Source of the DNA: Anaerolineae bacterium
GTDB lineage: Bacteria > Chloroflexota > Anaerolineae > UBA3071
DNA length: 64,000 nt
Direction: 5' to 3'
Assembly: GCA_029907105.1 (NCBI GenBank)
Contig: JARYMM010000001.1
Coordinates: 1-64,000 of the forward strand
Shown: positions 1 to 64,000 of the stretch, piece after piece
How the letters are laid out: the number at the start of each line of letters is the position of its first letter
Position numbering within the stretch: the first letter of the stretch is position 1
Translations under genes and position numbers: made by a program
Notes under the pieces: model-generated
Databases searched by the model: none
What the model saw: the letters and a program-made list of their open reading frames with translations, nothing else
What the model was told of the DNA's origin: nothing

Positions 1-337
1 GGCGCAGCTCGGGGATCACTTGACGTCCTTTGAGTTGCTGCCGCAAGACGTCATCTTCGGGGCTGTGCAGGGTGATAACGATGGGTTTGAACTGACAGTC
101 CCGCAGAGGCTTGCCAGGTGGCTCGTCAGCGGCGATGGCCATCACGACCATCTGGCCGGGTTGGATATGAGCCGGGCTGTGCCAGACAGACTCGAAGAGA
201 GTGTGCATCATGTCCAAGATGGCACGGCTCTCAAAGGGTGAGCAATCAAAGCCTTGTTGCAGTTGAGTCAGAGCTGCTTGATCGAGCGTCTTACACACCA
301 GGCGTGCTGAGCGTTCTACTTCGGATTGCCGAATCAT
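1..337 (-). CDS. DUF1670-like protein, N-terminal part (runs off left edge)
   Basis: About 112 codons are open from an ATG at 337-335 to the window edge, so the C-terminal part is missing. A strong Shine-Dalgarno (AGGAGGTG, minus strand) precedes the ATG by about 7 nt. The segment ADEPPGKPLRDC followed by ITLHSPEDD resembles what I remember of the DUF1670 family, proteins common in Chloroflexota that carry a helix-turn-helix in the missing part; this assignment is from memory. Function is unknown. The gene diverges from the protease gene to its right, and the 240 bp between them hold the protease promoter. Confidence 0.55.
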   Translation of the reverse strand, partial: MIRQSEVERSARLVCKTLDQAALTQLQQGFDCSPFESRAILDMMHTLFESVWHSPAHIQPGQMVVMAIAADEPPGKPLRDCQFKPIVITLHSPEDDVLRQQLKGRQVIPELR

Positions 338-439
338 CAGTAGCACCTCCTAATAGTGGGATTTAGGATGACCGTGGCTCTTAGTATACCCCTACCCGCA
401 ATTCTGCGCTACTGATAATACACCCATCTTGTCCTGAGA

Positions 440-470
440 ACTGGCTTATACAGGCCAGTCATGGTATAAT
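440..470 (+). promoter_or_regulatory. Extended -10 promoter with overlapping palindrome
   Basis: TATAAT at 465-470 is preceded by TGG at 462-464, giving an extended -10. No good -35 hexamer is present. A 6-bp inverted repeat (ACTGGC at 440-445, GCCAGT at 454-459) lies where RNA polymerase would contact upstream DNA and could be an operator. The predicted transcript leads into the Lon-like protease gene at 581 with a roughly 100-nt leader. Confidence 0.5.
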
Positions 471-580
471 GATAATCAAGGAAGCCAGATGTGGCGTGGT
501 CGGTAGCTGGCAGACTGATAGTCAGGTCGTCTCTTATTGGTTCTCGCTGAGGACTGGGACCAGCCCAAGGAAGATGTAGC

Positions 581-3097
581 ATGGTCACACCTGCAACTAT
601 GACTGTAGAGCCACGTGAACTGAGCGCGGCGCAACTGCGGCGGCGCGGGGAAATCGAGGGATTGAACTTTCAGCGCACCGATGAGCTCCCCGAACTGACG
701 GAGATCATCGGCCAGGAGCGGGCCACGCGGGCCATCGAGTTCGGCATTGACATCCCCGCCTACGGCTACAACGTCTACGCCATGGGCCCGGCCGGAGCGG
801 GCAAAACCTCGATCATCATGCGCTACCTGGAGCGCAAAGCGGCTTCCCGTGACCTGCCCTGCGATTGGGGTTACGTCAACGACTTCACTGATCCGCAGAG
901 CCCGAACGCGCTGCGCCTGCCGCCCGGCGGGGGGCGCGCTTTCCAGGACAAAGTGGATGAACTGCTGAACAGCCTGACCGAGGCCTTGCCCAGGGCTTTC
1001 GCCAGCGAGCAATACGAGGAGCATCAGCAGAAGTTGACCCGCGAGCTGGAGGAGCGACGCAAAGCCGAATCCAGGAGGATGGAAGCCTACGCCGCCGAGC
1101 GCGGCTTCGCCATCGTGCAGACACCCATGGGCCTGGTGCTGGCCCCGCTGGTGGAGGGCAAGGTGCTGAACCGCGAGCAGTACATAGAGCTGCCGGAGGA
1201 GCGGCGGCAGGCGCTGGAAACACAGGAGCCGGAGGTGCAGGAAGCGCTGCAAGCCACCCTGCGCCGGCTGCGCGACCTGGAACAGGAGGCCAGGGACCGC
1301 ATGCGCAACCTGGATCAGGAGGTGGCTGCGGCCGTCGTGGCCCCCTTCTTCCAGCCCTTGCTGGAAGAATACCAGGATTGGCCAGAGGTGGTCGCCTTCC
1401 TGCAGGCGGCGCAGGGCGACATCGTGGCTCAGATAGGGCGCATCAGAGCGGCCCTGGCCGGGGAGGGGGCTTCGCCGGAGGCGGCGGGCGTGCCGCCGTG
1501 GTTGCAGCCACCGGCAGGCTCGCCCTTCGATCGCTACCGCGTGAACGTCATCGTGGATCATTCCGGCCAGCAAGGTGCGCTGGTGGTGCTGGAGACCAAT
1601 CCCACCTACTACAACCTGATCGGACGGCTGGAGCACCGGGCCCTTCTGGGCATGTTGGTCACCGACTTCCGCATGATCCGCGGCGGCGCCCTGCACCGCG
1701 CCAACGGCGGCTACCTGGTGGTGGATGCGCGGGCGCTGCTGCGTCAACCGTTGGCCTGGGAGGCCCTCAAGCGCTGCCTGCGCCACAGGGAGATCCGCAT
1801 CGAAGACCCTGGCCAGCAGTTGGGCATCATCGCCACCACAACCCTGACCCCAGAGCCCATCCCCCTGGAAGTGAAAGTGGTGCTCATCGGCGATGCCGAG
1901 ACCTATTATCTCCTATACGCTCTCGATGAGCAGTTCCAGAAGTTGTTCAAGGTGCGCGCCGATTTTGCCGTAGACATGGAGTGGAGCCGGGAGAACGTAG
2001 AGAAGATGGCGCGCTTCATCCGCACGCGCTGCGAAGAGGAAGGGTTGCCCCACTTCGACGCCAGTGCGGTGGCCAGGGTCGTGGAATACAGCGCCCGCCT
2101 GGTGGAAGATCAACACAAGCTCACCACCCGCTTCGCCCATGTGTCCGACATCATCTGCGAGGCCGCCTACTGGGCTCTAGAGGCAGGGCACAACCCGGTC
2201 ACGGCAGAGGATGTGCAGAAGGCCATTGACGAGCGCGTCTACCGCGCCAGCCAGATCGAGGAACGCCTGCGGGAGGAGATCATCGAGGGCACGATCATGG
2301 TGGACACCACCGGCGCGGTGGTGGGACAGGTCAATGGCCTCTCGGTGATGGAATTGGGCGACTACCAGTTTGGCCATCCCAGCCGCATCACCGCTCGTAC
2401 CTACCTGGGCCAGCAGGGCGTCATCAACATCGAGCGGGAGGCGCGCCTGAGCGGGCGCATACACGACAAGGGCATGCTGATCCTGGCCGGCTACCTGGGT
2501 GGCAAGTATGCCCAGGACGTGCCCCTGAGCCTTTCGGCCAGCGTGGCCTTCGAGCAGTCGTATGCCGGGGTGGAAGGCGATAGCGCCTCCGTGGCCGAGA
2601 CGTGCGCGCTGCTCTCCAGCCTCTCCGACCTGCCCATCAAGCAGTCCATCGCCGTCACCGGCTCCATCAACCAGAAGGGCGAGGTGCAGGCCATCGGCGG
2701 AGCGACGCATAAGATCGAGGGCTTCTTCGAGGTCTGCCGGGCCGCGAAGGGAGGGCTGACCGGCGAGCACGGGGTGATCATCCCCGAGGCCAACGTGCGT
2801 CACCTCATGCTGCGGGATGAGGTCATCGCCGCCGTCGAACAGGGCCTGTTCCACGTCTACCCCGTGCGCACCGTGGACGAGGCCATCAGCATCCTCACCG
2901 GCGTGGCCGCGGGGGAGCGGGATGAAGCGGGCAACTATCCGGAGGACTCGGTGAACGGGCGGGTGCAGGCCCGGCTGAGGGAGCTGGCCGAGCGGCTCAA
3001 GACCTTTGGCCGCGAGGCTGGCGAGAAGGAGGAGGCCGAGGAGGCGGAAGAAGCGGAAGAAGAGCAGCCAGAGGAGCCGGAAGAGAAAGGAGTGTGA
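581..3097 (+). CDS. Lon-like ATP-dependent protease (LonB type)
   Basis: An 838-residue cytoplasmic AAA+ serine protease that should unfold and degrade proteins with ATP. Walker A is GPAGAGKT at residues 69-76. The C-terminal Lon protease domain carries the Ser-Lys dyad: Ser668 in EGDSASVAE and Lys711 in ATHKIEGF. Unlike classical LonA, there is no N-terminal LAN domain; a coiled, charged insertion (about residues 120-230) sits within the AAA module, as in the LonB-like bacterial family. The last 30 residues are almost entirely Glu/Ala/Lys. The ATG has AAGGAAG 7 nt upstream. It is the first gene of a probable operon; the next gene starts 1 nt after its stop. Confidence 0.88.
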   Translation: MVTPATMTVEPRELSAAQLRRRGEIEGLNFQRTDELPELTEIIGQERATRAIEFGIDIPAYGYNVYAMGPAGAGKTSIIMRYLERKAASRDLPCDWGYVNDFTDPQSPNALRLPPGGGRAFQDKVDELLNSLTEALPRAFASEQYEEHQQKLTRELEERRKAESRRMEAYAAERGFAIVQTPMGLVLAPLVEGKVLNREQYIELPEERRQALETQEPEVQEALQATLRRLRDLEQEARDRMRNLDQEVAAAVVAPFFQPLLEEYQDWPEVVAFLQAAQGDIVAQIGRIRAALAGEGASPEAAGVPPWLQPPAGSPFDRYRVNVIVDHSGQQGALVVLETNPTYYNLIGRLEHRALLGMLVTDFRMIRGGALHRANGGYLVVDARALLRQPLAWEALKRCLRHREIRIEDPGQQLGIIATTTLTPEPIPLEVKVVLIGDAETYYLLYALDEQFQKLFKVRADFAVDMEWSRENVEKMARFIRTRCEEEGLPHFDASAVARVVEYSARLVEDQHKLTTRFAHVSDIICEAAYWALEAGHNPVTAEDVQKAIDERVYRASQIEERLREEIIEGTIMVDTTGAVVGQVNGLSVMELGDYQFGHPSRITARTYLGQQGVINIEREARLSGRIHDKGMLILAGYLGGKYAQDVPLSLSASVAFEQSYAGVEGDSASVAETCALLSSLSDLPIKQSIAVTGSINQKGEVQAIGGATHKIEGFFEVCRAAKGGLTGEHGVIIPEANVRHLMLRDEVIAAVEQGLFHVYPVRTVDEAISILTGVAAGERDEAGNYPEDSVNGRVQARLRELAERLKTFGREAGEKEEAEEAEEAEEEQPEEPEEKGV

Positions 3098-3098
3098 C

Positions 3099-3575
3099 AT
3101 GACGAAGAGCCCTGTGGATTGGGCCGCTGACGTGCTGGGCAGCGGCGAAGACATCCTGGTGCCGGTCAAGCAACTGTGGCTGGACATGCAGCGCCAGCGC
3201 ATCGGTACCGGCCTGTCGGTGGAAGCGTTCACCGCTTTGCTGGAGGCCGACGGCCGTTTTGAGTTCTTCGAGGGCGTTGACCACGGCGAAGGCGATGAGG
3301 AAGAGCGCGCCTTGATGGAGGAGCTGGGCTTCTACAGCGGTCCCCGCGTGAAGTTGGCCGATCGGGAGCTGACGGCGGAGTACGTCGCCCGCATGCTGCG
3401 GCAGAGCACACAGAACATGCTGGAGGCCCTGGAAGGGGCCTGGGAAGTGCGCCCTACCGACGATCCGGAGGCCGAGCAGCAGCTTCTGGAAATCCTGACC
3501 CTGGCCCAGCAACTGAAGCACGAGGTGGACACAGCCCTGGAGGAGGCAGGTTTGGAGGGTGAGGCCCACAGTTGA
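3099..3575 (+). CDS. Unknown 158-residue acidic protein
   Basis: The start is the ATG at 3099 with AAAGGAG 6 nt upstream, 1 nt after the protease stop, so it is probably translationally coupled. An in-frame start further upstream would lie inside the protease gene and encode an implausible run of Arg/Lys. The protein is acidic, has no signal peptide or membrane segment, and looks mostly helical, with many Glu and Leu in its C-terminal half. I do not recognise a family. Its position directly after the protease suggests an accessory role, which is only an inference. Confidence 0.7.
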   Translation: MTKSPVDWAADVLGSGEDILVPVKQLWLDMQRQRIGTGLSVEAFTALLEADGRFEFFEGVDHGEGDEEERALMEELGFYSGPRVKLADRELTAEYVARMLRQSTQNMLEALEGAWEVRPTDDPEAEQQLLEILTLAQQLKHEVDTALEEAGLEGEAHS

Positions 3576-4410
3576 GACCCGATTGGACGTTATCACCTTC
3601 GGCACAGTCTCTCCCGAACTGCAAGAAGAGGTCATCAGGAACGTCAGCGGATGCTATGCCCGCCTGGATGTGCCCTTGCCACCGCTGATAGCCTTGCGCT
3701 TCTTCGATACGGTGAAGCGACAGCAGGCCGAGCAGGAGCGGGAGAGCCGGTTGATGGGCGTTGTCTCTGGCGGAGGCGACCCCTTGCCGGTAGGTCACAG
3801 CGCCTGGGGCGAGATGCCTCGCATCACCGTCTGCGTCGAGCGATTGGAACCTTTGCCCGAGCTTCTGCGTCAGGGAATGGTGCACGTGGCGGCGGCGCAT
3901 GCCGTGCTGCACGGCTCGGCCGATTACTATCTGTTCCACATCCCGGCGGAGACCGTGGCCCAGGCGCGGCAGGTGGGCATCAGCTCGACGCTCCTGCAGC
4001 AGTTCCTGTACTACGTGGCCACGGCGGTCAAAGGACATGCCGCGGTGCAGTTGCTGGTCAGGCACGGCTTCATCGCCGACCAGGTGGCGCTGGCCCTGCA
4101 TCAATTGGAGGTGACGGCGGATGAGTTGCTGGCCTGGCAACTGGCTCAGGCCGACCCTCGGCCGCGAGCGCTGTACCTGTTGGCGCAACTGCGGCCCCTG
4201 CTCAGCGCGCAACCCCTGCTGGTGCATGCTCCTGCCCTGGCAGAGGCCATGCATCAATTGACGGCTCACCTGCCGGCTGCCGAGCGTCAGCGGTTGTTCG
4301 GTGTCAGCTTTGCTATTGTCACCGCTCTCAGCGGCGACACACGTGCGGACATCCAGCGGGCCTTTGCGCTGGCCTGGGATCAGTTGGTAAGGAGGGAGGA
4401 CATGGACTGA
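3559..4410 (+). CDS. Unknown 283-residue protein with a metallopeptidase-like remnant
   Basis: It begins at a GTG that overlaps the end of the previous gene by 17 bp. The stretch VAAAHAVLHGSADYYLF (residues 110-126) looks like the core of a zinc-peptidase helix (HExxH followed by a Gly-Ser turn) in which the first His and the Glu have become Val110 and Ala111, so catalysis would be lost. The C-terminal half is helical and Leu/Ala-rich. It is probably cotranscribed with the protease and the 158-residue protein. Family not recognised; the degenerate-peptidase reading is inference. Confidence 0.65.
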   Translation: MRPTVETRLDVITFGTVSPELQEEVIRNVSGCYARLDVPLPPLIALRFFDTVKRQQAEQERESRLMGVVSGGGDPLPVGHSAWGEMPRITVCVERLEPLPELLRQGMVHVAAAHAVLHGSADYYLFHIPAETVAQARQVGISSTLLQQFLYYVATAVKGHAAVQLLVRHGFIADQVALALHQLEVTADELLAWQLAQADPRPRALYLLAQLRPLLSAQPLLVHAPALAEAMHQLTAHLPAAERQRLFGVSFAIVTALSGDTRADIQRAFALAWDQLVRREDMD

Positions 4411-4550
4411 ACTTGGATTACGTGGGCCATTGGCGATGAGTCTCGCAAACCGGGGCATTCCCAAAGTCTTATCTTCATTCATTTTCGCCCTTGTGCGGTT
4501 GCTCGTTGCTGGGGTCTGCCCTCATCAGCATTCATTTTGGAGGTCTTATC

Positions 4551-5603
4551 ATGCAAGTAGAACTTATCCTTCGCATCATCGGCTTCATCGTTTTTGCCAT
4601 CATTGGCTGGCAGTTGGGCGGCACCATTTCCGGCCATCCGAGTCCGCTGAGCGATCCCATAGCCCTGCGCTACATGATCGGCGGAGCGGCGGCCGGGGGC
4701 ATTCTGGGCTTCGTCATCACACCCTGGCTGGTCATCCGTCCCAGCGCCTGGGCGCGTCGTGTTATCCACCAATTGCCAACGACTCAGTTGCTGGCCGGTA
4801 CCGTTGGTCTGATCGTGGGCCTGGTCGTTGCCGCACTGCTGGCCTGGCCGTTGGGCCTTCTTCCGGAGCCTTTCAACCGCATTCTGCCCTTTATCGGGGC
4901 CGTCGTCTTTGGCTATATGGGCATCCTGGTCGGCGTGACCCGTCAGCACGACATGCGGGCTCTCTTCAGCGGTCGGCGGGCCCGCGTCAAGGCTGAGGAA
5001 GAGAAGTCGCCGGTGCTGTTGGACACCAGTGTGATCATTGACGGGCGCATTGCTGACATCGCCGCCACCGGCTTCATCCGCGGGCTGATGGTCGTGCCCC
5101 ATTTCGTGCTCAACGAGTTGCAGTACATCGCCGATTCGCCGGACACCCTGCGCCGCAACCGCGGCCGGCGGGGGCTGGAGATCCTGGAGAGGCTGCGCAA
5201 TACCGCGCCGGAAAAGATCAGTTTCTCCGATCTGGACGTGCCGGAAGCGCGGCAGGTGGATGAGAAGCTCATCCAATTGGCTCAGCAGCTCAATTGTCCC
5301 ATCATGACCAACGACTACAACCTCAACCGCGTGGCGGTCCTGCAGGGGGTCGAGGTTTTGAACGTCAACGAACTGGCCAATGCGGTCAAGACTGTCGTCC
5401 TGCCGGGGGAGGCCATCTCGGTGGACATCATCCAGGAGGGTCGAGAGGTGGGGCAGGGTGTGGGCTACCTGGACGACGGCACGATGATCGTCGTGGAGCA
5501 GGGACAGCCGTTCCTGGGCCGCACGATCCAGGCCGTGGTGACCAAGGTGTTGCAGACGGATAAGGGGCGCATGCTCTTCGCACAGCCGCAGGAGGTGCGC
5601 TGA
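4551..5603 (+). CDS. Membrane-anchored PIN-TRAM protein (YacL family)
   Basis: 350 residues. The N-terminal 140 residues form about four membrane helices, followed by a PIN nuclease fold starting at LLDTSVIIDGRI (Asp158) with further acidic residues, and a C-terminal TRAM domain (from about residue 285) likely to bind RNA. This is the architecture of Bacillus YacL. I start it at ATG 4551, which has GGAGG 7 nt upstream; an open frame extends 20 codons further without a ribosome site. In Firmicutes and Chloroflexota, yacL homologues often lie near cysS and nucleotide genes, as here. Cytoplasmic-membrane RNase activity is inferred from the fold. Confidence 0.85.
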   Translation: MQVELILRIIGFIVFAIIGWQLGGTISGHPSPLSDPIALRYMIGGAAAGGILGFVITPWLVIRPSAWARRVIHQLPTTQLLAGTVGLIVGLVVAALLAWPLGLLPEPFNRILPFIGAVVFGYMGILVGVTRQHDMRALFSGRRARVKAEEEKSPVLLDTSVIIDGRIADIAATGFIRGLMVVPHFVLNELQYIADSPDTLRRNRGRRGLEILERLRNTAPEKISFSDLDVPEARQVDEKLIQLAQQLNCPIMTNDYNLNRVAVLQGVEVLNVNELANAVKTVVLPGEAISVDIIQEGREVGQGVGYLDDGTMIVVEQGQPFLGRTIQAVVTKVLQTDKGRMLFAQPQEVR

Positions 5604-5647
5604 GGCCGGGGCGACCCCGCTGTCGCCCCACGGGCAGGAGTGGTGAA

Positions 5648-6358
5648 GTGACGGTCATCACCTTATCACGGGAGCTGGGCAGTGAGGGGGATCGCATTGC
5701 CACGCTGGTGGCCGAACGACTGGGGTTGGGCCTGGTAGATCGTGAGCGGCTGTATCGCGCCGCGCGGGTGGCCGGCGTGTCGGAGGCGGCTCTCCTGGAA
5801 CTGGAGTATGCCTCCGAGCAGACGCTGGTGGCCCAGATTCTGAAATCGCTGCGCTCAGTGCCGCCGACATCCACAGAGGAGCGGTTGAGCGCCGCCCTGA
5901 TGGCCCCGCTGACCAGCCCCCTGGATGGCATCTTTTCGCCTGTGCTGCCGCCGGCCAGCATCGCCATCGCCGAACTGGTGAGGATGCTGGATCAGGTCAT
6001 CGAGAAGCGGGCCCGGGAAGGCAAAGTGCTCTTCCTGGGGCAGGGAGCGCAGGTGTTGCTGCGTGACTACCCGGGGGCCTTGCATGTGCGCATCATGGCG
6101 CCGCTGGAACATCGTGTCGCCGTGCTACAGGCCCGCGAGGGGTTGAGCCGCACGGCGGCCCTGCACCAGATCCGGGCCAGTGATCGGGAGCGGGCAGAGT
6201 ACCTGCGTCGCTTCCACAACGCCCGCTGGGGCGACCCGGCGCTGTATCACCTGGTTATCAACACCGCCTTTGTGCCTGTTTCCCTGGCGGTGGACCTGAT
6301 CATCGCCGCGGCCCGGGCACTCTCCTCCACCACAAAGACAGAAAGGCACGAAGTTTAG
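5648..6358 (+). CDS. Cytidylate kinase-like protein
   Basis: 236 residues starting at a GTG with GGAG 7-12 nt upstream. The N-terminus (TVITLSRELGSEGDRIA) matches the cytidylate-kinase-like family, in which the canonical P-loop GxxxxGKT is replaced by SRELGSEG; the core then has LVDRERLYR and a Lys/Arg-rich lid region including RASDRERAEYLRRF. Family members are predicted nucleotide kinases of uncertain substrate, so CMP phosphorylation should not be assumed. It lies between the PIN-TRAM gene and cysS, all in the same direction. Confidence 0.75.
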   Translation: MTVITLSRELGSEGDRIATLVAERLGLGLVDRERLYRAARVAGVSEAALLELEYASEQTLVAQILKSLRSVPPTSTEERLSAALMAPLTSPLDGIFSPVLPPASIAIAELVRMLDQVIEKRAREGKVLFLGQGAQVLLRDYPGALHVRIMAPLEHRVAVLQAREGLSRTAALHQIRASDRERAEYLRRFHNARWGDPALYHLVINTAFVPVSLAVDLIIAAARALSSTTKTERHEV

Positions 6359-6512
6359 AAATCTTTCCCGGTTCGTTTTGTGTCTTGGTGTCTTTGTGGC
6401 AGGAGATGCTTCGCCGGAGTCGGCCGGGCATTGAGGGTTGACGTCGGGAACCCGCTCAGCATGACAGTTGGGGAACCGGACAGCAGACTGCCAGCCGAGG
6501 GAGGACGGAACA

Positions 6513-7961
6513 GTGGCCCTGAGAGTATACAACTATCTCACTCGCCAGATAGAGGAATTCATACCCCTGCACGAGGGCTGGGTGGGCATGTATGTCTGCG
6601 GGCCCACGGTCTACGACCACGCCCACATCGGCCATGCCAAAACCTACGTCTCCATGGACGTGATCTTGCGTTATCTCCGCTACCTGGGCTATCGGGTGCG
6701 TTACGTGCAGAACATCACCGATGTCGGCCATCTGCTGGACACGGGCGAGGATCGCATCCTCAAGGGGGCAGCGCGGGAGCGGATGGAGCCGATGGAACTG
6801 GTGGAGATATACACCCGCAGCTACTTTGAAGACATGGATGCCCTGCGTGTGACGCGCCCTGACATCTCGCCCCGCGCCAGTGGCCATATCCCGGAGCAGA
6901 TCGAGCTGGTCAAGCAACTCCTGGCCCGCGGGCACGCCTACGAGGCCGACGGCTCGGTCTACTTCTCTGTGGAGAGCTTCCCAGGCTACGGCAAGCTCTC
7001 GCGCCGGCGGGTGGAGGAACAACTGGAGGGGGTGCGCGTAGAGGTGGAGCCTGGCAAGCGCCATCCGGCCGACTTTGCCCTCTGGAAGCGGGCCGAACCG
7101 GAGCACATCATGCGCTGGCCCAGCCCCTGGGGCTGGGGCTTTCCCGGCTGGCATGCCGAGTGCACGGCCATGTCCACCAAGTACCTGGGGCAGCCCTTCG
7201 ACATCCACGGCGGCGGCGTGGACAACCTCTTCCCGCACAACGAGTGCGAGATCGCCCAGGCGGAGGCAGCCACCGGCCAGCCCTTCGCTCGCTACTGGTT
7301 GCTGGCAGGCACGCTCACCGTGGGCGGTGTGAAGATGAGCAAGTCGCTGGGCAACTTCGTGACCATCAAACAGGCCCTGGAACGCTTTCGTCCGGAGGCC
7401 ATTCGCCTCTTTATCCTCAACGGCCACTACCGCAGTCGCCTGGACTTCACCGAGGAAGCCCTGGAAGCGGCCAGCGGCGGTGTGGAGCGATTGCACAGCG
7501 CGGTGGCCGCGCTGCGCGACCGGCTGCGCGCCGCCGATGACAGGGGCGAGGTAGACACGGCCTGGGCGGAGAGGCTGGCCGAGGTGCGCGCCCGCTTTGG
7601 CCAGGCCATGGACGAGGACTTCAACACGGCCGGGGCGTTGGCTGTGCTCTTCGAGTTCACGCGGGAGGTGAACGCCCTGCTCGCTTCGGGCGCGTCGGTC
7701 AACCAGGCCACTCTGGCGGCCATAGACGGCCTCTATCGGGACCTGGGCGAGACGGTGCTGGGGCTGATCCCCGATCCGCTGCCGCGGCAGGCGGGAGCGG
7801 GCCTGGAGGACGCGCTGGTGCGGCTGCTCATCGAGCTGCGGCAGGAGGCGCGGCAGCAGAAGGATTGGGCGCGCGCCGACGCCATCCGCAGCCGGCTGGC
7901 GGAGATCGGCATCATCCTGGAGGATGGGCCAGAGGGCACGCGCTGGCGGTTGGGGCGGTAG
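6513..7961 (+). CDS. cysS: Cysteinyl-tRNA synthetase
   Basis: A class I aminoacyl-tRNA synthetase that charges tRNA-Cys. The HIGH motif is HIGH in [16 protein letters not shown], the KMSKS loop is [10 protein letters not shown], and the zinc ligands of the family are present (CGPT; C-H-E pattern in WHAECTAMS and [14 protein letters not shown]). 482 residues, normal for the family. The start is GTG 6513, with GGGAGG 8 nt upstream; an open frame runs 15 codons further without homology. It is the last gene of the plus-strand group and is followed by a strong hairpin terminator. Confidence 0.95.
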
Positions 7962-8035
7962 GTGGTAACTGGTAGATTAGAGGAGGGCGGCGTTAAAGCC
8001 GCCCTCTGGCATTTTACCAATCTGCCAGCCTACCA
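7957..8035. terminator. Bidirectional terminator framed by inverted heptamers
   Basis: A 9-bp perfect stem (GAGGGCGGC at 7983-7991, GCCGCCCTC at 7998-8006, 6-nt loop) lies between convergent cysS and the deacetylase gene, followed by CATTTTA. The hairpin is flanked by three heptamers GGTAGGT, GGTAACT, GGTAGAT (7957-7977) and by their approximate complements TACCAAT, CTGCCAG, CCTACCA (8015-8035), so the whole 79 bp could fold. Confidence 0.8.
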
Positions 8036-9250
8036 GTCCAGGCTGAGCAGATAGAGCAGGTCGTCGGCGGTGTGGGAGCCGCGCACGCGGATGCGCAGCA
8101 GCTCGAAGGGCCGGTCGGAGGACTGGCGCAGGCCCTGATGGCTGGTCAGGCCGCCCCAGTAGTGGGCGGAGTGGAACACGGCTATCGTCTGCTGGTCGTA
8201 GCCGCCGGAGGGGTAGGAGACGAAGCGGGGATGAAAGCCCAGTTCCAGTTCGATGGATTCCTTGCACCCCAGCGCCTGCCACACCAGATAGTCCACCGAT
8301 TGGCCGCGCAAATCGGGATGATTGCGGCTGTGGCAGCCGATCTCCATGCCCGCGGCGGCCATTTCCCGCAATTGGTCCCAGGAGACGTACTCTGGCCGCT
8401 GCTCGTTGACGAAGTCGGTGATCACGAAGAAGGCGGCAGTGAAGCCGTACTCCCGCAGCAGGGGGAAGGCGTTGACGTAGGCATCGGCGTAGCCGTCGTC
8501 TATGGTGATGATGATGGGCTTGTCCGGCAGCGGCTGGCCACGCATCAGGTGGTCGAACAGTGCGCGCAGGGTGATGCTCTGATAGCCGGCCTGGCGCAGG
8601 GCCTGCAGGTGGCTGGCGAACAGTTGCGGCGGCACGGAGAGGTCACGGCGAACAGCGTCGGCCCCCGGCGGCGGCGTGGAGATGTAGTGATACATCAGGA
8701 TGGGCACCTCCACCTCTCGCAGTACGCCGTCGGGTGTCGGCCCAGGCGTGGGAGTGGCAGTGGCTGTGGGGGTAGGAGAAGACGTGGCTGTCGGCGTGGC
8801 TGTCGGCGTGGGCGTCTCCGTGGGGGTGAGTGTGGGCGTGGGCGTCTCCGTGGGCGTGGCCGTCGGCGACGGCGTGGGCGACGGTGTGAGCGATGGTGCG
8901 GGCGATGGCGTCGGCGACGGCGTGGCCGTGGGCAGGGACGCCTTGTCCGTCGCCGTCGCTGTGGGGGTGGGGGAGGAGGGCAAGGCCGTGGCCGGTGGCA
9001 GCGTCACCGCGGGCGATGGGGCGTCGTCCACAGGATTGGCGACAAGGGCCTCAGGGGAAAGCTGGAACAGAGCTGGGTTCCAGCCGCTGCAGGCTACCGC
9101 GCTGATGAAGATGAGCGACAGTATCAGCGAAAGGAGATTCGCTCTGAGGGGACCGCCAGATCCCCGATTTTCGCCAGGATCTGACGATCCTGGCGGAGCG
9201 GTTTTCCATCTACCGAGTATGAGTGCCCAGAAACGTGTGTGATGTGTCAC
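8030..9250 (-). CDS. Polysaccharide deacetylase (NodB domain) lipoprotein
   Basis: A secreted, lipid-anchored carbohydrate esterase. A hydrophobic segment ending in FISAVAC gives a lipobox, followed by about 90 residues of Thr/Pro/Ser linker and a C-terminal NodB domain with the metal motif ITIDDGYADAY and the HSRNHPDL His pair. The only reasonable start is GTG 9250. This puts a 78-bp dispersed palindromic repeat inside the coding sequence between the start and the signal segment, adding about 26 odd residues. A consensus promoter ends just upstream of the GTG, so translation may be nearly leaderless. Last gene of the envelope operon. Confidence 0.82.
   Translation of the reverse strand: MTHHTRFWALILGRWKTAPPGSSDPGENRGSGGPLRANLLSLILSLIFISAVACSGWNPALFQLSPEALVANPVDDAPSPAVTLPPATALPSSPTPTATATDKASLPTATPSPTPSPAPSLTPSPTPSPTATPTETPTPTLTPTETPTPTATPTATSSPTPTATATPTPGPTPDGVLREVEVPILMYHYISTPPPGADAVRRDLSVPPQLFASHLQALRQAGYQSITLRALFDHLMRGQPLPDKPIIITIDDGYADAYVNAFPLLREYGFTAAFFVITDFVNEQRPEYVSWDQLREMAAAGMEIGCHSRNHPDLRGQSVDYLVWQALGCKESIELELGFHPRFVSYPSGGYDQQTIAVFHSAHYWGGLTSHQGLRQSSDRPFELLRIRVRGSHTADDLLYLLSLDW
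9136..9213 (-). repeat. 78-bp dispersed palindromic repeat, copy 1
   Basis: Nearly the same 78 bp occurs in inverted orientation at 50521-50599 (about 90% identical by eye). It contains two nested palindromes, one around CAGATCCCCG and one CGCCAGGATC..GATCCTGGCG. This copy lies within the 5' coding part of the deacetylase lipoprotein gene; the other is intergenic. Confidence 0.8.
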
Positions 9251-9256
9251 GATGTG

Positions 9257-9285
9257 AGGATAGCGCAAGCGGGCGGTTTTGTCAA
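9257..9285 (-). promoter_or_regulatory. Promoter for the deacetylase gene
   Basis: Reading the minus strand: TTGACA (9285-9280), 17-bp spacer, TATCCT (9262-9257). The -35 overlaps the stop of the upstream transporter gene, so the deacetylase can be expressed separately from the rest of its operon. The expected transcript start is at or next to the GTG start codon. Confidence 0.6.
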
Positions 9286-10436
9286 GAAACGATGGGCTGC
9301 CTGGCCACCGGCTGTTCCTGGCGTACGAACTGGGTGAAGACGATGGAAAGCAGGGCAATCGCCGCCCCGCACAGGAAGGTGGCCCCCGATCCGTAGACTT
9401 CCCAGATCAGGCCGCCGGCAACGGGCACAAAGATCGCCGCCACATGGTTGATTGTCTGGGCCATACTCAGGTTGCTGGTGACTTCCTCCGGGTTCACGGC
9501 GATCTTTTTGAAATAGGAGTCCAGCGCCAGGTTGAAGCCGAAGAGCAGGTTGTCGAAGACGAAGAACACCAGCAGCACGGGGAGAGAATCCAGGCAGGCA
9601 TAGCCCAGGAAGATGCCGGTGAGCAGCAGGAAGTTGGCCGTGAGTGTCCGGCGTTCGCCGAAGCGGGCCACCAGTTCGCCCAGGTAGCGGAAGAGGACCA
9701 TTCCCAGCAGGTTGTTGATGAGCAACAGCAGCGCCGTCTGCCGGGCGGGCAGGCCATAGCGCTGCACGAGCAGGAAGAGGGCGAAGGTGGTGAACATGTG
9801 CCGCCGGCTGCCCATAAGAAAGGTCAGCAGGTAGTAGAGCCAGTAGCGGCGGCGGAAGACGATGCGCTGCCGCTGATGACCGTCCCTGGAGCGCTCTCGC
9901 CGCCAGATGGCCAGGCCGCCGGCTACGGTGACTATGCCGGTCACGATGAAGAGTTGGCGGTAACCCCAGGATTGCATGGCCAGGAGGATGGTGCCGGTGG
10001 CGGCCACGGCGGCCAGCGCCCCCACCGCGGCCACGATTCCCAAAAGCCGCGGGGTCTCCCGTCCTTCGCTGATCTTCAGCGCTGCGGCCGAGCTGTTGGG
10101 GTAGAAGGCGTGGAAGCCGGTGCTCATGATCAGTGTGCCCGCGATGAGTGTTCCCCAGCTTCTGGCCCAGGCCGTGGCGATCAGCCCCAGGCCCATGACC
10201 ACCGTGCTCAGGCTGAGCACCTCCATCTCGCCCAGCACCAGGGCCAGGAAAGCCAGCCAGAAGCCCAGCAGCCCTGGCAGCTCGCGCAGCGATTGGATGA
10301 GCCCGATCTGGTCGGCGCGCACGGCCAGCTCTTCCACGGCGAAGTTGTTGAACAGGCTCTGCCAGATGTTGAAGCCGAAGTACAAAAAGAGGTTGCCAAC
10401 GAGAAGACGATAGATGGTGGCTTTTTTTGATGACAA
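9282..10436 (-). CDS. Major facilitator superfamily transporter
   Basis: 384 residues with about 12 hydrophobic helices, a basic cytoplasmic loop near the middle (RRERSRDGHQRQR), and the general two-bundle MFS layout. No substrate-defining motif is visible. The start is a TTG with GGAGG 6 nt upstream. It lies between a glycosyltransferase and a polysaccharide deacetylase in one operon, so export of a saccharide or lipid-linked product is possible but not shown. Confidence 0.8.
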   Translation of the reverse strand: MSSKKATIYRLLVGNLFLYFGFNIWQSLFNNFAVEELAVRADQIGLIQSLRELPGLLGFWLAFLALVLGEMEVLSLSTVVMGLGLIATAWARSWGTLIAGTLIMSTGFHAFYPNSSAAALKISEGRETPRLLGIVAAVGALAAVAATGTILLAMQSWGYRQLFIVTGIVTVAGGLAIWRRERSRDGHQRQRIVFRRRYWLYYLLTFLMGSRRHMFTTFALFLLVQRYGLPARQTALLLLINNLLGMVLFRYLGELVARFGERRTLTANFLLLTGIFLGYACLDSLPVLLVFFVFDNLLFGFNLALDSYFKKIAVNPEEVTSNLSMAQTINHVAAIFVPVAGGLIWEVYGSGATFLCGAAIALLSIVFTQFVRQEQPVARQPIVS

Positions 10437-10473
10437 GTGGTCCTCCGGTGGGGCGGAACAGGGTCTGCCGCGG

Positions 10474-11427
10474 TTATCTGATCAGCAGGCTTAACAGATC
10501 ATCGTCGCTGACCCGTCGGCTGGCCTGCACGGCCCGCCGCTTGCGCAACATCCTGGGCAGGCTCAGCAAGGCGGCGAGCTGGCCGCGCAGCCGGGCCCGC
10601 GCCGCCGCGCCGCGCCACGCCTTCAGCGCCTCCCAGGCAATGCGCAGTTGTGCCCGCAGGATGGGCCACCAGTAGCGGCGCAGGACGCCCCCAGGCACGT
10701 CCTTGGCCAGCACCCAGATGGTGTTGCGTCCGGTGTAGAAGCTGGCAATGGCCCCGCCGCCGGTGGCGCTCAGCCGGTGGTAGACGCGGGCCTGAGGGGC
10801 GAACACGGCGCGGTAGCCGGCCAGTTGCAGTCGCCAGCCCAGGTCCACATCCTCGCAGTACATGAAGAAATCCTCGTCGAAACCGCCGACCGCTTCCCAC
10901 GCTTCCCGGCGGTAGGCCACCGCGCCGCCGCAGCCGCTGAAGATTTCCACAGCCTGGTCGTACTGCCCCTCGTCCAGCTCCCAGACACCGCGGTTGCGGG
11001 GGATGCCGTCCACGCCATACAGGTCGCCGGCGGTGTGCAGCGTGTCCCGCCGGTCGAAGAGCAGCATCTTGCTGGCCGCGCTGCCGGCTTCGGGGTGTTC
11101 GGCCAACGTCTGCACCAGCGCCGCCAGCCAGCCGGGTTCGGCTTCCGTGTCGCTGTTGAGCATCACCAAGATGTCGCCGCGGGCGATGCGGGCGGCGGCA
11201 TTACACGCGCCGGCCAGCCCCCGGTTGCGCTCCAGCCGCAACAAGCGCACCTCCGGATATTCCCGCTCCACCAGGGCCACCGAGCCGTCGCTCGACCCAT
11301 TGTCCACCACAATCACCTCGAAGTGGGGGTAGGTCTGACGACGCAGCGCATCCAGGCAGGTGGGCAGGAGATGCTCGCCGTTATAGTTAGGGATGATGAC
11401 GCTGCACAGAGGCCGTTGGTCAGGCAT
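10474..11427 (-). CDS. Family 2 glycosyltransferase
   Basis: 317 residues with a GT-A fold: the N-terminal SVIIPNYNG and VVDNGSSDGS bind the nucleotide sugar, MLNSDTEAEPGW holds the metal-binding DxD-like SDT, and the acceptor/catalytic region has YCEDVDLGWRL with the ED motif. It resembles rhamnosyltransferase-type GT2 enzymes of envelope polysaccharide synthesis. This fits the upstream dTDP-rhamnose-type reductase. A basic C-terminal helix may associate with the membrane. There are 28 bp between the reductase stop and this ATG. Confidence 0.87.
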   Translation of the reverse strand: MPDQRPLCSVIIPNYNGEHLLPTCLDALRRQTYPHFEVIVVDNGSSDGSVALVEREYPEVRLLRLERNRGLAGACNAAARIARGDILVMLNSDTEAEPGWLAALVQTLAEHPEAGSAASKMLLFDRRDTLHTAGDLYGVDGIPRNRGVWELDEGQYDQAVEIFSGCGGAVAYRREAWEAVGGFDEDFFMYCEDVDLGWRLQLAGYRAVFAPQARVYHRLSATGGGAIASFYTGRNTIWVLAKDVPGGVLRRYWWPILRAQLRIAWEALKAWRGAAARARLRGQLAALLSLPRMLRKRRAVQASRRVSDDDLLSLLIR

Positions 11428-11446
11428 AGGTGTTGGCTGTTATCAG

Positions 11447-11481
11447 AGTTACGTTTTACGTGTTACGTGTTGCGTGTGGCG
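11447..11481. repeat. Heptamer array, consensus TGTTACG (5 units)
   Basis: Five consecutive 7-bp units: AGTTACG, TTTTACG, TGTTACG, TGTTGCG, TGTGGCG. It overlaps the last codons of the rfbD-like gene, whose C-terminal TPHATRNT is encoded by the array. Confidence 0.85.
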
Positions 11482-12370
11482 TGAAGTACTCGCGCAGTGC
11501 ATCCTTCCATGGCCTGAGGGTGATGCCCAGCTCCGCTCCCGCCGTGTTGGCCAGCACAGCCCGCCGTGGCGGCGTGGCGGCCCGCGGCCATTCGCTGGAG
11601 GGGATGGGGGTGACCGGCACGTGCCCGCGGCCGGCCAGCCGCAGGATTTGGCAGGCGAATTCGTAGCGGGAGCAGAAACCGGCGTTGGTGAAGTGGTAGA
11701 TGCCGTAGTGCCCCGTCTCAATGAGCCGGGCCATGGCCGCCGCCGCGTCCGGGGCATAGGTGGGATTGCCGAACTCATCGTCCACCACGCGCAAGGCACC
11801 GTGCCGGTCGGCGGCGGCGATGATCTTGGTCACGAAATTATGGCCGCCGGGAGCGAAAAGCCAGGCCACGCGCACGATGTAGAAGCGCGATAGCAAAGCC
11901 TGTACCACCCGTTCGCCGGCGGCCTTGCTGCGGGCGTAAACGCTGATGGGGTTGGGCCTGTCCCATTCCCGGTAGGGCTCCTCGGCCGTGCCGTCGAAGA
12001 CCTCGTTGGTGCTGACGTAGAGCATGGCCGCTCCGCACCGCTGGCAGGCCAGGGCCACGTTCTGCGTGCCCCAGACGTTGACGCGGTAGGCGGCGTCCGG
12101 TTCGCGCTCCGCTCCGTCCACATCCGTGTAAGCCGCCGGATGGAGGACCACGTCCGGCTGAAAGTCGGCGATGACAGGAATGATGGCCGGATCGGTGATG
12201 TCGCCTTCGGGCAGGTCGAGCAGCAGCAGCGTGCGATCGGCCAGCGCCTCCCGCAGCGCCCGGCCGAGTTGACCCAGGCACCCGGTGATCACAATCCGGC
12301 CCGATTTTGTGCTTTGTGTTTTGAGCTTTGAGCTTTGAACTTTGGACTTTGAGCTTTGAACTTTCCTCAT
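11456..12370 (-). CDS. dTDP-4-dehydrorhamnose reductase-like (RfbD family)
   Basis: 304 residues, SDR fold. GCLGQLGRALREAL binds NAD(P)H, STNEVFDG and the YARSK motif supply the catalytic Thr/Tyr/Lys, and WLFAPGGHNFVTK is typical of RfbD. It would make the last step of dTDP-L-rhamnose synthesis, though no rfbA/B/C is nearby. The ATG overlaps the upstream SGNH gene (ATGA), which fixes the start. Residues 3-22 are a translated heptamer array giving the peptide repeats KVQSSKS, KVQSSKL and KTQSTKS ahead of the Rossmann fold. The C-terminal tail is also array-encoded. Confidence 0.87.
   Translation of the reverse strand: MRKVQSSKSKVQSSKLKTQSTKSGRIVITGCLGQLGRALREALADRTLLLLDLPEGDITDPAIIPVIADFQPDVVLHPAAYTDVDGAEREPDAAYRVNVWGTQNVALACQRCGAAMLYVSTNEVFDGTAEEPYREWDRPNPISVYARSKAAGERVVQALLSRFYIVRVAWLFAPGGHNFVTKIIAAADRHGALRVVDDEFGNPTYAPDAAAAMARLIETGHYGIYHFTNAGFCSRYEFACQILRLAGRGHVPVTPIPSSEWPRAATPPRRAVLANTAGAELGITLRPWKDALREYFTPHATRNT
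12309..12364. repeat. Heptamer array, consensus GAGCTTT (8 units)
   Basis: Eight perfect-register 7-bp units (GTGCTTT, GTGTTTT, GAGCTTT twice, GAACTTT, GGACTTT, GAGCTTT, GAACTTT). It lies wholly inside the 5' coding end of the rfbD-like gene; because 21 bp equals three units, the protein shows a seven-residue repeat. Confidence 0.92.
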
Positions 12371-13299
12371 GGTTGCTTCAGCAGTGCCAGTGTGCCATCC
12401 TGCTCCAGAGCGGCGAGGACGATAGCCGCCAGCCGCTCCTGCCCGGCGGCGGTGAGGTGGATGCCATCGTCATCCAGCAAGCCCTCCAGGTCGCTGCCGG
12501 CAAAGCCGGCCTCGACGTCAATCAGCCCCACGCCCAACGCCGCTGCCGTTTCCCGGATGAGCTTATTGTACTGACGGTAGGCCGCCATTTGCAACGTTTG
12601 TACTTCCGGCGGCCAGCAGGCATGAGCCCACTCGCCCACCGGCGTCATGGTGAGCAGGGTGATGTGCGGCACGCCTGAGCGGCGGGCGGTGTGGACCATC
12701 CGTTGCAGGGCAGCAGCGAAGGCCTCCGGGCTGACCTGGGGCTGTAGGGCGTTGCCGGCGTGGGTGTCCCAGGGGTCTGCCGCGCCGAGGAGGTGTCGCC
12801 GCAGCGCCCGGTAGAGCCGCGATGCCCCCAGCGGCCCCCAGTACAACTCGGGGAAGGTCTCCGCCTCCCGCCAGACATCCGCCGCCGAGCGGGCCAGATA
12901 GCAGTCGTTCAGGCCGAAGGCGATGAACAGGGCGTGCGGCCGGAAGCGCAGCGCGTCTCGTTCCAGCCGGGCCAGCCCTTGCACCGCCGTCTCGCCGCAG
13001 ATGCCGCTTGGGATCACCCTCCAGGGGACGTCAGGGTGCTGTTCCCTCAGACGTTGTTCCAACCGGGCTGGCCAGGCGGCTGTGGCGGGCACGATATGGC
13101 CGTGGACGATGGAATCGCCCAGGGCAACCAGGCGAATCTCGTTTTTCATGCTCGACCAATCCAGTGCGGCGGTGAGGGGCGGCAAGCCCGCAGGTGGCGT
13201 GGCCAGTGCCGGCTGCCGCCACAGCCGCAGCCACATCTCCCCGCCGATCAGGAGAACCCCCACCAGCAATATGGCCCCGAGGATGGCTCTCAGCCACAC
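12367..13299 (-). CDS. SGNH/GDSL hydrolase, membrane-anchored
   Basis: 310 residues. One N-terminal membrane helix (AILLVGVLLIGGEMW) precedes an SGNH esterase domain: block I VALGDSIVHG (nucleophile Ser), block II Gly in PSGICGETA, block III FGLNDCY, and block V DDDGIHLTAAG (Asp-His). It probably removes acyl groups from an extracytoplasmic glycan. I choose GTG 13299 because GGGAGG lies 5 nt upstream; the ATG 21 nt further out overlaps the predicted -10. It is the first gene of the minus-strand envelope operon. Confidence 0.85.
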   Translation of the reverse strand: MWLRAILGAILLVGVLLIGGEMWLRLWRQPALATPPAGLPPLTAALDWSSMKNEIRLVALGDSIVHGHIVPATAAWPARLEQRLREQHPDVPWRVIPSGICGETAVQGLARLERDALRFRPHALFIAFGLNDCYLARSAADVWREAETFPELYWGPLGASRLYRALRRHLLGAADPWDTHAGNALQPQVSPEAFAAALQRMVHTARRSGVPHITLLTMTPVGEWAHACWPPEVQTLQMAAYRQYNKLIRETAAALGVGLIDVEAGFAGSDLEGLLDDDGIHLTAAGQERLAAIVLAALEQDGTLALLKQP

Positions 13300-13318
13300 G
13301 TCTGCCTCCCGGCGGCCC

Positions 13319-13347
13319 ATTGTAGCACCGATTCGCCCGGCAGGCAA
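13319..13347 (-). promoter_or_regulatory. Promoter of the envelope operon
   Basis: Minus strand: TTGCCT (13347-13342), 17-bp spacer, TACAAT (13324-13319). Transcription would begin about 13 nt before the GTG at 13299. It serves SGNH hydrolase, rfbD-like, GT2 and MFS genes. Confidence 0.65.
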
Positions 13348-13390
13348 AGCAGGCTCCAGAGAGGCGTGCGCAGCGGAAGCCGGGGAGTAC

Positions 13391-13460
13391 GAGGGGTACC
13401 CCCTCGCTCATCTCCCACCTCCTACATGTTGGGGCTTGCGCCCAATCGCTGCGCAAGCCC
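13391..13460. other. Two GC-rich hairpins between divergent genes
   Basis: GGGGTACCCC (13393-13402 region) is a self-complementary 10-mer. Further right, GGGCTTGCGC (13432-13441) pairs with GCGCAAGCCC (13451-13460) across a 9-nt loop. No T-run follows either one. They lie in the 218 bp between the divergent promoters and may be repeat remnants or regulatory structure. Confidence 0.5.
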
Positions 13461-13516
13461 TCCGGAGAGGAAAAGCAAACCCTGCAGCGGTGCCGAATCC
13501 ACAGGCGTCAGCATTC

Positions 13517-13545
13517 TTGACGAAAGTCAGAGCACGTGTTATACT
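13517..13545 (+). promoter_or_regulatory. Promoter of the threonine-catabolism operon
   Basis: TTGACG at 13517-13522, 17-bp spacer, TATACT at 13540-13545. The expected transcript has a leader of about 65 nt before the ATG at 13618. Confidence 0.8.
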
Positions 13546-13617
13546 TTTATCGGAGGATTGCCTCCTGGCTTCCTGGCAGCCAACCACTCTCATCGTTCCC
13601 TCGGAGGAAGCGACTAC

Positions 13618-14592
13618 ATGGCCAAAGAAACGAAGAAGATCCTGGTCACCGGCGCGGTGGGGCAGATTGGCTCGGAGCTGACCCTGGCGCTGCGTGAGCG
13701 GTATGGCGGCGACAATGTGGTGGCCGCCGGCCATCGGACACAACCCGGCGAGGCATTGCGAGATTCGGGCCCCTTTGAGTTCATTGACGTGAGGCGGCGA
13801 GAGACCGTCGAGGAGGTGGTGAAGAGATACAACATTGACACCATCTACCACCTGGCGGCCATCCTGTCGGCGGTGGGCGAGGAGAAGCCGCTCCTGGCCT
13901 GGGACGTCAACATGAACGGTCTCTACAACATCCTGGAAGTTGCCCGGCAGCATGAGATGGTGCGGGTGTTTTGCCCCAGCTCCATCGCCGTTTTTGGCCC
14001 GCAGACGCCGCGCCATAACACCCCTCAGGAGACCATCCTCTGCCCCACGACCATGTACGGCGTGACCAAAGTGGCCGGCGAGTTGCTGTGCAACTATTAC
14101 GTCCGCCGTTTCGGCCTGGACGTGCGTGGGCTGCGCTATCCGGGCATTATCAGCGCCGAGACGCCGCCTGGCGGTGGCACCACCGACTACGCGGTGGAGA
14201 TTTACTACGAGGCGATCCGGCACAGGCGCTATACCTGCTTCGTGCGCCAGGACACGGTGTTGCCGATGATGTACATGCCCGATTGCCTCAAGGCGGCCAT
14301 GGACCTGATGGAGGCGGATTTTGCGCAGCTCAGGCATCATGCCGATTACAACGTGGCGGCCATGAGCTTCTCCGCCGGGGAGTTGGCGGCGGAGATCCAG
14401 AAGCACATCCCCGATTTCGTCTGCGAGTACCGGCCCGATTTCCGGCAGGCCATCGCCGATTCCTGGCCTCGCTCCATTGACGACAGCGCTGCCCGCCAGG
14501 AGTGGGGCTGGCAGCCTGCCTACGACCTGGCGGCCATGACCGTGGATATGCTGGAGAAACTGGGCCGGCGGCACGCCGAGGGGAGATTATGA
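13618..14592 (+). CDS. L-threonine 3-dehydrogenase, SDR type
   Basis: 324 residues. It oxidises L-threonine to 2-amino-3-oxobutanoate with NAD+. The fold is an extended [14 protein letters not shown] near the N-terminus, the catalytic Tyr147 and Lys151 in MYGVTK, and SSIAVFGP. The segment [20 protein letters not shown] is characteristic of the GalE-like threonine dehydrogenases. The start ATG has GGAGGAAG 7 nt upstream. The identification is strengthened by the next gene, kbl, which uses the product. Confidence 0.88.
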
Positions 14593-14651
14593 GGTGTGAT
14601 CAATTTTCGAGCTGCGATAGCTCATCTCAACGCAGAGAAAGGAATCGCATC

Positions 14652-15830
14652 ATGACCGACAAACTGGATTTTATCCGCGAAGACGTGGAGAACCTCAAAG
14701 AGCAGGGGCTGTTCATTAACATCCGCACCATGGGCTCGCCGGCCGACGCCTGGATGATCGTGGACGGCCGACGGGTGCTCAACTTTTGCACCAACAACTA
14801 TCTGGGGTTGGCCAATCACCCCAAAATGAAGGAAGCGGCCAAACGGGCCATTGACGAGTGGGGCGTGGGCCCGGCGGCGGTGCGCTCCATCGCCGGCACC
14901 CAGGCGTTGCACCTGCAACTGGAGCGTCGCCTGGCGGAGTTCAAGGAGGTGGAGGACGCCCTGTACGTGCAGTCGGGTTTCTGCGCTAACCAGGCCGCCA
15001 TCCCGCCCCTGGTGGGCCGCGAAGACGTCATCTTCTCCGACCGCCTGAATCACGCCTCCATCATTGACGGCTGCCGGCTGTCGCGGGCTACCATCGTCGT
15101 TTACGAGCACTGCGACCCCGCCGATGCCGAGGCCAAGATCAAGGAGCACCTGCCCAACTACCGCCGCGGGCTGCTGGTGACCGATGGCGTCTTCAGCATG
15201 GATGGCGACATCGCCCCCCTGGACAGGCTGTACGAGGTGGCCGAGAAGTACGGGGTGATCACCATGGTGGACGACGCCCACGGCGAAGGGGTGCTGGGCG
15301 GCGGCCGGGGCATCGTTCATCACTTCGGCCTGCACGGCAAGTTCGATGTGGAAATCGGCACGCTGTCCAAGGCTTTCGGCGTGGTGGGCGGCGTCATCGC
15401 CGGCCGGAAGCTCATCGTGGACTATCTGCGGCAGAAGGCACGGCCCTTCCTCTTCTCCAGTGCGGTAACCCCGGCCGATACCGCGGCCTGCCTGGCCGCC
15501 GTGGACCTGCTGGAGGAGAGCGAGGAGCTCGTGAACAGGCTGTGGGAGAACACCAGGTATTTCAAGGCCGGCATGAAAGAGCTCGGTTTCGATACCGGGC
15601 GGACGGAGACGCCCATCGTGCCGGTGATGCTGGGCGAAGCCCCGCTGGCCAGGGAGTTCTCTCGCCGCCTGTTCGAGGAAGGGGTGTTCGCCATGGCCCT
15701 GGGCTTTCCTACCGTGCCTCACGGTCAGGCGCGCATCCGGGTGATGAACACCGCTGCCCACAGCCGCCAGGACCTGGACATCGGCCTGGCCGCTTTCGAG
15801 AAGGTGGGCCGGGAATTGGGGGTTATTTGA
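14652..15830 (+). CDS. kbl: Glycine C-acetyltransferase (2-amino-3-ketobutyrate CoA ligase)
   Basis: 392 residues, a PLP-dependent alpha-oxoamine synthase. It cleaves 2-amino-3-oxobutanoate with CoA to glycine and acetyl-CoA. The PLP lysine is Lys240 in [23 protein letters not shown] gives the Asp/His that hold PLP, and NYLGLANHP is the substrate-binding N-terminal motif. The start is ATG 14652 (AAAGGA 8-9 nt upstream), 59 bp after the dehydrogenase stop. The two enzymes complete the threonine-to-glycine pathway. Confidence 0.92.
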
Positions 15831-15855
15831 CGCCAGGGGCGAGTTATGGTATGAT
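15827..15855 (+). promoter_or_regulatory. Promoter of the restriction-modification locus
   Basis: TTGACG (15827-15832, overlapping the kbl stop), 17-bp spacer, TATGAT (15850-15855) preceded by TGG. The first coding start downstream is ATG 15973. Confidence 0.7.
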
Positions 15856-15972
15856 GCTGGGGGCTGGAAACTCGGGGGGCGGTCCTGAGCGGGGAGTGTT
15901 GTGCATGTTAAGCGAAATCCCGGCCAGCTATTTGAGGTCAAGGAAAGATGACACCGGGTTGAGAAGGACAAC

Positions 15973-16233
15973 ATGATAGACATTGAGTTCAGAGAGACAT
16001 TTGCCGAACGTGCCCTTCGGGGGAAGTTGAGCTATTCCGGGATGCTTTTTCGCGGCGTGGTTCAGGAACTCTTTCCCCCTTCCCATGTTTTGCTCCCGCA
16101 GATTAACCAAATATACGAGCTGGACCTGGCCTATGGGGAGTACCGGCATCTCTCTGACGACAAATTGATTCAGAGAGGAGATACTTCAAGAGCGTCAACG
16201 GGATTTCCACCTATCACTTCCGTATTTGCATGA
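15973..16233 (+). CDS. 86-residue ORF, possibly the 5' part of the methylase gene
   Basis: It has a good start (ATG with AAGGA 5 nt upstream) and normal-looking protein up to about residue 68, then turns into an unlikely Ser/Thr/Pro tail. Its TGA overlaps the ATG of the methylase. In the methylase frame, codons just upstream of that ATG read smoothly (FKSVNGISTYHFRI), suggesting both ORFs once formed one gene and a frameshift near 16165-16190 separated them. Read as an independent protein, it matches nothing I know. Base composition is AT-richer than the flanking genes. Confidence 0.55.
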   Translation: MIDIEFRETFAERALRGKLSYSGMLFRGVVQELFPPSHVLLPQINQIYELDLAYGEYRHLSDDKLIQRGDTSRASTGFPPITSVFA

Positions 16234-17372
16234 ACACACCAGAGCAAGTGAATGCCAGCGCTCGCCAGGACCGCAAGAATTTCTTTGCGGCCAATGTCTT
16301 CGCTGTGGGCTATGCTACTCATGGCCTTTTCCCCTATCGTGGGAAGTTCCATCCGCAAATGATCAAAGCGATCATGAACGTCATGGGCCTCAGGACGGGC
16401 GATACAGTGCTAGACCCGATGGCCGGTTGTGGAACAACGTCTATCGAGGCGAGCATCATGGGCCTGAATTCCATTGCCTATGAGCTAAGCCCCTTTGCTT
16501 GTTTGATGACCCGGGCCAAAGTTGGTGTGCTGGAAATGGATTGCAGCAACTTTCCACGCTTACTAAAGTACGCCGATGAAATCTATCAGCGATTTGCCCC
16601 CCATGAGAAGAGGCTGGCAGTGCAACAGACTCTATTTCAAGCTGCAAGTCCAGGAAAAGATGTCCTCGACTTGGAAGATGCGTTCCCCAGACTTTCGCCG
16701 CCGATGCGTGAATTGTTGCTCCTGTGTTACCTTGACGCTGTAGGCTATGCCGCTCGTCGTAAGGGGAAAACGCCCCGGGATTTGTTCCCGGACCTTCTTT
16801 CTCGCTACCTTGCAGCAGTCCAGGCCTTCAATGAGACCCGCGAAGAACTGGGAATAAGGCTGGGGCAAGCGCAGGTTATTGAAGGAGATGCTCGCCACTT
16901 ACAACTCCCCGATGAATCGGTGGATGGAGTGCTTTTTTCTCCGCCTTACTCTTTCGCCATCGATTATGTGGAAAATGACCGACCTCAGCTTCAGTTTCTC
17001 GGAGTGGACATCGAAAACCTGAAGCAGAACATGGTCGGCCTCATAGGGAGTGGCAGAACCAGACAGCAGCTTATCGAGTCACGTGTGACGAATTACTTCG
17101 CGGACATGGAAGCTATTATGACACATTGCAAGCGCGTCCTTCGCCCTGGATGTTATTGTGTCATCGTCATTGGTTCTAACACCAACCAGACGGGAGGGAT
17201 CTCGCTGGAAAATGGTCTCATCGAGATAGGAGCCAAGATCGGGATGCCGTTGGAATTTCAGATCATGCGACAGATTGAGGGGATTCGCAACACGATGCGC
17301 GATGAATTCCTGCTCTTCTTTAGAAAACCAGGAGTCTTGAACGTGTGTGAAGAGCGGAGAGAGAACTTGTGA
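16230..17372 (+). CDS. Type II DNA methyltransferase (probable N4-cytosine)
   Basis: 380 residues from ATG 16230. The AdoMet-binding motif is LDPMAGCGTTSIEA and the catalytic motif is SPPY in VLFSPPYSFAID. SPPY is characteristic of N4-methylcytosine enzymes, whereas NPPY/DPPY usually marks N6-adenine methylases. The order (AdoMet motif first, then a long helical region, then SPPY) fits a small amino-methyltransferase class. It should protect DNA from the adjoining endonuclease, whose GTG overlaps this stop. The true N-terminus may lie in the preceding ORF. Lower GC than neighbours suggests horizontal acquisition. Confidence 0.8.
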   Translation: MNTPEQVNASARQDRKNFFAANVFAVGYATHGLFPYRGKFHPQMIKAIMNVMGLRTGDTVLDPMAGCGTTSIEASIMGLNSIAYELSPFACLMTRAKVGVLEMDCSNFPRLLKYADEIYQRFAPHEKRLAVQQTLFQAASPGKDVLDLEDAFPRLSPPMRELLLLCYLDAVGYAARRKGKTPRDLFPDLLSRYLAAVQAFNETREELGIRLGQAQVIEGDARHLQLPDESVDGVLFSPPYSFAIDYVENDRPQLQFLGVDIENLKQNMVGLIGSGRTRQQLIESRVTNYFADMEAIMTHCKRVLRPGCYCVIVIGSNTNQTGGISLENGLIEIGAKIGMPLEFQIMRQIEGIRNTMRDEFLLFFRKPGVLNVCEERRENL

Positions 17373-18210
17373 GCATCCCCCGTTATCCTTTTGAAGCCTC
17401 GGCTGAAGAACTCGCAGCCAACATCGAGTACTACGTGGATGGTTTTATCAGCGGGTTACAATCCTTTTTCGTAGTCATGCCGAAGGGGAAAGGATTCGTT
17501 GACTTCTCCCGCTTTCGGGAGGCCTATGAAGCTCTGAGGAACGGAACGGCAAGCTTTGAGAATTTCTCAACAGAGTCAGTGCTGGCTGTAGTTCAGCAAG
17601 ATCCATTGGTCTTGGTGGTGCTCCGAACAATCCTCGGTTTTTCTCCTCCGGAATTTGCCTACATGACGGGCGTGACGACGGGCGTAGAAATTGACCAGGC
17701 CAGTGCCCGCAGGCTCGATAAGCGGGCAAGAGAGGGACAATCTCTTTTCGTCCGAACTGCTCCCAAGACGCGACAACAGGTAGAAACCCTTGTCCGCACG
17801 GCGGTTCAGCTTATTCGGCAAGGGGCGCCTGTTGTGAATGAGGGAGTGATTCACCGCCTGGACAAGGCGGACACAAGAGAAGGGCTTGCAGGTGTATGGA
17901 TCAGGCTCCTGACTTCCTGGTGCCTGACCAATTTCGACCAGCTGTGCTTCTTGAGGCCAAATTGGCTGAGGATGACGGCACCGCTCGGGACAAAGTAACT
18001 CGCGTGCAACATCTGGCAGAACTCAGAGATCAGCGACTGCGAAGTGGTGCCCCTTCTTTTGAGGTGGTGGCTTGCGTGGATGGACGCGGCTTTGGTATCC
18101 GCCGAGAGGATGTTAAAAAGCTTCTTATTGCCACCCAAGGCAAGCTCTTCACCCTCCAAACGGTTGAGCGCATCATTGACAGCACCTCACTCAAAGACTT
18201 CCAGGGGTAG
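17369..18210 (+). pseudogene. Type II restriction endonuclease, frameshifted
   Basis: Two frames carry one protein. Frame A runs from GTG 17369 to GLAGV near 17895; from there the continuation is in a second frame (17896-18210) reading DQAPDFLVPD and later AVLLEAKLAEDDG. The second part contains the PD-(D/E)xK nuclease signature (Pro-Asp, about 12 residues, Glu-Ala-Lys). Frame A beyond 17895 gives a non-homologous 34-residue tail. The frameshift lies immediately before the catalytic Asp, so the truncated product would be inactive. Overlap with the methylase stop (GTGA) and the order methylase-nuclease identify an R-M pair. A single-base sequencing error is the alternative. Confidence 0.8.
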
Positions 18211-18389
18211 AGGCACAGAGGGAGACCAGCCGGAACATCGCTTAACACAAGCTCCCAACAATGGCACGCGCGGCTTTTGGGCGTAGTGGGTTAGTGAAGG
18301 GCAAACTTTTCTTCTAACTACCGTGCCGTTGCGGGGGCTATGGCGTTATACGTCGCCTCCGGGGGCCCCAGCATATCAGGAGGTGTAGC

Positions 18390-19196
18390 ATGGCAAACAA
18401 AGCACGCTTCATTGTTGGAGTGACCCTGGTGCTGGCCGTGCTCGGTGTGGTCAGCCTGACCACCTGCACGCGGGAGAAGCCGGCGCCAACGCCGCGGCCC
18501 ACCTGGGTGCCGCCCACGGCCACTCCTGTGCTCACCATGCCGGGGCTGACGCCGGGGGCCACGGTGATCAGTGTGGAGGAAACCCCCAGCGGCGCCGGGC
18601 CTGGGTTGACCTCTGTTCCTGGACCCACGGCCACGCCGATAGCACCGCCCTCGCCCACTCCGGTCTTGCCGACCCCGGTGCGGCCCACGCCGGTGCCCGT
18701 AGGCCCGACGTTCACCTACATTGTCGCCCCGGGCGATACGCTCTACTCCATCGCCCGGCGGTACGATACCACGGTGGACGTGTTGGTGAGTCTGAACAGC
18801 CTGACCAGCGCCGATGACATCAAGGTGGGACAGCAATTGCGGATCCCCGGCACCGGCCCCACTCCTGCGGCCACGGAAGCGCCCGCGGTCACCGTGCATG
18901 TCGTGCAGCGAGGCGAGACGCTCTACTCCATCGCTGTGCGCTACGGCGTGCCGATGCAGGATATCATGGCCGCCAACGGCATCACAAACCCCGATCGCAT
19001 CCGCGCCGGACAGGAGTTGCGGATTCCCGGCGTCGTTCAGCCAACGCCTACCCCGCGCACCCATGTGGTGCAACGGGGCGAAACGTTGCTGGCCATCGCC
19101 TTGCGCTACGGCGTGACCATGCAGGAGCTGCAAGCGGCCAACGGCATCAGCGATCCTGACCTCATCAAGGTGGGCCAGGTCTTGATCATCCCCTGA
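18390..19196 (+). CDS. Lipoprotein with three LysM domains
   Basis: 268 residues. The signal peptide ends in VSLTTC, followed by a 75-residue Pro/Thr linker and three LysM peptidoglycan-binding modules (about residues 109-150, 168-212, 226-268). Each has the YxIxxGDTLxxIA pattern: YIVAPGDTLYSIARRY, VVQRGETLYSIAVRY and VVQRGETLLAIALRY. No catalytic domain is present, so it is probably an anchoring or adaptor protein at the cell surface. ATG with AGGAGGTG about 6 nt upstream. The 179 bp before it contain no clear promoter. Confidence 0.88.
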   Translation: MANKARFIVGVTLVLAVLGVVSLTTCTREKPAPTPRPTWVPPTATPVLTMPGLTPGATVISVEETPSGAGPGLTSVPGPTATPIAPPSPTPVLPTPVRPTPVPVGPTFTYIVAPGDTLYSIARRYDTTVDVLVSLNSLTSADDIKVGQQLRIPGTGPTPAATEAPAVTVHVVQRGETLYSIAVRYGVPMQDIMAANGITNPDRIRAGQELRIPGVVQPTPTPRTHVVQRGETLLAIALRYGVTMQELQAANGISDPDLIKVGQVLIIP

Positions 19197-19205
19197 GGAA
19201 CACGG

Positions 19206-19240
19206 AAGGGACCCGGAATCGCCAGAAAACCGGGTCCCTT
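19206..19240. terminator. Hairpin between convergent genes
   Basis: An 11-bp perfect stem (AAGGGACCCGG / CCGGGTCCCTT) with a 13-nt loop lies 10 bp after the LysM stop. It probably ends both the LysM transcript and the convergent SIMPL transcript. Confidence 0.75.
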
Positions 19241-19275
19241 CTCCTTGCTTCTTGCTTCTTGCCTCTTGCTTCTTG
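19241..19275. repeat. Heptamer array, consensus CTTCTTG (5 units)
   Basis: Units CTCCTTG, CTTCTTG, CTTCTTG, CCTCTTG, CTTCTTG directly abut the terminator. A second array of the same type occurs at 42924-42965. Confidence 0.85.
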
Positions 19276-19278
19276 CCA

Positions 19279-20064
19279 TCACCGCTCGATGAAGTAAATC
19301 ACCTGTACCTGGTAGCTTACTTCCACCTCGCCGGGGCTGATGGCCCCGCCGCCCCAGGCCATGGCGGCGTGTTCGACAGCCACCGCTGCCGGATACATGT
19401 TGCCGCCGATCACCTCGCTGACTGCCATGACCGGCCCCAGTTTGACCTGGCTCAGTTCGGCCAAAGCCTCGGCGCGCTTCCGGGCGTCGGCCATCGCCTT
19501 GGCCCGTGCTTCGGCCCGAGCGGTCTCCGGATCATCCAGGCCGAAGCTCACCCCCCAGATGTTGTTGGCCCCCGCGGCGATGACACCATCCAGCACCGCG
19601 CTGACTTTGTCCAGGTCCCTGATGATCACATTAACCATGTTGGAAACCCGGTATAGTGCCTTGGCTTCACCCGGTTCAGGCCCGACCGCAAGCGCCACGG
19701 ACTCTGGATAACGCTCCATGTAGACGCTGTAATTCGTGGTCTGAATGTCTTTATCGGCGATGCCGATGTCCTTCAGGGCAGCCAGGATCGCTTCCATCTG
19801 ACTGGCATTCTCGGCCACCGCCTCGCTGACGGTTTCGGCGGACGTCTCGACGCCAACGCTCACCCGGGCGATGTCCGGTTCGATACGCTCCGACCCCTGC
19901 CCCACGACGGTGATCGTCTGCGCCGGGTCATGGACGGGTGCGCTTTCGGCGCTGGTTTGCGCCGCCGCCGGGCTCGCCATCTGTCCCCAGAGCCAGACGC
20001 CAACCCAGGCGATGGACGTAACCAGGGCCAGGGTCACTGCGGTCACTGCGATTCGCTTCAACAT
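19279..20064 (-). CDS. SIMPL-domain (DUF541) exported protein
   Basis: 261 residues with an N-terminal signal peptide or anchor (VTLALVTSIAWVGVWLW, cleavage near AAAQ) and a SIMPL domain beginning ITVVGQGSERIEPDIARVSVGVE. The family occurs in bacterial envelope proteins and has no settled enzymatic activity. The C-terminus VEVSYQVQVIYFIE is the usual last strand. It is transcribed alone, towards the LysM gene. Confidence 0.87.
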   Translation of the reverse strand: MLKRIAVTAVTLALVTSIAWVGVWLWGQMASPAAAQTSAESAPVHDPAQTITVVGQGSERIEPDIARVSVGVETSAETVSEAVAENASQMEAILAALKDIGIADKDIQTTNYSVYMERYPESVALAVGPEPGEAKALYRVSNMVNVIIRDLDKVSAVLDGVIAAGANNIWGVSFGLDDPETARAEARAKAMADARKRAEALAELSQVKLGPVMAVSEVIGGNMYPAAVAVEHAAMAWGGGAISPGEVEVSYQVQVIYFIER

Positions 20065-20156
20065 GCTGACACCTCCGTGGATTGAGATTTGCTGATTTGC
20101 CGATTTTGCAGCATCAGTCAGTGCATCTTGGACGCTGTCGGTTGTGTAAAAGTTCC

Positions 20157-20225
20157 ACCTGTGCGGTTGGTAGGTAGTAATAGTAGGACAACTGCTCGCA
20201 GTTGTCCTACTGCAACCACACAGGT
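20157..20225. repeat. 69-bp cruciform repeat, copy 1
   Basis: The outer arms ACCTGTGCGGTTG (20157-20169) and CAACCACACAGGT (20213-20225) pair with one mismatch. The inner arms GTAGGACAACTGC and GCAGTTGTCCTAC pair perfectly over 13 bp with a 2-nt loop. A partial copy occurs at 63871-63912. It occupies the 191-bp gap between the SIMPL and GH4 genes. Confidence 0.85.
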
Positions 20226-20255
20226 AGCAGGTAGTAAAACTTCCCTCTGATCAGG

Positions 20256-21644
20256 CTATTGATGGAACTGCGGCAGCCACTCGGCATGTACCGTCAGGTA
20301 GTCGTCCAGGATACGCCGGGCGCGGCCGATGTCGTTGACCATGGGGTCGAGCAGCAGCGCCTGGAGGGCGATCTGACGGTCGCCGGTGACGGCGGCATCC
20401 ACGCAGAGGCTGGCCACGGCGATCTCCCGGCGGCACAACTCGGCCACCGCTTCGGGCAAAGGGCCCACCGGCAGCCCGTACACCCCGGCACCGCAGGCCA
20501 GCCCGGGCACCTCCACGATGGCCCCTTCGGGCAGGTTGGGGATATAGCCGGCGTTGGGCAGGTTGACCGTGGGCATGTAGGCGTTATCGTTGCCGGCGAT
20601 GGCCTCGATCAGCTCCACTGCCCCCTCGCTGGCCACGTCCCGCAGTTCCTCCACAGACTGGCGACCGGCGACCATGGCTTCGACCCGTTGCCACATCCTC
20701 CGGCGGGCTTCCTTCGCCGCCTCCCAGTCGTACAGCCGCAGGTTGTAGGTTTGCCAGGGCTCGGCCAGCGGGTCGTGACACCAGGGCAGATACTCGCAGA
20801 GGTGGCTGTCGCCCGGCACGGGGCAGAGGCCAAAAGCCTCGAACAGAGCCTGGCTCAGCGGCTCGAAAGGCAGGCCGCGCTCAGCCAGCCGCTCGTGGAA
20901 CAGCGGGGTGAGGTCCCGTCCTGTAGCCCGCTCGCGCACATCCAGCATCCAGATGAAGTGGTTAAGCCCGGCCACCTTGATGTCCAGCAGGGCTTTGGCC
21001 TGCGGAGCGAAGTTCGAGCAACTGGAATGGCTGGCCGGATTGGGGTGGCTGTCCAGGTTTGCCGGAACCTCGAGCCCCAGTTCGTCGGCCAGCAGCGCCC
21101 CGGCGATGGCATAACTGACGTTGATCTGGTGGCACAGCCCCACGGTCTGGATGGTGCTGTAACGTGTGGCGGCCAGGCAGATGCGCGGCACAGGGTTGGT
21201 GAAGTTGATCAGCCAGGCATCTGGGCAGAGCTCCTCCATGTCCCAGAGGATGGGCATGATGACGGCCAGGTTGCGGGCGGTGTGGGCGAAACCGCCAGGG
21301 CCACCGTTCTCGCCGTAGGGCTGGCGCAAACCGTGCTTCAGCGGGATTTCCCAGTCCAGCCGCCAGAGGTCTTCGCGAGGGCCGACTTCGACAGAGAGGA
21401 TGACGAACTCTGCTCCCTCCAGCACGGCGGTGCGATCGGTGTGGCTTTCGATGCGGAAACCGGCATCCCAGGCCTGGTTCATGCGCCGGGCCAGTGTGGT
21501 GATGGTTTCCAGATGTTCGGCGTGCATGTCAATCAGCGCCAGCGTGCTGCCGCGCAGCCGCTCGCTGCGCAGGATGGTGGCCAGGGTGTTCAGGCCGAAG
21601 CTGGCGCTCCCGGCGCCGATGACCGCGATCTTCGTTGGAATCAT
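20256..21644 (-). CDS. Family 4 glycosidase (alpha-galactosidase/alpha-glucosidase type)
   Basis: 462 residues. GH4 enzymes hydrolyse glycosides by a redox-elimination route needing NAD+ and Mn2+. The NAD site is IGAGSASFG at residues 9-17; the metal ligands are the Cys and His in VGLCHQIN and AGLNHFIWM; NFTNPVPRI is a family signature. The substrate cannot be read from sequence, but the upstream ABC importer points to an imported oligosaccharide. ATG with AAGGAGG upstream, 66 bp after the permease gene. Confidence 0.87.
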   Translation of the reverse strand: MIPTKIAVIGAGSASFGLNTLATILRSERLRGSTLALIDMHAEHLETITTLARRMNQAWDAGFRIESHTDRTAVLEGAEFVILSVEVGPREDLWRLDWEIPLKHGLRQPYGENGGPGGFAHTARNLAVIMPILWDMEELCPDAWLINFTNPVPRICLAATRYSTIQTVGLCHQINVSYAIAGALLADELGLEVPANLDSHPNPASHSSCSNFAPQAKALLDIKVAGLNHFIWMLDVRERATGRDLTPLFHERLAERGLPFEPLSQALFEAFGLCPVPGDSHLCEYLPWCHDPLAEPWQTYNLRLYDWEAAKEARRRMWQRVEAMVAGRQSVEELRDVASEGAVELIEAIAGNDNAYMPTVNLPNAGYIPNLPEGAIVEVPGLACGAGVYGLPVGPLPEAVAELCRREIAVASLCVDAAVTGDRQIALQALLLDPMVNDIGRARRILDDYLTVHAEWLPQFHQ

Positions 21645-21710
21645 ACACTTCTCCTCCTTGTGTTCTTTGCTTCTTACTCACCGCAGTAGGGCAAGCCTCT
21701 CCAGAAGCGG

Positions 21711-22649
21711 TCAGCGTCCCCCCATGCCCGAGAGCGTGATCCCCTGGACGAACCAGCGCTGGGCCAGGACGTAGACGAGCAACACGGGCAGCAAGGCGAT
21801 CACTGCGCCGGCCATCAGCAGATGCCATTGCACGTTGTACTGTCCCTGGAAGGCGCTGAGGCCGACAGGCAGGGTGCGCATCTTCAGCGATGTGGTGATG
21901 ACCAGCGGCCACAGGAAGTCGTTCCAGGAGCCGAGAAAGGTGAAGATGGCCAGAGCGGCAATGGCCGGCCCGCTGAGGGGCAGGATCACCTGCCACCAGA
22001 TGCGGAACGACGAGGTGCCATCCATACGGGCGGCCTCGTCCAGTTCCCTGGGAATGCCCAGGAAGTATTGGCGCAGCAGGAACACGGCAAAGGCCGAAAA
22101 GGCCGGGGGCAGGATCAACGCCTGATAGGTGTCGTACCATCCCAGGTAGCGGACGATGATGAAGTTGGGGATCATCGTCACCTGGAAGGGGATCATCAGC
22201 GTGGCCAGGTAGAGGAGGAACAGCGGCTCGCGCCCGCGGAAGCGCAGTCGGGCGAAAGCAAAAGCGGCCAGCGATGAGGTCAGGATCTGCAGGAAGGTCA
22301 CGCTGACGGCGACGATGCCGCTGTTGAGGTAGAAACGGCCAAAGGGCATGGCCGACACGGCGGCGGCATAGTTTTCCCAGGCCACCGGTTTCGGAATCCA
22401 GGTGGGCGGGAAGGTGAAAATCTCCCTGGGCGTCTTCAGCGAGGTGCTGAGCATCCAGAAGAGAGGCAACAGCATCAGCACGCTGCCGGCAATCAGGATG
22501 GCATGCAGCAGGAGATGGCCGACGCGGGAGTTCCGGGTTCGGGGTTCCAGGTTCCGAGTTGTCGTCTGAAGACGCCGAACGCCGAACACCAAACCCCGAA
22601 CGCCGAACCCCAAACGCCGAACGCCAAACGCCGAACGCTGAGGCATCAT
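21711..22649 (-). CDS. ABC sugar transporter permease (MalG type)
   Basis: 312 residues with six membrane helices and the EAA loop for ATPase docking (DEAARMDGTSSFRIWWQVILP). The family is the inner component of carbohydrate importers. The start is the ATG overlapping the upstream permease stop (ATGA at 22649-22646); the longer open frame would overlap that gene by 120 bp. Residues 6-40 are unusual: SAFGVRR, LGFGVRG, LVFGVRR, LQTTTRN, LEPRTRN is a seven-residue repeat produced by translation of a heptamer DNA array, ahead of the first membrane helix. No ATPase gene is in the operon; a shared MsmK-type ATPase is likely. Confidence 0.87.
   Translation of the reverse strand: MMPQRSAFGVRRLGFGVRGLVFGVRRLQTTTRNLEPRTRNSRVGHLLLHAILIAGSVLMLLPLFWMLSTSLKTPREIFTFPPTWIPKPVAWENYAAAVSAMPFGRFYLNSGIVAVSVTFLQILTSSLAAFAFARLRFRGREPLFLLYLATLMIPFQVTMIPNFIIVRYLGWYDTYQALILPPAFSAFAVFLLRQYFLGIPRELDEAARMDGTSSFRIWWQVILPLSGPAIAALAIFTFLGSWNDFLWPLVITTSLKMRTLPVGLSAFQGQYNVQWHLLMAGAVIALLPVLLVYVLAQRWFVQGITLSGMGGR
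22528..22636. repeat. Double heptamer array, GGGTTCC and GCCGAAC (5 + 9 units)
   Basis: Five units of GGGTTCC type (22528-22562), a short break, then nine of GCCGAAC type in exact 7-bp register (22574-22636). The first half is roughly complementary to the second, so a hairpin is possible. The array lies inside the 5' coding end of the MalG-type permease gene. Confidence 0.92.
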
Positions 22650-23584
22650 TCCTCGGCCTCGTAGTGCACCCAATGCCGCTGCAGGCGGGTTTGCAGCAGG
22701 GTGAAACCGAAGATGAAAGCGAACAGCACCCAGGCGATGGCCGAGGCCTTGCCCATGCGGCCCCACTCAAAGGCGTTGCGGTAGATGTAATAGACGATGG
22801 TCAGCGTCGAGTTGGCCGGCTGGCCGCGGGTCAGGACGTAGGGCTCGCTGAAGAGCTGCATGGCGCCAATCATCTGGATGACCAGCAGGAAGAAGGTGGT
22901 GGGGCTGATCATGGGGATGGTGACGTAGCGGAAGCGATGCCAGCCGCCGGCACCGTCCACCTGGGCCGCGTCGTACAGCTCCTGGGGGATGGCCTGCAGG
23001 CCTGCCAGGTAGACGACCATGGTGAAGCCGGTGTTCTTCCACAGCGTCAGCAACACCACGGCCGGCTTGGCCCAGAAGGTGCTGTTCAGCCAGTCGGGTG
23101 GGTGAATGGGCAGGCCGGTGATCTCGGCGATGCGCCAGAGGGCCGCGCTGACCAGGCCGAAATCGCGGTTGAGCAGCCATTGGAAGACCAGCGCCACGGC
23201 CACGATGGTGGTGACCACAGGCATGAAGTAGATCAGCCGGTAGACTTCAACGCCGCGGATGCCCTGGTTTAGGGCCACGGCCAGCAGCAACCCGAAAGCA
23301 AGCTGCAAGGGCACGATGGTGACCATGAAGAACAGCGTGTTGCCGAAGACCTTGCGGAAGAGGCTGTCCACGGTCAGCAGTTGCGCGTAGTTGGCTGCGC
23401 CGATAAACTCAGGGGGGCTGAGCAGGCTCCACTTGACGAAGCTCAGCCCCAGGGCAGCCACCACCGGCAGGGCAACGAAGATCAGGAAGCCGGCGAAACT
23501 GGGCAGCAGGAAGAGATAAGCCTCCCATTGCTGGTCAGGATGCCAACGTCGCCACCTGCGTTGGGGATGTGCCTGTGCGCTCAT
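22646..23584 (-). CDS. ABC sugar transporter permease (MalF type)
   Basis: 312 residues with six or more membrane helices (first at about 30-50) and the EAA motif YDAAQVDGAGGWHRFRYVTIP. It pairs with the MalG-type permease in the translocation pore. It sits between the binding protein and the second permease; 114 bp separate it from the binding-protein gene and hold a purine/pyrimidine-rich inverted structure. The C-terminus HWVHYEAEE ends in the overlap with the next ATG. Confidence 0.9.
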   Translation of the reverse strand: MSAQAHPQRRWRRWHPDQQWEAYLFLLPSFAGFLIFVALPVVAALGLSFVKWSLLSPPEFIGAANYAQLLTVDSLFRKVFGNTLFFMVTIVPLQLAFGLLLAVALNQGIRGVEVYRLIYFMPVVTTIVAVALVFQWLLNRDFGLVSAALWRIAEITGLPIHPPDWLNSTFWAKPAVVLLTLWKNTGFTMVVYLAGLQAIPQELYDAAQVDGAGGWHRFRYVTIPMISPTTFFLLVIQMIGAMQLFSEPYVLTRGQPANSTLTIVYYIYRNAFEWGRMGKASAIAWVLFAFIFGFTLLQTRLQRHWVHYEAEE

Positions 23585-23587
23585 GAC

Positions 23588-23690
23588 CTGAGGGGGGAAG
23601 GGGAGAGGGGGAGATGGGGAGAGGGAGGAGAGGGGGAGACTCTCCCAGATAAAGGTCTCCTTGTCTCCTCGTCTCCCCCTCGCCTTGTCA
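23588..23690. repeat. Purine-rich / pyrimidine-rich inverted array
   Basis: About 50 nt of GGGGAGA-type units are followed by about 45 nt of TCTCCTT/GTCTCCT-type units, so the transcript of the binding-protein operon could form a long GA/CT hairpin exactly between the binding-protein gene and the permeases. Register is 7-8 bp and less regular than other arrays. Such a hairpin often protects the upstream mRNA and lowers downstream expression. Confidence 0.65.
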
Positions 23691-23698
23691 TTATGTCG

Positions 23699-25033
<1,335 letters not shown>

Positions 25034-25123
25034 GTGTATTCCTCCTTAAATTTACATAAGGTAATCAGATGTGCAAGATGCTACAAAAAGGTTGGGTCGT
25101 GTCCTGCTCCATCACCTCCTCTC

Positions 25124-25828
25124 TCAGCGCAAAACGAAGCGCTTGAAGGACTCGGCATAGGTCATGTCCTGTCCTTTGGCCTCCTCTTGGGCCCACTCTC
25201 GAATCCGGGCCTCCAACCCCTCAGAGTGCCCCACCTGGCTTTCGTGTGCTTTAAGGGCGGCAATCTTCACCTCGATGGTCTGGCCGATGTCCACCCAGAA
25301 GTTGGGTGCGCTGGCATCTCGGACGAGCACCTCCCGCACCTTGTGCGGTTCCAACCCCTCGGCCAGGAGTTCGGGGAAGATATAGCGGGTGCGGGCGGAG
25401 GGGAAGACGGCATCCAGGGCGGCGTCGCCGGCGGCGCGGTGGTCGGGGTGGTTGAGATAACTGTCACCGTGGTAGCGAACGGTGGGGTCCTGACAGATGA
25501 CGACATCGGGCCGGTAGCGGCGGATGACGCGGGTGAGGTCGCGGCGCAGGGCCAGGGTGTGCTGCAGCGTGCCATCCTCATAGCCCAGCCAGACGACCTC
25601 TTCCACGCCCAGTATTCTGGCCGCAGCCTCCTGTTCTGCCTTGCGGATGGCGATCAATTGTTGCGGCGTCATGGCCGGGTCATTGCTGCCGCGGCTGCCA
25701 TCGGTGCAGATCATGTAGATGATGCTTTTGCCTTCCCGCGCCCAACGGGCCACCGTGCCCCCCACGGTGAACTCAGGGTCATCAGGGTGGGCCATGATGA
25801 CCATCACTCGTTCTGTCTCTTCCGCCAT
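25124..25828 (-). CDS. PIG-L family deacetylase
   Basis: 234 residues. The zinc motif AHPDDPEF and the downstream HPDHRAAG identify an LmbE/PIG-L N-acetylglucosamine-type deacetylase. The N-terminal Rossmann-like core is complete and the length is normal. The C-terminal segment KIAALKAHESQV is typical of the family. It is upstream of the sugar-importer operon with a 90-bp gap and may act on an amino-sugar taken up by it; that link is inferred. ATG with GAGGAG upstream. Confidence 0.9.
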   Translation of the reverse strand: MAEETERVMVIMAHPDDPEFTVGGTVARWAREGKSIIYMICTDGSRGSNDPAMTPQQLIAIRKAEQEAAARILGVEEVVWLGYEDGTLQHTLALRRDLTRVIRRYRPDVVICQDPTVRYHGDSYLNHPDHRAAGDAALDAVFPSARTRYIFPELLAEGLEPHKVREVLVRDASAPNFWVDIGQTIEVKIAALKAHESQVGHSEGLEARIREWAQEEAKGQDMTYAESFKRFVLR

Positions 25829-25871
25829 ATCCAGATCTCCTCAGTGCAAAGTTCTCTCTACCGATGAAACC

Positions 25872-25940
25872 GGGTAGGAGGTAAACGGGTATATTGGGCT
25901 TCGTCAATCCAATCGCCCAATTTACCAGTTTCCCAATCTA
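25872..25940. repeat. Octamer array in inverted halves (GGTAAACG / CCAATTTA)
   Basis: Left half: GGGTAGGA, GGTAAACG, GGTATATT, GGGCTTCG (25872-25903). Right half: CCAATCGC, CCAATTTA, CCAGTTTC, CCAATCTA (25909-25940). The period is 8 bp, and GGTATATTGGGC pairs with GCCCAATTTACC at 11 of 12 positions. Related sequence is found at 7957-8035 and 50615-50678. Confidence 0.85.
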
Positions 25941-25946
25941 CCTTGG

Positions 25947-26432
25947 TCACTGTTTATAGCCGATCATGCGCAGGAAGTTCTTGCGCCACTGGATGTCCTC
26001 ATCACCTTCGATGCCCTTCGACGCCAGCCCGTCCACCACGCCCAGGATGCCGCGGCCCTGTTCCGTCTCGACGATGATCACCTCGACGGGGTTGGCCGTG
26101 GCACAGAAGATGCGGCACACCTCGGGCACCATCTTGACACCGTTCAGCACGTTGATGGGGTAGAAGCCGGGGGCCAGGAAGATGACGAAGGCGTGGCCGG
26201 CGGAAAGGGCCAAGGCGTTCTTCCTGGCCAGTTCGATCATCTCATCGTCGGTGCCGGTCCAGCGGACCAGGCACTTGCCCGAAGATTCGCAGAAGGCCAG
26301 GCCGAACTTGATGCCCGGAACGGCGGTGACCAGCGCTTCGTGGAGGTCTTCAACTGACTTGATGAAATGGGTCTGGCCCAGGATGAGGTTGACGTCCTCG
26401 GGTTTTTCCAGTTTGACGGTTTTGAGCTCCAT
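25947..26432 (-). CDS. Adenosine-specific kinase family protein
   Basis: 161 residues, the normal size for this small family (Pfam Adenosine_kin; Pyrobaculum PAE2307 structure). ILGQTHFIKSVEDLHEAL, FGLAFCESSGKCLVR, GHAFVIFL and the C-terminal GRGILGVVDG are conserved features. The structure binds adenosine/AMP; the biological role is poorly known. I use ATG 26432, which has AGGAGG 6 nt upstream, not the in-frame start nine codons earlier. Divergent from the next gene. Confidence 0.88.
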   Translation of the reverse strand: MELKTVKLEKPEDVNLILGQTHFIKSVEDLHEALVTAVPGIKFGLAFCESSGKCLVRWTGTDDEMIELARKNALALSAGHAFVIFLAPGFYPINVLNGVKMVPEVCRIFCATANPVEVIIVETEQGRGILGVVDGLASKGIEGDEDIQWRKNFLRMIGYKQ

Positions 26433-26603
26433 GGGTATCCTCCTGAAGTTATAGGACACAGATTAACAGGGATATTCCTTGTCAAACGGCAGTTTCTCTT
26501 CTTCCCTAGCCGCAAGAGCACGTCCGGCGGAGGTGATGGGGCGGATGTACCTGTCACCTCAAAACTTGCAGCGATAAACTCGCTGCCCAAATTATAGCTA
26601 TGG

Positions 26604-27830
26604 GTGAGAAAACCGCAAATCGTTATCCTGCTGCTTACCCTGGCCTTCGTCTGGCTCTTGCAGCAACGAGCTGAGCCAGGGAGCATGTCGTTGCAGTCGC
26701 CGCTGCCAACGCCGACATCTCCCCGCACCACGCCCACGCCACCAAGGGCAACACCTACGCCGCCTCGGGCGACGGTCACGCCACCGCGGGCTACGCCAAC
26801 ATTTGGACCCACACTACCTGGATTGAGAGCCCCTTACATTTGCATCGAAAGAGAGGTCCAACTCACCTTCGAAGGAGAAAATAGTCTGTTCCCCTGGGTT
26901 TCTTGGTCGCCTCAGGGAGACGAAATCCTAGTAAGCAAGATTAGCGGTGAGACCATCGAGACGCCTGGCCGTACTTATGTTCTGGGTGATCTTTGGGTAG
27001 TGCCGGTCAATGACATATCCCCGCGTAAACTGGCGTCCAATGCATTTTGGGGTAGATGGTCTAGAGATGGACAATGGATACTATACACATCACTTACCAG
27101 TGGGGCAACACAAGATGTATATGTGATGAAAAGTGACGGCACCGAGATCGTCAAGGTTGCCAGCGGTGATCGGGCTCCAGCATATTGGCTTCCCAGCGAT
27201 GAAATTGTTCATGTGAAAGGTGGTCAACTATGGGCAGTCACTGCCCAAGGAAAAAAGCGTAGAATCCTCTCCAGTGCTATCTCTCTGGATCCGATGCAAG
27301 ATGATACTTACCTTCTATCCCCTGGTGGTGAACGAGTGGCCTATGTACACGGAGCTACACTTGCTTTGATCACCATTGGTGTGTCTCAACCAGGCTTGGT
27401 TACCGACGCTCTGATTTCTAATCATGGCTATAGGCCTGATCTGGCCTGGTCGCCTGATGGACGAAGACTCGCCTATGTCGTCGCTGCTCCTCAACCGCAG
27501 CTACGAATCTGCGATGCCGATGGCACGAACACCAGAGTCTTAGTTGACGGGACAGAGAGACACCTCCGGCGACCTTCCTGGTTCCCTAATAACTCAGTGC
27601 TCGCCTTCTCTTCTTTTCCTACAGGCAGTGGCACCTTTGATTGCTGCGCCAGTATTTTCGTCGTCAACGATGACGGCAGCGGTCTGAGGGATTTGACCGA
27701 AGATAGAAACCCTCAACAATTTCCCGAGCTATCCCCTGACGGAAAGAAAATCGCCTTCTTCCGGGGAGGCAATCTATGGGTGGCTTTTCTATCCAGCGGG
27801 AGGGAAAAATGTCCGCACCGTTCCAACTGA
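26604..27830 (+). CDS. TolB-like beta-propeller exported protein
   Basis: 408 residues. An N-terminal signal or anchor (IVILLLTLAFVWLL) is followed by a repetitive linker with the unit TPPRATP and a six-bladed propeller of TolB/WD40-like blades: FPWVSWSPQGDEIL, RWSRDGQWILYTS, LAWSPDGRRLAYV and FPELSPDGKKIAFF. No catalytic motif; it probably binds protein or glycan outside the cell. It starts at a GTG. GC content is visibly lower than in flanking genes, as for the next gene, suggesting shared foreign origin. Confidence 0.78.
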   Translation: MRKPQIVILLLTLAFVWLLQQRAEPGSMSLQSPLPTPTSPRTTPTPPRATPTPPRATVTPPRATPTFGPTLPGLRAPYICIEREVQLTFEGENSLFPWVSWSPQGDEILVSKISGETIETPGRTYVLGDLWVVPVNDISPRKLASNAFWGRWSRDGQWILYTSLTSGATQDVYVMKSDGTEIVKVASGDRAPAYWLPSDEIVHVKGGQLWAVTAQGKKRRILSSAISLDPMQDDTYLLSPGGERVAYVHGATLALITIGVSQPGLVTDALISNHGYRPDLAWSPDGRRLAYVVAAPQPQLRICDADGTNTRVLVDGTERHLRRPSWFPNNSVLAFSSFPTGSGTFDCCASIFVVNDDGSGLRDLTEDRNPQQFPELSPDGKKIAFFRGGNLWVAFLSSGREKCPHRSN

Positions 27831-29089
27831 CCAGCGTGGGAAAGCTCAAGTATCTCGTTGTGATGTTATTTGCCTGGAGCACTCTAGCAGGGACACTTCT
27901 CAGCACTCAAAGAGCCTGAGCGGAGCCAAGCACTATTCGCGTATGGCGCGTCAACTTGGGAACAGTTGATGTTGTAGATTTTCAATCGTATCTCCGAGTC
28001 GTACTGCCTGAAGAGTGGCAAGCATCATGGGCCTCAGAGTCGTTGTGGGCCGGGGCTGTAGCTGTTCGTACTTTCGCTTGGTATTATGTCTTGCATCCCC
28101 AATACCCCACTGTAGGCCCAAATTGCCCGGCTGTTTATGATCTGACGGACGCGTCCCAAACTTATAACCCCGATGATCCGCGTGCCAATCATCCAAACAC
28201 CAATCAGGCAATTGCCGAGACGTGGGGCCAACACTTGACTTATTATGACGCTGTCATTTGGGCCAGATATGCGGCTGAAAATAGTACCCCTACGCTTTCT
28301 CACACAGGTTACAGCCCGCCCCTGACAGGAATTCTCAACCCGGTATGCGTAGGAGCAGATGGAAATCCGCTTTCTCGCTATATCCCCGGAATCGGGTGGA
28401 GTCATGGTGAAGGAATGTGTCAGTATGGCTCACAACGTTGGGCGACAGGTCAGGACGACTCTCCTGATGATCGCCTTCACCCTCAATGGGTCAGCTACAA
28501 GCAAATCCTCGTCCACTATTACACCGATGTCCACCTAAAGACCGATAATGGAACCGCTCTCACTCCGCCCTGGCGCTGGAACGCCCTTTCTCACGATACC
28601 CCCTTGACCCTCTCGCCGGGCTCATCCAGCAGCGTGACCGTCATGGCTCAAAACACGGGCACGGAAACGTGGCGCGGCCCCAGATATCCGGACAATTCCC
28701 CCAATCCTCACCCCATTGCCCTCAGCTATCGCCTCTACAGTCCCGACGGCCTCTGCCTGGCCAATTGCGATGGCAGTCAACGGGAGGTTCTTTTCGGCCG
28801 AACCACTGTGCAGCCAGGTGAATCCACCACCCTGGTTCCCACTCTCCACCTTCCTTCCGATTTCGCCAGTCCGCATCACTACGTCATCCGCTGGGACATG
28901 GTGCAATTGACGGTATCAGCAGAGGTCATGGCTCAGGCCGCAGGGCTGGATGACGAGGAGTGGACGGCCTTGGTTGAGAGCACAGCGGCGGTGAACTTCT
29001 GGTTCAGCGAGCAGAGCCCTGCCTGGTTCACACAGGATGTCGCCGTCCACAAGTGCTACATCCCCCTCGCTGTCAGAAACCACACTTGA
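27809..29089 (+). pseudogene. SpoIID/LytB-like protein with in-frame TGA
   Basis: An ATG at 27809 with GGGAGG just upstream opens a signal peptide (YLVVMLFAWSTLAGTLL). After 36 codons there is a TGA at 27917, and the same frame continues for 390 codons with AEPSTIRVWRVNLGTVDVVD, the normal start of a SpoIID domain, whose core follows (YLRVVLPEEW, AGAVAVRTFAWYYV, GWSHGEGMCQYGSQ). The C-terminal third is beta-rich. SpoIID proteins are lytic transglycosylases acting on denuded peptidoglycan. Without readthrough only an unsecreted form from TTG 27956 could be made. Either a nonsense mutation or readthrough; no selenocysteine signal is evident. Confidence 0.7.
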
Positions 29090-29253
29090 GATAACAGGCT
29101 GAGCTAACGGCATAATTTGATCGCTTCAGGTCGGGTGGGCAGCGCAATCTTCCGGTAACCAGTCCGGGAGCGTAGCCTGGCTGCGATCCCCCACACGACA
29201 GGGGACCCCCCGGCCTTTGTGTTTTCCAACTTTTCCTCGGCTCCATCGGCTGA

Positions 29254-30933
29254 CTACATCCTCTCCGGCGCGCTCACGCCCATCAGCCCCAGCACGCGGG
29301 CCAGCGTGATCTTGCTCGCCTCCACCAGCTTCAGCCGGGCCTTGGTAAGTTCCTCATCGGCGGGATCGCTGGAAACGACGCGGCAATCGCGGTAGAAGGC
29401 GTGAAAAGTGGCCGCCAGGTCCTGGGCGTAGTGCGGCAGGTGATGGGGGGCCAGATTGCGGGCCGCCATCTCCACGATCTCCGGCAACTCCAGCATCTTG
29501 CGGATCAGGGTCAGTTCCGAGGGGTGGTTGAGCAGGCTAACGTCGCCGTCGGCATACCGCTCCGCCGTCCATCCCTGCTCGGCGGCATGGCGCAGGATGC
29601 TGGCGATGCGAGCATGGGCGTACTGCACGTAGTAGACCGGGTTCTCCTGTGATTGCTCCCGCGCCAGCGTCAGATCAAAGTCCATCTGGCTGTCAATGGC
29701 GTTGGCCAGCAGGAAGAAGCGCACGGCGTCGGGGCCAACGTCGTCCAGCACCTCGCTCAGGCGCACCATCGTGCCGGCCCGCTTGGAGAGCCGCACGTCT
29801 TCGCCTGCTTCCTTCAGTGTCACGAGCTGGTAGATGAGCAGCGTGAGCCGCTCCGGGTCCAACCCTAGCGCCCGCATCATGGCCTTCATGCGCGGCACGT
29901 GCCCCTGGTGATCCGCCCCCCAGACGTCAATGACCCAGTCGAAGCCGCGGGTGATGAACTTGTCATAGTGGTAGGCGATGTCGGAGGCGAAGTAGCCCGG
30001 TTCGCCGGTGGAGCGGATGAGCACCTCGTCCTTGTCGCCGCCCAACTCGGCGGCTTTGAACCACACCGCCCCTTCCCGCAGCTCCAGGTGATCCCCCTGG
30101 CGCAACAGGCTCATCACGTGGTCGAAGGTTCCATCGGTGTACAGGGAGCGTTCGGAGAACCAGTGGTCATAGATGATGCCCAGCCGTTCGCAGTCGGCGC
30201 GCACGCTGCCCAGAGCCTTTTCCCGGATTCCCAGGTCGGCCAGCGCCTGCACTGCCTCTTCGTAATCCATGCGCAGGTACTTGTCGCCTGCCATAGCGGC
30301 GATCTCCTGCGCCCAATCCACGATGTACTGGCCGCGATAGCCATTTTCGGGGAGCTCCGCCTCGCGGCCCAGGGCCTGGGCGTAGCGGGCGTAGAGGCTG
30401 CGGCCGAAGAGCTGAATCTGCGTGCCAGCGTCGTTGACGTAGTACTCCCGCTGCACCTGGTAGCCTGCGGCGGCCAGCACGTTGGCCAGGGTGTCGCCGA
30501 TGACTACATTACGCCCGAAGCCGACGTGCAGGGGGCCGGTGGGGTTGGCGCTGCCGTATTCCACCTGTACGCGCCGGCCCTGGCCGATATCCACGTTGCC
30601 CCAGCGCTCGCCGGCAGCGCGGATGGCCTCCACCTGCCGCGCCAGCCAGCCGGCGTCCAGCGTGAAGTTGATGAAGCCGGGATGGGCGATGTCCACCAGG
30701 CCGATAAAATCGGCCTTGGGCAGCCGCTTGACGATGGCGGCGGCGATGTCCATGGGCGACTTGCGGGCCAGGCGAGCCGATTGCAGGGCGATGTTGGTGC
30801 TGTAATCGCCATAGGCCGCCTGCTTGGGCCGTTCCACCGTCACCGGCGGCGATTCGTACTTCGGCAGATCGCCCTTGCGCTGTGCCTTCTTGATCGCTTT
30901 CTCGATGAGCGTGGTGAGTTCGTCTTTGATCAT
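29254..30933 (-). CDS. argS: Arginyl-tRNA synthetase
   Basis: 559 residues, normal length. Domains: N-terminal Arg-S additional domain (1-90), class I catalytic core and C-terminal DALR anticodon-binding domain (about 440-559). The active site reads NPTGPLHVGFGRNVVIGD: the last His of the usual HVGH signature is Phe139, an odd substitution. The KMSKS-equivalent loop is DVRLSKRAGTMV. ATG at 30933; immediately upstream lies degenerate toxin-antitoxin sequence and no clear promoter. The 164 bp downstream of its stop hold nothing I recognise. Confidence 0.92.
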   Translation of the reverse strand: MIKDELTTLIEKAIKKAQRKGDLPKYESPPVTVERPKQAAYGDYSTNIALQSARLARKSPMDIAAAIVKRLPKADFIGLVDIAHPGFINFTLDAGWLARQVEAIRAAGERWGNVDIGQGRRVQVEYGSANPTGPLHVGFGRNVVIGDTLANVLAAAGYQVQREYYVNDAGTQIQLFGRSLYARYAQALGREAELPENGYRGQYIVDWAQEIAAMAGDKYLRMDYEEAVQALADLGIREKALGSVRADCERLGIIYDHWFSERSLYTDGTFDHVMSLLRQGDHLELREGAVWFKAAELGGDKDEVLIRSTGEPGYFASDIAYHYDKFITRGFDWVIDVWGADHQGHVPRMKAMMRALGLDPERLTLLIYQLVTLKEAGEDVRLSKRAGTMVRLSEVLDDVGPDAVRFFLLANAIDSQMDFDLTLAREQSQENPVYYVQYAHARIASILRHAAEQGWTAERYADGDVSLLNHPSELTLIRKMLELPEIVEMAARNLAPHHLPHYAQDLAATFHAFYRDCRVVSSDPADEELTKARLKLVEASKITLARVLGLMGVSAPERM

Positions 30934-30944
30934 GCTGAATTACC

Positions 30945-31015
30945 CCGTGGATTTCCGTGGCCTTGGCCTGATAAGGCGTGATCTTGCCCTGACGTTCCAA
31001 CTCGGAGTAAGTCAT
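30945..31015 (-). pseudogene. HEPN-type gene, 5' remnant
   Basis: An ATG at 31015 opens MTYSELERQGKITPYQAK, which resembles the start of HEPN proteins that accompany minimal nucleotidyltransferases (a short helix, then a basic Pro-containing turn). After about 24 codons it runs into the argS leader, so only the beginning remains. It follows the nucleotidyltransferase remnant in the usual order. Confidence 0.45.
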
Positions 31016-31025
31016 CTTCCTGGCC

Positions 31026-31187
31026 TATCAGCATTATCTTAGGATCAGCCCAGACGTTGCTCAGAAAGGAATCCCCTTGTCGTAGTTTGCTGGCAGCTTC
31101 TTCCCATCCATAGACCATGTAGTTCGTCTCTCGTCCCAATGTCTCCTCCAGCCGTGAAACCACTGAGGCCAGTTGTATGAGATCCAC
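31026..31187 (-). pseudogene. Nucleotidyltransferase (MNT) antitoxin, 3' remnant
   Basis: About 54 codons from 31187 read RLEETLGRETNYMVYGWEEA, then GDSFLSNVWADPKIMLIG, which matches the C-terminal part of MNT-type nucleotidyltransferases. The catalytic GSxxxG/DxD half is absent. The upstream boundary is the polA 3'-end copy at 31197. With the adjoining HEPN remnant this is a dead toxin-antitoxin pair. Confidence 0.55.
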
Positions 31188-31196
31188 CTCCTTAAA

Positions 31197-31326
31197 GCGG
31201 TTCCATCTCCAGCCAATTCTCCCCCACCTTTAGGTCCACCTTCAGCGGCGCATCCAGCTTGAAGGCCTCCTCCATCAGCCGCTTGACCAGCGGGGCGACG
31301 GTGGCCAGCAGGCCGGGCAGTTCTAC
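31197..31326 (-). repeat. Detached copy of the polA 3' end
   Basis: About 115 bp match the 3' end of polA (32014-32128) with two or three mismatches and one 12-bp insertion. It still encodes the polymerase C-terminus (KRLMEEAFKLDAPLKV, ending WLEMEPL and a stop) but is separated from polA by the toxin-antitoxin pair. The left edge abuts the nucleotidyltransferase remnant and the right edge meets the PIN stop codon. Confidence 0.92.
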
Positions 31327-31739
31327 TTGTACGGCAATCCTTGCAATGTGACCTCTTCCCTGATAGTCTCAAACTCCGGATCTTTGTGTACCAACATGCC
31401 GTCCCTTACCTTGGCCAACGCCGCGATCCAGGAATCGGCGAAAGAAATGCGATGCTGGGCTTTGAGCTCAGCAGCTATCTCACCGGTACGCTCATCAGAC
31501 TCGACGCGCTGTAATGGGAGTTGCTTGAGCGTTTCGATCCACCGCTGAGCTTCCCCTTCCCCTCGCTCTTGGAGGTAGATGTAGTGCAACTCCATCCAGG
31601 AGGCGAACGATACGAGTACTATCTCTCCTCTCCTCGCCCGGTGCAACAGTTCAACGATGACCTCAGCGCCTTCCTCGTCATCAGTGTAAGCGAGCAGGGC
31701 TGAGGTGTCAAGAACGAAGGGCTTGTGGTCATCGTTCAC
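31323..31739 (-). CDS. PIN-domain toxin (VapC-like)
   Basis: 138 residues, a single PIN domain. The acidic metal-binding residues are visible: VLDTSALLAY near the N-terminus, WMELHYIY in the middle, SFADSWIAALA and HKDPEFE. VapC toxins are ribonucleases that cut tRNA or rRNA. The upstream antitoxin gene overlaps this start by 11 bp. The stop (31323-31325) lies at the first base of the detached polA 3' end. Confidence 0.88.
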   Translation of the reverse strand: MNDDHKPFVLDTSALLAYTDDEEGAEVIVELLHRARRGEIVLVSFASWMELHYIYLQERGEGEAQRWIETLKQLPLQRVESDERTGEIAAELKAQHRISFADSWIAALAKVRDGMLVHKDPEFETIREEVTLQGLPYK

Positions 31740-31980
31740 GTTTGCGCTCCTCCGCCCGATATTCGATCAGTTTCTCCCGCAAGCATAGCCCTTTCGTAGA
31801 CCCCCGAAAGGCCTCAATCGGATCCAGTGTTGGGACCTCGTTCACTCCGGTATCCCAATTCTCGTCAGGTAAGAAGGTCACCACCACGGGCACCCGCTTT
31901 TTGAAAGGAACGAGCGTCAGGAGCGTCACTTTTTCTCCATCGAAGATTCCTTTAACGGCCAATATCTGTGAATGTGCCAT
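31729..31980 (-). CDS. Antitoxin for the PIN toxin
   Basis: 83 residues. The beginning (ILAVKGIFDGEKVTLL, later VPVVVTFLPDE) resembles the short beta-hairpin antitoxins of the AF2212/DUF104-like type that precede VapC genes; the C-terminal half is charged and helical (REKLIEYRAEERKRER) and probably wraps the toxin. The start is ATG 31980 with GGAGG upstream, 27 bp after the polA stop, so the pair could be cotranscribed with polA. Confidence 0.75.
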   Translation of the reverse strand: MAHSQILAVKGIFDGEKVTLLTLVPFKKRVPVVVTFLPDENWDTGVNEVPTLDPIEAFRGSTKGLCLREKLIEYRAEERKRER

Positions 31981-32006
31981 CGTTTTTCCTCCGTGACATA
32001 ATTCAA

Positions 32007-34757
32007 CTAGCAGGGTTCCATCTCCAGCCAATTCTCCCCCACCTTTAGCTCCACCTTCAGCGGCGCATCCAGCTTGAAGGCCTCCTCCATCAGCCGCTTG
32101 GCCAGCGGGGCGACGGCGGGCAGTTCCTCATTGGGCACCTCCAGCACCAGTTCGTCGTGCACCTGCAAGATCATGCGGCTGTGCAGGCCGCGCTCCTGCA
32201 GCGCCTGGTGCAGGCGGATCATGGCAATCTTAATGATGTCGGCGGCCGTGCCCTGAATGGGCATGTTGATCGCTGCCCGTTCGGCGGCCTGGCGCACGTT
32301 GTTGTGGGCCTTGCTGCGCAGGCCGAGTTCCGGGAAGTAGCGCCGCCGTCCCAACAGCGTTTCCACGTACCCTTGCTGGCGCGCCTGCGCTCGCGTGCGG
32401 TCCACGTACTCTTTCACCTTCGGGTAGGTGGCGAAGTAGGTGCGGATGAACTGCGTCGCCTCCTCCTGGGACATGCCCGTCTGCTGTGACAGCCCATAGG
32501 GGCCCTGGCCGTACATGATGCCGAAGTTGACGCCTTTGGCAATGCGGCGCATCTCCGGCGTCACCTGGTCCAGCGGCACGCCGAGCACGGCGGCGGCAGT
32601 GCTGGCGTGGATGTCCTCGCCGCGGCGAAAGGCCGCCAGCAACCCCGGGTCCTGCGAGATGTGGGCCATGACGCGCAGCTCCACCTGCGAGTAGTCAGCG
32701 GACAGGAGCTTCCAACCCGGCTGAGCTACGAATGCTCGCCGGATCTGCCGTCCCAGCTCTGTGCGGATGGGGATGTTCTGCAGGTTGGGGTTCGACGAGG
32801 AAAGTCGCCCGGTGACCGTCCCTGTCTGGTTATAGGAGGTGTGCACCCGCCCCGTGCGCGGATTGACCAACTCCACCAGGGCATCCACGTAGGTGGACTT
32901 GAGCTTGGATAGCTCTCGCTGCTCCAGGAGGAGGTCAATGACCGGATGTTTCCCCCGCAGCCCCTGCAGCACGTTCGCTGACGTGGAGTAATGCCCTGAA
33001 CTGGTCTTCGGCACCCCCTGACGAGGCAGTTGTAGCCTGTCGAAGAGGGCTTCGGAAAGCTGCTGCGTGGAGTTGATGTTGAAGGGATAGCCAACCTGGG
33101 CATGAATCTCCTTTTCCAACTCAACCAGCCGTGCCGCCAGCGTCTTCGACATTTGTTGCAGGTAGCGCACGTCCAGGGCCACGCCGGCCTGCTGCATAGC
33201 TACCAGTACCGGCACCAGCGGCATCTCCACCTCCTGGAAGAGGCGCAGCACCCCCCTGGCCTCCAGTTCCGGACGCAACACTCCCACCAGCCGCCAGGTC
33301 ATGTCCACATCGGCAGCGGCATAGGAGGCAGCTTTGCCCAGAGGCACCTGGGCCATGGTGATCTGCCTGCTGCCCGTGCCGATCAGTTGGCTGATGGAAG
33401 TCATCTCCGCGCCCAGGCGGGCGAAGGCCAGGTTCTTGAGCCCCAGGTTGCGGCTGGCCGGGTCGAGCAGCCATTCGGCGATCATGGTGTCAAACAATTC
33501 TCCCTGCACGGTGACGCCGTAGCGGGCCAGCACGGTCAGGTCGTACTCGCCGTTATGTGCCGCCTTGGGCATGGAGGCATCCGCCAGCAGCGGCTTGAGC
33601 CGGGCCAGCACCACCTCCAGCGGCAACTGCTCTGCCCCGGCGTGGCCCAGAGGGATGTAGGCGGCCTGCCCCTCGCCCCAGGCCAGGGCCAATCCTACCA
33701 GGTCGGCGAGCATGGGGTCGGTGCTGGTGGTTTCCACGTCGAAGGCGACCAGCTTGCTGGCCTGCAACAGGCGAAGCTGTTCGTCCAGTTCAGCCTGGGT
33801 AGTGATGACTTGATATTGGGTACCGGATATTGGAGCTCTCTGCGCTTCGGCGGCCTCGGCAAACAGGGGCAGTTGCTCCCCTTGTGTCGGGGGTGCCGGC
33901 GGAGTCAGCCGCTCCAGCAGGGTGCGGAACTCCAGCTCGCGGAAAAGCTCGGCCACCCGCTGGCGGTCGAACTCTTTCACACGGCAGCTTTCCAGGTCGA
34001 GGTCAATGTTCACATCTCGGACGATGGACGCCAGTTGTTTGGACAGCAAGGCCAGATCCCTGTTCCCCTCCAGGGCGCTGCGGGCGCGGCCCGTGATCTC
34101 GTCCAGGTGCTGATAGATCCCCTCCACGCTGCCGTAGGTCTGCAACAACTCCGTAGCGGTCTTCTCTCCCACGCCTCGCACGCCAGGGATGTTGTCGGAT
34201 TTGTCGCCGGTGAGAGCTTTGTAGTCAATGAGTTGTTGTGGCCGCAGGCCATAGCGGGCCTGGATCCCTGCCTCGTCGTAGACGACGGTATCGCTGAAGC
34301 TGCGGCGAGAGGTGAGCACGCGGGTGTGGCGGTCAACGAGCTGGAAGGCGTCGGTATCGCCGGTGACCAGCAGGGTCTCCACGCCACGCGCCGCGGCCTG
34401 CCGGCTGAGGGTGCCCAGCACGTCGTCGGCCTCGTAGCCTTCTACCTCGAAGATGGGGATGTTGAACGCCTCTACCACCTGGCGAATGCGGGCCATCTGC
34501 GTGCGCAGCTCGTCGGGCATGGCGGCTCGATGGGCCTTGTATTCTGGATACTGTTCGTGGCGGAACGTGCGGCCCACATCAAAGGCCACAGCGATGTAAT
34601 CGGGCTTTTCGTCGCGCAGCACATTGAGCAGCATGGAGGTGAAGCCGAAGACCGCGTTGGTCAGTTCGCCCTGGCTTGTGGCCAGGGTGGCGGGCAGGGC
34701 ATGGAAGGCTCGATAGGCCAGGCTATGACCGTCAATGAGCACCAGTTTCTTGGACAT
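32007..34757 (-). CDS. polA: DNA polymerase I
   Basis: 916 residues in the standard order: 5'-3' exonuclease (1-290, LIDGHSLAYRAFHALP, VAFDVGRTFRHE, VTGDTDAFQLV), 3'-5' exonuclease (about 335-510) and polymerase (530-916). In the proofreading domain the metal ligands look intact (FDVETTSTDP, AHNGEYDL, YAAADVD). The polymerase motifs are present (DYSQVELRVMAH, RRIAKGVNFGIMYG, VHDELVLEVP). The end of the gene (32014-32128) is duplicated at 31197-31326; the present C-terminus ends MEPC, the detached copy MEPL. Confidence 0.95.
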   Translation of the reverse strand: MSKKLVLIDGHSLAYRAFHALPATLATSQGELTNAVFGFTSMLLNVLRDEKPDYIAVAFDVGRTFRHEQYPEYKAHRAAMPDELRTQMARIRQVVEAFNIPIFEVEGYEADDVLGTLSRQAAARGVETLLVTGDTDAFQLVDRHTRVLTSRRSFSDTVVYDEAGIQARYGLRPQQLIDYKALTGDKSDNIPGVRGVGEKTATELLQTYGSVEGIYQHLDEITGRARSALEGNRDLALLSKQLASIVRDVNIDLDLESCRVKEFDRQRVAELFRELEFRTLLERLTPPAPPTQGEQLPLFAEAAEAQRAPISGTQYQVITTQAELDEQLRLLQASKLVAFDVETTSTDPMLADLVGLALAWGEGQAAYIPLGHAGAEQLPLEVVLARLKPLLADASMPKAAHNGEYDLTVLARYGVTVQGELFDTMIAEWLLDPASRNLGLKNLAFARLGAEMTSISQLIGTGSRQITMAQVPLGKAASYAAADVDMTWRLVGVLRPELEARGVLRLFQEVEMPLVPVLVAMQQAGVALDVRYLQQMSKTLAARLVELEKEIHAQVGYPFNINSTQQLSEALFDRLQLPRQGVPKTSSGHYSTSANVLQGLRGKHPVIDLLLEQRELSKLKSTYVDALVELVNPRTGRVHTSYNQTGTVTGRLSSSNPNLQNIPIRTELGRQIRRAFVAQPGWKLLSADYSQVELRVMAHISQDPGLLAAFRRGEDIHASTAAAVLGVPLDQVTPEMRRIAKGVNFGIMYGQGPYGLSQQTGMSQEEATQFIRTYFATYPKVKEYVDRTRAQARQQGYVETLLGRRRYFPELGLRSKAHNNVRQAAERAAINMPIQGTAADIIKIAMIRLHQALQERGLHSRMILQVHDELVLEVPNEELPAVAPLAKRLMEEAFKLDAPLKVELKVGENWLEMEPC
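32014..32128 (-). repeat. polA 3' end, in-gene copy of the flanking repeat
   Basis: This is the functional copy of the repeat whose detached partner lies at 31197-31326. Together they bracket the PIN toxin-antitoxin pair as direct repeats about 815 bp apart. Confidence 0.9.
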
Positions 34758-34770
34758 GGAACGCCTCCGG

Positions 34771-34837
34771 CTTAAACCTCAAACATCAAACTTCAAAGCA
34801 GAAGCCAGGGTTTGAAGTTTGGAGTTTGAGGTTTGAG
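34771..34837. repeat. Heptamer array in inverted halves (CTCAAAC / GTTTGAG)
   Basis: Left: CTTAAAC, CTCAAAC, ATCAAAC, TTCAAAG (34771-34798). Right: GTTTGAA, GTTTGGA, GTTTGAG, GTTTGAG (34810-34837). The halves are reverse complements and can form a stem of more than 20 bp. It sits between the divergent polA and SnoaL-like genes. Confidence 0.9.
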
Positions 34838-34919
34838 TTTATTCTATTTTACCTCGATTGGGCGTATTGGTCAAAGCGCTGCTGCCATGTGTTTCACACT
34901 TCGGCTTTCGGGCCTTTTG

Positions 34920-34928
34920 TGGTACAAT
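34920..34928 (+). promoter_or_regulatory. Extended -10 promoter
   Basis: TGG followed by TACAAT (34923-34928); the -35 region is weak (TTCGGC at 34900-34905). It is 42 bp upstream of the lipoprotein ATG. Confidence 0.45.
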
Positions 34929-34969
34929 TGAACGGAAGGTGGAAGATAGAATGGAGGTTGGAGGGGGAA

Positions 34970-35482
34970 ATGAGCAGATGTGATCTGTTGAGTCTGCCTC
35001 TCATCGTGCTGATGCTGGCGGCGTGTGCCAGGTCGCCGTTGCCGCCGACGGCGGTGGTAGCGCCCACGCCAGTACGCACGCCGACGCCCGTGCCGGCCAC
35101 GGACGAGGAGGCCATCCTGCAGCTTCTGGCCGCCGAAGGGGAAGGCGTGGTGCAGCAGGACATCGAACGGCTGATGGAAATCTGGGCCGAGGACGGGGTG
35201 GTGAAGGATGCCCGGCACACGCCCGATGACGGCAGCGATGATCTGACCTGGCGCGGGCGCGACGCCATCCGCCAGCGCTACGTGACGCTGGTTTTCCCCG
35301 GCAATCCATCCACGGCCGGGGCCACCGATGTGCAACTGACCATCGAGGGCGACACGGCGGAGGCGCTGTCCACCACGCGCATCGGCTCGGAGGTGGCTCC
35401 CGGCGGCGACCGCTGGACCTTTGCCCGGCGGGAGGGGCGCTGGCTCATCACCAGCCTGACCTACAACCTGGAACCGGAGTAG
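34970..35482 (+). CDS. SnoaL/DUF4440-like lipoprotein
   Basis: 170 residues. The signal peptide ends in LMLAAC; a short Pro/Thr linker follows, then an NTF2-like fold (EAILQLLAAEGEGVVQQD, LMEIWAEDGVV, RQRYVTLVFP, RWLITSLTYNLEP). Such domains bind small molecules or form dimers; no activity can be assigned. ATG 34970 has GAGGGGG 4-8 nt upstream; the longer open frame has no ribosome site and no homology. Confidence 0.8.
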   Translation: MSRCDLLSLPLIVLMLAACARSPLPPTAVVAPTPVRTPTPVPATDEEAILQLLAAEGEGVVQQDIERLMEIWAEDGVVKDARHTPDDGSDDLTWRGRDAIRQRYVTLVFPGNPSTAGATDVQLTIEGDTAEALSTTRIGSEVAPGGDRWTFARREGRWLITSLTYNLEPE

Positions 35483-35509
35483 GCGGATCGCGCTTGTCGT
35501 CGCAAAGTG

Positions 35510-35538
35510 TTGAGCCTTTGTGCAAGCTGTGCTATAAT
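35510..35538 (+). promoter_or_regulatory. Promoter for the fabF-like gene
   Basis: TTGAGC (35510-35515), 17-bp spacer, TATAAT (35533-35538). The leader to the fabF-like ATG is about 140 nt and contains a small ORF. Confidence 0.8.
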
Positions 35539-35621
35539 GTTTTGGAAGGCTGCTGGTGACACTCATACCTGCGCTGAGCATAACCGGCCGTTGAATAATC
35601 GAGATGGTGGAGGAAGCGACC

Positions 35622-35705
35622 ATGGCCTGGTTCATTATAGAATCCGTCTCACGCATTCTGCTCATAGACCTGGAGGACTTCATCCATGCGACCTTATCCT
35701 GGTAA
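35622..35705 (+). CDS. Small ORF (27 residues) in the fabF-like leader
   Basis: The ATG has GGTGGAGG about 8 nt upstream, a better ribosome site than many annotated genes. It encodes MAWFIIESVSRILLIDLEDF plus seven residues, hydrophobic with acidic residues, and its TAA lies 17 nt inside the next gene. It could be a leader peptide coupling translation of the fabF-like gene or a small membrane protein. No homologue is recalled. Confidence 0.4.
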   Translation: MAWFIIESVSRILLIDLEDFIHATLSW

Positions 35706-36966
35706 TCGGGTCGGGGAAGGGCCGCGCCCTCGTCGCCGCGTCGTCGTCACCGGCCTGGGGGCCATCACGCCGGTAGGGTTGACGGCGCCCGAGAGCTGGG
35801 AGGCTTTCGTTACCGGCCGCTCAGGCGTGGGCCCGGTGACCCGGTTCGATGCCAGCTCCTATCCCTCCCGCATCGCCGCCGAGGTCAAGGGGTTCGACCC
35901 CCGCAGATCCATGGACGGCAAGGAGGCGAAATACATGGCCCGTTGCTCCCAGTTCGCCGTGGCTGCCGCCCAGGAGGCGCTGCAGGATGCCGGCCTGAGC
36001 TGGCCACTGAACGACGAACGGGCGGCGGTGGCGTTTGGCACGGGCGTTGGCGGTTTTGAGCTGTACAAAGAGGGTATGAATTCGTCTGGCGAGGGCAATC
36101 GCCTTCGTGTCCATCCGTTGACGGCTATCAATGGGCTGGCCAATATGCCCGCCTTTCACCTGAGCCAGCGCTATGGCTGCCAGGGGCCGCTGCACACGGT
36201 GGTCACGGCCTGCGCCGCAGGTACACAAGCCGTGGGCGAAGCGCTGGAACTCATCCGCCGTGGTCATGCCGATGTGGTGCTCACCGGTGGCGTGGAGGCG
36301 CTGATCATTGACCTTTTCCTGGCCAGCTTTTGCGCCATGCGCATCCTCTCCACCCGCAACGACGAGCCGGAGCGGGCCAGTCGTCCCTTCGATGCTGGAC
36401 GGGACGGCTTTGTTATCGGCGAGGGGTGCGCGGTGCTGGTGCTGGAGAGCCTGGAGCACGCTCAGGCGCGCGGGGCACGCATTTACGCCGAACTGTTGGG
36501 TCAGAGCGCTTCAGCCGATGCTTACCACATCGCCGCGCCCGATCCGGAAGCCGACGGTGCAGTGCGGGCCATGCGCTGGGCGCTGGCCGATGCCGGCATC
36601 GAACCCACGGACGTGGATTACATCAACGCTCACGGCACGGCCACAGTGCTCAACGACGTGGTGGAAACAAGGGCCATCAAGCAGGTCTTCGGCGAGCACG
36701 CTTACCGGCTGGCCATCAGCTCCACCAAGTCCATGATCGGGCACTGCTTCGGCGGTGCCGGGGCCATCGAGGCGCTGGTCTGCGTCTACAGCGCGTACTA
36801 CGACGTCATTCATCCGACCATCAACTATGAGACCCCTGATCCAGAATGCGATCTGGATGTCGTGCCCAACGTGGCCCGCCGGGTGCAGGTGAACGTGGCC
36901 ATGTCCAACTCCTTCGGCCTGGGTGGGCAGAACGCCTGCCTGGTCGTAGGCAAATATAGGGGTTGA
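35686..36966 (+). CDS. 3-oxoacyl-ACP synthase II-like (FabF family)
   Basis: 426 residues, thiolase-fold condensing enzyme that elongates acyl-ACP with malonyl-ACP. The triad is Cys176 (VTACAAGTQA), His316 (NAHGTATVLND) and His353 (IGHCFGGAG). The first 17 residues are a basic extension beyond the usual start (RRVVVTGLGAITPVG). No other fatty-acid genes are adjacent. ATG with GGAGG 8-12 nt upstream and a consensus promoter 148 bp before it. Confidence 0.9.
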   Translation: MRPYPGNRVGEGPRPRRRVVVTGLGAITPVGLTAPESWEAFVTGRSGVGPVTRFDASSYPSRIAAEVKGFDPRRSMDGKEAKYMARCSQFAVAAAQEALQDAGLSWPLNDERAAVAFGTGVGGFELYKEGMNSSGEGNRLRVHPLTAINGLANMPAFHLSQRYGCQGPLHTVVTACAAGTQAVGEALELIRRGHADVVLTGGVEALIIDLFLASFCAMRILSTRNDEPERASRPFDAGRDGFVIGEGCAVLVLESLEHAQARGARIYAELLGQSASADAYHIAAPDPEADGAVRAMRWALADAGIEPTDVDYINAHGTATVLNDVVETRAIKQVFGEHAYRLAISSTKSMIGHCFGGAGAIEALVCVYSAYYDVIHPTINYETPDPECDLDVVPNVARRVQVNVAMSNSFGLGGQNACLVVGKYRG

Positions 36967-36996
36967 AGGTTTGCAGGTTCAAGGTTTCAGGTTGCG
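36962..36996. repeat. Heptamer array, consensus GGTTTCA (5 units)
   Basis: Units GTTGAAG, GTTTGCA, GGTTCAA, GGTTTCA, GGTTGCG. It begins at the fabF-like stop codon and is in the 106-bp gap before the NERD-like gene. Confidence 0.75.
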
Positions 36997-37072
36997 GACG
37001 GGTGCAGATGGCTTCTGATGCGTTCACCACATTGCCCCGGGTGTGGGCCGGCCTGGAAAGGAAGAAAAGGGC

Positions 37073-37765
37073 ATGAATGTTCATCTGAATGAAAAAATGA
37101 TCGCGCGGCGAGCGAAGATCGGTCGCTACGCCAGCACTGCCGGCCTGATCGTGCTGCTGATCGGCATGGTCGCCACTTTTCGCGGTCCCCAGTACGTCTG
37201 GGTATCGTTTGGCTGCCTGTTCGTCGGTCTCATCGCCTCGCAGGTGGGCACCTACCACATGCGCCGCTGGGGCCGCAATCCCCGCCCCGATGAGGTGCTG
37301 ACGGCGAGCCTGAAGGGGCTGGACAAGCGTTATCACTTCTACGGTTGGCTGCTGCCGGCTGACTACGTGCTGTTGGGGCCGGCGGGTCTCTTCGTCTTCG
37401 TCACCAGAGACCACGCGGGCGAGGTGGAATATCGCAACGGGCGTTGGCGTCAGCCTTTCCGTTGGACGCGGCTGCTCACCATGTTTGCCCAGGAGGGATT
37501 GGCGGATCCACCGCGCGAGGCGGCGGGACAGGTGGCCAGGATGGAACGCTTCCTCGCCGATCATCTGCCGGAGGAGGCGGCGGCGGTGCCCGTGCAGGGC
37601 GTGGTCGTCTTCCTGTCGCCTAACGCGCAGTTGAACCTCGCAGAAGAGCCTCCTGTGCCTGTGTTGCAGGCCAAGCAATTAAAGGAGCACGTGCGCAGCC
37701 TGGGCAGGGGGGAGAAGCTATCTCCAGAACTGCGCAGGAAGCTGGAGGAACTGTTCGAGGTGTAG
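37073..37765 (+). CDS. Membrane protein with NERD-like domain
   Basis: 230 residues. Two membrane helices (about 24-42 and 49-65) precede a soluble part with RYHFYGWLLPADYVLLGPAG, then FVFVTRDHAGEVEY, which resembles the first strands of NERD (nuclease-related) domains; the catalytic Asp/Glu-Lys pattern is not obvious. ATG 37073 with AAAAGG upstream. It is followed by a terminator shared with convergent thyX. Function unknown. Confidence 0.65.
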   Translation: MNVHLNEKMIARRAKIGRYASTAGLIVLLIGMVATFRGPQYVWVSFGCLFVGLIASQVGTYHMRRWGRNPRPDEVLTASLKGLDKRYHFYGWLLPADYVLLGPAGLFVFVTRDHAGEVEYRNGRWRQPFRWTRLLTMFAQEGLADPPREAAGQVARMERFLADHLPEEAAAVPVQGVVVFLSPNAQLNLAEEPPVPVLQAKQLKEHVRSLGRGEKLSPELRRKLEELFEV

Positions 37766-37787
37766 GAGCGCCTGCGGATTACCCCAG

Positions 37788-37813
37788 GGCCCGGCGGCAG
37801 AGCCGGGCCTTTT
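37788..37813 (+). terminator. Rho-independent terminator
   Basis: An 8-bp GC stem (GGCCCGGC / GCCGGGCC) with a 6-nt loop followed by TTTT, 22 bp after the NERD-like stop. Confidence 0.85.
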
Positions 37814-37818
37814 GCTGC

Positions 37819-38472
37819 TCACTCCTCGATGTAGCGCTCGTAGAAGTCGCCGAAGACGGAGGGGGCCAGGGGATAGACCAAGCGCAGCATCTCCCGCGCC
37901 AGGGCCCGGATCTCCCATTGCGCCGACGGATGCAGCCGCACGTCGAAGAAGTGTCGTAGCGAACGGGCGTTCATCGTCACCACGATGCGCGTGGCCATGG
38001 CGTTGGGCAAGAGGAAGCGGGCGTCTTCCTTGTGAATACCGCGCTCTCGCAGCGCCTGGGAGGCTTCGCTCAGGTCATCTACCGCCTGCTGCCAGACGGC
38101 GTGTGCTTCCTCGTCAGCCTCCACGGCCGGCGGCGTCACCAGCGGGTCGTCCTTCCTCATTTCGCAGTAGCGCTGGCTTTCCTGGCTGTAGCTGGCGATA
38201 CGGTGCCGCACGAGCTGGTGCGAGCAGGCGCGGCTGATGCCCTCGACGAGGAAGGTGAACGAGGCATGCTCGACGATGCTCTCGTGCCCTTCCTGTATTC
38301 GCGCGGCAATAAAGTGGGGATTGTGCCCCATCTTGTCCACGGAACGGGTGCATATGCGCCCGGCGTATTCGATCAAGCGCTCCGGCGTGCTGCCGCTGCC
38401 CTGTCGCAACGGTTCGGGCAGGGCTTCGGCATCGGGGTTGAGTTGCGTATAGGCCAGCAGGGAGACGCGCAT
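37819..38472 (-). CDS. thyX: Flavin-dependent thymidylate synthase
   Basis: 217 residues. It makes dTMP from dUMP with FAD, NADPH and methylene-tetrahydrofolate. The ThyX signature RHRxxSxxxxSxRY is complete: Arg89-His90-Arg91, Ser94, Ser99, Arg101-Tyr102. The start is ATG 38472 (GGAGG upstream), 11 codons inside the longest frame. No thyA is seen here. It stands apart from neighbours: a hairpin repeat lies upstream and a terminator downstream. Confidence 0.95.
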   Translation of the reverse strand: MRVSLLAYTQLNPDAEALPEPLRQGSGSTPERLIEYAGRICTRSVDKMGHNPHFIAARIQEGHESIVEHASFTFLVEGISRACSHQLVRHRIASYSQESQRYCEMRKDDPLVTPPAVEADEEAHAVWQQAVDDLSEASQALRERGIHKEDARFLLPNAMATRIVVTMNARSLRHFFDVRLHPSAQWEIRALAREMLRLVYPLAPSVFGDFYERYIEE

Positions 38473-38497
38473 CCTTATCCTCCGATCAAGAAAAAAG

Positions 38498-38548
38498 CCC
38501 CTCACCCCTGCCCCTCTCCCATTGGGAGAGGGGTTAGGGAGAGGGGCC
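38498..38548. repeat. CCCCTCTCCC hairpin repeat
   Basis: CCCCTCTCCC (38511-38520) pairs perfectly with GGGAGAGGGG (38524-38533), with a further outer pairing GCCCCTC / GAGGGGC. The sequence type (CCCTCTCCC-nnn-GGGAGAGGG) is widespread in unrelated bacteria as an intergenic palindrome. Confidence 0.8.
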
Positions 38549-38588
38549 GGTTGGCAGGATATCCATAGCCTGCCTGCAAGGGGGGGAT

Positions 38589-39233
38589 CTAAACCTCGCG
38601 CACGTCGAGGATTTCCACGGCAATGCCCTGCAGGGCCTTGAGCAGCTCCTCTTTGCTGACCTCTTCCACCTTGACCGTGATCTCGGCTGTGGTGGGATCC
38701 TCGCCATAGAAGGTGCCCAGGCTGATGATGTTGCCGCCCAGCCGGGCGATCTCCGCCGTCAGCTCGGCCAGCACGCCCTTGGCTTCAGGAACCAGCAGGC
38801 TCAGGCGTACGCCCCGCTTGCGCGCCCCCAGCATCTCCAGGAAAATCTTGAACATATCGGTCTCGGTGATGATGCCCACCACCTTATCGTTGCGCATCAC
38901 CGGCAGGCCGCCGATCTTGTTGTCCACCATGATGCGCGCCGCCTCTTCCAGCGGTGTGTACTCGGTGACTGTGATGACCGGCGAGGACATGACCTGCTTC
39001 ACGGTCAGTTTGGAGAGCAAGTAGTGCAGCTCGTGCACGCTGAGCGATGTCGCCGGCGATGGGGAGGCGTAGAGCAGGTCCTTGTCCGACACGATGCCCA
39101 CCAGCTTGCCCTTCTTGTCCAGCACAGGCAGGCGGCGGATGGAATTGTCGCGCATAATCTTCAGCGCGTCCTCGATGCCCACATCCTGAGTGATGGTCAC
39201 AGGATTGCGCGTCATACGTTCGCCTACTAACAT
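38589..39233 (-). CDS. CBS-pair and ACT-domain protein (AcuB-like)
   Basis: 214 residues. Two CBS motifs (7-60, MTRNPVTITQDVGIEDALKI; 78-130, MSSPVITVTEYTPLEEAARI) bind adenine nucleotides, and the C-terminal ACT domain (about 141-210, RLSLLVPEAKGVLAELTAEI) may bind an amino acid. AcuB-like proteins are sensors of energy state. ATG with AGGAGG upstream. It is 174 bp downstream of the fumarase beta gene, transcribed in the same direction. Confidence 0.88.
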   Translation of the reverse strand: MLVGERMTRNPVTITQDVGIEDALKIMRDNSIRRLPVLDKKGKLVGIVSDKDLLYASPSPATSLSVHELHYLLSKLTVKQVMSSPVITVTEYTPLEEAARIMVDNKIGGLPVMRNDKVVGIITETDMFKIFLEMLGARKRGVRLSLLVPEAKGVLAELTAEIARLGGNIISLGTFYGEDPTTAEITVKVEEVSKEELLKALQGIAVEILDVREV

Positions 39234-39407
39234 AGTACTACCTCCTGGGGTTTGTGTGTGTTACCCGGCATTGCGTTTTCCTTCCGCCTGGCTCGCTTCC
39301 AGAGCGGTGATATACTGATCAGCCAATGCTTGCAGCCGCTGATCGTTCATGAAGACCGCCTACCTGAAGCGCAGGGCAGGCAGCACGCAGCCGGAGTGCG
39401 CCGCTGC

Positions 39408-39968
39408 CTATGGCCCTTCGGCCTGCCGATACCTGGCCTTGCCTTCTTCATAGGCGTCGCCGCCATAGATGTCGTTGATCACAATGACGGGGAAGTCCTC
39501 CACTTCCAGGCGGCGCAGCGCTTCCGCGCCCAAATCCTCGTAGGCGATCACCTCGGCGGCTTTGACGCACCTGGCGATGAGCGCGCCAGCGCCGCCAATG
39601 GCGCCAAAGTACACCGCTTTGTATTTCTGCATCGCCTGGCGCACCGGCAGGGAGCGGTTGCCTTTGCCAATCATCCCCTTGAGACCCGCTTCCATCAGCC
39701 GGGGAGCGTAGGGGTCCATGCGGTAACTGGTGGTTGGCCCGGCCGAGCCGATGGGCTGGCCTGGTTTGGCCGGCGCGGGGCCCATGTAGTAGATGATCTG
39801 GCCGCGGGGATCGAAGGGCAGCACTTCGCCAGCGTCGAGGGCGGCGACGAGCCGCTTGTGGGCAGCGTCGCGGCCTACATAGATGGTGCCGGTGATGGTG
39901 ACCTTGTCACCGGCGTGCAACTGCTCAACTACATCGTCCGTCAAAGGGGTGGTGATCTTCTTGGACAA
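39408..39968 (-). CDS. Class I fumarase / tartrate dehydratase, beta subunit
   Basis: 186 residues, the C-terminal half of class I fumarases as a separate subunit. GTIYVGRDAAHKRLV, GPAPAKPGQPIGSAGPTTSYRMD and GMIGKGNRS are family signatures; KAVYFGAIGGAGALIA closes the active site. It hydrates fumarate to malate with the iron-sulfur alpha subunit. The start is TTG 39968, because AGGAGG lies 7 nt upstream; the ATG six codons earlier overlaps that site. Two toxin-antitoxin-type genes separate it from the alpha subunit. Confidence 0.9.
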   Translation of the reverse strand: MSKKITTPLTDDVVEQLHAGDKVTITGTIYVGRDAAHKRLVAALDAGEVLPFDPRGQIIYYMGPAPAKPGQPIGSAGPTTSYRMDPYAPRLMEAGLKGMIGKGNRSLPVRQAMQKYKAVYFGAIGGAGALIARCVKAAEVIAYEDLGAEALRRLEVEDFPVIVINDIYGGDAYEEGKARYRQAEGP

Positions 39969-40069
39969 TAGCGTACCTCCTGTCATTGTTGCGGTAAGTG
40001 GACGAGTTACCGAGGGATAAGGTCATGCATATCTCCCCTCGTTGGCTTGCTGCCTTGTTGCCTCCCTAC

Positions 40070-40393
40070 TCAAGAGGGATGGAAATACCCGTATGGGGTT
40101 CTGACCAAACCGCTTTCTGCCAGGTGGGCGGAGGCTCGTTCGCGCCACTCCTTGATATTGCCAATCAACGCCACCCCATCCAGGAGAGCGTCGAGAATGA
40201 GACCACGATGCAGACAGGCCTCCAACTCTTCTACGGTGAAGCCCAAAATGTCTACATCCGCTGGCTTGTCTTGCCACAGCAAGTCGAGGCGTTGCCACAG
40301 GTCGGCAGGCAGTTCGTTGGAGATCACGAGCAAATCGTAGTCGCTGTATTGGTCTCCTTCCCCCCGAGCGCGTGAGCCAAAAAAGGTACCCCA
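40070..40393 (-). pseudogene. Minimal nucleotidyltransferase, N-terminus lost
   Basis: The frame carries GTFFGSRARGEGDQYSDYDL, the GS(x)R(x)G and DxD active-site motifs of MNT-type nucleotidyltransferases, and continues to 40070. But no ATG, GTG or TTG lies upstream of GSRARG in this frame; the first possible start is the TTG at 40333, after the catalytic residues. The region before it is the HEPN gene in another frame. A deletion seems to have fused the two genes out of frame. Confidence 0.65.
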
Positions 40394-40698
40394 TTGGGAT
40401 AACAGGTGGGGATGTATACTTTGTCGAGGCTCCTGGCCTGCTCCAAGAGGGCGGTCAACTCACTGATGGATGACACGCCGGCCCGCTGATCCCCCTTGAT
40501 GAGCGCAAAGATGCTGTGTATCCTCTCCACGCTCTCGCCGCGAGCCAAATGAGCGGCTTTCACCGCTTTTTCAGCCGCCTGCTGAGCGATGAAACAGACC
40601 CAGTTGTATTCTTTCTGGTGCAGGAGTTTCTCTGCTGCTTCCAGATCACGACAGGCCTGAGTCAGCCATCGCTCAGCTTCTCTCGCCTGCCAGTTCAC
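40324..40698 (-). CDS. HEPN-domain protein (MNT partner)
   Basis: 124 residues. The N-terminal 100 residues form a HEPN helical bundle (RWLTQACRDLEAAEKLL, WVCFIAQQAAEKAVKA), with the usual YIPTCYPNG near the end. After that, the last 20 residues are the nucleotidyltransferase gene read in the wrong frame, so the normal C-terminus is missing. The Rx4-6H RNase motif is not clear. It starts at a GTG overlapping the fumarase alpha stop (GTGA), so it is embedded in the fumarase operon. Confidence 0.75.
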   Translation of the reverse strand: MNWQAREAERWLTQACRDLEAAEKLLHQKEYNWVCFIAQQAAEKAVKAAHLARGESVERIHSIFALIKGDQRAGVSSISELTALLEQARSLDKVYIPTCYPNGVPFLAHALGGKETNTATTICS

Positions 40699-41540
40699 AG
40701 CACTGCCTCCTTATGCCGGGCGCTGTGGCATTGGATGTTCACCACCACGGGCAGGCTGGCGATGTGGCAGGGGTAGGTTTCCACATGCACGGCCAGCGCC
40801 GTGGTGCGCCCGCCAAAGCCCTGCGGGCCAATGCCCAGCCTGTTCACCCGTTCCAGGATCTCGGCTTCCAGCGCCGCCACCTCTGCATCCGGGTGCGGCT
40901 CGCCCACCTTGCGCAGCAACGCTTTCTTGGCCAGAAGGGTCGTCTGGTCAATGGTGCCGCCCACGCCCACGCCGACGATGATGGGCGGGCAGGGGTTCGC
41001 CCCCGCCTCGTCCACCGCGTTGACCACGAAGTCAATCACCCCCTGGCGGCCGAGCGCCGGTGTGAGCATGCCCAGGAAGCTCATGTTTTCGCTGCCACCG
41101 CCCTTGGGCACAACGGTGATCTTCAGCCTGTCGCCGGGGACAATGTCCGTGTGGATCACGGCAGGGGTGTTGTCGCGGGTGTTGATGCGCCTGGAGAAAG
41201 GATAATCCACCACCGACTTGCGCAGATAGCCCTCGGTGTAGCCCCTGCGCACGCCTTCGTTGATGGCCTCTACCAGGCTGCCGCCGACGATATGCACGTC
41301 CTGTCCCACTTCCAGGAAGACGACGGTCAGGCCTGTGTCCTGGCAGAGGGGCATCTGCTCCTGGCGGGCGATGTCGGCGTTTTCCAGGATCTGGTCGAGC
41401 ACTTCCCGGCCGACGGGGGAAGGTTCAGCCTCCCGCGCCGCCCGCAGGCTGGCCAGCACGTCCTCCGGCAGGATGGTGTTGGCTTCCATACACAGCCGGG
41501 CCACGGTGTCGGTGATCTCCTGCACGGTGATCTCGCGCAT
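40695..41540 (-). CDS. Class I fumarase / tartrate dehydratase, alpha subunit
   Basis: 281 residues. It holds the oxygen-sensitive [4Fe-4S] cluster; the three expected Cys are in MPLCQDTGL, ANPCPPIIVG and NIQCHSARH. INTRDNTPAVIH and GGGSENMSFLGML are substrate-site segments. It works with the beta subunit encoded 730 bp downstream. ATG with AAGGAG about 10 nt upstream, and a fully consensus promoter 62-90 bp before the ATG. Confidence 0.93.
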   Translation of the reverse strand: MREITVQEITDTVARLCMEANTILPEDVLASLRAAREAEPSPVGREVLDQILENADIARQEQMPLCQDTGLTVVFLEVGQDVHIVGGSLVEAINEGVRRGYTEGYLRKSVVDYPFSRRINTRDNTPAVIHTDIVPGDRLKITVVPKGGGSENMSFLGMLTPALGRQGVIDFVVNAVDEAGANPCPPIIVGVGVGGTIDQTTLLAKKALLRKVGEPHPDAEVAALEAEILERVNRLGIGPQGFGGRTTALAVHVETYPCHIASLPVVVNIQCHSARHKEAVL

Positions 41541-41601
41541 GGTGTGTCACTCCTTGTTGAGGCTGTTCCCACAACGCCGTTGCTGCTGGCGAGTGACTTC
41601 G

Positions 41602-41630
41602 ATTATACAACCCTCTGGGGTTCCTGTCAA
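41602..41630 (-). promoter_or_regulatory. Perfect consensus sigma-70-type promoter of the fumarase operon
   Basis: Minus strand: TTGACA (41630-41625), 17-bp spacer, TATAAT (41607-41602). Both hexamers and the spacing are exact consensus, the strongest promoter in the window. Confidence 0.9.
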
Positions 41631-41675
41631 GGCCGGTAGAGGCGCAGGCATAGCCCAGGGTACATTTTGTCAAGG

Positions 41676-42617
41676 TTACTTGCGCTGGGGCAAGGCATAG
41701 CCCAGGCGACGCAGCTCCGGCTCTTTCTTCCGCCACTGGGGCCGCACTTTGACCCACAGGTCAAGATACACGCGCGTGCCCACCAGCTGCTCGATTTCCT
41801 GCCGCGCCGCCTGGCCAATGCGCTTGATGACCTGCCCGCCGGCGCCGAGGAGGATCTTTTTCTGCGATTCCCGCTCGACATAAATGTTGGCGCTGATGTA
41901 GGTCATGTCCTCGGAGCGGCGTTTGAACTCCTGCACGACGACAGCTACAGCGTGGGGCACCTCCTGGTGGGTGTGATGTAGCACCTGCTCGCGCACCAAC
42001 TCGGCGGCGATGAAGCGCTCCTGCTGGTCGGTCACCTGATCGGGAGGGTAGTAGGGGGGACCAGGGGGCAGGTGGGCGATCACTTTCTCCAGCAGGTCGT
42101 CACGGTTGTCGCCGCGCGTGGCCGAAATCAACAGCCAAGCGCTTTCCTCCACCATCGCCAGGTAGGCTTCGCTGTGTGAAACCACATCCTGCGGCTGCAG
42201 CAGGTCTGCCTTGTTCAAGGCCAGGATCACCGGCCGACCAGCGGCCTTCTCCGCCAGCAGTTCGGCGATCTGTTGATCCTCAGGCGTGGGCTCCACCGAC
42301 ACGTCCACCAGCCAGAGGATGACGTCGGCATCGGGGATGGCGCGCACGGCGGTCTCCACCATAAACTCGCCCAGCTTGTGGTGTGGCCGGTGAATGCCGG
42401 GGGTGTCCACGAAGATGACCTGGGCGTCGGGCCGCGTCAGAATGCCCAGCAGCCGGTTGCGCGTCGTCTGCGGCTTGGGGGAGACAATGGCGATTTTCTG
42501 CCCCAGCCAGGCATTGATCAGCGTGGACTTGCCCACGTTGGGCCGCCCGATGACGGCCACGAAGCCGGAGCGGTGGTCGGTGGGGAGCTCTTCGGGTATG
42601 AAGTCAAAGTTGTTCAT
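41676..42617 (-). CDS. era: GTPase Era
   Basis: 313 residues. The GTPase motifs are GRPNVGKST (24-32), TTRNR in switch I, VDTPGIH, and NKADL; the C-terminal KH domain contains GAGGQVIKRIGQAARQEIE. Era binds 16S rRNA near its 3' end during 30S assembly. Slightly longer N-terminus than E. coli Era. Upstream lies a heptamer array and the remains of a four-helix-bundle gene; no promoter stands out. Confidence 0.95.
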   Translation of the reverse strand: MNNFDFIPEELPTDHRSGFVAVIGRPNVGKSTLINAWLGQKIAIVSPKPQTTRNRLLGILTRPDAQVIFVDTPGIHRPHHKLGEFMVETAVRAIPDADVILWLVDVSVEPTPEDQQIAELLAEKAAGRPVILALNKADLLQPQDVVSHSEAYLAMVEESAWLLISATRGDNRDDLLEKVIAHLPPGPPYYPPDQVTDQQERFIAAELVREQVLHHTHQEVPHAVAVVVQEFKRRSEDMTYISANIYVERESQKKILLGAGGQVIKRIGQAARQEIEQLVGTRVYLDLWVKVRPQWRKKEPELRRLGYALPQRK

Positions 42618-42634
42618 GGCTATTCAATGCGGCC

Positions 42635-42690
42635 GATGCAAGATGCAGGATGCAAGATGCAAGATGCAGGATGCAAGATGCAGGATGGCA
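42635..42690. repeat. Heptamer array, consensus GATGCAA/G (8 units)
   Basis: GATGCAA, GATGCAG, GATGCAA, GATGCAA, GATGCAG, GATGCAA, GATGCAG, GATGGCA in exact register. It has replaced or invaded the 3' end of the four-helix-bundle pseudogene on the minus strand, 18 bp from the era start. Confidence 0.95.
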
Positions 42691-42913
42691 AAATCTCGCC
42701 CAAAGCCTCTGCCGAATCCCTTCAATGTTAGCAGCAATGGAGCCGGCGCTGCGGATGATCTGCTCTGAGATAGCTCTACCCGGGGGTCTTTGATCAGATG
42801 CTCGCAGTCCTCCCAAACCAGAATAGTAAGGTCTTGGGATACACTTGGAACTGCCATAGTGGATCCTGCTTGAGGTTCTCCGGCACTTGTGCCAGCCACT
42901 CGTCATATCGCAT
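42690..42913 (-). pseudogene. Four-helix-bundle (23S rRNA intervening-sequence) protein, broken
   Basis: ATG 42913 (AAGGAG upstream) opens MRYDEWLAQVPENLKQDPLW, a typical start of the four-helix-bundle/S23 family. The continuation is spread over three frames: LVWEDCEHLIKDPR, then SEQIIRSAGSIAANIEGI, then GFGRGFGRDFAILH, where homology ends at the heptamer array. At least two frameshifts and a 3' truncation make it inactive. These proteins occur inside rRNA intervening sequences or as free genes; function is unclear. Confidence 0.75.
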
Positions 42914-42923
42914 GCCACTTCTC

Positions 42924-42965
42924 CTTCTTGCCTCTTGCTCCTTGCCTCTTGCTTCCTGCCTCTTG
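42924..42965. repeat. Heptamer array, consensus CCTCTTG (6 units)
   Basis: CTTCTTG, CCTCTTG, CTCCTTG, CCTCTTG, CTTCCTG, CCTCTTG. It ends exactly at the stop codon of the next gene on the minus strand. Same type as 19241-19275. Confidence 0.9.
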
Positions 42966-43670
42966 TCACTTCCAAGCCACTCTGAAAGGGTTGAAGTCCG
43001 TGTCGTAGTCGTAGACATCCTCCCCTTCGGCCCTCTTCAGGAAGTTGACCAGGCGGTAGGTGAGCGGCGTGACGGCGGCCTCCACACTGCATTTGAAAAG
43101 GTAATTGGAGATGATGATCTGGGCCACCAGATACAGCGGCCAGACGCCCAGGAAGGCGATGCAGACGAAGAGCAACGTGTCCACAAGCTCTCCCACCAGC
43201 GTGGAGGCAATGGTGCGCATCCACAGCCAGCGGCCCTGCGTGCGTATCTTCATCCTGGCCATGATGTAGGCGTTGGAGAATTCGCCGGCGAAGTAGGCGA
43301 TGAGGCTGGCGGCGATAATCCGTCCGCTGGCCAGCGTGCCCAACACGCCGTCGAAGGCCGCGGGGCCCACATCGGCCAGCCATTGGGCATCGCCGGGCAG
43401 GGCTCGCACGACGGCCAGGGTCATACTCAGCAGCGCGGCGCAGCCGAAGCCCGTCCAGATCACCCGGCGGCTGCGGCGGTAGCCGTACACCTCCACCAGC
43501 ACGTCGCCGAAGACGTAGCTCACGGGGAAGAGCAGCGTGCCGGCGTCGAAGGTGAGCACAGGCAGCCCCAGGTTGACGATCTTGGCCGCCGAGGCGATGT
43601 TGCTGATGAGCAACACGGCCACGAAGATGGCCATGATGAAGTCGAAGTAGCGATAGGGCCTCAACTCCAA
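42966..43670 (-). CDS. Queuosine precursor transporter (YhhQ/VUT family)
   Basis: 234 residues, six membrane helices. The family signatures are FPVSYVFGDVLVEVYGYRRS and the late FSNAYIMARMKI / STLVGELVDTLLF segment. YhhQ imports the queuosine precursors preQ0/preQ1 for tRNA modification. The start is uncertain: the longest frame begins at TTG 43670 within a heptamer array, and the first ATG is 12 codons later. Both flanks are heptamer arrays. Confidence 0.87.
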   Translation of the reverse strand: MELRPYRYFDFIMAIFVAVLLISNIASAAKIVNLGLPVLTFDAGTLLFPVSYVFGDVLVEVYGYRRSRRVIWTGFGCAALLSMTLAVVRALPGDAQWLADVGPAAFDGVLGTLASGRIIAASLIAYFAGEFSNAYIMARMKIRTQGRWLWMRTIASTLVGELVDTLLFVCIAFLGVWPLYLVAQIIISNYLFKCSVEAAVTPLTYRLVNFLKRAEGEDVYDYDTDFNPFRVAWK

Positions 43671-43721
43671 ATCTCAAACTTCAAACACCAAACCCCGAAC
43701 CCCGAGCTCCGAACACCGAAC
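43659..43721. repeat. Heptamer array, CTCAAAC grading to CCCGAAC (9 units)
   Basis: CCTCAAC, TCCAAAT, CTCAAAC, TTCAAAC, ACCAAAC, CCCGAAC, CCCGAGC, TCCGAAC, ACCGAAC: nine units whose sequence shifts gradually from the AAC-rich type to the CGAAC type. It fills the gap between ttuA and the transporter gene and overlaps the latter's first codons. Confidence 0.92.
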
Positions 43722-43722
43722 G

Positions 43723-44637
43723 CTATGCCCACAGGCGACAGAAGGCGCACAGCCCCGGTGCGGTGGTCGGCTGCCCGCATTGCTGGCAGGGATGCAGATC
43801 AGGCTCTTCCTCTGCTGGCAGCAACAGTTGTCCCTTCTTTTTCGCCCTCAGAAAGTCCAGGTAGAAGCTGTGCCTGGTCCCCGGCGAGTGTCCCTCCAGT
43901 CGGTTGAGCAATTCTTTGTAGAAAATGGTCGTAGCTCCGCTGGCGTGCGGGCATTCGTCGTAGATGTAGTCAATGCCACGCACCAGGGCATAGGCTGCCG
44001 TCTCCCGTTCGTAGAGACGGCAGAAGGGCTTGACCTTGCGGGCCAGGCCGGGGTGCGTGGCCTCCAGCACCGGCGCCTGGCGGGCCAGATAGCCTGTCTG
44101 CCAGCGCAGCGTATTCTGCAGGAGCACCGCCGCCTCGTCGTCCAGGTTGTGCCCCGTGGCCAGCGCCGCATAGCCGCCCTCCAGGGTCACCCGGTTCATC
44201 ACATGCCGTTTGACCAGGCCGCAGACGGAGCAGGGTTTGCCTCGCCCTCGCCCGGTGCGCCGCGCCAGCTCCGGGATAGACTCGCCATAAGTCTTCTTGA
44301 TGTCCACGACGTGCAGGGTCAGGCCGTGGGCGTCGGCGAAGGCTTGCGCCTTGCCCTGCGATGCCGCCGAATAGCCCTCGTCGCCGCCGATGCCCAGGCC
44401 GATGTACAGCCCATCGGCCTGGTAGCCTAGCCGGGCCAGCGTGTCCCACAGGGCCAGGCTGTCCTTGCCGCCGGAGACGGCCACCAGCAGCCGATCGCTG
44501 CTGCTGAACATGTGGAATTCCTCGATGGTGCGCTGCGTGTAACTCACGAACCAATCGAGGAAATGCTCAGCGCACAGGGCCAGCCGGTGGTGGCGCATGT
44601 TGATGACGGCGACGGCACCACATTTCCTACATTTCAC
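43723..44637 (-). CDS. ttuA: tRNA 2-thiolation enzyme, TtuA/TtcA family
   Basis: 304 residues. N-terminal zinc ribbon (CRKCG, CAEHF), PP-loop SGGKDS (55-60), iron-sulfur Cys in KPCSVCGLVKRH and PFCRLYER, and a second zinc ribbon at the C-terminus (CQQCG, CAFC). This order, with two zinc fingers, matches TtuA, which thiolates ribothymidine 54 of tRNA in thermophiles using the TtuB carrier. The adjacent TtuB-like gene supports this over TtcA (position 32). It starts at a GTG. Confidence 0.85.
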   Translation of the reverse strand: MKCRKCGAVAVINMRHHRLALCAEHFLDWFVSYTQRTIEEFHMFSSSDRLLVAVSGGKDSLALWDTLARLGYQADGLYIGLGIGGDEGYSAASQGKAQAFADAHGLTLHVVDIKKTYGESIPELARRTGRGRGKPCSVCGLVKRHVMNRVTLEGGYAALATGHNLDDEAAVLLQNTLRWQTGYLARQAPVLEATHPGLARKVKPFCRLYERETAAYALVRGIDYIYDECPHASGATTIFYKELLNRLEGHSPGTRHSFYLDFLRAKKKGQLLLPAEEEPDLHPCQQCGQPTTAPGLCAFCRLWA

Positions 44638-44712
44638 TCAAGTCCCCCTGTTTGGGATCCGGTCATCGGATATTCGGCACATCACGGTTTGCTCCTGCTG
44701 GATCGCCAGACT

Positions 44713-44774
44713 TGTCCTGAACGAAGTGAAGGATCCAGCAGCCCAGCGGCGGGTCCTGCACTTCGTTCAGGACA
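44713..44774. repeat. 16-bp perfect inverted repeat
   Basis: TGTCCTGAACGAAGTG (44713-44728) and its exact complement (44759-44774) enclose 30 nt. It lies in the 194-bp gap between ttuB and ttuA and could form a hairpin attenuating ttuA. Similar CCTGAACGAAGT elements are common intergenic repeats in other genomes. Confidence 0.8.
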
Positions 44775-44831
44775 GGCCTGGCAATCCGCCGCGAGCGCTT
44801 GTGATCTGCTGATATTGGGTGGGCATTGGGG

Positions 44832-45023
44832 CTAGCCGCCGGAAATCACGGCGACCAGCCTGATTGTGTCGCCGTCCTGCGTCAGCGTGGCCTCATGGAT
44901 GAGCTGACCATTGCGCACGGCCAGCACGGCCTCCGGGTCCAGCCCCAGCTTGAGGATGGCATCGCGCACGGTCATCCCCGGCCGCAGTTCCCATTGCTTG
45001 TCCCGAAAGATCACCTTGACCAT
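44832..45023 (-). CDS. ttuB: Sulfur carrier protein, TtuB/ThiS-like
   Basis: 63 residues, ubiquitin-like beta-grasp fold ending in VAVISGG; the C-terminal Gly-Gly is adenylated and then carries sulfur as a thiocarboxylate. It most likely serves the neighbouring TtuA, but ThiS or MoaD roles cannot be excluded by sequence alone. No E1-like activating enzyme is in the window. ATG 45023 is 8 bp after the flavoprotein stop. Confidence 0.8.
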   Translation of the reverse strand: MVKVIFRDKQWELRPGMTVRDAILKLGLDPEAVLAVRNGQLIHEATLTQDGDTIRLVAVISGG

Positions 45024-45031
45024 GTGCCGAT

Positions 45032-45946
45032 TTAGCGCTCTCGCGCTTTCAGCCCCAGCAGGTAGCCGTAGGCTTCGACAGCCACCTTGGCTCCCTCGCC
45101 GATGTGCACCAGCACCTGCTCGGAGACGTGGGTCACGTCGCCGGCAGCGAACACGCCCGGGTGGCTTGTGGCGCCATAGACGTTGACTTTGATGCGCCCA
45201 TCTTCGTCGCAATCTATCCACCCGCGCACCAGCTCGGAATTGGGCTTGCGCGGCAGTTTGACGAATACGCCCTTCACCGGCACGTCCAGCGTCGCCTCGT
45301 CCACCGTCTGCACCACGATGCCTTCCACGTAACGGTCACCTTTCACCTCCAGCACGGTGGCTCCTTCGTAGATTTTCACGTTGCGCAGACGGCGCAGCAC
45401 CGGCACCAGCGGCCAGTCGGCAGGCAGCAGCTCTGGCGAGAACAGATAGACCTGATGGGCGTATTGGGACAGTTCGGCGGCCGCCAGTTGCGCCCGGCGA
45501 TAGGTGCCCACCACGGCCACGTCTTTGCCCAGGAAGAGCGCTCCGTGGGTCACCACGGAGTAGCTCACGCCGCGCCCGGCCAGGCGTTCCTCGCCCGGCA
45601 CCTGCAAACGTTGCGGCTTGGCGCCGGTGGCGATGATCAGAGCCAGCGCTTCGAAACAACTGCCGTCTTGAGTATGGACGGCGAAGTGGTCGTCCGCCGG
45701 GGCCACTTTCACCACGCGGTCGAAATGACGGCAGAAATCGAGGTAATCCAGTTGCTGGCGGAAGCGGCTGAGCAACTCTTCGCCGGTGATCACCTGGTGC
45801 GTATCAGCGTCTTCCAACTCCAAGAAGTAAGCGGTCTGGCCACCCCACCGCTCGGCGATAATGAGCGTTTCCAGCCGGCGATTGATGGCCGTCACGGCGG
45901 CGGTGATGCCTGCCGGCCCGCCGCCGATAACGATCAGATCATACAT
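45032..45946 (-). CDS. Thioredoxin-reductase-like flavoprotein lacking the CxxC
   Basis: 304 residues. The FAD site is VIGGGPAGITAAVTAINRR and the NADPH region has VAVVGTYRRAQLAA; the second FAD motif is GVFAAGDVTH. In true thioredoxin reductase, the redox pair is CATC; here the equivalent place reads SVVTHGALF, with no Cys. The NADPH Rossmann motif GxGxxA is also degraded (VGTYRR). It may be a ferredoxin/flavodoxin-type reductase or donate electrons to the adjoining sulfur-transfer system. ATG 45946 with GGAGG upstream. Confidence 0.8.
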   Translation of the reverse strand: MYDLIVIGGGPAGITAAVTAINRRLETLIIAERWGGQTAYFLELEDADTHQVITGEELLSRFRQQLDYLDFCRHFDRVVKVAPADDHFAVHTQDGSCFEALALIIATGAKPQRLQVPGEERLAGRGVSYSVVTHGALFLGKDVAVVGTYRRAQLAAAELSQYAHQVYLFSPELLPADWPLVPVLRRLRNVKIYEGATVLEVKGDRYVEGIVVQTVDEATLDVPVKGVFVKLPRKPNSELVRGWIDCDEDGRIKVNVYGATSHPGVFAAGDVTHVSEQVLVHIGEGAKVAVEAYGYLLGLKARER

Positions 45947-46000
45947 GGAATTTCCTCCTCCCCTGAGTTTGTGCAGTTGGTTGCTTGTAAGTGCGAAAAA

Positions 46001-46121
46001 TCCAAAGCTCAAAGCCCGAACTTCAAACGGTTCCTGAATGGCGTTGGCAGGTCGGAATCAGGTCACCTGAAGTTTGGATTTTTGGTTTTGAAGTTTTAGT
46101 TTTTAGAGCTTTGAAGTTTGT
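46001..46121. repeat. Heptamer array in inverted halves (GCTCAAA / TTTGAAG)
   Basis: Left: ATCCAAA, GCTCAAA, GCCCGAA, CTTCAAA (46001-46028). Right: about seven units from GTTTGGA to AAGTTTG (46073-46121). The halves are complementary. The right half encodes the last residues of malic enzyme (minus strand, EIQTSKL). Confidence 0.8.
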
Positions 46122-47473
46122 ATTTCCTCCGGTATCGGCGGGATGAGCCCTTTGTCCATCAGAAACTGCACCATCTCCCGCGCCTGGCGGATGGTCGTCT
46201 CGGCCTTGACGTACAGCTCCTCCCGTGAAAGCTGAAGCCGGGCCACGCCCTGCTCCTGTGCCTTGAGGGCCACGGCCACCGCTTCTCGCGGGAACACCTC
46301 CCATTCGTCCATGGTGGGCACGATGTTGTCCTCGTGGATGCCCCGCTCCTCGGCGCAGCGGGCCAGTTCCTCGGCGGCGGCGATGGCCATCTCGTCGGTG
46401 ATGGTGCGCGCCCGCACGTCCAGCACGCCACGGAAGATGCCGGGGAAGCCCAGGGAGTTGTTCACCTGGTTGGGGAAATCGGAACGCCCCGTGCCCACGA
46501 TGCGAGCGCCAGCCTCTTTCGCTTCCCAGGGCCAGATTTCGGGGATGGGGTTGGCGCAGGGGAAGATGATGGCGTCCTCGGCCATGCCCTTTATCCACTC
46601 GGGCAGGATGGTGCCCGGCCCTGGCGTGCTCAGGGCGATGCACACGTCGGTGCCGCGCATGGCCTCAGCCGGGCCGCCGCGCCGCCCTTCGGCGTTGCTC
46701 TGCTGGCAGATACGCCACTTGTCCACGAACTCGATCTTGCGCTCCTCGATGTCTTTGCGCTCCGGGTGCAGGATGCCCTGGCTGTCGCAGGCGTACACAT
46801 TGCCCCACTGCACGCCGCTGGCGATCAGCAATCGCAGCGTGGCGATGTTGGCTGAACCCACGCCGATCAGCGAGACCTTGATGTCTTGCAGCTTCTTGCC
46901 CACGATCTTCAGGGCGTTGAGCACGCCGGCCAGCACCACCGTGGCCGTGCCCTGCTGGTCATCATGCCAGACCGGGATCTGCACTTCCGGATCGGAGCGC
47001 AGAAGGTCCAGCACGCGGAAGCACTTGGGTTGCGCGATGTCCTCCAGGTTGATGCCGCCGAACGAAGGCTGGATCAGCTTGACGGCCAGGATGATGTCAT
47101 AGGGGTCCTTGGTGTCCAGGCAGATGGGCACGGCGTCTACGCCGCCCAGGTACTTGAACAACAACGCCTTGCCCTCCATGACCGGCATGGCTGCTTCCGG
47201 TCCAATGTCGCCCAGGCCGAGCACGCGCGTGCCATCGGAGACCACGGCCACCGTGTTGCCTTTGTTGGTGTGCTCGAACACTTTTTCGGGATGGGCCTGG
47301 ATGTCGCGGCAGGGAGCGGCAACGCCAGGCGTGTACCAGATGGCGAAGTCATTGAAGTCGCGCACGGCACACTTGGAGACGATTTGCACCTTCCCCTGAT
47401 AGAAAGGGTGCAGCCTCATGGCGTCTTCTGCTGGCTTCCTGGCTTTGGCCAGCAATTCCTCTTTGGTGAGCAT
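46103..47473 (-). CDS. NAD(P)-dependent malic enzyme
   Basis: 456 residues. It decarboxylates malate to pyruvate. [14 protein letters not shown] contains the catalytic Tyr; the Lys is in [11 protein letters not shown]; the metal ligands are in [13 protein letters not shown]; and [17 protein letters not shown] is the dinucleotide fold. It is the short bacterial form without a phosphotransacetylase domain. ATG with AGGAGG upstream, 16 bp after the PEPCK stop, so both PEP/pyruvate-malate enzymes are likely coexpressed. The C-terminal residues come from a repeat array. Confidence 0.92.
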
Positions 47474-47489
47474 GAGAACCTCCTGAGCG

Positions 47490-49463
47490 TTATTCGGTCT
47501 TCTTTTCGGACGCTTCTATGAGTTGTTCCACCGAAACGATGGAACCGTACTTCGCTTCCAGGGCCTCAAGCCCTTCCCTCTGCTCCTGGTAGATGGCAAA
47601 CAACCTGGCAGGGATGTTCTTTTCTTTCCTGTAAGCCTCTTCCTGCAGTGCAATCCTGGCCAGGATGTTGTCCACGTAGAGGGCAAACTGCTTGTTGTAG
47701 AGTTCTCTCGGGTATTCTTTGCCGATACTGGCAAACAGCGGCTGCAAATCCTCGTATCTCGGGATGAAGCCGATGGGGGTCTCGATGGCCCCTACCTCGC
47801 CATGCGCCCGCAGTTCCAGCCAGCCCAGCCATACCTTCACATCCCGCTTCTCGCCCAGCAGGGCCGTGCCTTCGCCGCCGCGCGCCCCGTGGGTCAGGAA
47901 GTAGTTCAGCCCGGCCATGAGCGGTTTGTGTTTCAGTTTGGGCGAGTTGAAGAAAACGAACTGGGCATCCATGTAATCGGCCAGCGGGCCGGGGATGAAA
48001 GGCTCATTAGCCCAGGGCTGACGCCTTATCCCCCTGGCCCCCACCTCGGTGGCAGTGGCTGCCGAGAGGATAGAGGCGCCGATGACCACACCGTGGTCAG
48101 GGTTCCTGGCCACCCACACGGGCGGCATGGTGTCGCTGTCCCGCCCGCTGTAGGTGATCACTTTGATCACCACACCCTGGGGATCTTCGGCTGCTGTTTC
48201 GTCGTAGTTCTCGATGGCCTTGTTGTGCAGCGTGCAGCGGGCGTTGGGATGGGAGAGGGGGATGGGTTTGCCGTTGGCATCTGTTTTGCCTTCCCACCAT
48301 TGGCCCTGGAAGTTGATGCCTCTCTTGGGAGGCTCTTCTCCATTGCCTTCCCAGTGGGGTACGCCATGCTCGTCAATCAGCACGTTCGACCAGATCACCT
48401 CCGTGCCCTCTTCGCGCAGACATTTCATCAAGTAAGGGTCGCTTTCGCGGCTCACGTCCTGCACGATGCCGAAAATGCCGCATTCGGGGTTGATGGCCCG
48501 CAACGTGCCGTCTTCGGCAATCCACAGTTGGGCCAGGTCGTCGCCGATGAAATGGCTGCCCACCATGGCCGTGGTCGTTTTGCCGCATCCCGAAGGCGCG
48601 GCACCGGCGAAGTAAGTCACCCTCCCGCCCGGACCTGTCAGGCCGGTGATGAACATGTGCTCGGACAGCTTTTCTTCCCTCTGGAAGTAGGTGGCCAGGT
48701 CTACGGCAAAGCGGTGGTTGCCCTTTTTCAACAGCAGGGTGTTGCCGGCGTAGGTGCAGAACATGGCAAACGTGGTCAGCCAGCTTCGGTCCATGAACAC
48801 CCGCGCCAGGGGCAAATCCTCCGGCCGGTTGGGCCCCTCGCTGTGCACGTTGGTGAAGAACAGGCCTGACCGCTCGACTTCCTGGTCAAAGCGCGCATAG
48901 ACGTGACGGTAGAGGATGTCGGCGGAGTGCATGACGTAGGTGGAGGTGGTGATCTCCAGGGCGGGGATGGCCGCCGGTGCGCCGATGGGCCCCCGGCTGA
49001 AGAAGCCGACGAGCAGCGTTTTCCCCCTGGCGATGCCCTTCATGTGCGTTTTGATATACTCATAGGCCTCGGCCCGCGGGATCTTCAGGGCCAGCACGCT
49101 GGTCTCTTCCCCTTCGTTAACGATGTAGAAGGTGCGATCAATGATGCGCGCCTGTTCCTGGGGCAGGTCGAAGTGGATCGTATGGCCTTTCATGGGCAAG
49201 GCCCGTTCCTCGCCCTTTTCCGGGCTCATCTCCCTGACGCGTTGCACGTCGGCGTCCGAGCCGGTATTCACGAAGACCGCATCAGGCTCGGTCATGACTA
49301 TGGCGTTGGCGATTTTCAGAAGCGCCTCTTCATTGGCAATCTGGCCCAGCTTAGCCCGGGTTTCTTTGTCACAAGTGTGCTCGAACAAGGCCAGGGCCTG
49401 GTCAAGGGCACGGACCCCGCCGATTTCGGTCAAGATGTCCAGGCCCTTTTTCAGTTCCAGCAT
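47490..49463 (-). CDS. pckG: Phosphoenolpyruvate carboxykinase (GTP)
   Basis: 657 residues, the size and order of the GTP-dependent class (ATP-type enzymes are about 530). The P-loop is APSGCGKTTTAM, the metal/GTP regions include HFIGDDLAQLWI and NPECGIFGIVQDV. It interconverts oxaloacetate and PEP with CO2. The sequence is somewhat divergent from animal and E. coli-type enzymes. First gene of a pair with malic enzyme. Confidence 0.92.
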   Translation of the reverse strand: MLELKKGLDILTEIGGVRALDQALALFEHTCDKETRAKLGQIANEEALLKIANAIVMTEPDAVFVNTGSDADVQRVREMSPEKGEERALPMKGHTIHFDLPQEQARIIDRTFYIVNEGEETSVLALKIPRAEAYEYIKTHMKGIARGKTLLVGFFSRGPIGAPAAIPALEITTSTYVMHSADILYRHVYARFDQEVERSGLFFTNVHSEGPNRPEDLPLARVFMDRSWLTTFAMFCTYAGNTLLLKKGNHRFAVDLATYFQREEKLSEHMFITGLTGPGGRVTYFAGAAPSGCGKTTTAMVGSHFIGDDLAQLWIAEDGTLRAINPECGIFGIVQDVSRESDPYLMKCLREEGTEVIWSNVLIDEHGVPHWEGNGEEPPKRGINFQGQWWEGKTDANGKPIPLSHPNARCTLHNKAIENYDETAAEDPQGVVIKVITYSGRDSDTMPPVWVARNPDHGVVIGASILSAATATEVGARGIRRQPWANEPFIPGPLADYMDAQFVFFNSPKLKHKPLMAGLNYFLTHGARGGEGTALLGEKRDVKVWLGWLELRAHGEVGAIETPIGFIPRYEDLQPLFASIGKEYPRELYNKQFALYVDNILARIALQEEAYRKEKNIPARLFAIYQEQREGLEALEAKYGSIVSVEQLIEASEKKTE

Positions 49464-49490
49464 ATGTCATCCCCTTTGTCAAGGCAAGAG

Positions 49491-49727
49491 TTACTCCCGC
49501 CCCGCCCACCACCCCATGAAGGTCAGGATGAGCCAGAGGAGAGCGAAGAGGGCACAGCCAAAGAGCAGGCAACTGACGGCCATCACCGCCGCGCCGCTGC
49601 CGTAGATCAGGGCCACCAACCCACCACCCACGAACAGCAGGCAGAGCACCACGGCTATGGCCAGCCGCTGCTCCGTCTGGCGGCGGTAGCGGCGCAGATC
49701 GGTGGGGTGTTGCCTGCGCTTACTCAT
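49491..49727 (-). CDS. Small two-helix membrane protein
   Basis: 78 residues: a basic N-terminus (MSKRRQHPTDLRRYRRQTE) followed by two hydrophobic helices. The ATG overlaps the stop of the HAD gene by 8 bp, so translation is coupled. No family recognised. Confidence 0.65.
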   Translation of the reverse strand: MSKRRQHPTDLRRYRRQTEQRLAIAVVLCLLFVGGGLVALIYGSGAAVMAVSCLLFGCALFALLWLILTFMGWWAGRE

Positions 49728-50472
49728 CCCCCGGCAACATGGCAAAATCGCGCAGGGGCAGCACGTCATACCCTTGCCGGGCCTGGACGTAGCCCTGCAA
49801 CCAGCCGGGCAGTTGCCGCACGTCCTGGATGTGCTCGCCCGGCCATCCGACGTAGAGGCCCAGCGGGTCGAGGTGCACCGCCGGCACGCCTGCCCGGTTG
49901 GCCCCCCAGATGTCTATGTAGAACGCGTCCCCAACGTACACGGCCTCTTCGGGCCGCAGGCCCAGGTCTGCCAGCGCCAGGTGGAAGATTCGCGGGTCTG
50001 GCTTCTGAGTTCCCACCACCTTCGAATCGTACACCCGCTCGAAATAGCCCCTCAGTCCCAGATCCAGCAACTGCTGCTCCACACGACCGTCGGAATTGGA
50101 AATGATGGACATGCGGTAGCCCTCAGCGCTCAGGCAGTCAAGGGTTTCCGCGACCCAGGGCAAGGTGAAGGTCCACAGGTTCTTTTCCTTGTGTGCGGCC
50201 TCGGCCGCCTGCCCGGCCTGCGCCGCGGCTTCCTCCGGCAAGCCCACGGACTCGAAAAGGATCTGGGGGTAGGGCTTGTTCACCCTGGGCGGGAACTGAC
50301 GATGGTCTCTGATATAGGCGTCAAGCCAGTGCATGATGCGGAAATGCTCTTCGTAGAAGCGCGCTGCCTCCACCTGGAAGCCCAACGCCTGGGCTGTCTG
50401 TGACAGATACACCTGATCTATGAACAGCAGCGTGCCACCGGCATCGAGTAACAGGTACGGTTTTGCGGACAT
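49720..50472 (-). CDS. HAD-superfamily hydrolase
   Basis: 250 residues. Motif I is LLDAGGTLLF, where the second Asp of DxD is Gly, as in some HAD dehalogenase-like members; motif II SIISNSDG; motif III Lys in GTQKPDPRIF; motif IV YVGDAFYIDIWGA. It has a helical cap after motif I. Without the second Asp, a phosphatase role is less certain. Substrate unknown. Confidence 0.85.
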   Translation of the reverse strand: MSAKPYLLLDAGGTLLFIDQVYLSQTAQALGFQVEAARFYEEHFRIMHWLDAYIRDHRQFPPRVNKPYPQILFESVGLPEEAAAQAGQAAEAAHKEKNLWTFTLPWVAETLDCLSAEGYRMSIISNSDGRVEQQLLDLGLRGYFERVYDSKVVGTQKPDPRIFHLALADLGLRPEEAVYVGDAFYIDIWGANRAGVPAVHLDPLGLYVGWPGEHIQDVRQLPGWLQGYVQARQGYDVLPLRDFAMLPGDE

Positions 50473-50520
50473 CTCAGTCGTATTGATCCCTATACTTTCT
50501 TTCTGTAATTGGCAGGCTCA

Positions 50521-50599
50521 GTAAATGGAAAATCGCTCCGCCAGGATCGCCAGATCCTGGCGAAAATCGGGGATCTGACGATCCCCTCAGAGCAAATTT
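50521..50599 (+). repeat. 78-bp dispersed palindromic repeat, copy 2
   Basis: Inverted relative to the copy at 9136-9213, about 90% identical by eye. The nested palindromes are intact (CGCCAGGATC..GATCCTGGCG and GGGGATCTGACGATCCCC). It lies in the 190-bp gap between HAD and GlcD-like genes. Confidence 0.8.
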
Positions 50600-50614
50600 C
50601 CATCCACTGAGGCT

Positions 50615-50678
50615 GGCAGACTGGGAAACTGGTAGATTAGTACATTGGTACCAATCTACCGATTACCGATCTGCCAGA
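50615..50678. repeat. Octamer array in inverted halves (GGTAGATT / AATCTACC)
   Basis: GGCAGACT, GGGAAACT, GGTAGATT, AGTACATT, then GGTACCAA, TCTACCGA, TTACCGAT, CTGCCAGA. The two halves are complementary around GGTACC at the centre. The end overlaps the stop of the GlcD-like gene. Related to 25872-25940. Confidence 0.85.
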
Positions 50679-52051
50679 TCTGGCAACACCTTGCCCGGAT
50701 TCAGGATATTCTGCGGATCCAGGGCCTGCTTGATGCGCCATTGGATGTTGATGGATGTCGGCCCCAGCGCCTGGCGCATGTAGGGCAGCTTGAAGGTGCC
50801 AATGCCGTGCTCGCCGCTCAGCGTGCCCCCCAGGTCCAGAGCCACCTGGAAAATCTCTCCCACCATCCGCTCCACCTTCTCTCGCTGTGCCGGATCGCGC
50901 CGGTCGAAAAGGATGTTGGGGTGCAGGTTGCCGTCGCCGGCATGGCCGAAGATGACGATGGGCAGGCCATAGGCGGCGCTGATGGCCTTGATGCGACGGA
51001 TGGCCTCGGGGATGGCGCTGCGGGGGACGGTGATATCCTCGCCCAGCTTGTTGGGAGCTTTGCGGGCCAGGGATGGGCTGACGCTGCGCCGCGCCCGCCA
51101 CAGGTCGGCCCGTTCCTCCTCGCTGCGGGCCACGTCCACCCGGCTGGCTCCCGTGCGCAGGCAGATGTCGGCAATGGCCTCGATTTCCCGCTGCACCGAT
51201 TGCTCATCGGCACCGTCGGATTCGACCACCAGCAACGCCTCCACGTCCAGCGGCAATCCCAGGTGCGTGGCCTCCTCGATGCAGGCGATGGCCGTTTCAT
51301 CCAGCAGTTCCATGGCCGCGGGAACCAGGCCTCGCGTCAGCACCGCCTGTACCGAGCGCCCGGCATCGTCCAGGGTGGGGAAGTGAACCAGCGCGGTACG
51401 GGCATAGGGCGGCCTGGCCAGCAAACGCAGAATCACCTCGGTGATGATGCCCAGCATTCCTTCTGAGCCGACAAAAAGCTGGTCTATGTTGAAGCCGGTG
51501 ACGTACTTGATGGCCTTGCCGCCCGTGCGCAAGATGCATCCATCGGCCAGGACGACGGTGAGCCCCAGAACGTAGTTCTCGGTGACGCCGTACTTGAGAC
51601 AGCGCGGCCCGCCGGCGTTGCAGGCCACGTTGCCCCCGATGGTGGATTGTCTGTTGCTGGAGGGGTCGGGCGGGTAAAACAGGCCCAGTTTCTCCACCTC
51701 TGCCTGCAGGTCGGCGGTGACGACGCCTGCCTGCACCGTGGCCGTCATGTTCTCCCGGTCAATCTCCAGAATGCGGTTCATACGCGTCAGCGACAGGACG
51801 ATGCCGCCCCTCATGGGGATGGAACCGCCGGCCAGGCCGCTGGACATGCCGCGGGGCACGACGGGCAGGCCGTAGCGGGAGGCAACCCTGACCACAGCGG
51901 CAGTCTCCTCATTGGTCTCTGGCAACACAACGACGTCCGGCACATGCTGCTCGAACGTGCCATCGAAGGAATAGGCGATCAGGTCTACGGGCGAGGAGAG
52001 CACCTTGTCAGAGCCAAGGGCCTCCTGCAGTTCTGTGATGATGTCTGCCAT
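50663..52051 (-). CDS. FAD-linked 2-hydroxyacid oxidase subunit (GlcD family)
   Basis: About 462 residues. The FAD-binding region has PVVPRGMSSGLAGG and DPSSNRQSTIGGNVACNAGG; the C-terminal metal/substrate motifs are FGHAGDGNLHPNI and LSGEHGIGTFK. It oxidises glycolate or D-lactate and passes electrons to the GlcF-like protein encoded by the upstream gene. The neighbouring LarA suggests D-lactate. I use ATG 52051; a TTG three codons earlier is possible. Confidence 0.9.
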   Translation of the reverse strand: MADIITELQEALGSDKVLSSPVDLIAYSFDGTFEQHVPDVVVLPETNEETAAVVRVASRYGLPVVPRGMSSGLAGGSIPMRGGIVLSLTRMNRILEIDRENMTATVQAGVVTADLQAEVEKLGLFYPPDPSSNRQSTIGGNVACNAGGPRCLKYGVTENYVLGLTVVLADGCILRTGGKAIKYVTGFNIDQLFVGSEGMLGIITEVILRLLARPPYARTALVHFPTLDDAGRSVQAVLTRGLVPAAMELLDETAIACIEEATHLGLPLDVEALLVVESDGADEQSVQREIEAIADICLRTGASRVDVARSEEERADLWRARRSVSPSLARKAPNKLGEDITVPRSAIPEAIRRIKAISAAYGLPIVIFGHAGDGNLHPNILFDRRDPAQREKVERMVGEIFQVALDLGGTLSGEHGIGTFKLPYMRQALGPTSINIQWRIKQALDPQNILNPGKVLPDLADR

Positions 52052-52066
52052 TGTCTCCAACTCTGG

Positions 52067-52129
52067 GTTTCAGGTTCCAGGTTTCAGGTTTCAGGTCTGC
52101 GCAACCTGAGACCTGAAACCTGCAACCTG
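52067..52129. repeat. Heptamer array in inverted halves (GTTTCAG / AACCTGA)
   Basis: GTTTCAG, GTTCCAG, GTTTCAG, GTTTCAG, GTCTGCG, then CAACCTG, AGACCTG, AAACCTG, CAACCTG. 52081-52096 pairs with 52104-52119 with one mismatch and a 7-nt loop. It fills the gap between the GlcF-like and GlcD-like genes, so the mRNA hairpin would sit between the two subunit genes. Confidence 0.95.
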
Positions 52130-52132
52130 AAA

Positions 52133-53317
52133 CTACTCCAATGCCTCCAATACGACCTCGGTGATATCCTGGACGCGCAGGCGGAGGCCCTCGGCACGGG
52201 CCGCGCCGGTCAGCGTCCGTTCGCATTGCTGACAGGCTGACACCAGCGTGCCTGCGCCCACCTCGGCAGCCTGGCGAATGCGGTTGCGGGCCACAGCCTG
52301 GCTCACCTCCGGGGCGAAACTCTCCAGGTTGCCGCCGCCGCCGCAACAATGGGCACCCTCGCCGTTCTCCGCCATCTCGATCAGCCGCAACCCGGGGATC
52401 TGCCGCAGGATGCGGCGCGGGGCCTCGGTCACGCCTCCCTTGCGTCCCAGGTCGCATGGGTCGTGGTAGGTCACGGTCTGCCGCAGCTCGCGCAGCTTGA
52501 GGTTGCCTTCTTCCAGGAGATCGGCCAGGAACTCGGTGGCGTGCTGGACTTCCAGCCCTCTCATCGGAGGGGATGAGGAGAGGGTGGCCAGGGCAACCGG
52601 ATAAGAATGCTTCCAGAAGTAGAAGCAGGATGGGCAGGTCATGACCACTTTCTTTACTCCCATGGCCTGCACGGCTTCGACGTTGTGAAGGATCAATTCG
52701 CGGGCCTTCTCCATCTCGCCGTTGATAAACATCGGGTAGCCGCAGCACCACTCGGCCCCACCCAGCAGGGCATAGTCCACACCGGCGCGGTCGAAGACCT
52801 GCACCAGGGCCTGGGGCACCTTGTAGCTGCGCGGGAAGAAGGAACTGACGCAGCCCACGAAATAGGCGACCTCGGCCCGCCCCTTGCCCAGGCCGCTGGG
52901 CGGGGTGGGAAGGTTATCCGCCCACACGAGCCGGCCGGCGTTCTCCTCGGCCGAGATATTCCGGTAGTGGGCGATGCGGCTGTCCAACTCGGCGAGGGCC
53001 CTGGGCAGCAGGCCGAGATGGGCGAGCTCGCCACGGGTCAGCTCTAGAATGCGGTCCACAGCCACGCCGCTGGGGCAGATGAAGGTACAGGCGCCGCACA
53101 GCAGGCAGCGGAAGAAGGCCGCCGAGTAGCCATCCGTAGGGGCCTCCAATAGCCCTTCCTTGAGGGCCCGCACCAGAGCCACGCGGGCGCGCGGCGAGTC
53201 GGTCTCCTTGAGGCTCTGCCGATAGCCAGGACAGACGGCCAGGCAAAGCCCGCAGCGCATGCAATAGAGAACCTCTTCTTCAAGGGGTCGTTGTGATTGG
53301 GTAAGTGAATGATCCAT
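52133..53317 (-). CDS. Iron-sulfur electron-transfer subunit (GlcF family)
   Basis: 394 residues. Two [4Fe-4S] motifs at the N-terminus (CMRCGLCLAVCP, CLLCGACTFICP) and two CCG domains (WCCGYPMF, HCCGGGGN with associated Cys). GlcF carries electrons from the GlcD flavin to the quinone pool. The start is taken as ATG 53317 because the open frame beyond it covers a repeat-like intergenic region and lacks homology; no clear ribosome site is visible. Confidence 0.9.
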   Translation of the reverse strand: MDHSLTQSQRPLEEEVLYCMRCGLCLAVCPGYRQSLKETDSPRARVALVRALKEGLLEAPTDGYSAAFFRCLLCGACTFICPSGVAVDRILELTRGELAHLGLLPRALAELDSRIAHYRNISAEENAGRLVWADNLPTPPSGLGKGRAEVAYFVGCVSSFFPRSYKVPQALVQVFDRAGVDYALLGGAEWCCGYPMFINGEMEKARELILHNVEAVQAMGVKKVVMTCPSCFYFWKHSYPVALATLSSSPPMRGLEVQHATEFLADLLEEGNLKLRELRQTVTYHDPCDLGRKGGVTEAPRRILRQIPGLRLIEMAENGEGAHCCGGGGNLESFAPEVSQAVARNRIRQAAEVGAGTLVSACQQCERTLTGAARAEGLRLRVQDITEVVLEALE

Positions 53318-53339
53318 CACAACACAGGTTGTATTAAGT

Positions 53340-53434
53340 AGGGGCGGGTTTCCCGCTGCAGGCACAGAGTTCGCTGGCAATATGTGGACACGGGTAATGG
53401 GGATCACCCCATCAAACCAGAGAAACCCGCCCCT
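53340..53434. repeat. 95-bp element with 13-bp terminal inverted repeats
   Basis: AGGGGCGGGTTTC (53340-53352) and GAAACCCGCCCCT (53422-53434) are exact complements enclosing 69 bp that contain another small palindrome (ATGGGG..CCCCAT). The layout suggests a small MITE-like element or a structured leader in the 125-bp gap between LarA and GlcF-like genes. No target duplication is obvious. Confidence 0.65.
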
Positions 53435-53442
53435 TGCAGACA

Positions 53443-54732
53443 TTATGCCGATTGCACCACCGGCAGGGTGAGCAGGGCATGGGGCACGATGAGCACGTCC
53501 AGCTCCGGCCCCAAAGCCTCGGCGGCCAGGCCCAGCGCCTCTTCCATGGTCGCCGCAGGGATCATTTTGGCCGCCCGCACCACATCTGGCGTTTCAGCGC
53601 CGACGATGACGACGGGGTTAACCTCCATGACTTTGGCCATGATGAAGGCGCGCTGCGCGCCGGGCGGGTAGCCCGTGCGCCGCAGCTCCGCCAGCAGGCT
53701 GGGCATGTCCCGGGCCTCTCGCATCTTCTCCAGGAAGCGCTGTTCTCCCGCCCCCTCGCCCGCGCCCTCCTGACAGCGGGCGGGGATGATCAGGAAGCCT
53801 CCCGGCCTGACTACCGGCGTGGGGGCGAAGAAAAGGTAGCTGGCCGCCCGGCAGGCCTGGTAGAGGTTGGCGTCCTTGGGAAAGCCCACGCCGCCGATGG
53901 CCACGTCAACCTGCCGGGGCACAGTCACCTCGTACAGCTCCCTGGCCAGGGATACCAGCTCCAGGAAAGCGGCCTCCGGCTCGCCGGCGCGCACGGCCAC
54001 CACCCGCTTCTCGTCATCCAGCACCACGTTGAGGATGAAGCGCAGCCCGGCCCGCCGCGCCGCTTCCGTTATAGCCTCATGGAAAGGATTGCCCTCGATG
54101 CGGCCCAGCCGCGTGCCGGGATGGTCCACCATCTGCGGGCCATGGGTGTAGGCGATCATGGCCTCGCCGGCCGCGCCCACGGCCACCGTCTTGCGCCCAC
54201 CGGAGTAGCCGGCGTACTGGTGCGGCTCGACGATGCCTGTGGCGATGAGCAGGTCGGCTTCGTAGGCCGCCCGGTGCACGGAAAGGGGAATGCCCGATTC
54301 CGTCGTGCCCAGGTCCACCAGCGCATCGGGGTTCTGTGGCTCGTTGTCAATCACGCGATAGCGGGCCACCACCTCGGCGCCCAGCTTGCTGGCCTTCTCC
54401 TGCGGCGTGCTGGGGCGGTGCATGCCGATGCCGCAGAGCAGTGTGATGTCCTCATCGCGCACGCCGGCAGCGGCCAGTTCCCTCAGCAGTGCCGGCACCA
54501 GCAGGTGATCGGGGCTGGTGCGGGTGATGTCGGTGAAGACGATACAGACGGTGTCGCCCGGGCGGGCCAGCTCCCGCAGGGGCGGCGAGTTGACCGGCTG
54601 GGCCAGAGCTGCGGCGATAGCCGCAGGGACGTCGGCGATGGGCTCCACCTTCTTCGACTCCACCACCGTGCCACGCATCCCTGGCGGCAGGTCAAAGGTC
54701 AACTCCCCTTTTCCGTATGGTACTTTGTACAT
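53443..54732 (-). CDS. larA: LarA family protein (nickel-dependent lactate racemase type)
   Basis: 429 residues. The N-terminal DUF2088 domain has FTDITRTSPDHLLVP, GIGMHRPST, IVEPHQYAGYSGGRKTVAVG (the Lys that binds the nickel-pincer cofactor) and AYTHGPQM, giving the expected His ligands. LarA-type enzymes racemise lactate or other 2-hydroxyacids. No larB, larC or larE cofactor genes are in the window. Placed just downstream of GlcF/GlcD it could feed one lactate enantiomer to the oxidase. ATG 54732. Confidence 0.87.
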   Translation of the reverse strand: MYKVPYGKGELTFDLPPGMRGTVVESKKVEPIADVPAAIAAALAQPVNSPPLRELARPGDTVCIVFTDITRTSPDHLLVPALLRELAAAGVRDEDITLLCGIGMHRPSTPQEKASKLGAEVVARYRVIDNEPQNPDALVDLGTTESGIPLSVHRAAYEADLLIATGIVEPHQYAGYSGGRKTVAVGAAGEAMIAYTHGPQMVDHPGTRLGRIEGNPFHEAITEAARRAGLRFILNVVLDDEKRVVAVRAGEPEAAFLELVSLARELYEVTVPRQVDVAIGGVGFPKDANLYQACRAASYLFFAPTPVVRPGGFLIIPARCQEGAGEGAGEQRFLEKMREARDMPSLLAELRRTGYPPGAQRAFIMAKVMEVNPVVIVGAETPDVVRAAKMIPAATMEEALGLAAEALGPELDVLIVPHALLTLPVVQSA

Positions 54733-54748
54733 CTTTTGGGCTAGAGAG

Positions 54749-55123
54749 CTACACAAGGACTATCCGCAACGCCTCTTCGTCAATGATGAACTCCTCGGTA
54801 GCCGGGTCGAGTTTTATCTTCCACCGCTGCAAGAAGTCAGCTCCCAAGATCACTTCATAGGGGAGTTTTGGAACCACCAGGAACATATGAGGCAAGGCGT
54901 GGCCATCTATGTCTGCTTGCAGGACAGTCGTGTATTCCGCCGTGAAGGTGGTCTTGTCCCCCAGGGTGAAAGACAGAGGCACTGGTGCCTTCAGGATAGG
55001 GGAAAGCCGCCTCGCCACATCCTCTCTGACGAAGCAAGCGGAAGCTCCGGTATCGAAGAGGACCTGGCACTCCTCCCTTCCGAGACTTCCTGCAAGCGCC
55101 AACTTTTTCCTGATCAATCCCAT
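54749..55123 (-). CDS. Retropepsin-like aspartyl protease
   Basis: 124 residues. CQVLFDTGASACFV gives the catalytic Asp-Thr-Gly of a retropepsin monomer, and YEVILGADFLQRW the second conserved strand; a homodimer would be needed for activity. Such short bacterial proteins are common and their role is mostly unknown. It ends 16 bp before the LarA ATG. Confidence 0.8.
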   Translation of the reverse strand: MGLIRKKLALAGSLGREECQVLFDTGASACFVREDVARRLSPILKAPVPLSFTLGDKTTFTAEYTTVLQADIDGHALPHMFLVVPKLPYEVILGADFLQRWKIKLDPATEEFIIDEEALRIVLV

Positions 55124-55177
55124 CGTTTACCTCATCGTTCTAACAGTATCGCCTTGCTTTGCTGACGACGCCGATCG

Positions 55178-55612
55178 CTACCGTCCGGCTGCCGCTCGCA
55201 AGTTTTCCACAAACCAGGCATCGCTCTCGGCCACATGGCGGGCGATCTCGGCAAGGGACCACTCCGCCTCGCCCAGCGGATGGGCATCCAGTTGCTCCGC
55301 CGTGACCCCGACGAGTTCGGCGATGAGACGGCCACGCGTTTCGCCCCACAGGTTCAGGGCATAGTTGACCTGCCCTGCTTCCATCACATCGAGGCAGTGA
55401 GGGTCCAGAGCCTGGCGGGTGTGGAGCATCTGACGCAGATGATTGTCATCGTGCCAGCGCAGGTCGGCGAAGTATTGCTTGACCGGCTCCTGCAAATCCC
55501 CACCGACCTTGCCCATGTCCTCCGGTGTGAGGCCCATGTCCAAAATGGCCTCCACCGAAGCCAGATAGCTCTCGAAGAGCTGGCGCATGAGATCTTTGAC
55601 TCGCGGTTCCAT
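55178..55612 (-). CDS. DinB-like four-helix protein
   Basis: 144 residues, starting at ATG 55612 with AAAGGAGG 8 nt upstream. The helical layout and ATEW-like segment EAEWSLAEIARHVAESDAWF suggest the DinB/YfiT-like metal-binding bundle, but only some of the three usual His are present (His in ARHVAES, HDDNHLR). Function unknown. Confidence 0.65.
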   Translation of the reverse strand: MEPRVKDLMRQLFESYLASVEAILDMGLTPEDMGKVGGDLQEPVKQYFADLRWHDDNHLRQMLHTRQALDPHCLDVMEAGQVNYALNLWGETRGRLIAELVGVTAEQLDAHPLGEAEWSLAEIARHVAESDAWFVENLRAAAGR

Positions 55613-55704
55613 TGGGAAATCCTCCTTTCTGTCATCCGGGCTCCTGCCGGACAGCCATGTCCGGCGGCCTGACTGGTCAGAACCCAGCCTGAGCAAGCTG
55701 CTTC

Positions 55705-56463
55705 TCACAACATACGCAACCCCGCCGCCGTAGAGAACACGATGAGCAACTGCCCTACGATGTAAGTCATCCACACCAGGTCGCCAATCAGCAGGAAATG
55801 GCCATTCTGGAACAGCCGATGTCCCAGCAGCGTGTCGGAGATCACGAACAGCGCGCCGCCCATCGCCAGCGGCACAAAATGCACTTCTTGCAGCGCCAGG
55901 CTCAGCGCCAGCCCGGCCATCGCTGCCAGCAGCAGCGCATAAGCCAGCGAGCCATAGCTGAGCATGGCAGGCGTCTGCGGCGAGCGGATCAGCGTCCACC
56001 ACAGCACCACGGCGACAAGCAGGAAGCCAACCAGCGCAGCGGCCCGCGCGCTGCCGCTGTGCAGTCCCAGCACTGTCCCCAGCCGCAGATAGCCGACGAT
56101 GTACAGCACGTGGGCCGCGCCGAAAGCGGCCATGCCGAAGAGCACGTGCTGCGGCAGCGGCAGGAGCTCAGCCATGATCAGGTCGCCAAGGAGCGAAAAA
56201 GCCATGCCCCAGAACAGCAGTGCGGCGTAGCTGGCCAGCGGCGTGCCGGCCGCGCCCACTCGCCACCAGAGCAGGGCGCAGGCCACCAGGATGGCTGACG
56301 AGAGCAGCTTGTTGGCGCGGGGGATGCGGTTTATCCGTTTCTCGTCCAGCCGCCCGAAGGCAAAGCCCAGGACCAACAGCCCTGTCCAGAGGGCCAGCAA
56401 TGCGTACAACAGGACAACATACGGTTTGGAAATGAGCAGTCTGAAGCAGCAAAGGCTTTCCAG
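55705..56463 (-). CDS. YhhN family membrane protein
   Basis: About 250 residues with eight membrane helices. GMAFSLLGDLIMAEL and GGALFVISDTLLGHRLF contain the paired Gly-Asp / Ser-Asp motifs of the YhhN/TMEM86 family, whose eukaryotic members are lysoplasmalogenases. The start is uncertain: between the malate/lactate dehydrogenase stop and the first helix there is no ATG, GTG or TTG in frame; the CTG at 56463 with GAGAGGG upstream is a guess. Confidence 0.75.
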   Translation of the reverse strand: MESLCCFRLLISKPYVVLLYALLALWTGLLVLGFAFGRLDEKRINRIPRANKLLSSAILVACALLWWRVGAAGTPLASYAALLFWGMAFSLLGDLIMAELLPLPQHVLFGMAAFGAAHVLYIVGYLRLGTVLGLHSGSARAAALVGFLLVAVVLWWTLIRSPQTPAMLSYGSLAYALLLAAMAGLALSLALQEVHFVPLAMGGALFVISDTLLGHRLFQNGHFLLIGDLVWMTYIVGQLLIVFSTAAGLRML

Positions 56464-56492
56464 TTCTTCGTTTCCCTCTCTTGTTTTTTCCC

Positions 56493-57596
56493 CTACAAAT
56501 CGTACTCTACTCCCGTCTCCTCGGCAATCTTGCGCAGGTCGGCGACGACCTTGGGATGGAGCGGGATGCCGTGAGCCAGCCGCTCCTCGGCCATCTCGAA
56601 CTCTTTCTCGCCGTGGATGTAGATGCGCTCCTGCCCCTCGGCCCTGGCCGAATGCTTCAAACATCGGATGATGTCATCCATGGTGGCCTTGAATTCCGCC
56701 AGCGGCCGGAAACCATCCACGCGCAAAGCGCCGAAGAAATGCCCCACGTTGGCCGGCAGCGGCCTTCCCTCCGCCGTCTTGGGGTAGATGTTGGTGGCGT
56801 ATCCGGCGCCGGGCAACACGCCCGAAAGCACGTCCACCAGCAAAGCCAGGCCATACCCTTTGTGACCGCCGAGTTCTTCGCCCGCGCCACCCAAGGGCAG
56901 GAGCCCCCCGCCTGCCCGGCTCAGGAAATTGCGCAGCACCCGCCCGGCATCCGTGGTCGGCAGGCCCTGTTCGTCTGTGGCCCAGCCCAGGGGCAGCGGC
57001 TTTCCCTGGCGATCGTATTCCTCCAGCTTGCCCCGCGGCACGGTGGAGGTGGCCATGTCCAGCACAAAGGGGCGCTCCTCACCTGCCGGGGCCGCCACGC
57101 TGATGGGATTGGTGCCCAGCATGGCGTCGCGGCCGAAAGTGGGCACCACCAGCACGTCGGCATTGGTCATGGAAATGCCGATGCACTCATGCTCCAGGGC
57201 CATCATGGCGTAGTAGCCGGCGATACCGTAGTGGTTGGAGTTGCGCACGGTGACGAAGCCCGCGCCGACCTGCAGCGCCTTCTCGATGGCCAGCCGCATG
57301 GCCCGCACCGACACCGGCTGGCCGAGCCCGGCGCCGCCGTCTATCAGCGCCGTAGCCGGCATCTCGTGCACGACCGTGATCTTCGGCCGGGCCAGCATCA
57401 CCCCATCACGCAGGCCGTTGACGTAACGGCGGAGCCGCGCCACGCCGTGCGAGTCGATCCCCCGCAGATTGGCGGCCACCAGATTGTCGGCGGTGATCGC
57501 CGCATCCTCCGGTGGCACGTCCAGCTTGACGAACACCCGCGTGCAGAAATCCTTCAGCGGCTCTGCCCAGACGACGGTTGCACTCTCTTCAGACAT
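56493..57596 (-). CDS. Malate/L-lactate dehydrogenase (type 2)
   Basis: 367 residues of the non-Rossmann LDH2/MDH family. Conserved blocks: NLRGIDSHGVARL (catalytic His), RNSNHYGIAGYYA, SMTNADVLVVPTFGRD and LGTNPIS, and a full C-terminal domain. Members oxidise malate, lactate, ureidoglycolate or related acids with NAD(P); the substrate cannot be read. The surrounding genes make malate or lactate likely. Confidence 0.9.
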   Translation of the reverse strand: MSEESATVVWAEPLKDFCTRVFVKLDVPPEDAAITADNLVAANLRGIDSHGVARLRRYVNGLRDGVMLARPKITVVHEMPATALIDGGAGLGQPVSVRAMRLAIEKALQVGAGFVTVRNSNHYGIAGYYAMMALEHECIGISMTNADVLVVPTFGRDAMLGTNPISVAAPAGEERPFVLDMATSTVPRGKLEEYDRQGKPLPLGWATDEQGLPTTDAGRVLRNFLSRAGGGLLPLGGAGEELGGHKGYGLALLVDVLSGVLPGAGYATNIYPKTAEGRPLPANVGHFFGALRVDGFRPLAEFKATMDDIIRCLKHSARAEGQERIYIHGEKEFEMAEERLAHGIPLHPKVVADLRKIAEETGVEYDL

Positions 57597-57650
57597 CTTT
57601 CTCTCCTCTCACTTCGCGCGGGGACCCATAGGTCTGACTCAGCTCCCTCG

Positions 57651-57706
57651 CTGCCTTGTTGCCTCATTGCCTTGTTGCCTCATTGCCTCATTGCCCCGTT
57701 GCCTCG
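57651..57706. repeat. Octamer array, consensus TTGCCTCA (7 units)
   Basis: CTGCCTTG, TTGCCTCA, TTGCCTTG, TTGCCTCA, TTGCCTCA, TTGCCCCG, TTGCCTCG in perfect 8-bp register. It covers the stop of the DUF1385 gene (57688) and the intergenic space. Confidence 0.92.
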
Positions 57707-58611
57707 TTCCTCACCCCATCCGCTGCCAACACCTTCTCCAGGGCGGCTATGGCACATTCCAGCATGCGTTCGTCGGGCTCGCGCGTCGTCAATCGTTGCA
57801 CCAGCAGGCCAGGTGCGGTCAGCCAGCGCACCAGGGGGTTGTCCTGGTGGTTGGCGCTGAAGCGCACCAACTCATAAGCGATGCCGGCGACCACGGGGAT
57901 GAGCAGCAGGCGGGCCAGCAGCCGCTGCCACCAGTGATCGAACTGGAAGGGGGCGAAAAGGAGAATGGCCACCATGACCACCAGCAGCAGGAAGCTGGTG
58001 CCGCAGCGGGTATGGGCGGTGGGGAAAGCGTTCACTTCCTGGGGTGTCAGCGGTCGCCCTGCCTCGTAAGCGTTGACCGTCTTGTGCTCCGCGCCGTGGT
58101 GAGCGAAGACACGCCGCACGTCGGGCATGAAGCTGATGGCCCAGACGTAGCCGATGAACAGCGCCAGCCGCAAAGCCCCCTCCAGCAGGCTGCTCAGCAG
58201 GTGCGAAGCGATGAACCGCTCCAGCCACTGCGCCACCAGGCTGGGAATGAAGAAAAAGACGCCGATGCCGATGGCCAGGGACAGGGTGATCGTCCCCCAG
58301 GCCAGCGGGCCGCTGAACTCGATGTCCTCTTCCTCGGCCAGCGCCACATTGGCGGAGAAGGTCAGCGTGCGCATGCCCAGCACCAGGGCATCCCACAGCA
58401 CGCCCAGCCCGCGCAGGAAGGGCAGCCGGAACCAGCGGCTGGTGTAAATCCGTCCCCGCAGCGGCTCGTCGTGCAGGACGATGTGGCCCTGGGGATGGCG
58501 CGCGGCCACGGCCATGTGCGTGCGCCCGCGCATCATCACCCCCTCGATAACCGCCTGCCCGCCGTAGTGAAACCTGTCTTCGGCTCTCCCCCGGTGGTGA
58601 TTTCCTGCCAT
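57688..58611 (-). CDS. DUF1385 membrane protein
   Basis: 307 residues. HYGGQAVIEGVMMRG near the N-terminus is the DUF1385 signature, followed by several membrane helices and HHGAEHKTVNAYEAG and HTRCGTSFLL, rich in conserved His/Cys that may bind metal. The family is widespread in Gram-positives and Chloroflexota, often near prfA; its role is not established. ATG 58611 with GGGAGAGAAG directly upstream. Confidence 0.88.
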   Translation of the reverse strand: MAGNHHRGRAEDRFHYGGQAVIEGVMMRGRTHMAVAARHPQGHIVLHDEPLRGRIYTSRWFRLPFLRGLGVLWDALVLGMRTLTFSANVALAEEEDIEFSGPLAWGTITLSLAIGIGVFFFIPSLVAQWLERFIASHLLSSLLEGALRLALFIGYVWAISFMPDVRRVFAHHGAEHKTVNAYEAGRPLTPQEVNAFPTAHTRCGTSFLLLVVMVAILLFAPFQFDHWWQRLLARLLLIPVVAGIAYELVRFSANHQDNPLVRWLTAPGLLVQRLTTREPDERMLECAIAALEKVLAADGVRNEATGQ

Positions 58612-58640
58612 CTTCTCTCCCGTTATTCCCGATGAGCAGC

Positions 58641-59540
58641 TCAGCACAGCAGCACCCCCAGGGCGATGCTGGCCAGCTTGGTCTCCAAGGGGGCGGAGCG
58701 GGAGGCCACCACCAGCGGCGCGCTGGCGCCCACGACCACGCCGCACATCGTGCCTTTGGCGAAGTAGATCATCGCCTTGGCCAGCAGATTCGCAGCCTCG
58801 ATGTCGGGGGCGATGAGGATGTCGGCGCGGCCAGCGACGGGGCTGTTGATGCTCTTGGCTTCCGCTGACTCCAGGGAGATGGCGTTGTCCAAGGCCAGCG
58901 GACCATCCACGATGGCCCCCTGGATCTGATGGCGGTCGGCCATCTTGGCCAGGTTGGCCGCATCCAGGGTGGCCGGGATCTTGGGATTGACCATCTCCGT
59001 CCCGGCCAGGATGGCCACGCGCGGCTGTTCCACGCCCAGAGCCTGGGCCACGAACACGGCGTTACGCACGATGTCCACTTTTTGCTCCAGCGTGGGGGCC
59101 ACGACCACACCGCCATCGCTGACGAAGAGCAGACGGTTGTAGCCGGGAAGCTCGATAACGGCGACGTGAGTCAGCAGATTGCCGGTGCGCAACCCCGTCT
59201 CCCTGTCCAATGCGGCCTTCAGGAAGGCCCCGGTCTCGATCTTGCCCTTCATGGCCATCTGAGCGTGGCCCAAGCGCACCAGTTCCATCGTCTTACGCGC
59301 CGCGGCGCGGACGTTGGCTTCGTCCACAATCATCATGTGACCGATGTCCAACTTCTCCTCTTCGGCCGTGCGTCGAATGACGGCCCGATCTCCGACCAGG
59401 ATACAATCGGCGATGCCGGTCTGTTCTGCCGTATGCGCCGCTTCCAGGATCTGCGGGTCGTCGGCGCTGGCGATGGCCACGCTCCTGGGCCCTTTCTCCC
59501 GCGCCTTGGCCAGCAGTTGTTCAAACGTGGTGATGGCCAT
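58641..59540 (-). CDS. ptb: Phosphate butyryltransferase-like
   Basis: 299 residues of the phosphate acetyl/butyryltransferase family. AMKGKIETGAFLKAALDRE, VIELPGYNRLLFVSDGGVV and APTLEQKVDIVRNAV are Ptb-type features; IVDGPLALDNAISLESAEAK is the substrate region. It exchanges acyl-CoA and acyl phosphate. A partner butyrate kinase is not in the window, so the exact substrate (butyryl, acetyl or other) is open. Confidence 0.87.
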   Translation of the reverse strand: MAITTFEQLLAKAREKGPRSVAIASADDPQILEAAHTAEQTGIADCILVGDRAVIRRTAEEEKLDIGHMMIVDEANVRAAARKTMELVRLGHAQMAMKGKIETGAFLKAALDRETGLRTGNLLTHVAVIELPGYNRLLFVSDGGVVVAPTLEQKVDIVRNAVFVAQALGVEQPRVAILAGTEMVNPKIPATLDAANLAKMADRHQIQGAIVDGPLALDNAISLESAEAKSINSPVAGRADILIAPDIEAANLLAKAMIYFAKGTMCGVVVGASAPLVVASRSAPLETKLASIALGVLLC

Positions 59541-59549
59541 GCCTGTCTC

Positions 59550-60431
59550 CTATGTGCCCGGTGCCCGATGGCGGGTGAGGCTGCGCCACATCCAACGTCG
59601 GCGCAACCGCCGCAGCGCCCATCGGGCGGCCTGGCTGACCGGCCCTTGCAGCGCCTGGCCGTCATCGTCCAGAAGCGCCTGCAGGGCCTGGCCGACGGTC
59701 TCATCGAGGGCGGCGTCCCTGCTGCGGCCCAGGGCTTCTGCCGCATACCAGCGCACCTGGGGGTCTGCATCGTGCAGGGCCTTGGCGAGCCCGGCAACGG
59801 CCGCGGCATTGAGGCCCATGCGGCCCAAGGCCCAGGCGGCACTGCGCCGCACCAGCACGTGTTCCTGCTCGTCGTTCAGCCGCACCACCAAAGCGTCGGC
59901 CGCCGAAGGGTCGCCCAATTTCCCCAGGGCCCAGGCGGCCATCCGCCGCACGCCAGCCGCCTCGTCACGCAGCATCTGCAGGAGCAAGGGGACGGCTTCT
60001 GCCGTGCCAATGCGCCCCAGGGCCTCGACGGCGCTGGCGCGCAGCCCCACGTGCTGGCTGCGGGCAGCCTCCAGCAACGCCGGCACGGCCCGTCGGTCCC
60101 CCAACATGCCCAACGCTTCTGCCGCTGCCGCCTGCCGGACCACGGGCGGCGTGCGCAGGGCTTGCAGGAGCGATTCCAGGGAAGCCCGGCTGCCCTGGGT
60201 GGCCAGCGATTGACCGGCCTGCCAGCGCACGAACGGCTCCTTATCTGCCAGCGCTCCTACCAGCGTGATCATCTCGTCCCGATCCAGGGGCACCGTGGCC
60301 AGCGCCGCAGCCATCTCCCAGCGTCGGCGGGGGTTGGGATCGGCCAGGGTGGACACGGGATCACCGACGAAGCGGCGTTGGCGAAGACCCAACCGTGCTG
60401 CCCAGGTGCGAAAGCGCCGCCCCAACTCCAT
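59550..60431 (-). CDS. HEAT/PBS-lyase repeat protein
   Basis: 293 residues. About eight helical HEAT-like repeats of about 31 residues, with units such as RQAAAAEALGMLGDRRAVPA, RASAVEALGRIGTAEAVPLL and RRMAAWALGKLGDPSAADAL. It is a scaffold for protein binding, without catalytic residues. ATG 60431 with GGAGGAG upstream; its own promoter is close by. It probably heads a transcript with ptb, which begins 9 bp later. Confidence 0.88.
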   Translation of the reverse strand: MELGRRFRTWAARLGLRQRRFVGDPVSTLADPNPRRRWEMAAALATVPLDRDEMITLVGALADKEPFVRWQAGQSLATQGSRASLESLLQALRTPPVVRQAAAAEALGMLGDRRAVPALLEAARSQHVGLRASAVEALGRIGTAEAVPLLLQMLRDEAAGVRRMAAWALGKLGDPSAADALVVRLNDEQEHVLVRRSAAWALGRMGLNAAAVAGLAKALHDADPQVRWYAAEALGRSRDAALDETVGQALQALLDDDGQALQGPVSQAARWALRRLRRRWMWRSLTRHRAPGT

Positions 60432-60474
60432 ATGCAGACTCCTCCAGGCAAGAGTAGACAAGGAAATCAGCTAC

Positions 60475-60502
60475 AGTATACCACGTTCGCCCGCCCTGTC
60501 AA
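60475..60502 (-). promoter_or_regulatory. Promoter for the HEAT-repeat gene
   Basis: Minus strand: TTGACA (60502-60497), 16-bp spacer, TATACT (60480-60475) preceded by TGG. Confidence 0.85.
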
Positions 60503-60566
60503 CTGTACCGGGCAGGGATGCGCACGGGAAAGCCTTCTGCTGTGCTATGCTCGATGAGCCGTCCGT

Positions 60567-60595
60567 TTGCGCGATGGTGCGGCTTGTGCTAGAAT
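60567..60595 (+). promoter_or_regulatory. Promoter for the large glycosidase-like gene
   Basis: TTGCGC (60567-60572), 17-bp spacer, TAGAAT (60590-60595). It diverges from the HEAT-gene promoter. The leader is about 87 nt. Confidence 0.7.
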
Positions 60596-60688
60596 AAAGG
60601 CCGTCTTTGCCCGAAACAGCGCCTGGGGGCGCCGTTTACGGACTTGTGGTTGTCTACGAAAAAACACAAAGGAGCAAAAAGCAGTGTC

Positions 60689-63600
60689 ATGGACACGACA
60701 GGCCCCTTTCTAGGTCGTTTGGAGTGGCTGCTCGAGGGGAAATGGGGCAGCAGGCTGCTCAGCTTCGTGCTGATTCCCCTGTTGGTTATCGCCGCCCTGT
60801 TGTTGCCGCCCATTTCCGGGCTGGAGCGGGTGCTCAGCGTCGGCCACGTGCCCATTGGCTGGGAAGGCGGCGCTCTGGTGGACCCGGATGGGACCCAGGT
60901 CACTTTCCCCGCCGAAGGTCTGGGCGAGCCGATCAAGGCCAAACTGGAAGCGATCCCGCGTGTGAGTTTCCTGGAAGGGAGCGCCGGCAGCGAGTGGGTC
61001 ATCGCCGCCGAGAATCTGCCCAACTGGCTCATTCCCAAGAGCCCCCTGTACGTGCTCAGTGTGCGAGGCCGTGAGCCTGCGGCGGTCATCTTCACCCTGC
61101 CCATTCCCAATGACGCCGAGCCTCATGAGACCCTGGACCTGTACACCTGGAACAGCGAGAGCACGGCCTGGGAATGGCTGCCCAGCCAGATCATCCCCGA
61201 GGACGACCTTATCGAGGCGCGGCTGGACGACGTGCCCGTTTCGGTGATGGTCATGCAGACCAACCCGCACCCGCTGAGAGTGGCCGCTGACCTGCCGCCC
61301 GGCGCCGACGTTCCGGCCGCCGGACGTGAGGCTCTGACAGAGGTGTACGCCATGGGCCTCAACCTGGGGGGCGACGGCAGCATCGAAGGAGACGTGCATG
61401 CCCTGCCCCAGGCAGCGGCCGATGTCTCCTATGCCATAGTTCCCATGCTGCGCAACTGGTATGAAGATGGCACGGTGCGCACCGATCTCATCAACAACCT
61501 GCTGGTCAGCCGCGAGCAGCAGGAGGTGCACTTCGCCGCCATCGAAGCGCTGGTGGTGAGCGGCCTCTACGCCGGTGTGGACCTCGACTACCGCGGTGTG
61601 GACCCGGCGCTGCGGGCCGAGTTCACGGCCTTCGTAAGCGAGCTGGCCGGGCGGCTGCATGCCCAGGGCAAGCAGCTCTCACTGCGCGTCGAGGCCCCCT
61701 TCCAGATCGCGGCCGACCGCTGGGAAACCGGAGGCTATGACTGGCGGGCGTTGGGCCGTGTGGCCGATGCGGTCTCCATTCCGGCCATCGTGGACCCCCG
61801 CAGCTATGCGCCGGGCGGCCAGATGGAGGCTTTGCTGAACTGGGCGGTGGGCGAGATCGAGCGCAGCAAAATCCAGCTCGTCTTGCCGGCGCGCAGTGTG
61901 GAAAAGGCCGGACAATATCTGTTGCTGAAGGGCTACGACGAAGCCTTGCAGCCGTTGCTAGGGCAGATCCAGAGCGCCGAACCGGTGGTCGTCCCGGGTC
62001 AGCCGGTGAACCTGACCCTGCTCGCCGAGCGGCAGGCGAGCGGGTTGATCTATGACCAGGTGTTGGGCTCCTACAGTTACCAGTACCGGGACAATGCCGG
62101 TGACACGCGCACGGTGTGGCTGGAGAATGCCGCCAGCCTGGCCCAGAAGATGTCTCTGGCCGAGCGCTACCACCTGCGCGGCCTCACCTTGCAGCACCTG
62201 CTGGCCCCGGCCAGCGATCCGGAAGTGTGGGATCTGGCGCGCCGTTTCCAGGAGGGGGCGGCTTCGCCGGGCTCCAGCAATTATGCGCTGGCCTGGAAGG
62301 TGACCGACGCCGATGGCCGCACCGTGGCTGTCGAGCAACGCCCCTTAGGTGAGCGCACCTTCAGCTTTTCGGCACCGGAGCGGGTGGGCGGGGAACTGCG
62401 CGTGGAAGTGGGCCTGGCCGATCGCGGCCGGCCGGTGGCCAGCGCCGAGGCCATCGCCCTGAGCGTGGCCACGGCCACGCCGACCGTCACGCCGACGCCT
62501 ACCCCGACGCCCACGCCGGAGTTCACCCCCACGCCGGTGCCCACGCCCACGCCGAACAGGCCGCAGGTCGTGGTGAACGGCACGTACAATGTGCGCAGCG
62601 GGCCGGGTACCAACTACCCCCGGGCTGGCCAGGTACAGGCCGGGCAGACGCTGGAGATCGTGGCCAAGAACCCCGATGGCACCTGGTGGCAGGTGTGTTG
62701 CGTGAACGGCCAGCAGGTGTGGATCAAGGCCGATCTGGCACCTGTCCAGGGCCCGACGAGCAACGTGACCGTAGCCTCCAACATCCCACCCACGCCGACC
62801 CCCGCGCCGCAGCAGAGTGCTTCACCGCCACCGGCCAGCGGGGCCTGTGCTTTCGGCTACGGCATCCAGGCCGAGGCCAGGTATGACCCCCAGCGCGTGG
62901 CCGATGCCATCAAAGACCTGGGCTTCAATTGGTTCAAGCAGCAGGTGCCCTGGGAGGACATCGAGCCCAGCCCGGGGAACTACCAGTGGGGCTGGGTGGA
63001 CAACATCGTCAATGTCATGAATGCCAACGGCATCAAGGTCATGCTCAGCGTGCCCAAAGCGCCCTGTTGGGCGCGCGACCCTGCCTATGGCTGTCGTGAC
63101 GAGGGACCGCCCAAGGATCCCAACACCTACGGCAATTTCATGGGCCAGATGGCGGCGCGCTATAAGGGCAAGGTCCAGGCCTATGAGATCTGGAACGAAC
63201 AGAACATGAATTACGAATGGGGCTACGAGCCTTTCGATGCCGGCCGTTATGTGCGCTTGTTGCAGGCGGCCTACCAGGCCATCAAGGCGCAAGACCCTGC
63301 GGCCATCGTCATCAGCGGTGCGCCGACCCCTACGGGTTCAGGGCCACCTGCGGCTGTGGATGACTTCATCTATCTGGAGCAGATGTTGCAAGCGGGCATG
63401 GCCAGGTACTGCGATGCCGTCGGCGTGCATCCCAGCGGCTACAATGTGCCCCCCGACCTGCGTCATGAGCAGGTGAACGATCCCACGGCCATCTTCCGCG
63501 GCCCCTCGGACAACAAGCACCATAGCTGGAGCTTCCGCTCGACCATGGAAGGGTACCGCAATTACCTGGTCACCTATGGTGCAGGCAACAAGTGCCTCTG

Positions 63601-63865
63601 GCCGACGGAATTCGGCTGGGCCTCCAGCCCTGCGCCGGTACAGCACTACGAGTACGCCGCCGACAACACGCTGCAGGAGCAGGCCGATTTCACCGTGCGC
63701 GCCTATCAGATGATGAAGAACTGGGGGTTTGTGGGCACGGCGTTCCTTTGGAACCTCAACTACGAGGTGGTGGCCCCCGGCTCGGAGATGGGGCAGTGGG
63801 GCATCGTGGACAGCGGCTGGGGCCCGCGGCCGGTGTACAATGCCCTGAAGAACATGGCCAAATAA
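60689..63865 (+). CDS. Exported multidomain glycosidase-like protein
   Basis: 1058 residues. One N-terminal membrane helix (about 25-45) anchors the protein. Residues about 200-480 resemble a GH18-type barrel (GLYAGVDLDYRGV), but the catalytic Glu is Arg, so this domain is probably inactive. A Thr-Pro linker, an SH3b domain (about 630-690, YNVRSGPGTNYPRAG) and another linker follow. The C-terminal barrel (720-1058) resembles GH5/GH39-type hydrolases of clan A: acid/base Glu in YEIWNEQN, nucleophile Glu in LWPTEFGWA. It probably binds and cuts a wall or environmental polysaccharide. ATG 60689; AAAGGAG is 14 nt upstream. Confidence 0.82.
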   Translation: MDTTGPFLGRLEWLLEGKWGSRLLSFVLIPLLVIAALLLPPISGLERVLSVGHVPIGWEGGALVDPDGTQVTFPAEGLGEPIKAKLEAIPRVSFLEGSAGSEWVIAAENLPNWLIPKSPLYVLSVRGREPAAVIFTLPIPNDAEPHETLDLYTWNSESTAWEWLPSQIIPEDDLIEARLDDVPVSVMVMQTNPHPLRVAADLPPGADVPAAGREALTEVYAMGLNLGGDGSIEGDVHALPQAAADVSYAIVPMLRNWYEDGTVRTDLINNLLVSREQQEVHFAAIEALVVSGLYAGVDLDYRGVDPALRAEFTAFVSELAGRLHAQGKQLSLRVEAPFQIAADRWETGGYDWRALGRVADAVSIPAIVDPRSYAPGGQMEALLNWAVGEIERSKIQLVLPARSVEKAGQYLLLKGYDEALQPLLGQIQSAEPVVVPGQPVNLTLLAERQASGLIYDQVLGSYSYQYRDNAGDTRTVWLENAASLAQKMSLAERYHLRGLTLQHLLAPASDPEVWDLARRFQEGAASPGSSNYALAWKVTDADGRTVAVEQRPLGERTFSFSAPERVGGELRVEVGLADRGRPVASAEAIALSVATATPTVTPTPTPTPTPEFTPTPVPTPTPNRPQVVVNGTYNVRSGPGTNYPRAGQVQAGQTLEIVAKNPDGTWWQVCCVNGQQVWIKADLAPVQGPTSNVTVASNIPPTPTPAPQQSASPPPASGACAFGYGIQAEARYDPQRVADAIKDLGFNWFKQQVPWEDIEPSPGNYQWGWVDNIVNVMNANGIKVMLSVPKAPCWARDPAYGCRDEGPPKDPNTYGNFMGQMAARYKGKVQAYEIWNEQNMNYEWGYEPFDAGRYVRLLQAAYQAIKAQDPAAIVISGAPTPTGSGPPAAVDDFIYLEQMLQAGMARYCDAVGVHPSGYNVPPDLRHEQVNDPTAIFRGPSDNKHHSWSFRSTMEGYRNYLVTYGAGNKCLWPTEFGWASSPAPVQHYEYAADNTLQEQADFTVRAYQMMKNWGFVGTAFLWNLNYEVVAPGSEMGQWGIVDSGWGPRPVYNALKNMAK

Positions 63866-63870
63866 CTTAG

Positions 63871-63912
63871 CCACCTGTGCGGTTGGTAGGACAACTGCTC
63901 GCAGTTGTCTAC
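63871..63912. repeat. Cruciform repeat, partial copy 2
   Basis: CCACCTGTGCGGTTG joined directly to GTAGGACAACTGC-TC-GCAGTTGTCTAC matches the element at 20157-20225, but lacks the internal spacer and right outer arm. Confidence 0.85.
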
Positions 63913-63969
63913 TACGTGATCAAAGAGCTACGAGAGCTGTTAGTCAAAACTGAACTACTGTGAGGTGCC

Positions 63970-64000
63970 ATGTCTACTCCACTACGTTCTAAGACGCTTC
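63970..64000 (+). CDS. Start of an ORF, possibly DUF1670-like (runs off right edge)
   Basis: An ATG with GAGGTG 4 nt upstream opens MSTPLRSKTL before the sequence ends. DUF1670 proteins, as I remember them, often begin with a similar Lys-(Ser/Thr)-Leu segment, so a second member of the family seen at the left edge is possible. Only ten codons are visible. Confidence 0.35.
   Translation, partial: MSTPLRSKTL

What the first reader, a model, noticed from the sequence alone, without database searches (positions are those of the whole stretch)
12309..12364. A heptamer array is translated as the N-terminus of the RfbD-like reductase
The start codon is fixed by an ATGA overlap with the preceding gene, and the array follows immediately. 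Because 7 is prime to 3, three units encode a seven-residue peptide repeat: KVQSSKS, KVQSSKL, KTQSTKS. So non-coding-type repeats have become coding sequence, producing a basic/polar tail of about 20 residues on an otherwise normal enzyme.
Basis: seen in the sequence. Interest (0 to 1): 0.65.

Follow-up and report, generated by a model that had tools for sequence, protein, structure and literature searches.

The report
Translated heptamer repeats tail an enzyme
A seven-base DNA repeat sits just after the start codon of a normal sugar-nucleotide enzyme gene and is read as a floppy 21-residue tail; it is one of many such repeats that this bacterium carries between and inside genes, where they are translated as seven-residue peptide repeats.

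Summary
The minus-strand ORF 12370-11456 starts at an ATGA overlap, reads MR, then nine 7-nt units as KVQSSKS-KVQSSKL-KTQSTKS, then an intact RmlD/RfbD enzyme. No other ATG/GTG/TTG lies before the first beta-strand. Cutting out all nine units gives MRGRIVITG, close to the family N-terminus. None of 29 homologues from other families of the class has the tail. AlphaFold2 predicts residues 1-21 disordered on a well-folded RmlD core.

The event is not singular. A second heptamer array (11443-11487) supplies the last residues and the stop codon of the same gene, and an ABC permease in the window has the same kind of N-terminal tail. In 864 kb of this genome I found 66 period-7 arrays: about 28 inside ORFs with strong coding signal on both sides, 19 across gene ends, 19 intergenic. 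Inside genes they form inserts absent from homologues (HisF, RecQ, CCA-adding enzyme, an FGE-type domain).

Best reading: dispersed heptamer satellites tolerated in proteins where they encode no stop, keep frame and fall at termini, loops or linkers. NeuO is the single-gene precedent for a translated N-terminal heptamer array; phase variation is not supported here. New variant of a known kind.

The parts
11456..12370 (-). RmlD/RfbD-type dTDP-4-dehydrorhamnose reductase-like gene, 304 aa, intact core (residues 25-297)
   Evidence: ORF; PF04321 E=1.1e-82; PDB 1vl0/3sc6 alignment; AF2 pLDDT 91.9 and Foldseek top hits RmlD
12302..12364 (-). heptamer array, nine units of AAAGYYC type, translated as KVQSSKS KVQSSKL KTQSTKS (residues 3-23)
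   Evidence: TRF; unit list, chance test, GC 0.36 against 0.68 in the core, coding score -0.5 against +0.92
12367..12370 (-). ATGA overlap: start codon of the reductase and stop codon of the GDSL gene; no Shine-Dalgarno-like motif seen upstream
   Evidence: sequence
12367..13347 (-). upstream GDSL-type lipase/acylhydrolase gene
   Evidence: PF13472 E=4e-27
11443..11487 (-). second heptamer array (CACGCAA/CACGTAA type) over the 3' end of the same gene; encodes the C-terminal TPHATRNT and supplies the TAA stop
   Evidence: homologues end before these residues; residues 300-304 pLDDT <50
22571..22642 (-). parallel case in the same window: heptamer array just after an ATG, read as repeated RSAFGVR-like heptads at the N-terminus of an ABC permease (gene ends at 21711)
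   Evidence: PF00528 match begins only at residue 124, SugB alignment at residue 56

Best explanation
The array is a member of a dispersed family of short (about 3-19 unit) heptamer satellites in this Anaerolineae/Caldilineae-like Chloroflexota genome. A copy came to lie between codon 2 and the first beta-strand of rfbD. Because 7 is prime to 3, a heptamer array reads as the same cyclic heptapeptide in all three frames, so on a strand without a cyclic stop codon the array itself is open in any frame and only the total insert length must be a multiple of three. Here nine units (63 nt) meet that condition, the AAAGYYC strand has no stop, and the place is a protein terminus, so the enzyme keeps a 21-residue disordered, basic/polar tail with probably little effect on catalysis. 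The same filter explains the many arrays inside other genes. Shown: the array, its frame, the lack of other usual starts, its absence from homologues, the genome-wide distribution. Inferred: actual translation, near-neutrality, and the way the arrays spread.
For: Only start upstream of the core; homologues without the tail; excision of all nine units restores MRGRIVITG and only removal of 3, 6 or 9 units keeps frame; tail coding score negative, low GC; tail predicted disordered; 66 period-7 arrays in 864 kb, six sequence families for 64 of them, about 28 inside genes with positive coding score in one frame on both sides; inserts relative to PDB homologues at the arrays in HisF, RecQ, the CCA-adding enzyme, an FGE-type domain and a lactate-racemase-like protein; another Chloroflexota family (G086) shows 110 arrays/Mb, 15 of 22 inside genes, while G014 shows none in 200 kb.
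Against: No proteomic or ribosome-profiling data. No close relative (same genus) was available to see the empty site directly; the only same-family genome lacks the gene match. The gene predictor used for the genome-wide counts is home-made, and the sampled contigs were chosen among long ones already known to carry arrays or homologues.
Confidence: 0.82

Rival explanations
1. A phase-variable contingency locus as in neuO: slippage of whole heptamers switches the reductase on (unit number divisible by 3) and off.
For: Position right after the start codon, 7-nt unit, nine units, and frame loss when 1, 2, 4 or 5 units are removed are the neuO arrangement (PMC3046976, PMC13001214).
Against: The units are heterogeneous: longest perfect lag-7 run 12 nt, unlike the pure AAGACTC arrays of neuO, so slippage should be rare; arrays of the same kind lie inside housekeeping genes such as hisF and the CCA-adding enzyme, where switching makes little sense.
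Confidence: 0.08
2. The array is a 5' leader or translation-control element and translation begins downstream, at GTG codon 27 or a non-canonical codon.
For: Arrays do lie in leaders of other genes here, for example before a purH-like and a CBS-domain gene, where a normal start with a GGAGG-like motif follows; the simple gene finder preferred the GTG.
Against: GTG codon 27 lies inside beta-strand 1, upstream of the GCLGQLG nucleotide-binding turn; all homologues include the strand. No start codon or Shine-Dalgarno motif lies between the array and the core.
Confidence: 0.07
3. The tail has been kept for a function, such as binding of an anionic polymer or partner, as proposed for the NeuO poly-psi domain.
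For: Tail is basic (6 Lys and 1 Arg in 23 residues) and NeuO activity rises with heptad number (PMC3046976).
Against: Peptide composition follows from the heptamer family; the same AAAGYYC class gives KVQSSK inserts in an unrelated membrane protein (L085:2774-5566); no conservation of the tail.
Confidence: 0.1

Closest known systems
NeuO poly-psi domain, E. coli K1 prophage CUS-3 (PMC3046976, PMC13001214)
   Same: Heptanucleotide array two bases after the start codon; every three units read as one basic heptapeptide (RLKTQDS); tail unresolved in the crystal; frame kept only for multiples of three
   Different: NeuO array is pure, hypervariable and phase-variable, at one locus; here the units are degenerate, the enzyme is unrelated, and arrays of the same kind are dispersed over the genome
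Dispersed heptamer repeats of Nostoc and Xanthomonas (GGGGATT / GGGAATC, PMC4692102) and TAACTGA repeats of Beggiatoaceae and cyanobacteria (PMC4679880)
   Same: Genome-wide heptamer arrays, mostly at gene edges; some intragenic (7-11% in Xanthomonas, about a third in Nostoc)
   Different: Those papers follow one G-rich or stop-containing unit and discuss regulation or G4s; here at least six unit families, no G4-type unit at this locus, and about 40% of arrays inside ORFs, located as inserts in conserved enzymes
Tandem repeats of Borg elements (PMC9879509)
   Same: Tandem repeats in ORFs that create disordered amino-acid repeats
   Different: All Borg repeats in ORFs have units divisible by three and are perfect; here the unit is 7 nt and imperfect, and frame is kept by total length
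Rickettsia palindromic elements (from memory)
   Same: Repetitive DNA inserted in frame in conserved proteins at tolerated sites
   Different: RPEs are palindromes of roughly 100-150 nt, not tandem heptamers

Membership tests
RmlD/RfbD dTDP-4-dehydrorhamnose reductase | RmlD substrate-binding domain / extended SDR fold | tested here: met
   PF04321 277.8 bits; Foldseek top hits RmlD 3sc6, 1vl0
RmlD/RfbD dTDP-4-dehydrorhamnose reductase | GxxGxxG nucleotide-binding turn and YxxxK catalytic pair | tested here: met
   G30, G33, G36, Y145 and K149 invariant in 21 sequences
RmlD/RfbD dTDP-4-dehydrorhamnose reductase | activity on dTDP-4-dehydrorhamnose | not testable with these tools
   no assay; the neighbours are glycosyltransferase, GDSL and MFS genes, not a full rml operon
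NeuO-type phase-variable heptamer locus | heptanucleotide array in frame directly after the start codon, unit number a multiple of three | tested here: met
   nine units after ATGAGG
NeuO-type phase-variable heptamer locus | homogeneous array prone to slippage | tested here: not met
   units differ, longest perfect lag-7 run 12 nt
NeuO-type phase-variable heptamer locus | unit number varies between cells or strains | not testable with these tools
   one genome per species, no reads
Dispersed heptamer satellites (STRR-like) | many arrays of one unit length at unrelated loci of the genome | tested here: met
   66 period-7 arrays in 864 kb, none of period 5 or 11 and one to three of periods 6, 9 and 10; period 8 also present, 35 arrays
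Dispersed heptamer satellites (STRR-like) | limited set of unit sequences | tested here: met
   six clusters hold 64 of 66 arrays

The most novel reading that the evidence does not exclude
In some Chloroflexota families heptamer satellites have spread into coding sequence on a genome scale (an estimated hundred or so genes in this genome by extrapolation), producing lineage-specific heptapeptide inserts in loops, linkers and termini of conserved enzymes; the unit length of seven makes each array frame-neutral, so these genomes run a natural insertion scan of their proteome.
Probability: 0.6. Interest if true: 0.66.

Novelty: new variant of a known kind. Interest (0 to 1): 0.5.

Why it matters
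A translated heptamer array after a start codon is known from neuO. What the follow-up adds is that in this lineage such arrays are common inside ordinary housekeeping genes, although the unit is not divisible by three. That challenges the usual rule that coding tandem repeats have units of 3n, gives an explanation (a heptamer reads as one cyclic heptapeptide in every frame), and offers a source of new disordered protein segments that can be dated and tested by comparing relatives. It also warns annotators that gene starts near such arrays are easily misplaced, as my own gene finder misplaced this one.

Tried and rejected
The reversed-pattern control of the pattern searches is not a clean null: reversed AAAGYYC is CYYGAAA, which is itself another heptamer family here; I relied on period scans instead. 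A first, greedy gene prediction merged genes wrongly and was replaced. Assembly error was considered unlikely because the array is only 63 nt and within a short read, but cannot be excluded without reads. Literature searches for heptamer repeats in Chloroflexota coding regions found nothing directly on it; the 2007 PNAS survey of prokaryotic SSRs is not held. Same-locus comparison within the genus was not possible: no congener is held.

Full report
1. The observation. The minus-strand ORF 12370-11456 begins with ATG overlapping the TGA of a GDSL-lipase gene (ATGA, 12370-12367). After ATGAGG come nine heptamers, the last degenerate, translated as KVQSSKS KVQSSKL KTQSTKS, then GRIVITG. TRF reports the array at 12306-12364 with 84% matches. 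Forty-four of 52 positions agree with the base seven places on; the best of 100 Markov-shuffled windows reached 30. The array has 36% GC against 68% in the rest of the gene, and its hexamer coding score is negative (-0.5 per codon) where the core scores +0.92. So the tail looks like repeat DNA, not like adapted coding sequence.

2. Is it translated? No ATG, GTG or TTG precedes the core other than ATG 12370 and the GTG of codon 27. Codon 27 lies within the first beta-strand, residues 25-29 of the AlphaFold2 model, which every homologue has. Among 29 homologues of 61-74% identity from other families of the class, most place Met at or within a few residues of query residue 24; four of one family (f23) and some others have short extensions, none repetitive. 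Removing all nine units gives MRGRIVITG, close to the family N-terminus; removing one or two units destroys the frame. There is no clear Shine-Dalgarno motif, so expression probably depends on coupling with the GDSL gene (inference). Translation itself has not been measured.

3. The enzyme. Pfam RmlD_sub_bind spans residues 25-297. PDB RmlD sequences align from residue 23-26 onward, and GxxGxxG, Y145 and K149 are invariant. The AlphaFold2 model has mean pLDDT 91.9; residues 1-21 and 300-304 are below 50. Foldseek puts RmlD structures first. The enzyme is ordinary; both ends carry array-derived residues, because a second heptamer array at 11443-11487 encodes TPHATRNT and the TAA stop.

4. The surroundings. 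Other heptamer arrays lie in the window at 19233, 22571, 42630, 42926, 43668 and 52061, mostly at gene edges. The one at 22571-22642 repeats the rfbD arrangement: it follows an ATG and is read as RSAFGVR-like heptads before an ABC permease whose Pfam match starts at residue 124 and whose SugB alignment starts at residue 56.

5. The genome. In the window plus 40 stretches of 20 kb (864 kb, 64% GC), a scan for self-similarity found 66 arrays of period 7 and 35 of period 8, but none of period 5 or 11 and one to three of periods 6, 9 and 10. Six unit families account for 64 of the 66. By a home-made gene prediction with 89% coding density, 28 arrays lie inside genes, 19 cross a gene end and 19 are intergenic. 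This is a strong depletion from coding DNA (28 of 66 against 89% expected, binomial p about 5e-20), yet a large number. For nearly all of the 28, the same reading frame has a strong coding score on both sides and the array a score near or below zero. Pairwise alignments to PDB sequences place the arrays in gaps of the homologue: 18 extra residues in HisF, about 15 in the CCA-adding enzyme, about 50 between the two helicase lobes of RecQ, and inserts in an FGE-type domain and a lactate-racemase-like protein, where period-8-type repeats adjoin.

6. Distribution. Exact AAAGYYC triple units occur in only 9 of 150 relatives, concentrated in this genome's family, f24, f39 and f41. In 200 kb of an f24 genome (G086) I found 22 period-7 arrays, 15 inside genes; in 200 kb of G014 none. 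The f24 rfbD orthologues have no array (L019, L024). Thus the satellites recur in several lineages, but the rfbD copy is local.

7. Mechanism. Because 7 leaves remainder 1 on division by 3, three units span seven codons and every frame gives the same cyclic heptapeptide. A heptamer strand without a cyclic stop is therefore open in all frames; about half of all possible heptamers are open on both strands and a further 37% on one. For an array in a gene only the total insert length and the place decide whether the gene survives. I infer that arrays arise or spread without regard to genes and are filtered by selection: removed where they break genes, kept at termini, loops and linkers. How they spread is unknown; the fixed unit length together with few sequence families argues for both a length-setting process and copying of particular units.

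8. Known relatives. NeuO of E. coli K1 is the direct precedent for the single locus: AAGACTC units two bases after the start codon, read as RLKTQDS heptads, tail disordered. Slippage there switches the gene. Here the units differ from each other (longest perfect lag-7 run 12 nt), so I rate phase variation unlikely. Dispersed heptamers are known from cyanobacteria, Xanthomonas and Beggiatoaceae, with few inside genes except in Nostoc. Borg repeats in genes all have units divisible by three. I found no paper on translated heptamer arrays in Chloroflexota in the held library, which lacks most subscription journals.

9. Limits. Home-made gene prediction; sampled contigs chosen among long ones already seen to carry matches, so densities may be somewhat high; one genome per species; no expression data.

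Noticed in passing
864-kb sample of G000 (window, L069-L108): Besides period 7, 35 arrays of period 8 (GAGACAGG-like and GCCTCGTT-like), 10 of them inside genes; other periods from 5 to 11 are nearly absent.
   Followed up: partly
L082:4123-7392 (minus): RecQ-type helicase with SQVAGHR heptads as an insert of about 50 residues between the two RecA-like lobes.
   Followed up: partly
L089:811-1620 (plus): HisF with an 18-residue array-derived insert after DAKR, in an otherwise very conserved TIM barrel.
   Followed up: partly
L108:2808-2935: Long heptamer array over the stop codon of a large gene; many arrays cross gene 3' ends, where array-encoded stops end the protein.
   Followed up: no
window 8760-8925: 12/18/30-nt GC-rich repeats encoding a TPTPTATPT-type low-complexity linker in a polysaccharide-deacetylase-like protein.
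   Followed up: no
window 31199-31308 and 32014-32123: Two 110-nt direct copies, 96% identical, 815 bp apart near the 5' end of a large gene.
   Followed up: no

Follow-up and report, generated by a model that had tools for sequence, protein, structure and literature searches.

A PIN toxin–antitoxin pair between two copies of the polA 3' end in an Anaerolineae genome, with similar arrangements at other genes

Two copies of the 3' end of polA, the gene for DNA polymerase I, bracket a PIN toxin–antitoxin (TA) pair in the 64-kb stretch of Anaerolineae DNA analysed here (the window), and because similar events are found at other genes in related bacteria, the arrangement suggests that TA pairs insert at gene ends without an enzyme of their own for insertion. 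For the polA case itself, we consider it probable that the TA module was acquired horizontally and inserted in the last polA codons in an integrase-free manner, by an event of the kind known as 'insertion with long target duplication'. In what would have been a single event, a two-gene module encoding an antitoxin and a PIN RNase toxin, arriving by horizontal transfer, would have entered the last codons of polA with no integrase, leaving polA complete with a slightly rewritten end and the TA pair 23 nt downstream in the same direction, while the original 110-nt polA end would have been cut off on the far side, next to what is left of an older TA pair and to argS. At the molecular level, the mechanism that we infer would have the present polA end either be brought in together with the cassette, a very close strain being the donor, or be copied with errors during insertion.

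The repeat on which this reading is built comprises 110 nt at the polA 3' end, which align ungapped and with four mismatches (96.4% identity) to a detached block on the same strand (Table 1). In a self-BLAST that covered all 64 kb of the window, this pair has E = 9e-46 and outranks by a wide margin the sole other spaced direct repeat of at least 35 nt, which lies at 18897-19149 and consists of two 88-nt copies that are 76% alike and 165 nt apart; a chance origin of the polA-end repeat is excluded. The region of polA and the TA pair is single-copy within its own genome. The repeat block ends 5 nt before the polA stop codon, the last codon and the stop of polA lying outside it, and the detached copy, reading ...TVAPLVKRLMEEAFKLDAPLKVDLKVGENWLEMEPL* with a stop of its own, is a genuine end of polA. 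Upstream of the ungapped detached block lies a further stretch of 10 nt that matches polA, GAACTGCCCG, the first G of which is the last base of the toxin stop codon. The earlier note had rightly seen that the polA end is present twice, while its figures of 115 bp with two or three mismatches give way to those above; the 12-bp indel that it described arises under gapped alignment only and is accounted for by the position of GAACTGCCCG, 5 nt off the main block. A separate feature of the region is a 27-nt inverted repeat (89%) at 34771-34837 of the window, just upstream of the polA start.

Table 1. Features of the polA-argS region of the window and the closest bracketed toxin homologues
Feature	Position	Strand	Remarks
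argS, conserved downstream neighbour of polA in the class	29254..30933	(-)	Neighbourhood comparison
Remnant of an older MNT/HEPN toxin–antitoxin pair, 242 nt	30948..31189	(-)	MNT gene end and HEPN gene start; both open in G001 (L032)
Detached polA 3' end copy	31199..31308	(-)	Ancestral states; own TAA after; joined to old downstream region
Right-hand junction, 10-nt match GAACTGCCCG to polA	31314..31323	(-)	5 nt between match and detached block
PIN-domain (VapC-like) toxin, 138 aa	31323..31739	(-)	PF01850, E=6e-21; GTG start overlaps antitoxin
Antitoxin (predicted), 84 aa	31729..31983	(-)	ATG start 23 nt after polA stop; GGAGG before start
Repeat copy within polA	32014..32123	(-)	Derived residues A and E; V and D in 12/12 relatives compared
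polA (DNA polymerase I), complete, 916 aa	32007..34757	(-)	Expected Pfam domains
Toxin homologue in G022			Epimerase end, 130 nt
Toxin homologue in G186			59 nt of gene end, several copies
Toxin homologue in G238			Nucleotidyltransferase end, 69 nt
Toxin homologue in G354			Epimerase end

Two genes only, the predicted antitoxin and the PIN toxin, lie between the polA-end copies, both in the same direction as polA. That they sit exactly between the copies, with the toxin end meeting the detached one, had been noted before and is confirmed here, as is the lack of a visible integrase: no recombinase gene is found in or beside the 0.8-kb element. Acidic residues D11, E50, D102 and D120 of the toxin are invariant in 10 homologues and, by its PIN fold and these catalytic acidic residues, the cassette is predicted to be a PIN toxin–antitoxin module of VapBC type. 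It resembles VapBC in that a PIN toxin with conserved acidic residues follows a small overlapping antitoxin gene, and differs from it in that the antitoxin matches no known family in Pfam or NCBIfam and the toxin scores below the NCBIfam VapC cut-off. The GC content of the cassette is 53.5%, against 64-65% in polA and argS, and its GC3 is 0.60-0.66, against 0.82-0.86 in those two genes; this foreign composition of the interval shows that it is an insertion.

At least 14 relatives of the class have polA and argS side by side, with a gap of 7-170 nt in about 10 of them and of up to about 1 kb in further ones. A comparison of this junction with relatives that lack the pair, as the earlier note had proposed, finds the two genes adjacent and a single polA end, the relatives in question being of other species than that of the window. 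Since argS lies directly 3' of polA in about 10 class relatives, the TA pair and the second polA end are additions. In G001, the nearest relative compared (same family, polA 83% identical in amino acids), the gene order is polA, a RelB-like ORF, other sequence, MNT (nucleotidyltransferase), HEPN and argS, and a 242-nt remnant of the MNT/HEPN pair persists in the window between the detached polA end, which it directly abuts, and argS. With MNT/HEPN in G001 and in the window, the PIN pair in the window, a PIN gene in G055 and a DUF2283/DUF433 protein in G020 all found at the polA-argS junction, TA-type genes have therefore been taken in there more than once. No polA-end copy was detected at this junction in G055 or G020.

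These observations bear on local duplication, the alternative offered in the earlier note, in which slippage or unequal crossing over first duplicated the polA end in tandem and a TA pair came to lie between the copies later, or template switching during replication made both together. The two copies are close (96%), as such a process would have them, and the Ku family has no match in the organism's own genome (93% complete), which leaves replication-based or microhomology-based processes; Ku-dependent end joining was set aside on the same ground. Local duplication is nevertheless disfavoured by the foreign interval, which marks an insertion, and by the relatives examined, in none of which a tandem polA-end duplication without a TA pair was seen, and in its two-step form two events would have to coincide exactly at many unrelated genes. 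We regard it as improbable.

The age of the two polA ends was polarised by aligning both window tails with those of polA from 12 relatives. V (in APLVK) and D (in KVD) are present in the detached copy, as in all 12 relatives, where the functional polA has A and E; a third difference between the copies (T/A) points in the same direction less firmly, so that the firmly polarisable substitutions number two. Because the relatives agree with the detached copy at both, it is thus the old polA end, still on its old downstream region, and the present gene end is the newer sequence. Together with the polA-argS adjacency and the foreign GC content, the ancestral state of the detached copy supports the proposal of the earlier note that an element entered the end of polA and closed the reading frame with new sequence. 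The copies are 96% alike while either is about 81% identical to the nearest relative, so any donor of a polA end would have been a very close strain; a detached copy derived from another polA lineage, which the earlier note had named as evidence against its proposal, is at odds with these values. The functional polA copy has changed at two sites and the non-coding one at none, a pattern that would fit plain duplication poorly and the import of a diverged end better. From the polarity, the cassette seems to have brought the new polA end with it.

An import of this sort could also be achieved by homologous integration (RecA-type, Campbell-like), the incoming DNA being a circle or fragment with the TA pair and the polA end of a close strain; we hold this to be possible, if rather unlikely. 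One crossover where the homology begins would produce the order donor end, TA pair, recipient end, and the direct repeats would also allow excision of the cassette and its onward movement by ordinary recombination. At both firm differences the gene shows the derived state, which would be the donor's, and the detached copy the ancestral one; the right-hand junction holds the 10-nt stretch identical to polA, and 96% identity fits a conspecific donor. Homologous integration would explain the arrival of the new polA end with the cassette. Against this, the donor must already have had the polA-TA junction, which places the origin one step back, the firm substitutions are two only, and at a radical-SAM gene in the same genome the copies are identical (over the last ~85 coding nt), so that no diverged donor is needed.

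We return to the preferred reading, integrase-free insertion with long target duplication, and to the same anatomy at other genes. A search for TA cassettes with gene-end copies in other genomes, also suggested in the earlier note, reveals that the pattern recurs at unrelated genes: copies of neighbouring gene ends, 60-213 nt long, flank DUF433/DUF5615, BrnT/BrnA, TumA/TumE and other PIN pairs, and the target genes (polA, an NDP-sugar epimerase gene, the radical-SAM gene and a CODH-like gene) are unrelated to one another. Gene ends may recur as targets in that a long duplication reaching the stop codon would leave the host gene intact.

The repeat scan of the own genome covered about 0.8 Mb of 3.78 Mb, the window included, and the 739 kb that were scanned blind contain TA pairs between repeats at three further places. 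A DUF433/DUF5615 pair lies between 3' ends of the radical-SAM gene, a Phd/PIN pair lies at an RNase J-like gene, where the copy is internal and not from the very end, and a UPF0175/PIN pair lies at an intergenic repeat. One orthologue of the radical-SAM gene (L213, G048:C344, 747-1495) has a TumA/TumE-like pair directly behind it with no gene-end copy; the second orthologue is situated close to the end of its contig. G063 has a BrnT/BrnA pair flanked by 72-nt ends of a gene that we take, by recognition of its sequence, to be the CODH-like one. Elsewhere in G063 (L128, G063:C225, 9220-11296), the start rather than the end of a lipoprotein gene is present three times, two of the copies flanking a RelE-type toxin/HTH pair.

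The closest homologues of the window toxin in the class (50-55% identity) stand beside gene-end duplications in G022, G186, G238 and G354 (Table 1); these four lie mostly in epimerase neighbourhoods, and may reflect shared ancestry rather than independent events. The most elaborate is an array in G354 (L114, G354:C452, 2521-6000), in which three TA modules, with two copies of the epimerase 3' end between them, stand behind an intact epimerase gene, in the order epimerase, PIN TA, epimerase end, DUF433/DUF5615-type genes (so called from sequence resemblance and not from a Pfam run), epimerase end and a TA pair of the window's family. Both detached epimerase ends have a common tail, RAVQ(S/A)AE*, that is absent from the present gene end, a difference that amounts to the same rewriting of final codons as at polA. 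The same contig also carries a TumA/TumE pair between 118-nt repeats (92%). In G186 (L112, G186:C45, 29-5156), several interleaved repeat families surround TA-like small genes, and among them one gene end (..ALANELGIEVYS..) is present four times, in full or in part. Repeats in L134, L156, L158, L160, L163, L164 and L170 were discounted, being of linker, dispersed, low-complexity or protein type.

Across these cases, one can also weigh whether an integrase acting in trans inserted the cassette site-specifically at the end of polA, in the way that integrative elements enter tRNA, tmRNA or protein gene ends; this appears very unlikely. The polarity is right, for a newcomer that supplies the gene end and leaves the old end at its far side is the product of such integration. 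However, no recombinase gene is present in or beside the element, the comparable targets are unrelated genes with neither a shared site nor a constant core or repeat length, and the toxin has no match among viral contigs and phages and one weak match only among plasmids. The likeness to tRNA and tmRNA integrases drawn in the earlier note is thus unsupported, as an integrase is absent and the insertions have no site in common. The rows of small, often TA, modules with repeats between them in G354 likewise resemble integron cassette arrays, from which they differ in that the repeats are host-gene ends and no integrase is seen there.

The association between TA modules and bracketing repeats can be gauged from counts. 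In the own genome, about 3 of 12 TA loci are bracketed against 3 of about 120 others (Fisher p ~0.01), these counts being approximate, with the ~12 TA loci among 142 small ORFs estimated from Pfam counts; bracketed non-TA genes are also present. Among PIN loci, four of the five with at least 50% identity to the window toxin are bracketed and only 2 of 47 below 50%, on which basis a general bracketing tendency of PIN loci was rejected. The figures support an association that is real, not universal, and a modest enrichment.

Insertion with long target duplication of restriction–modification systems was reportedly treated by Nobusato et al. in 2000 and Furuta et al. in 2010. In the parts of the literature covered, it is described for restriction–modification systems with duplications of about 100 bp (PMC3874152; PMC3031569) and, as far as those accounts extend, it shares with the present case a small addictive unit, no linked mobile element and variable direct repeats of about 100 bp that stem from the target. 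The present case differs in that the cargo is a toxin–antitoxin pair, the repeats are mostly host-gene 3' ends, insertion is repeated at one gene to give an array and the last codons of the host can be rewritten. We would accordingly place it closest to this known process, as a TA version that operates at gene ends. In Microcystis aeruginosa, a ParE/ParD-like module behind the orthocaspase gene MaOC1 is fenced by 152-bp direct repeats (PMC7935541); there too a TA pair lies downstream of a gene and between direct repeats, but those repeats are identical and intergenic, contain inverted repeats and are not described as gene-end copies. A literature search of partial coverage returned no description of such an arrangement for TA modules at gene ends.

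A broader and quite speculative proposal would extend these observations to TA modules of many unrelated families in Anaerolineae-type Chloroflexota. Such modules might spread as cassettes without an integrase, copies of host-gene 3' ends serving them as homology arms that can stand in for one another, and might insert again and again behind the same genes until arrays build up; at each insertion the last codons of the gene would be replaced and its former end would remain as a fossil. The structures reported here bear on how chromosomal toxin–antitoxin pairs enter genomes without a mobile element, and they form a readable record of old gene end, cassette and new gene end from which the mode of entry is testable by strain comparison. 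They further show that essential genes such as polA tolerate insertion at their tails and are hit there repeatedly, and they suggest that long target duplication is not confined to restriction–modification systems.
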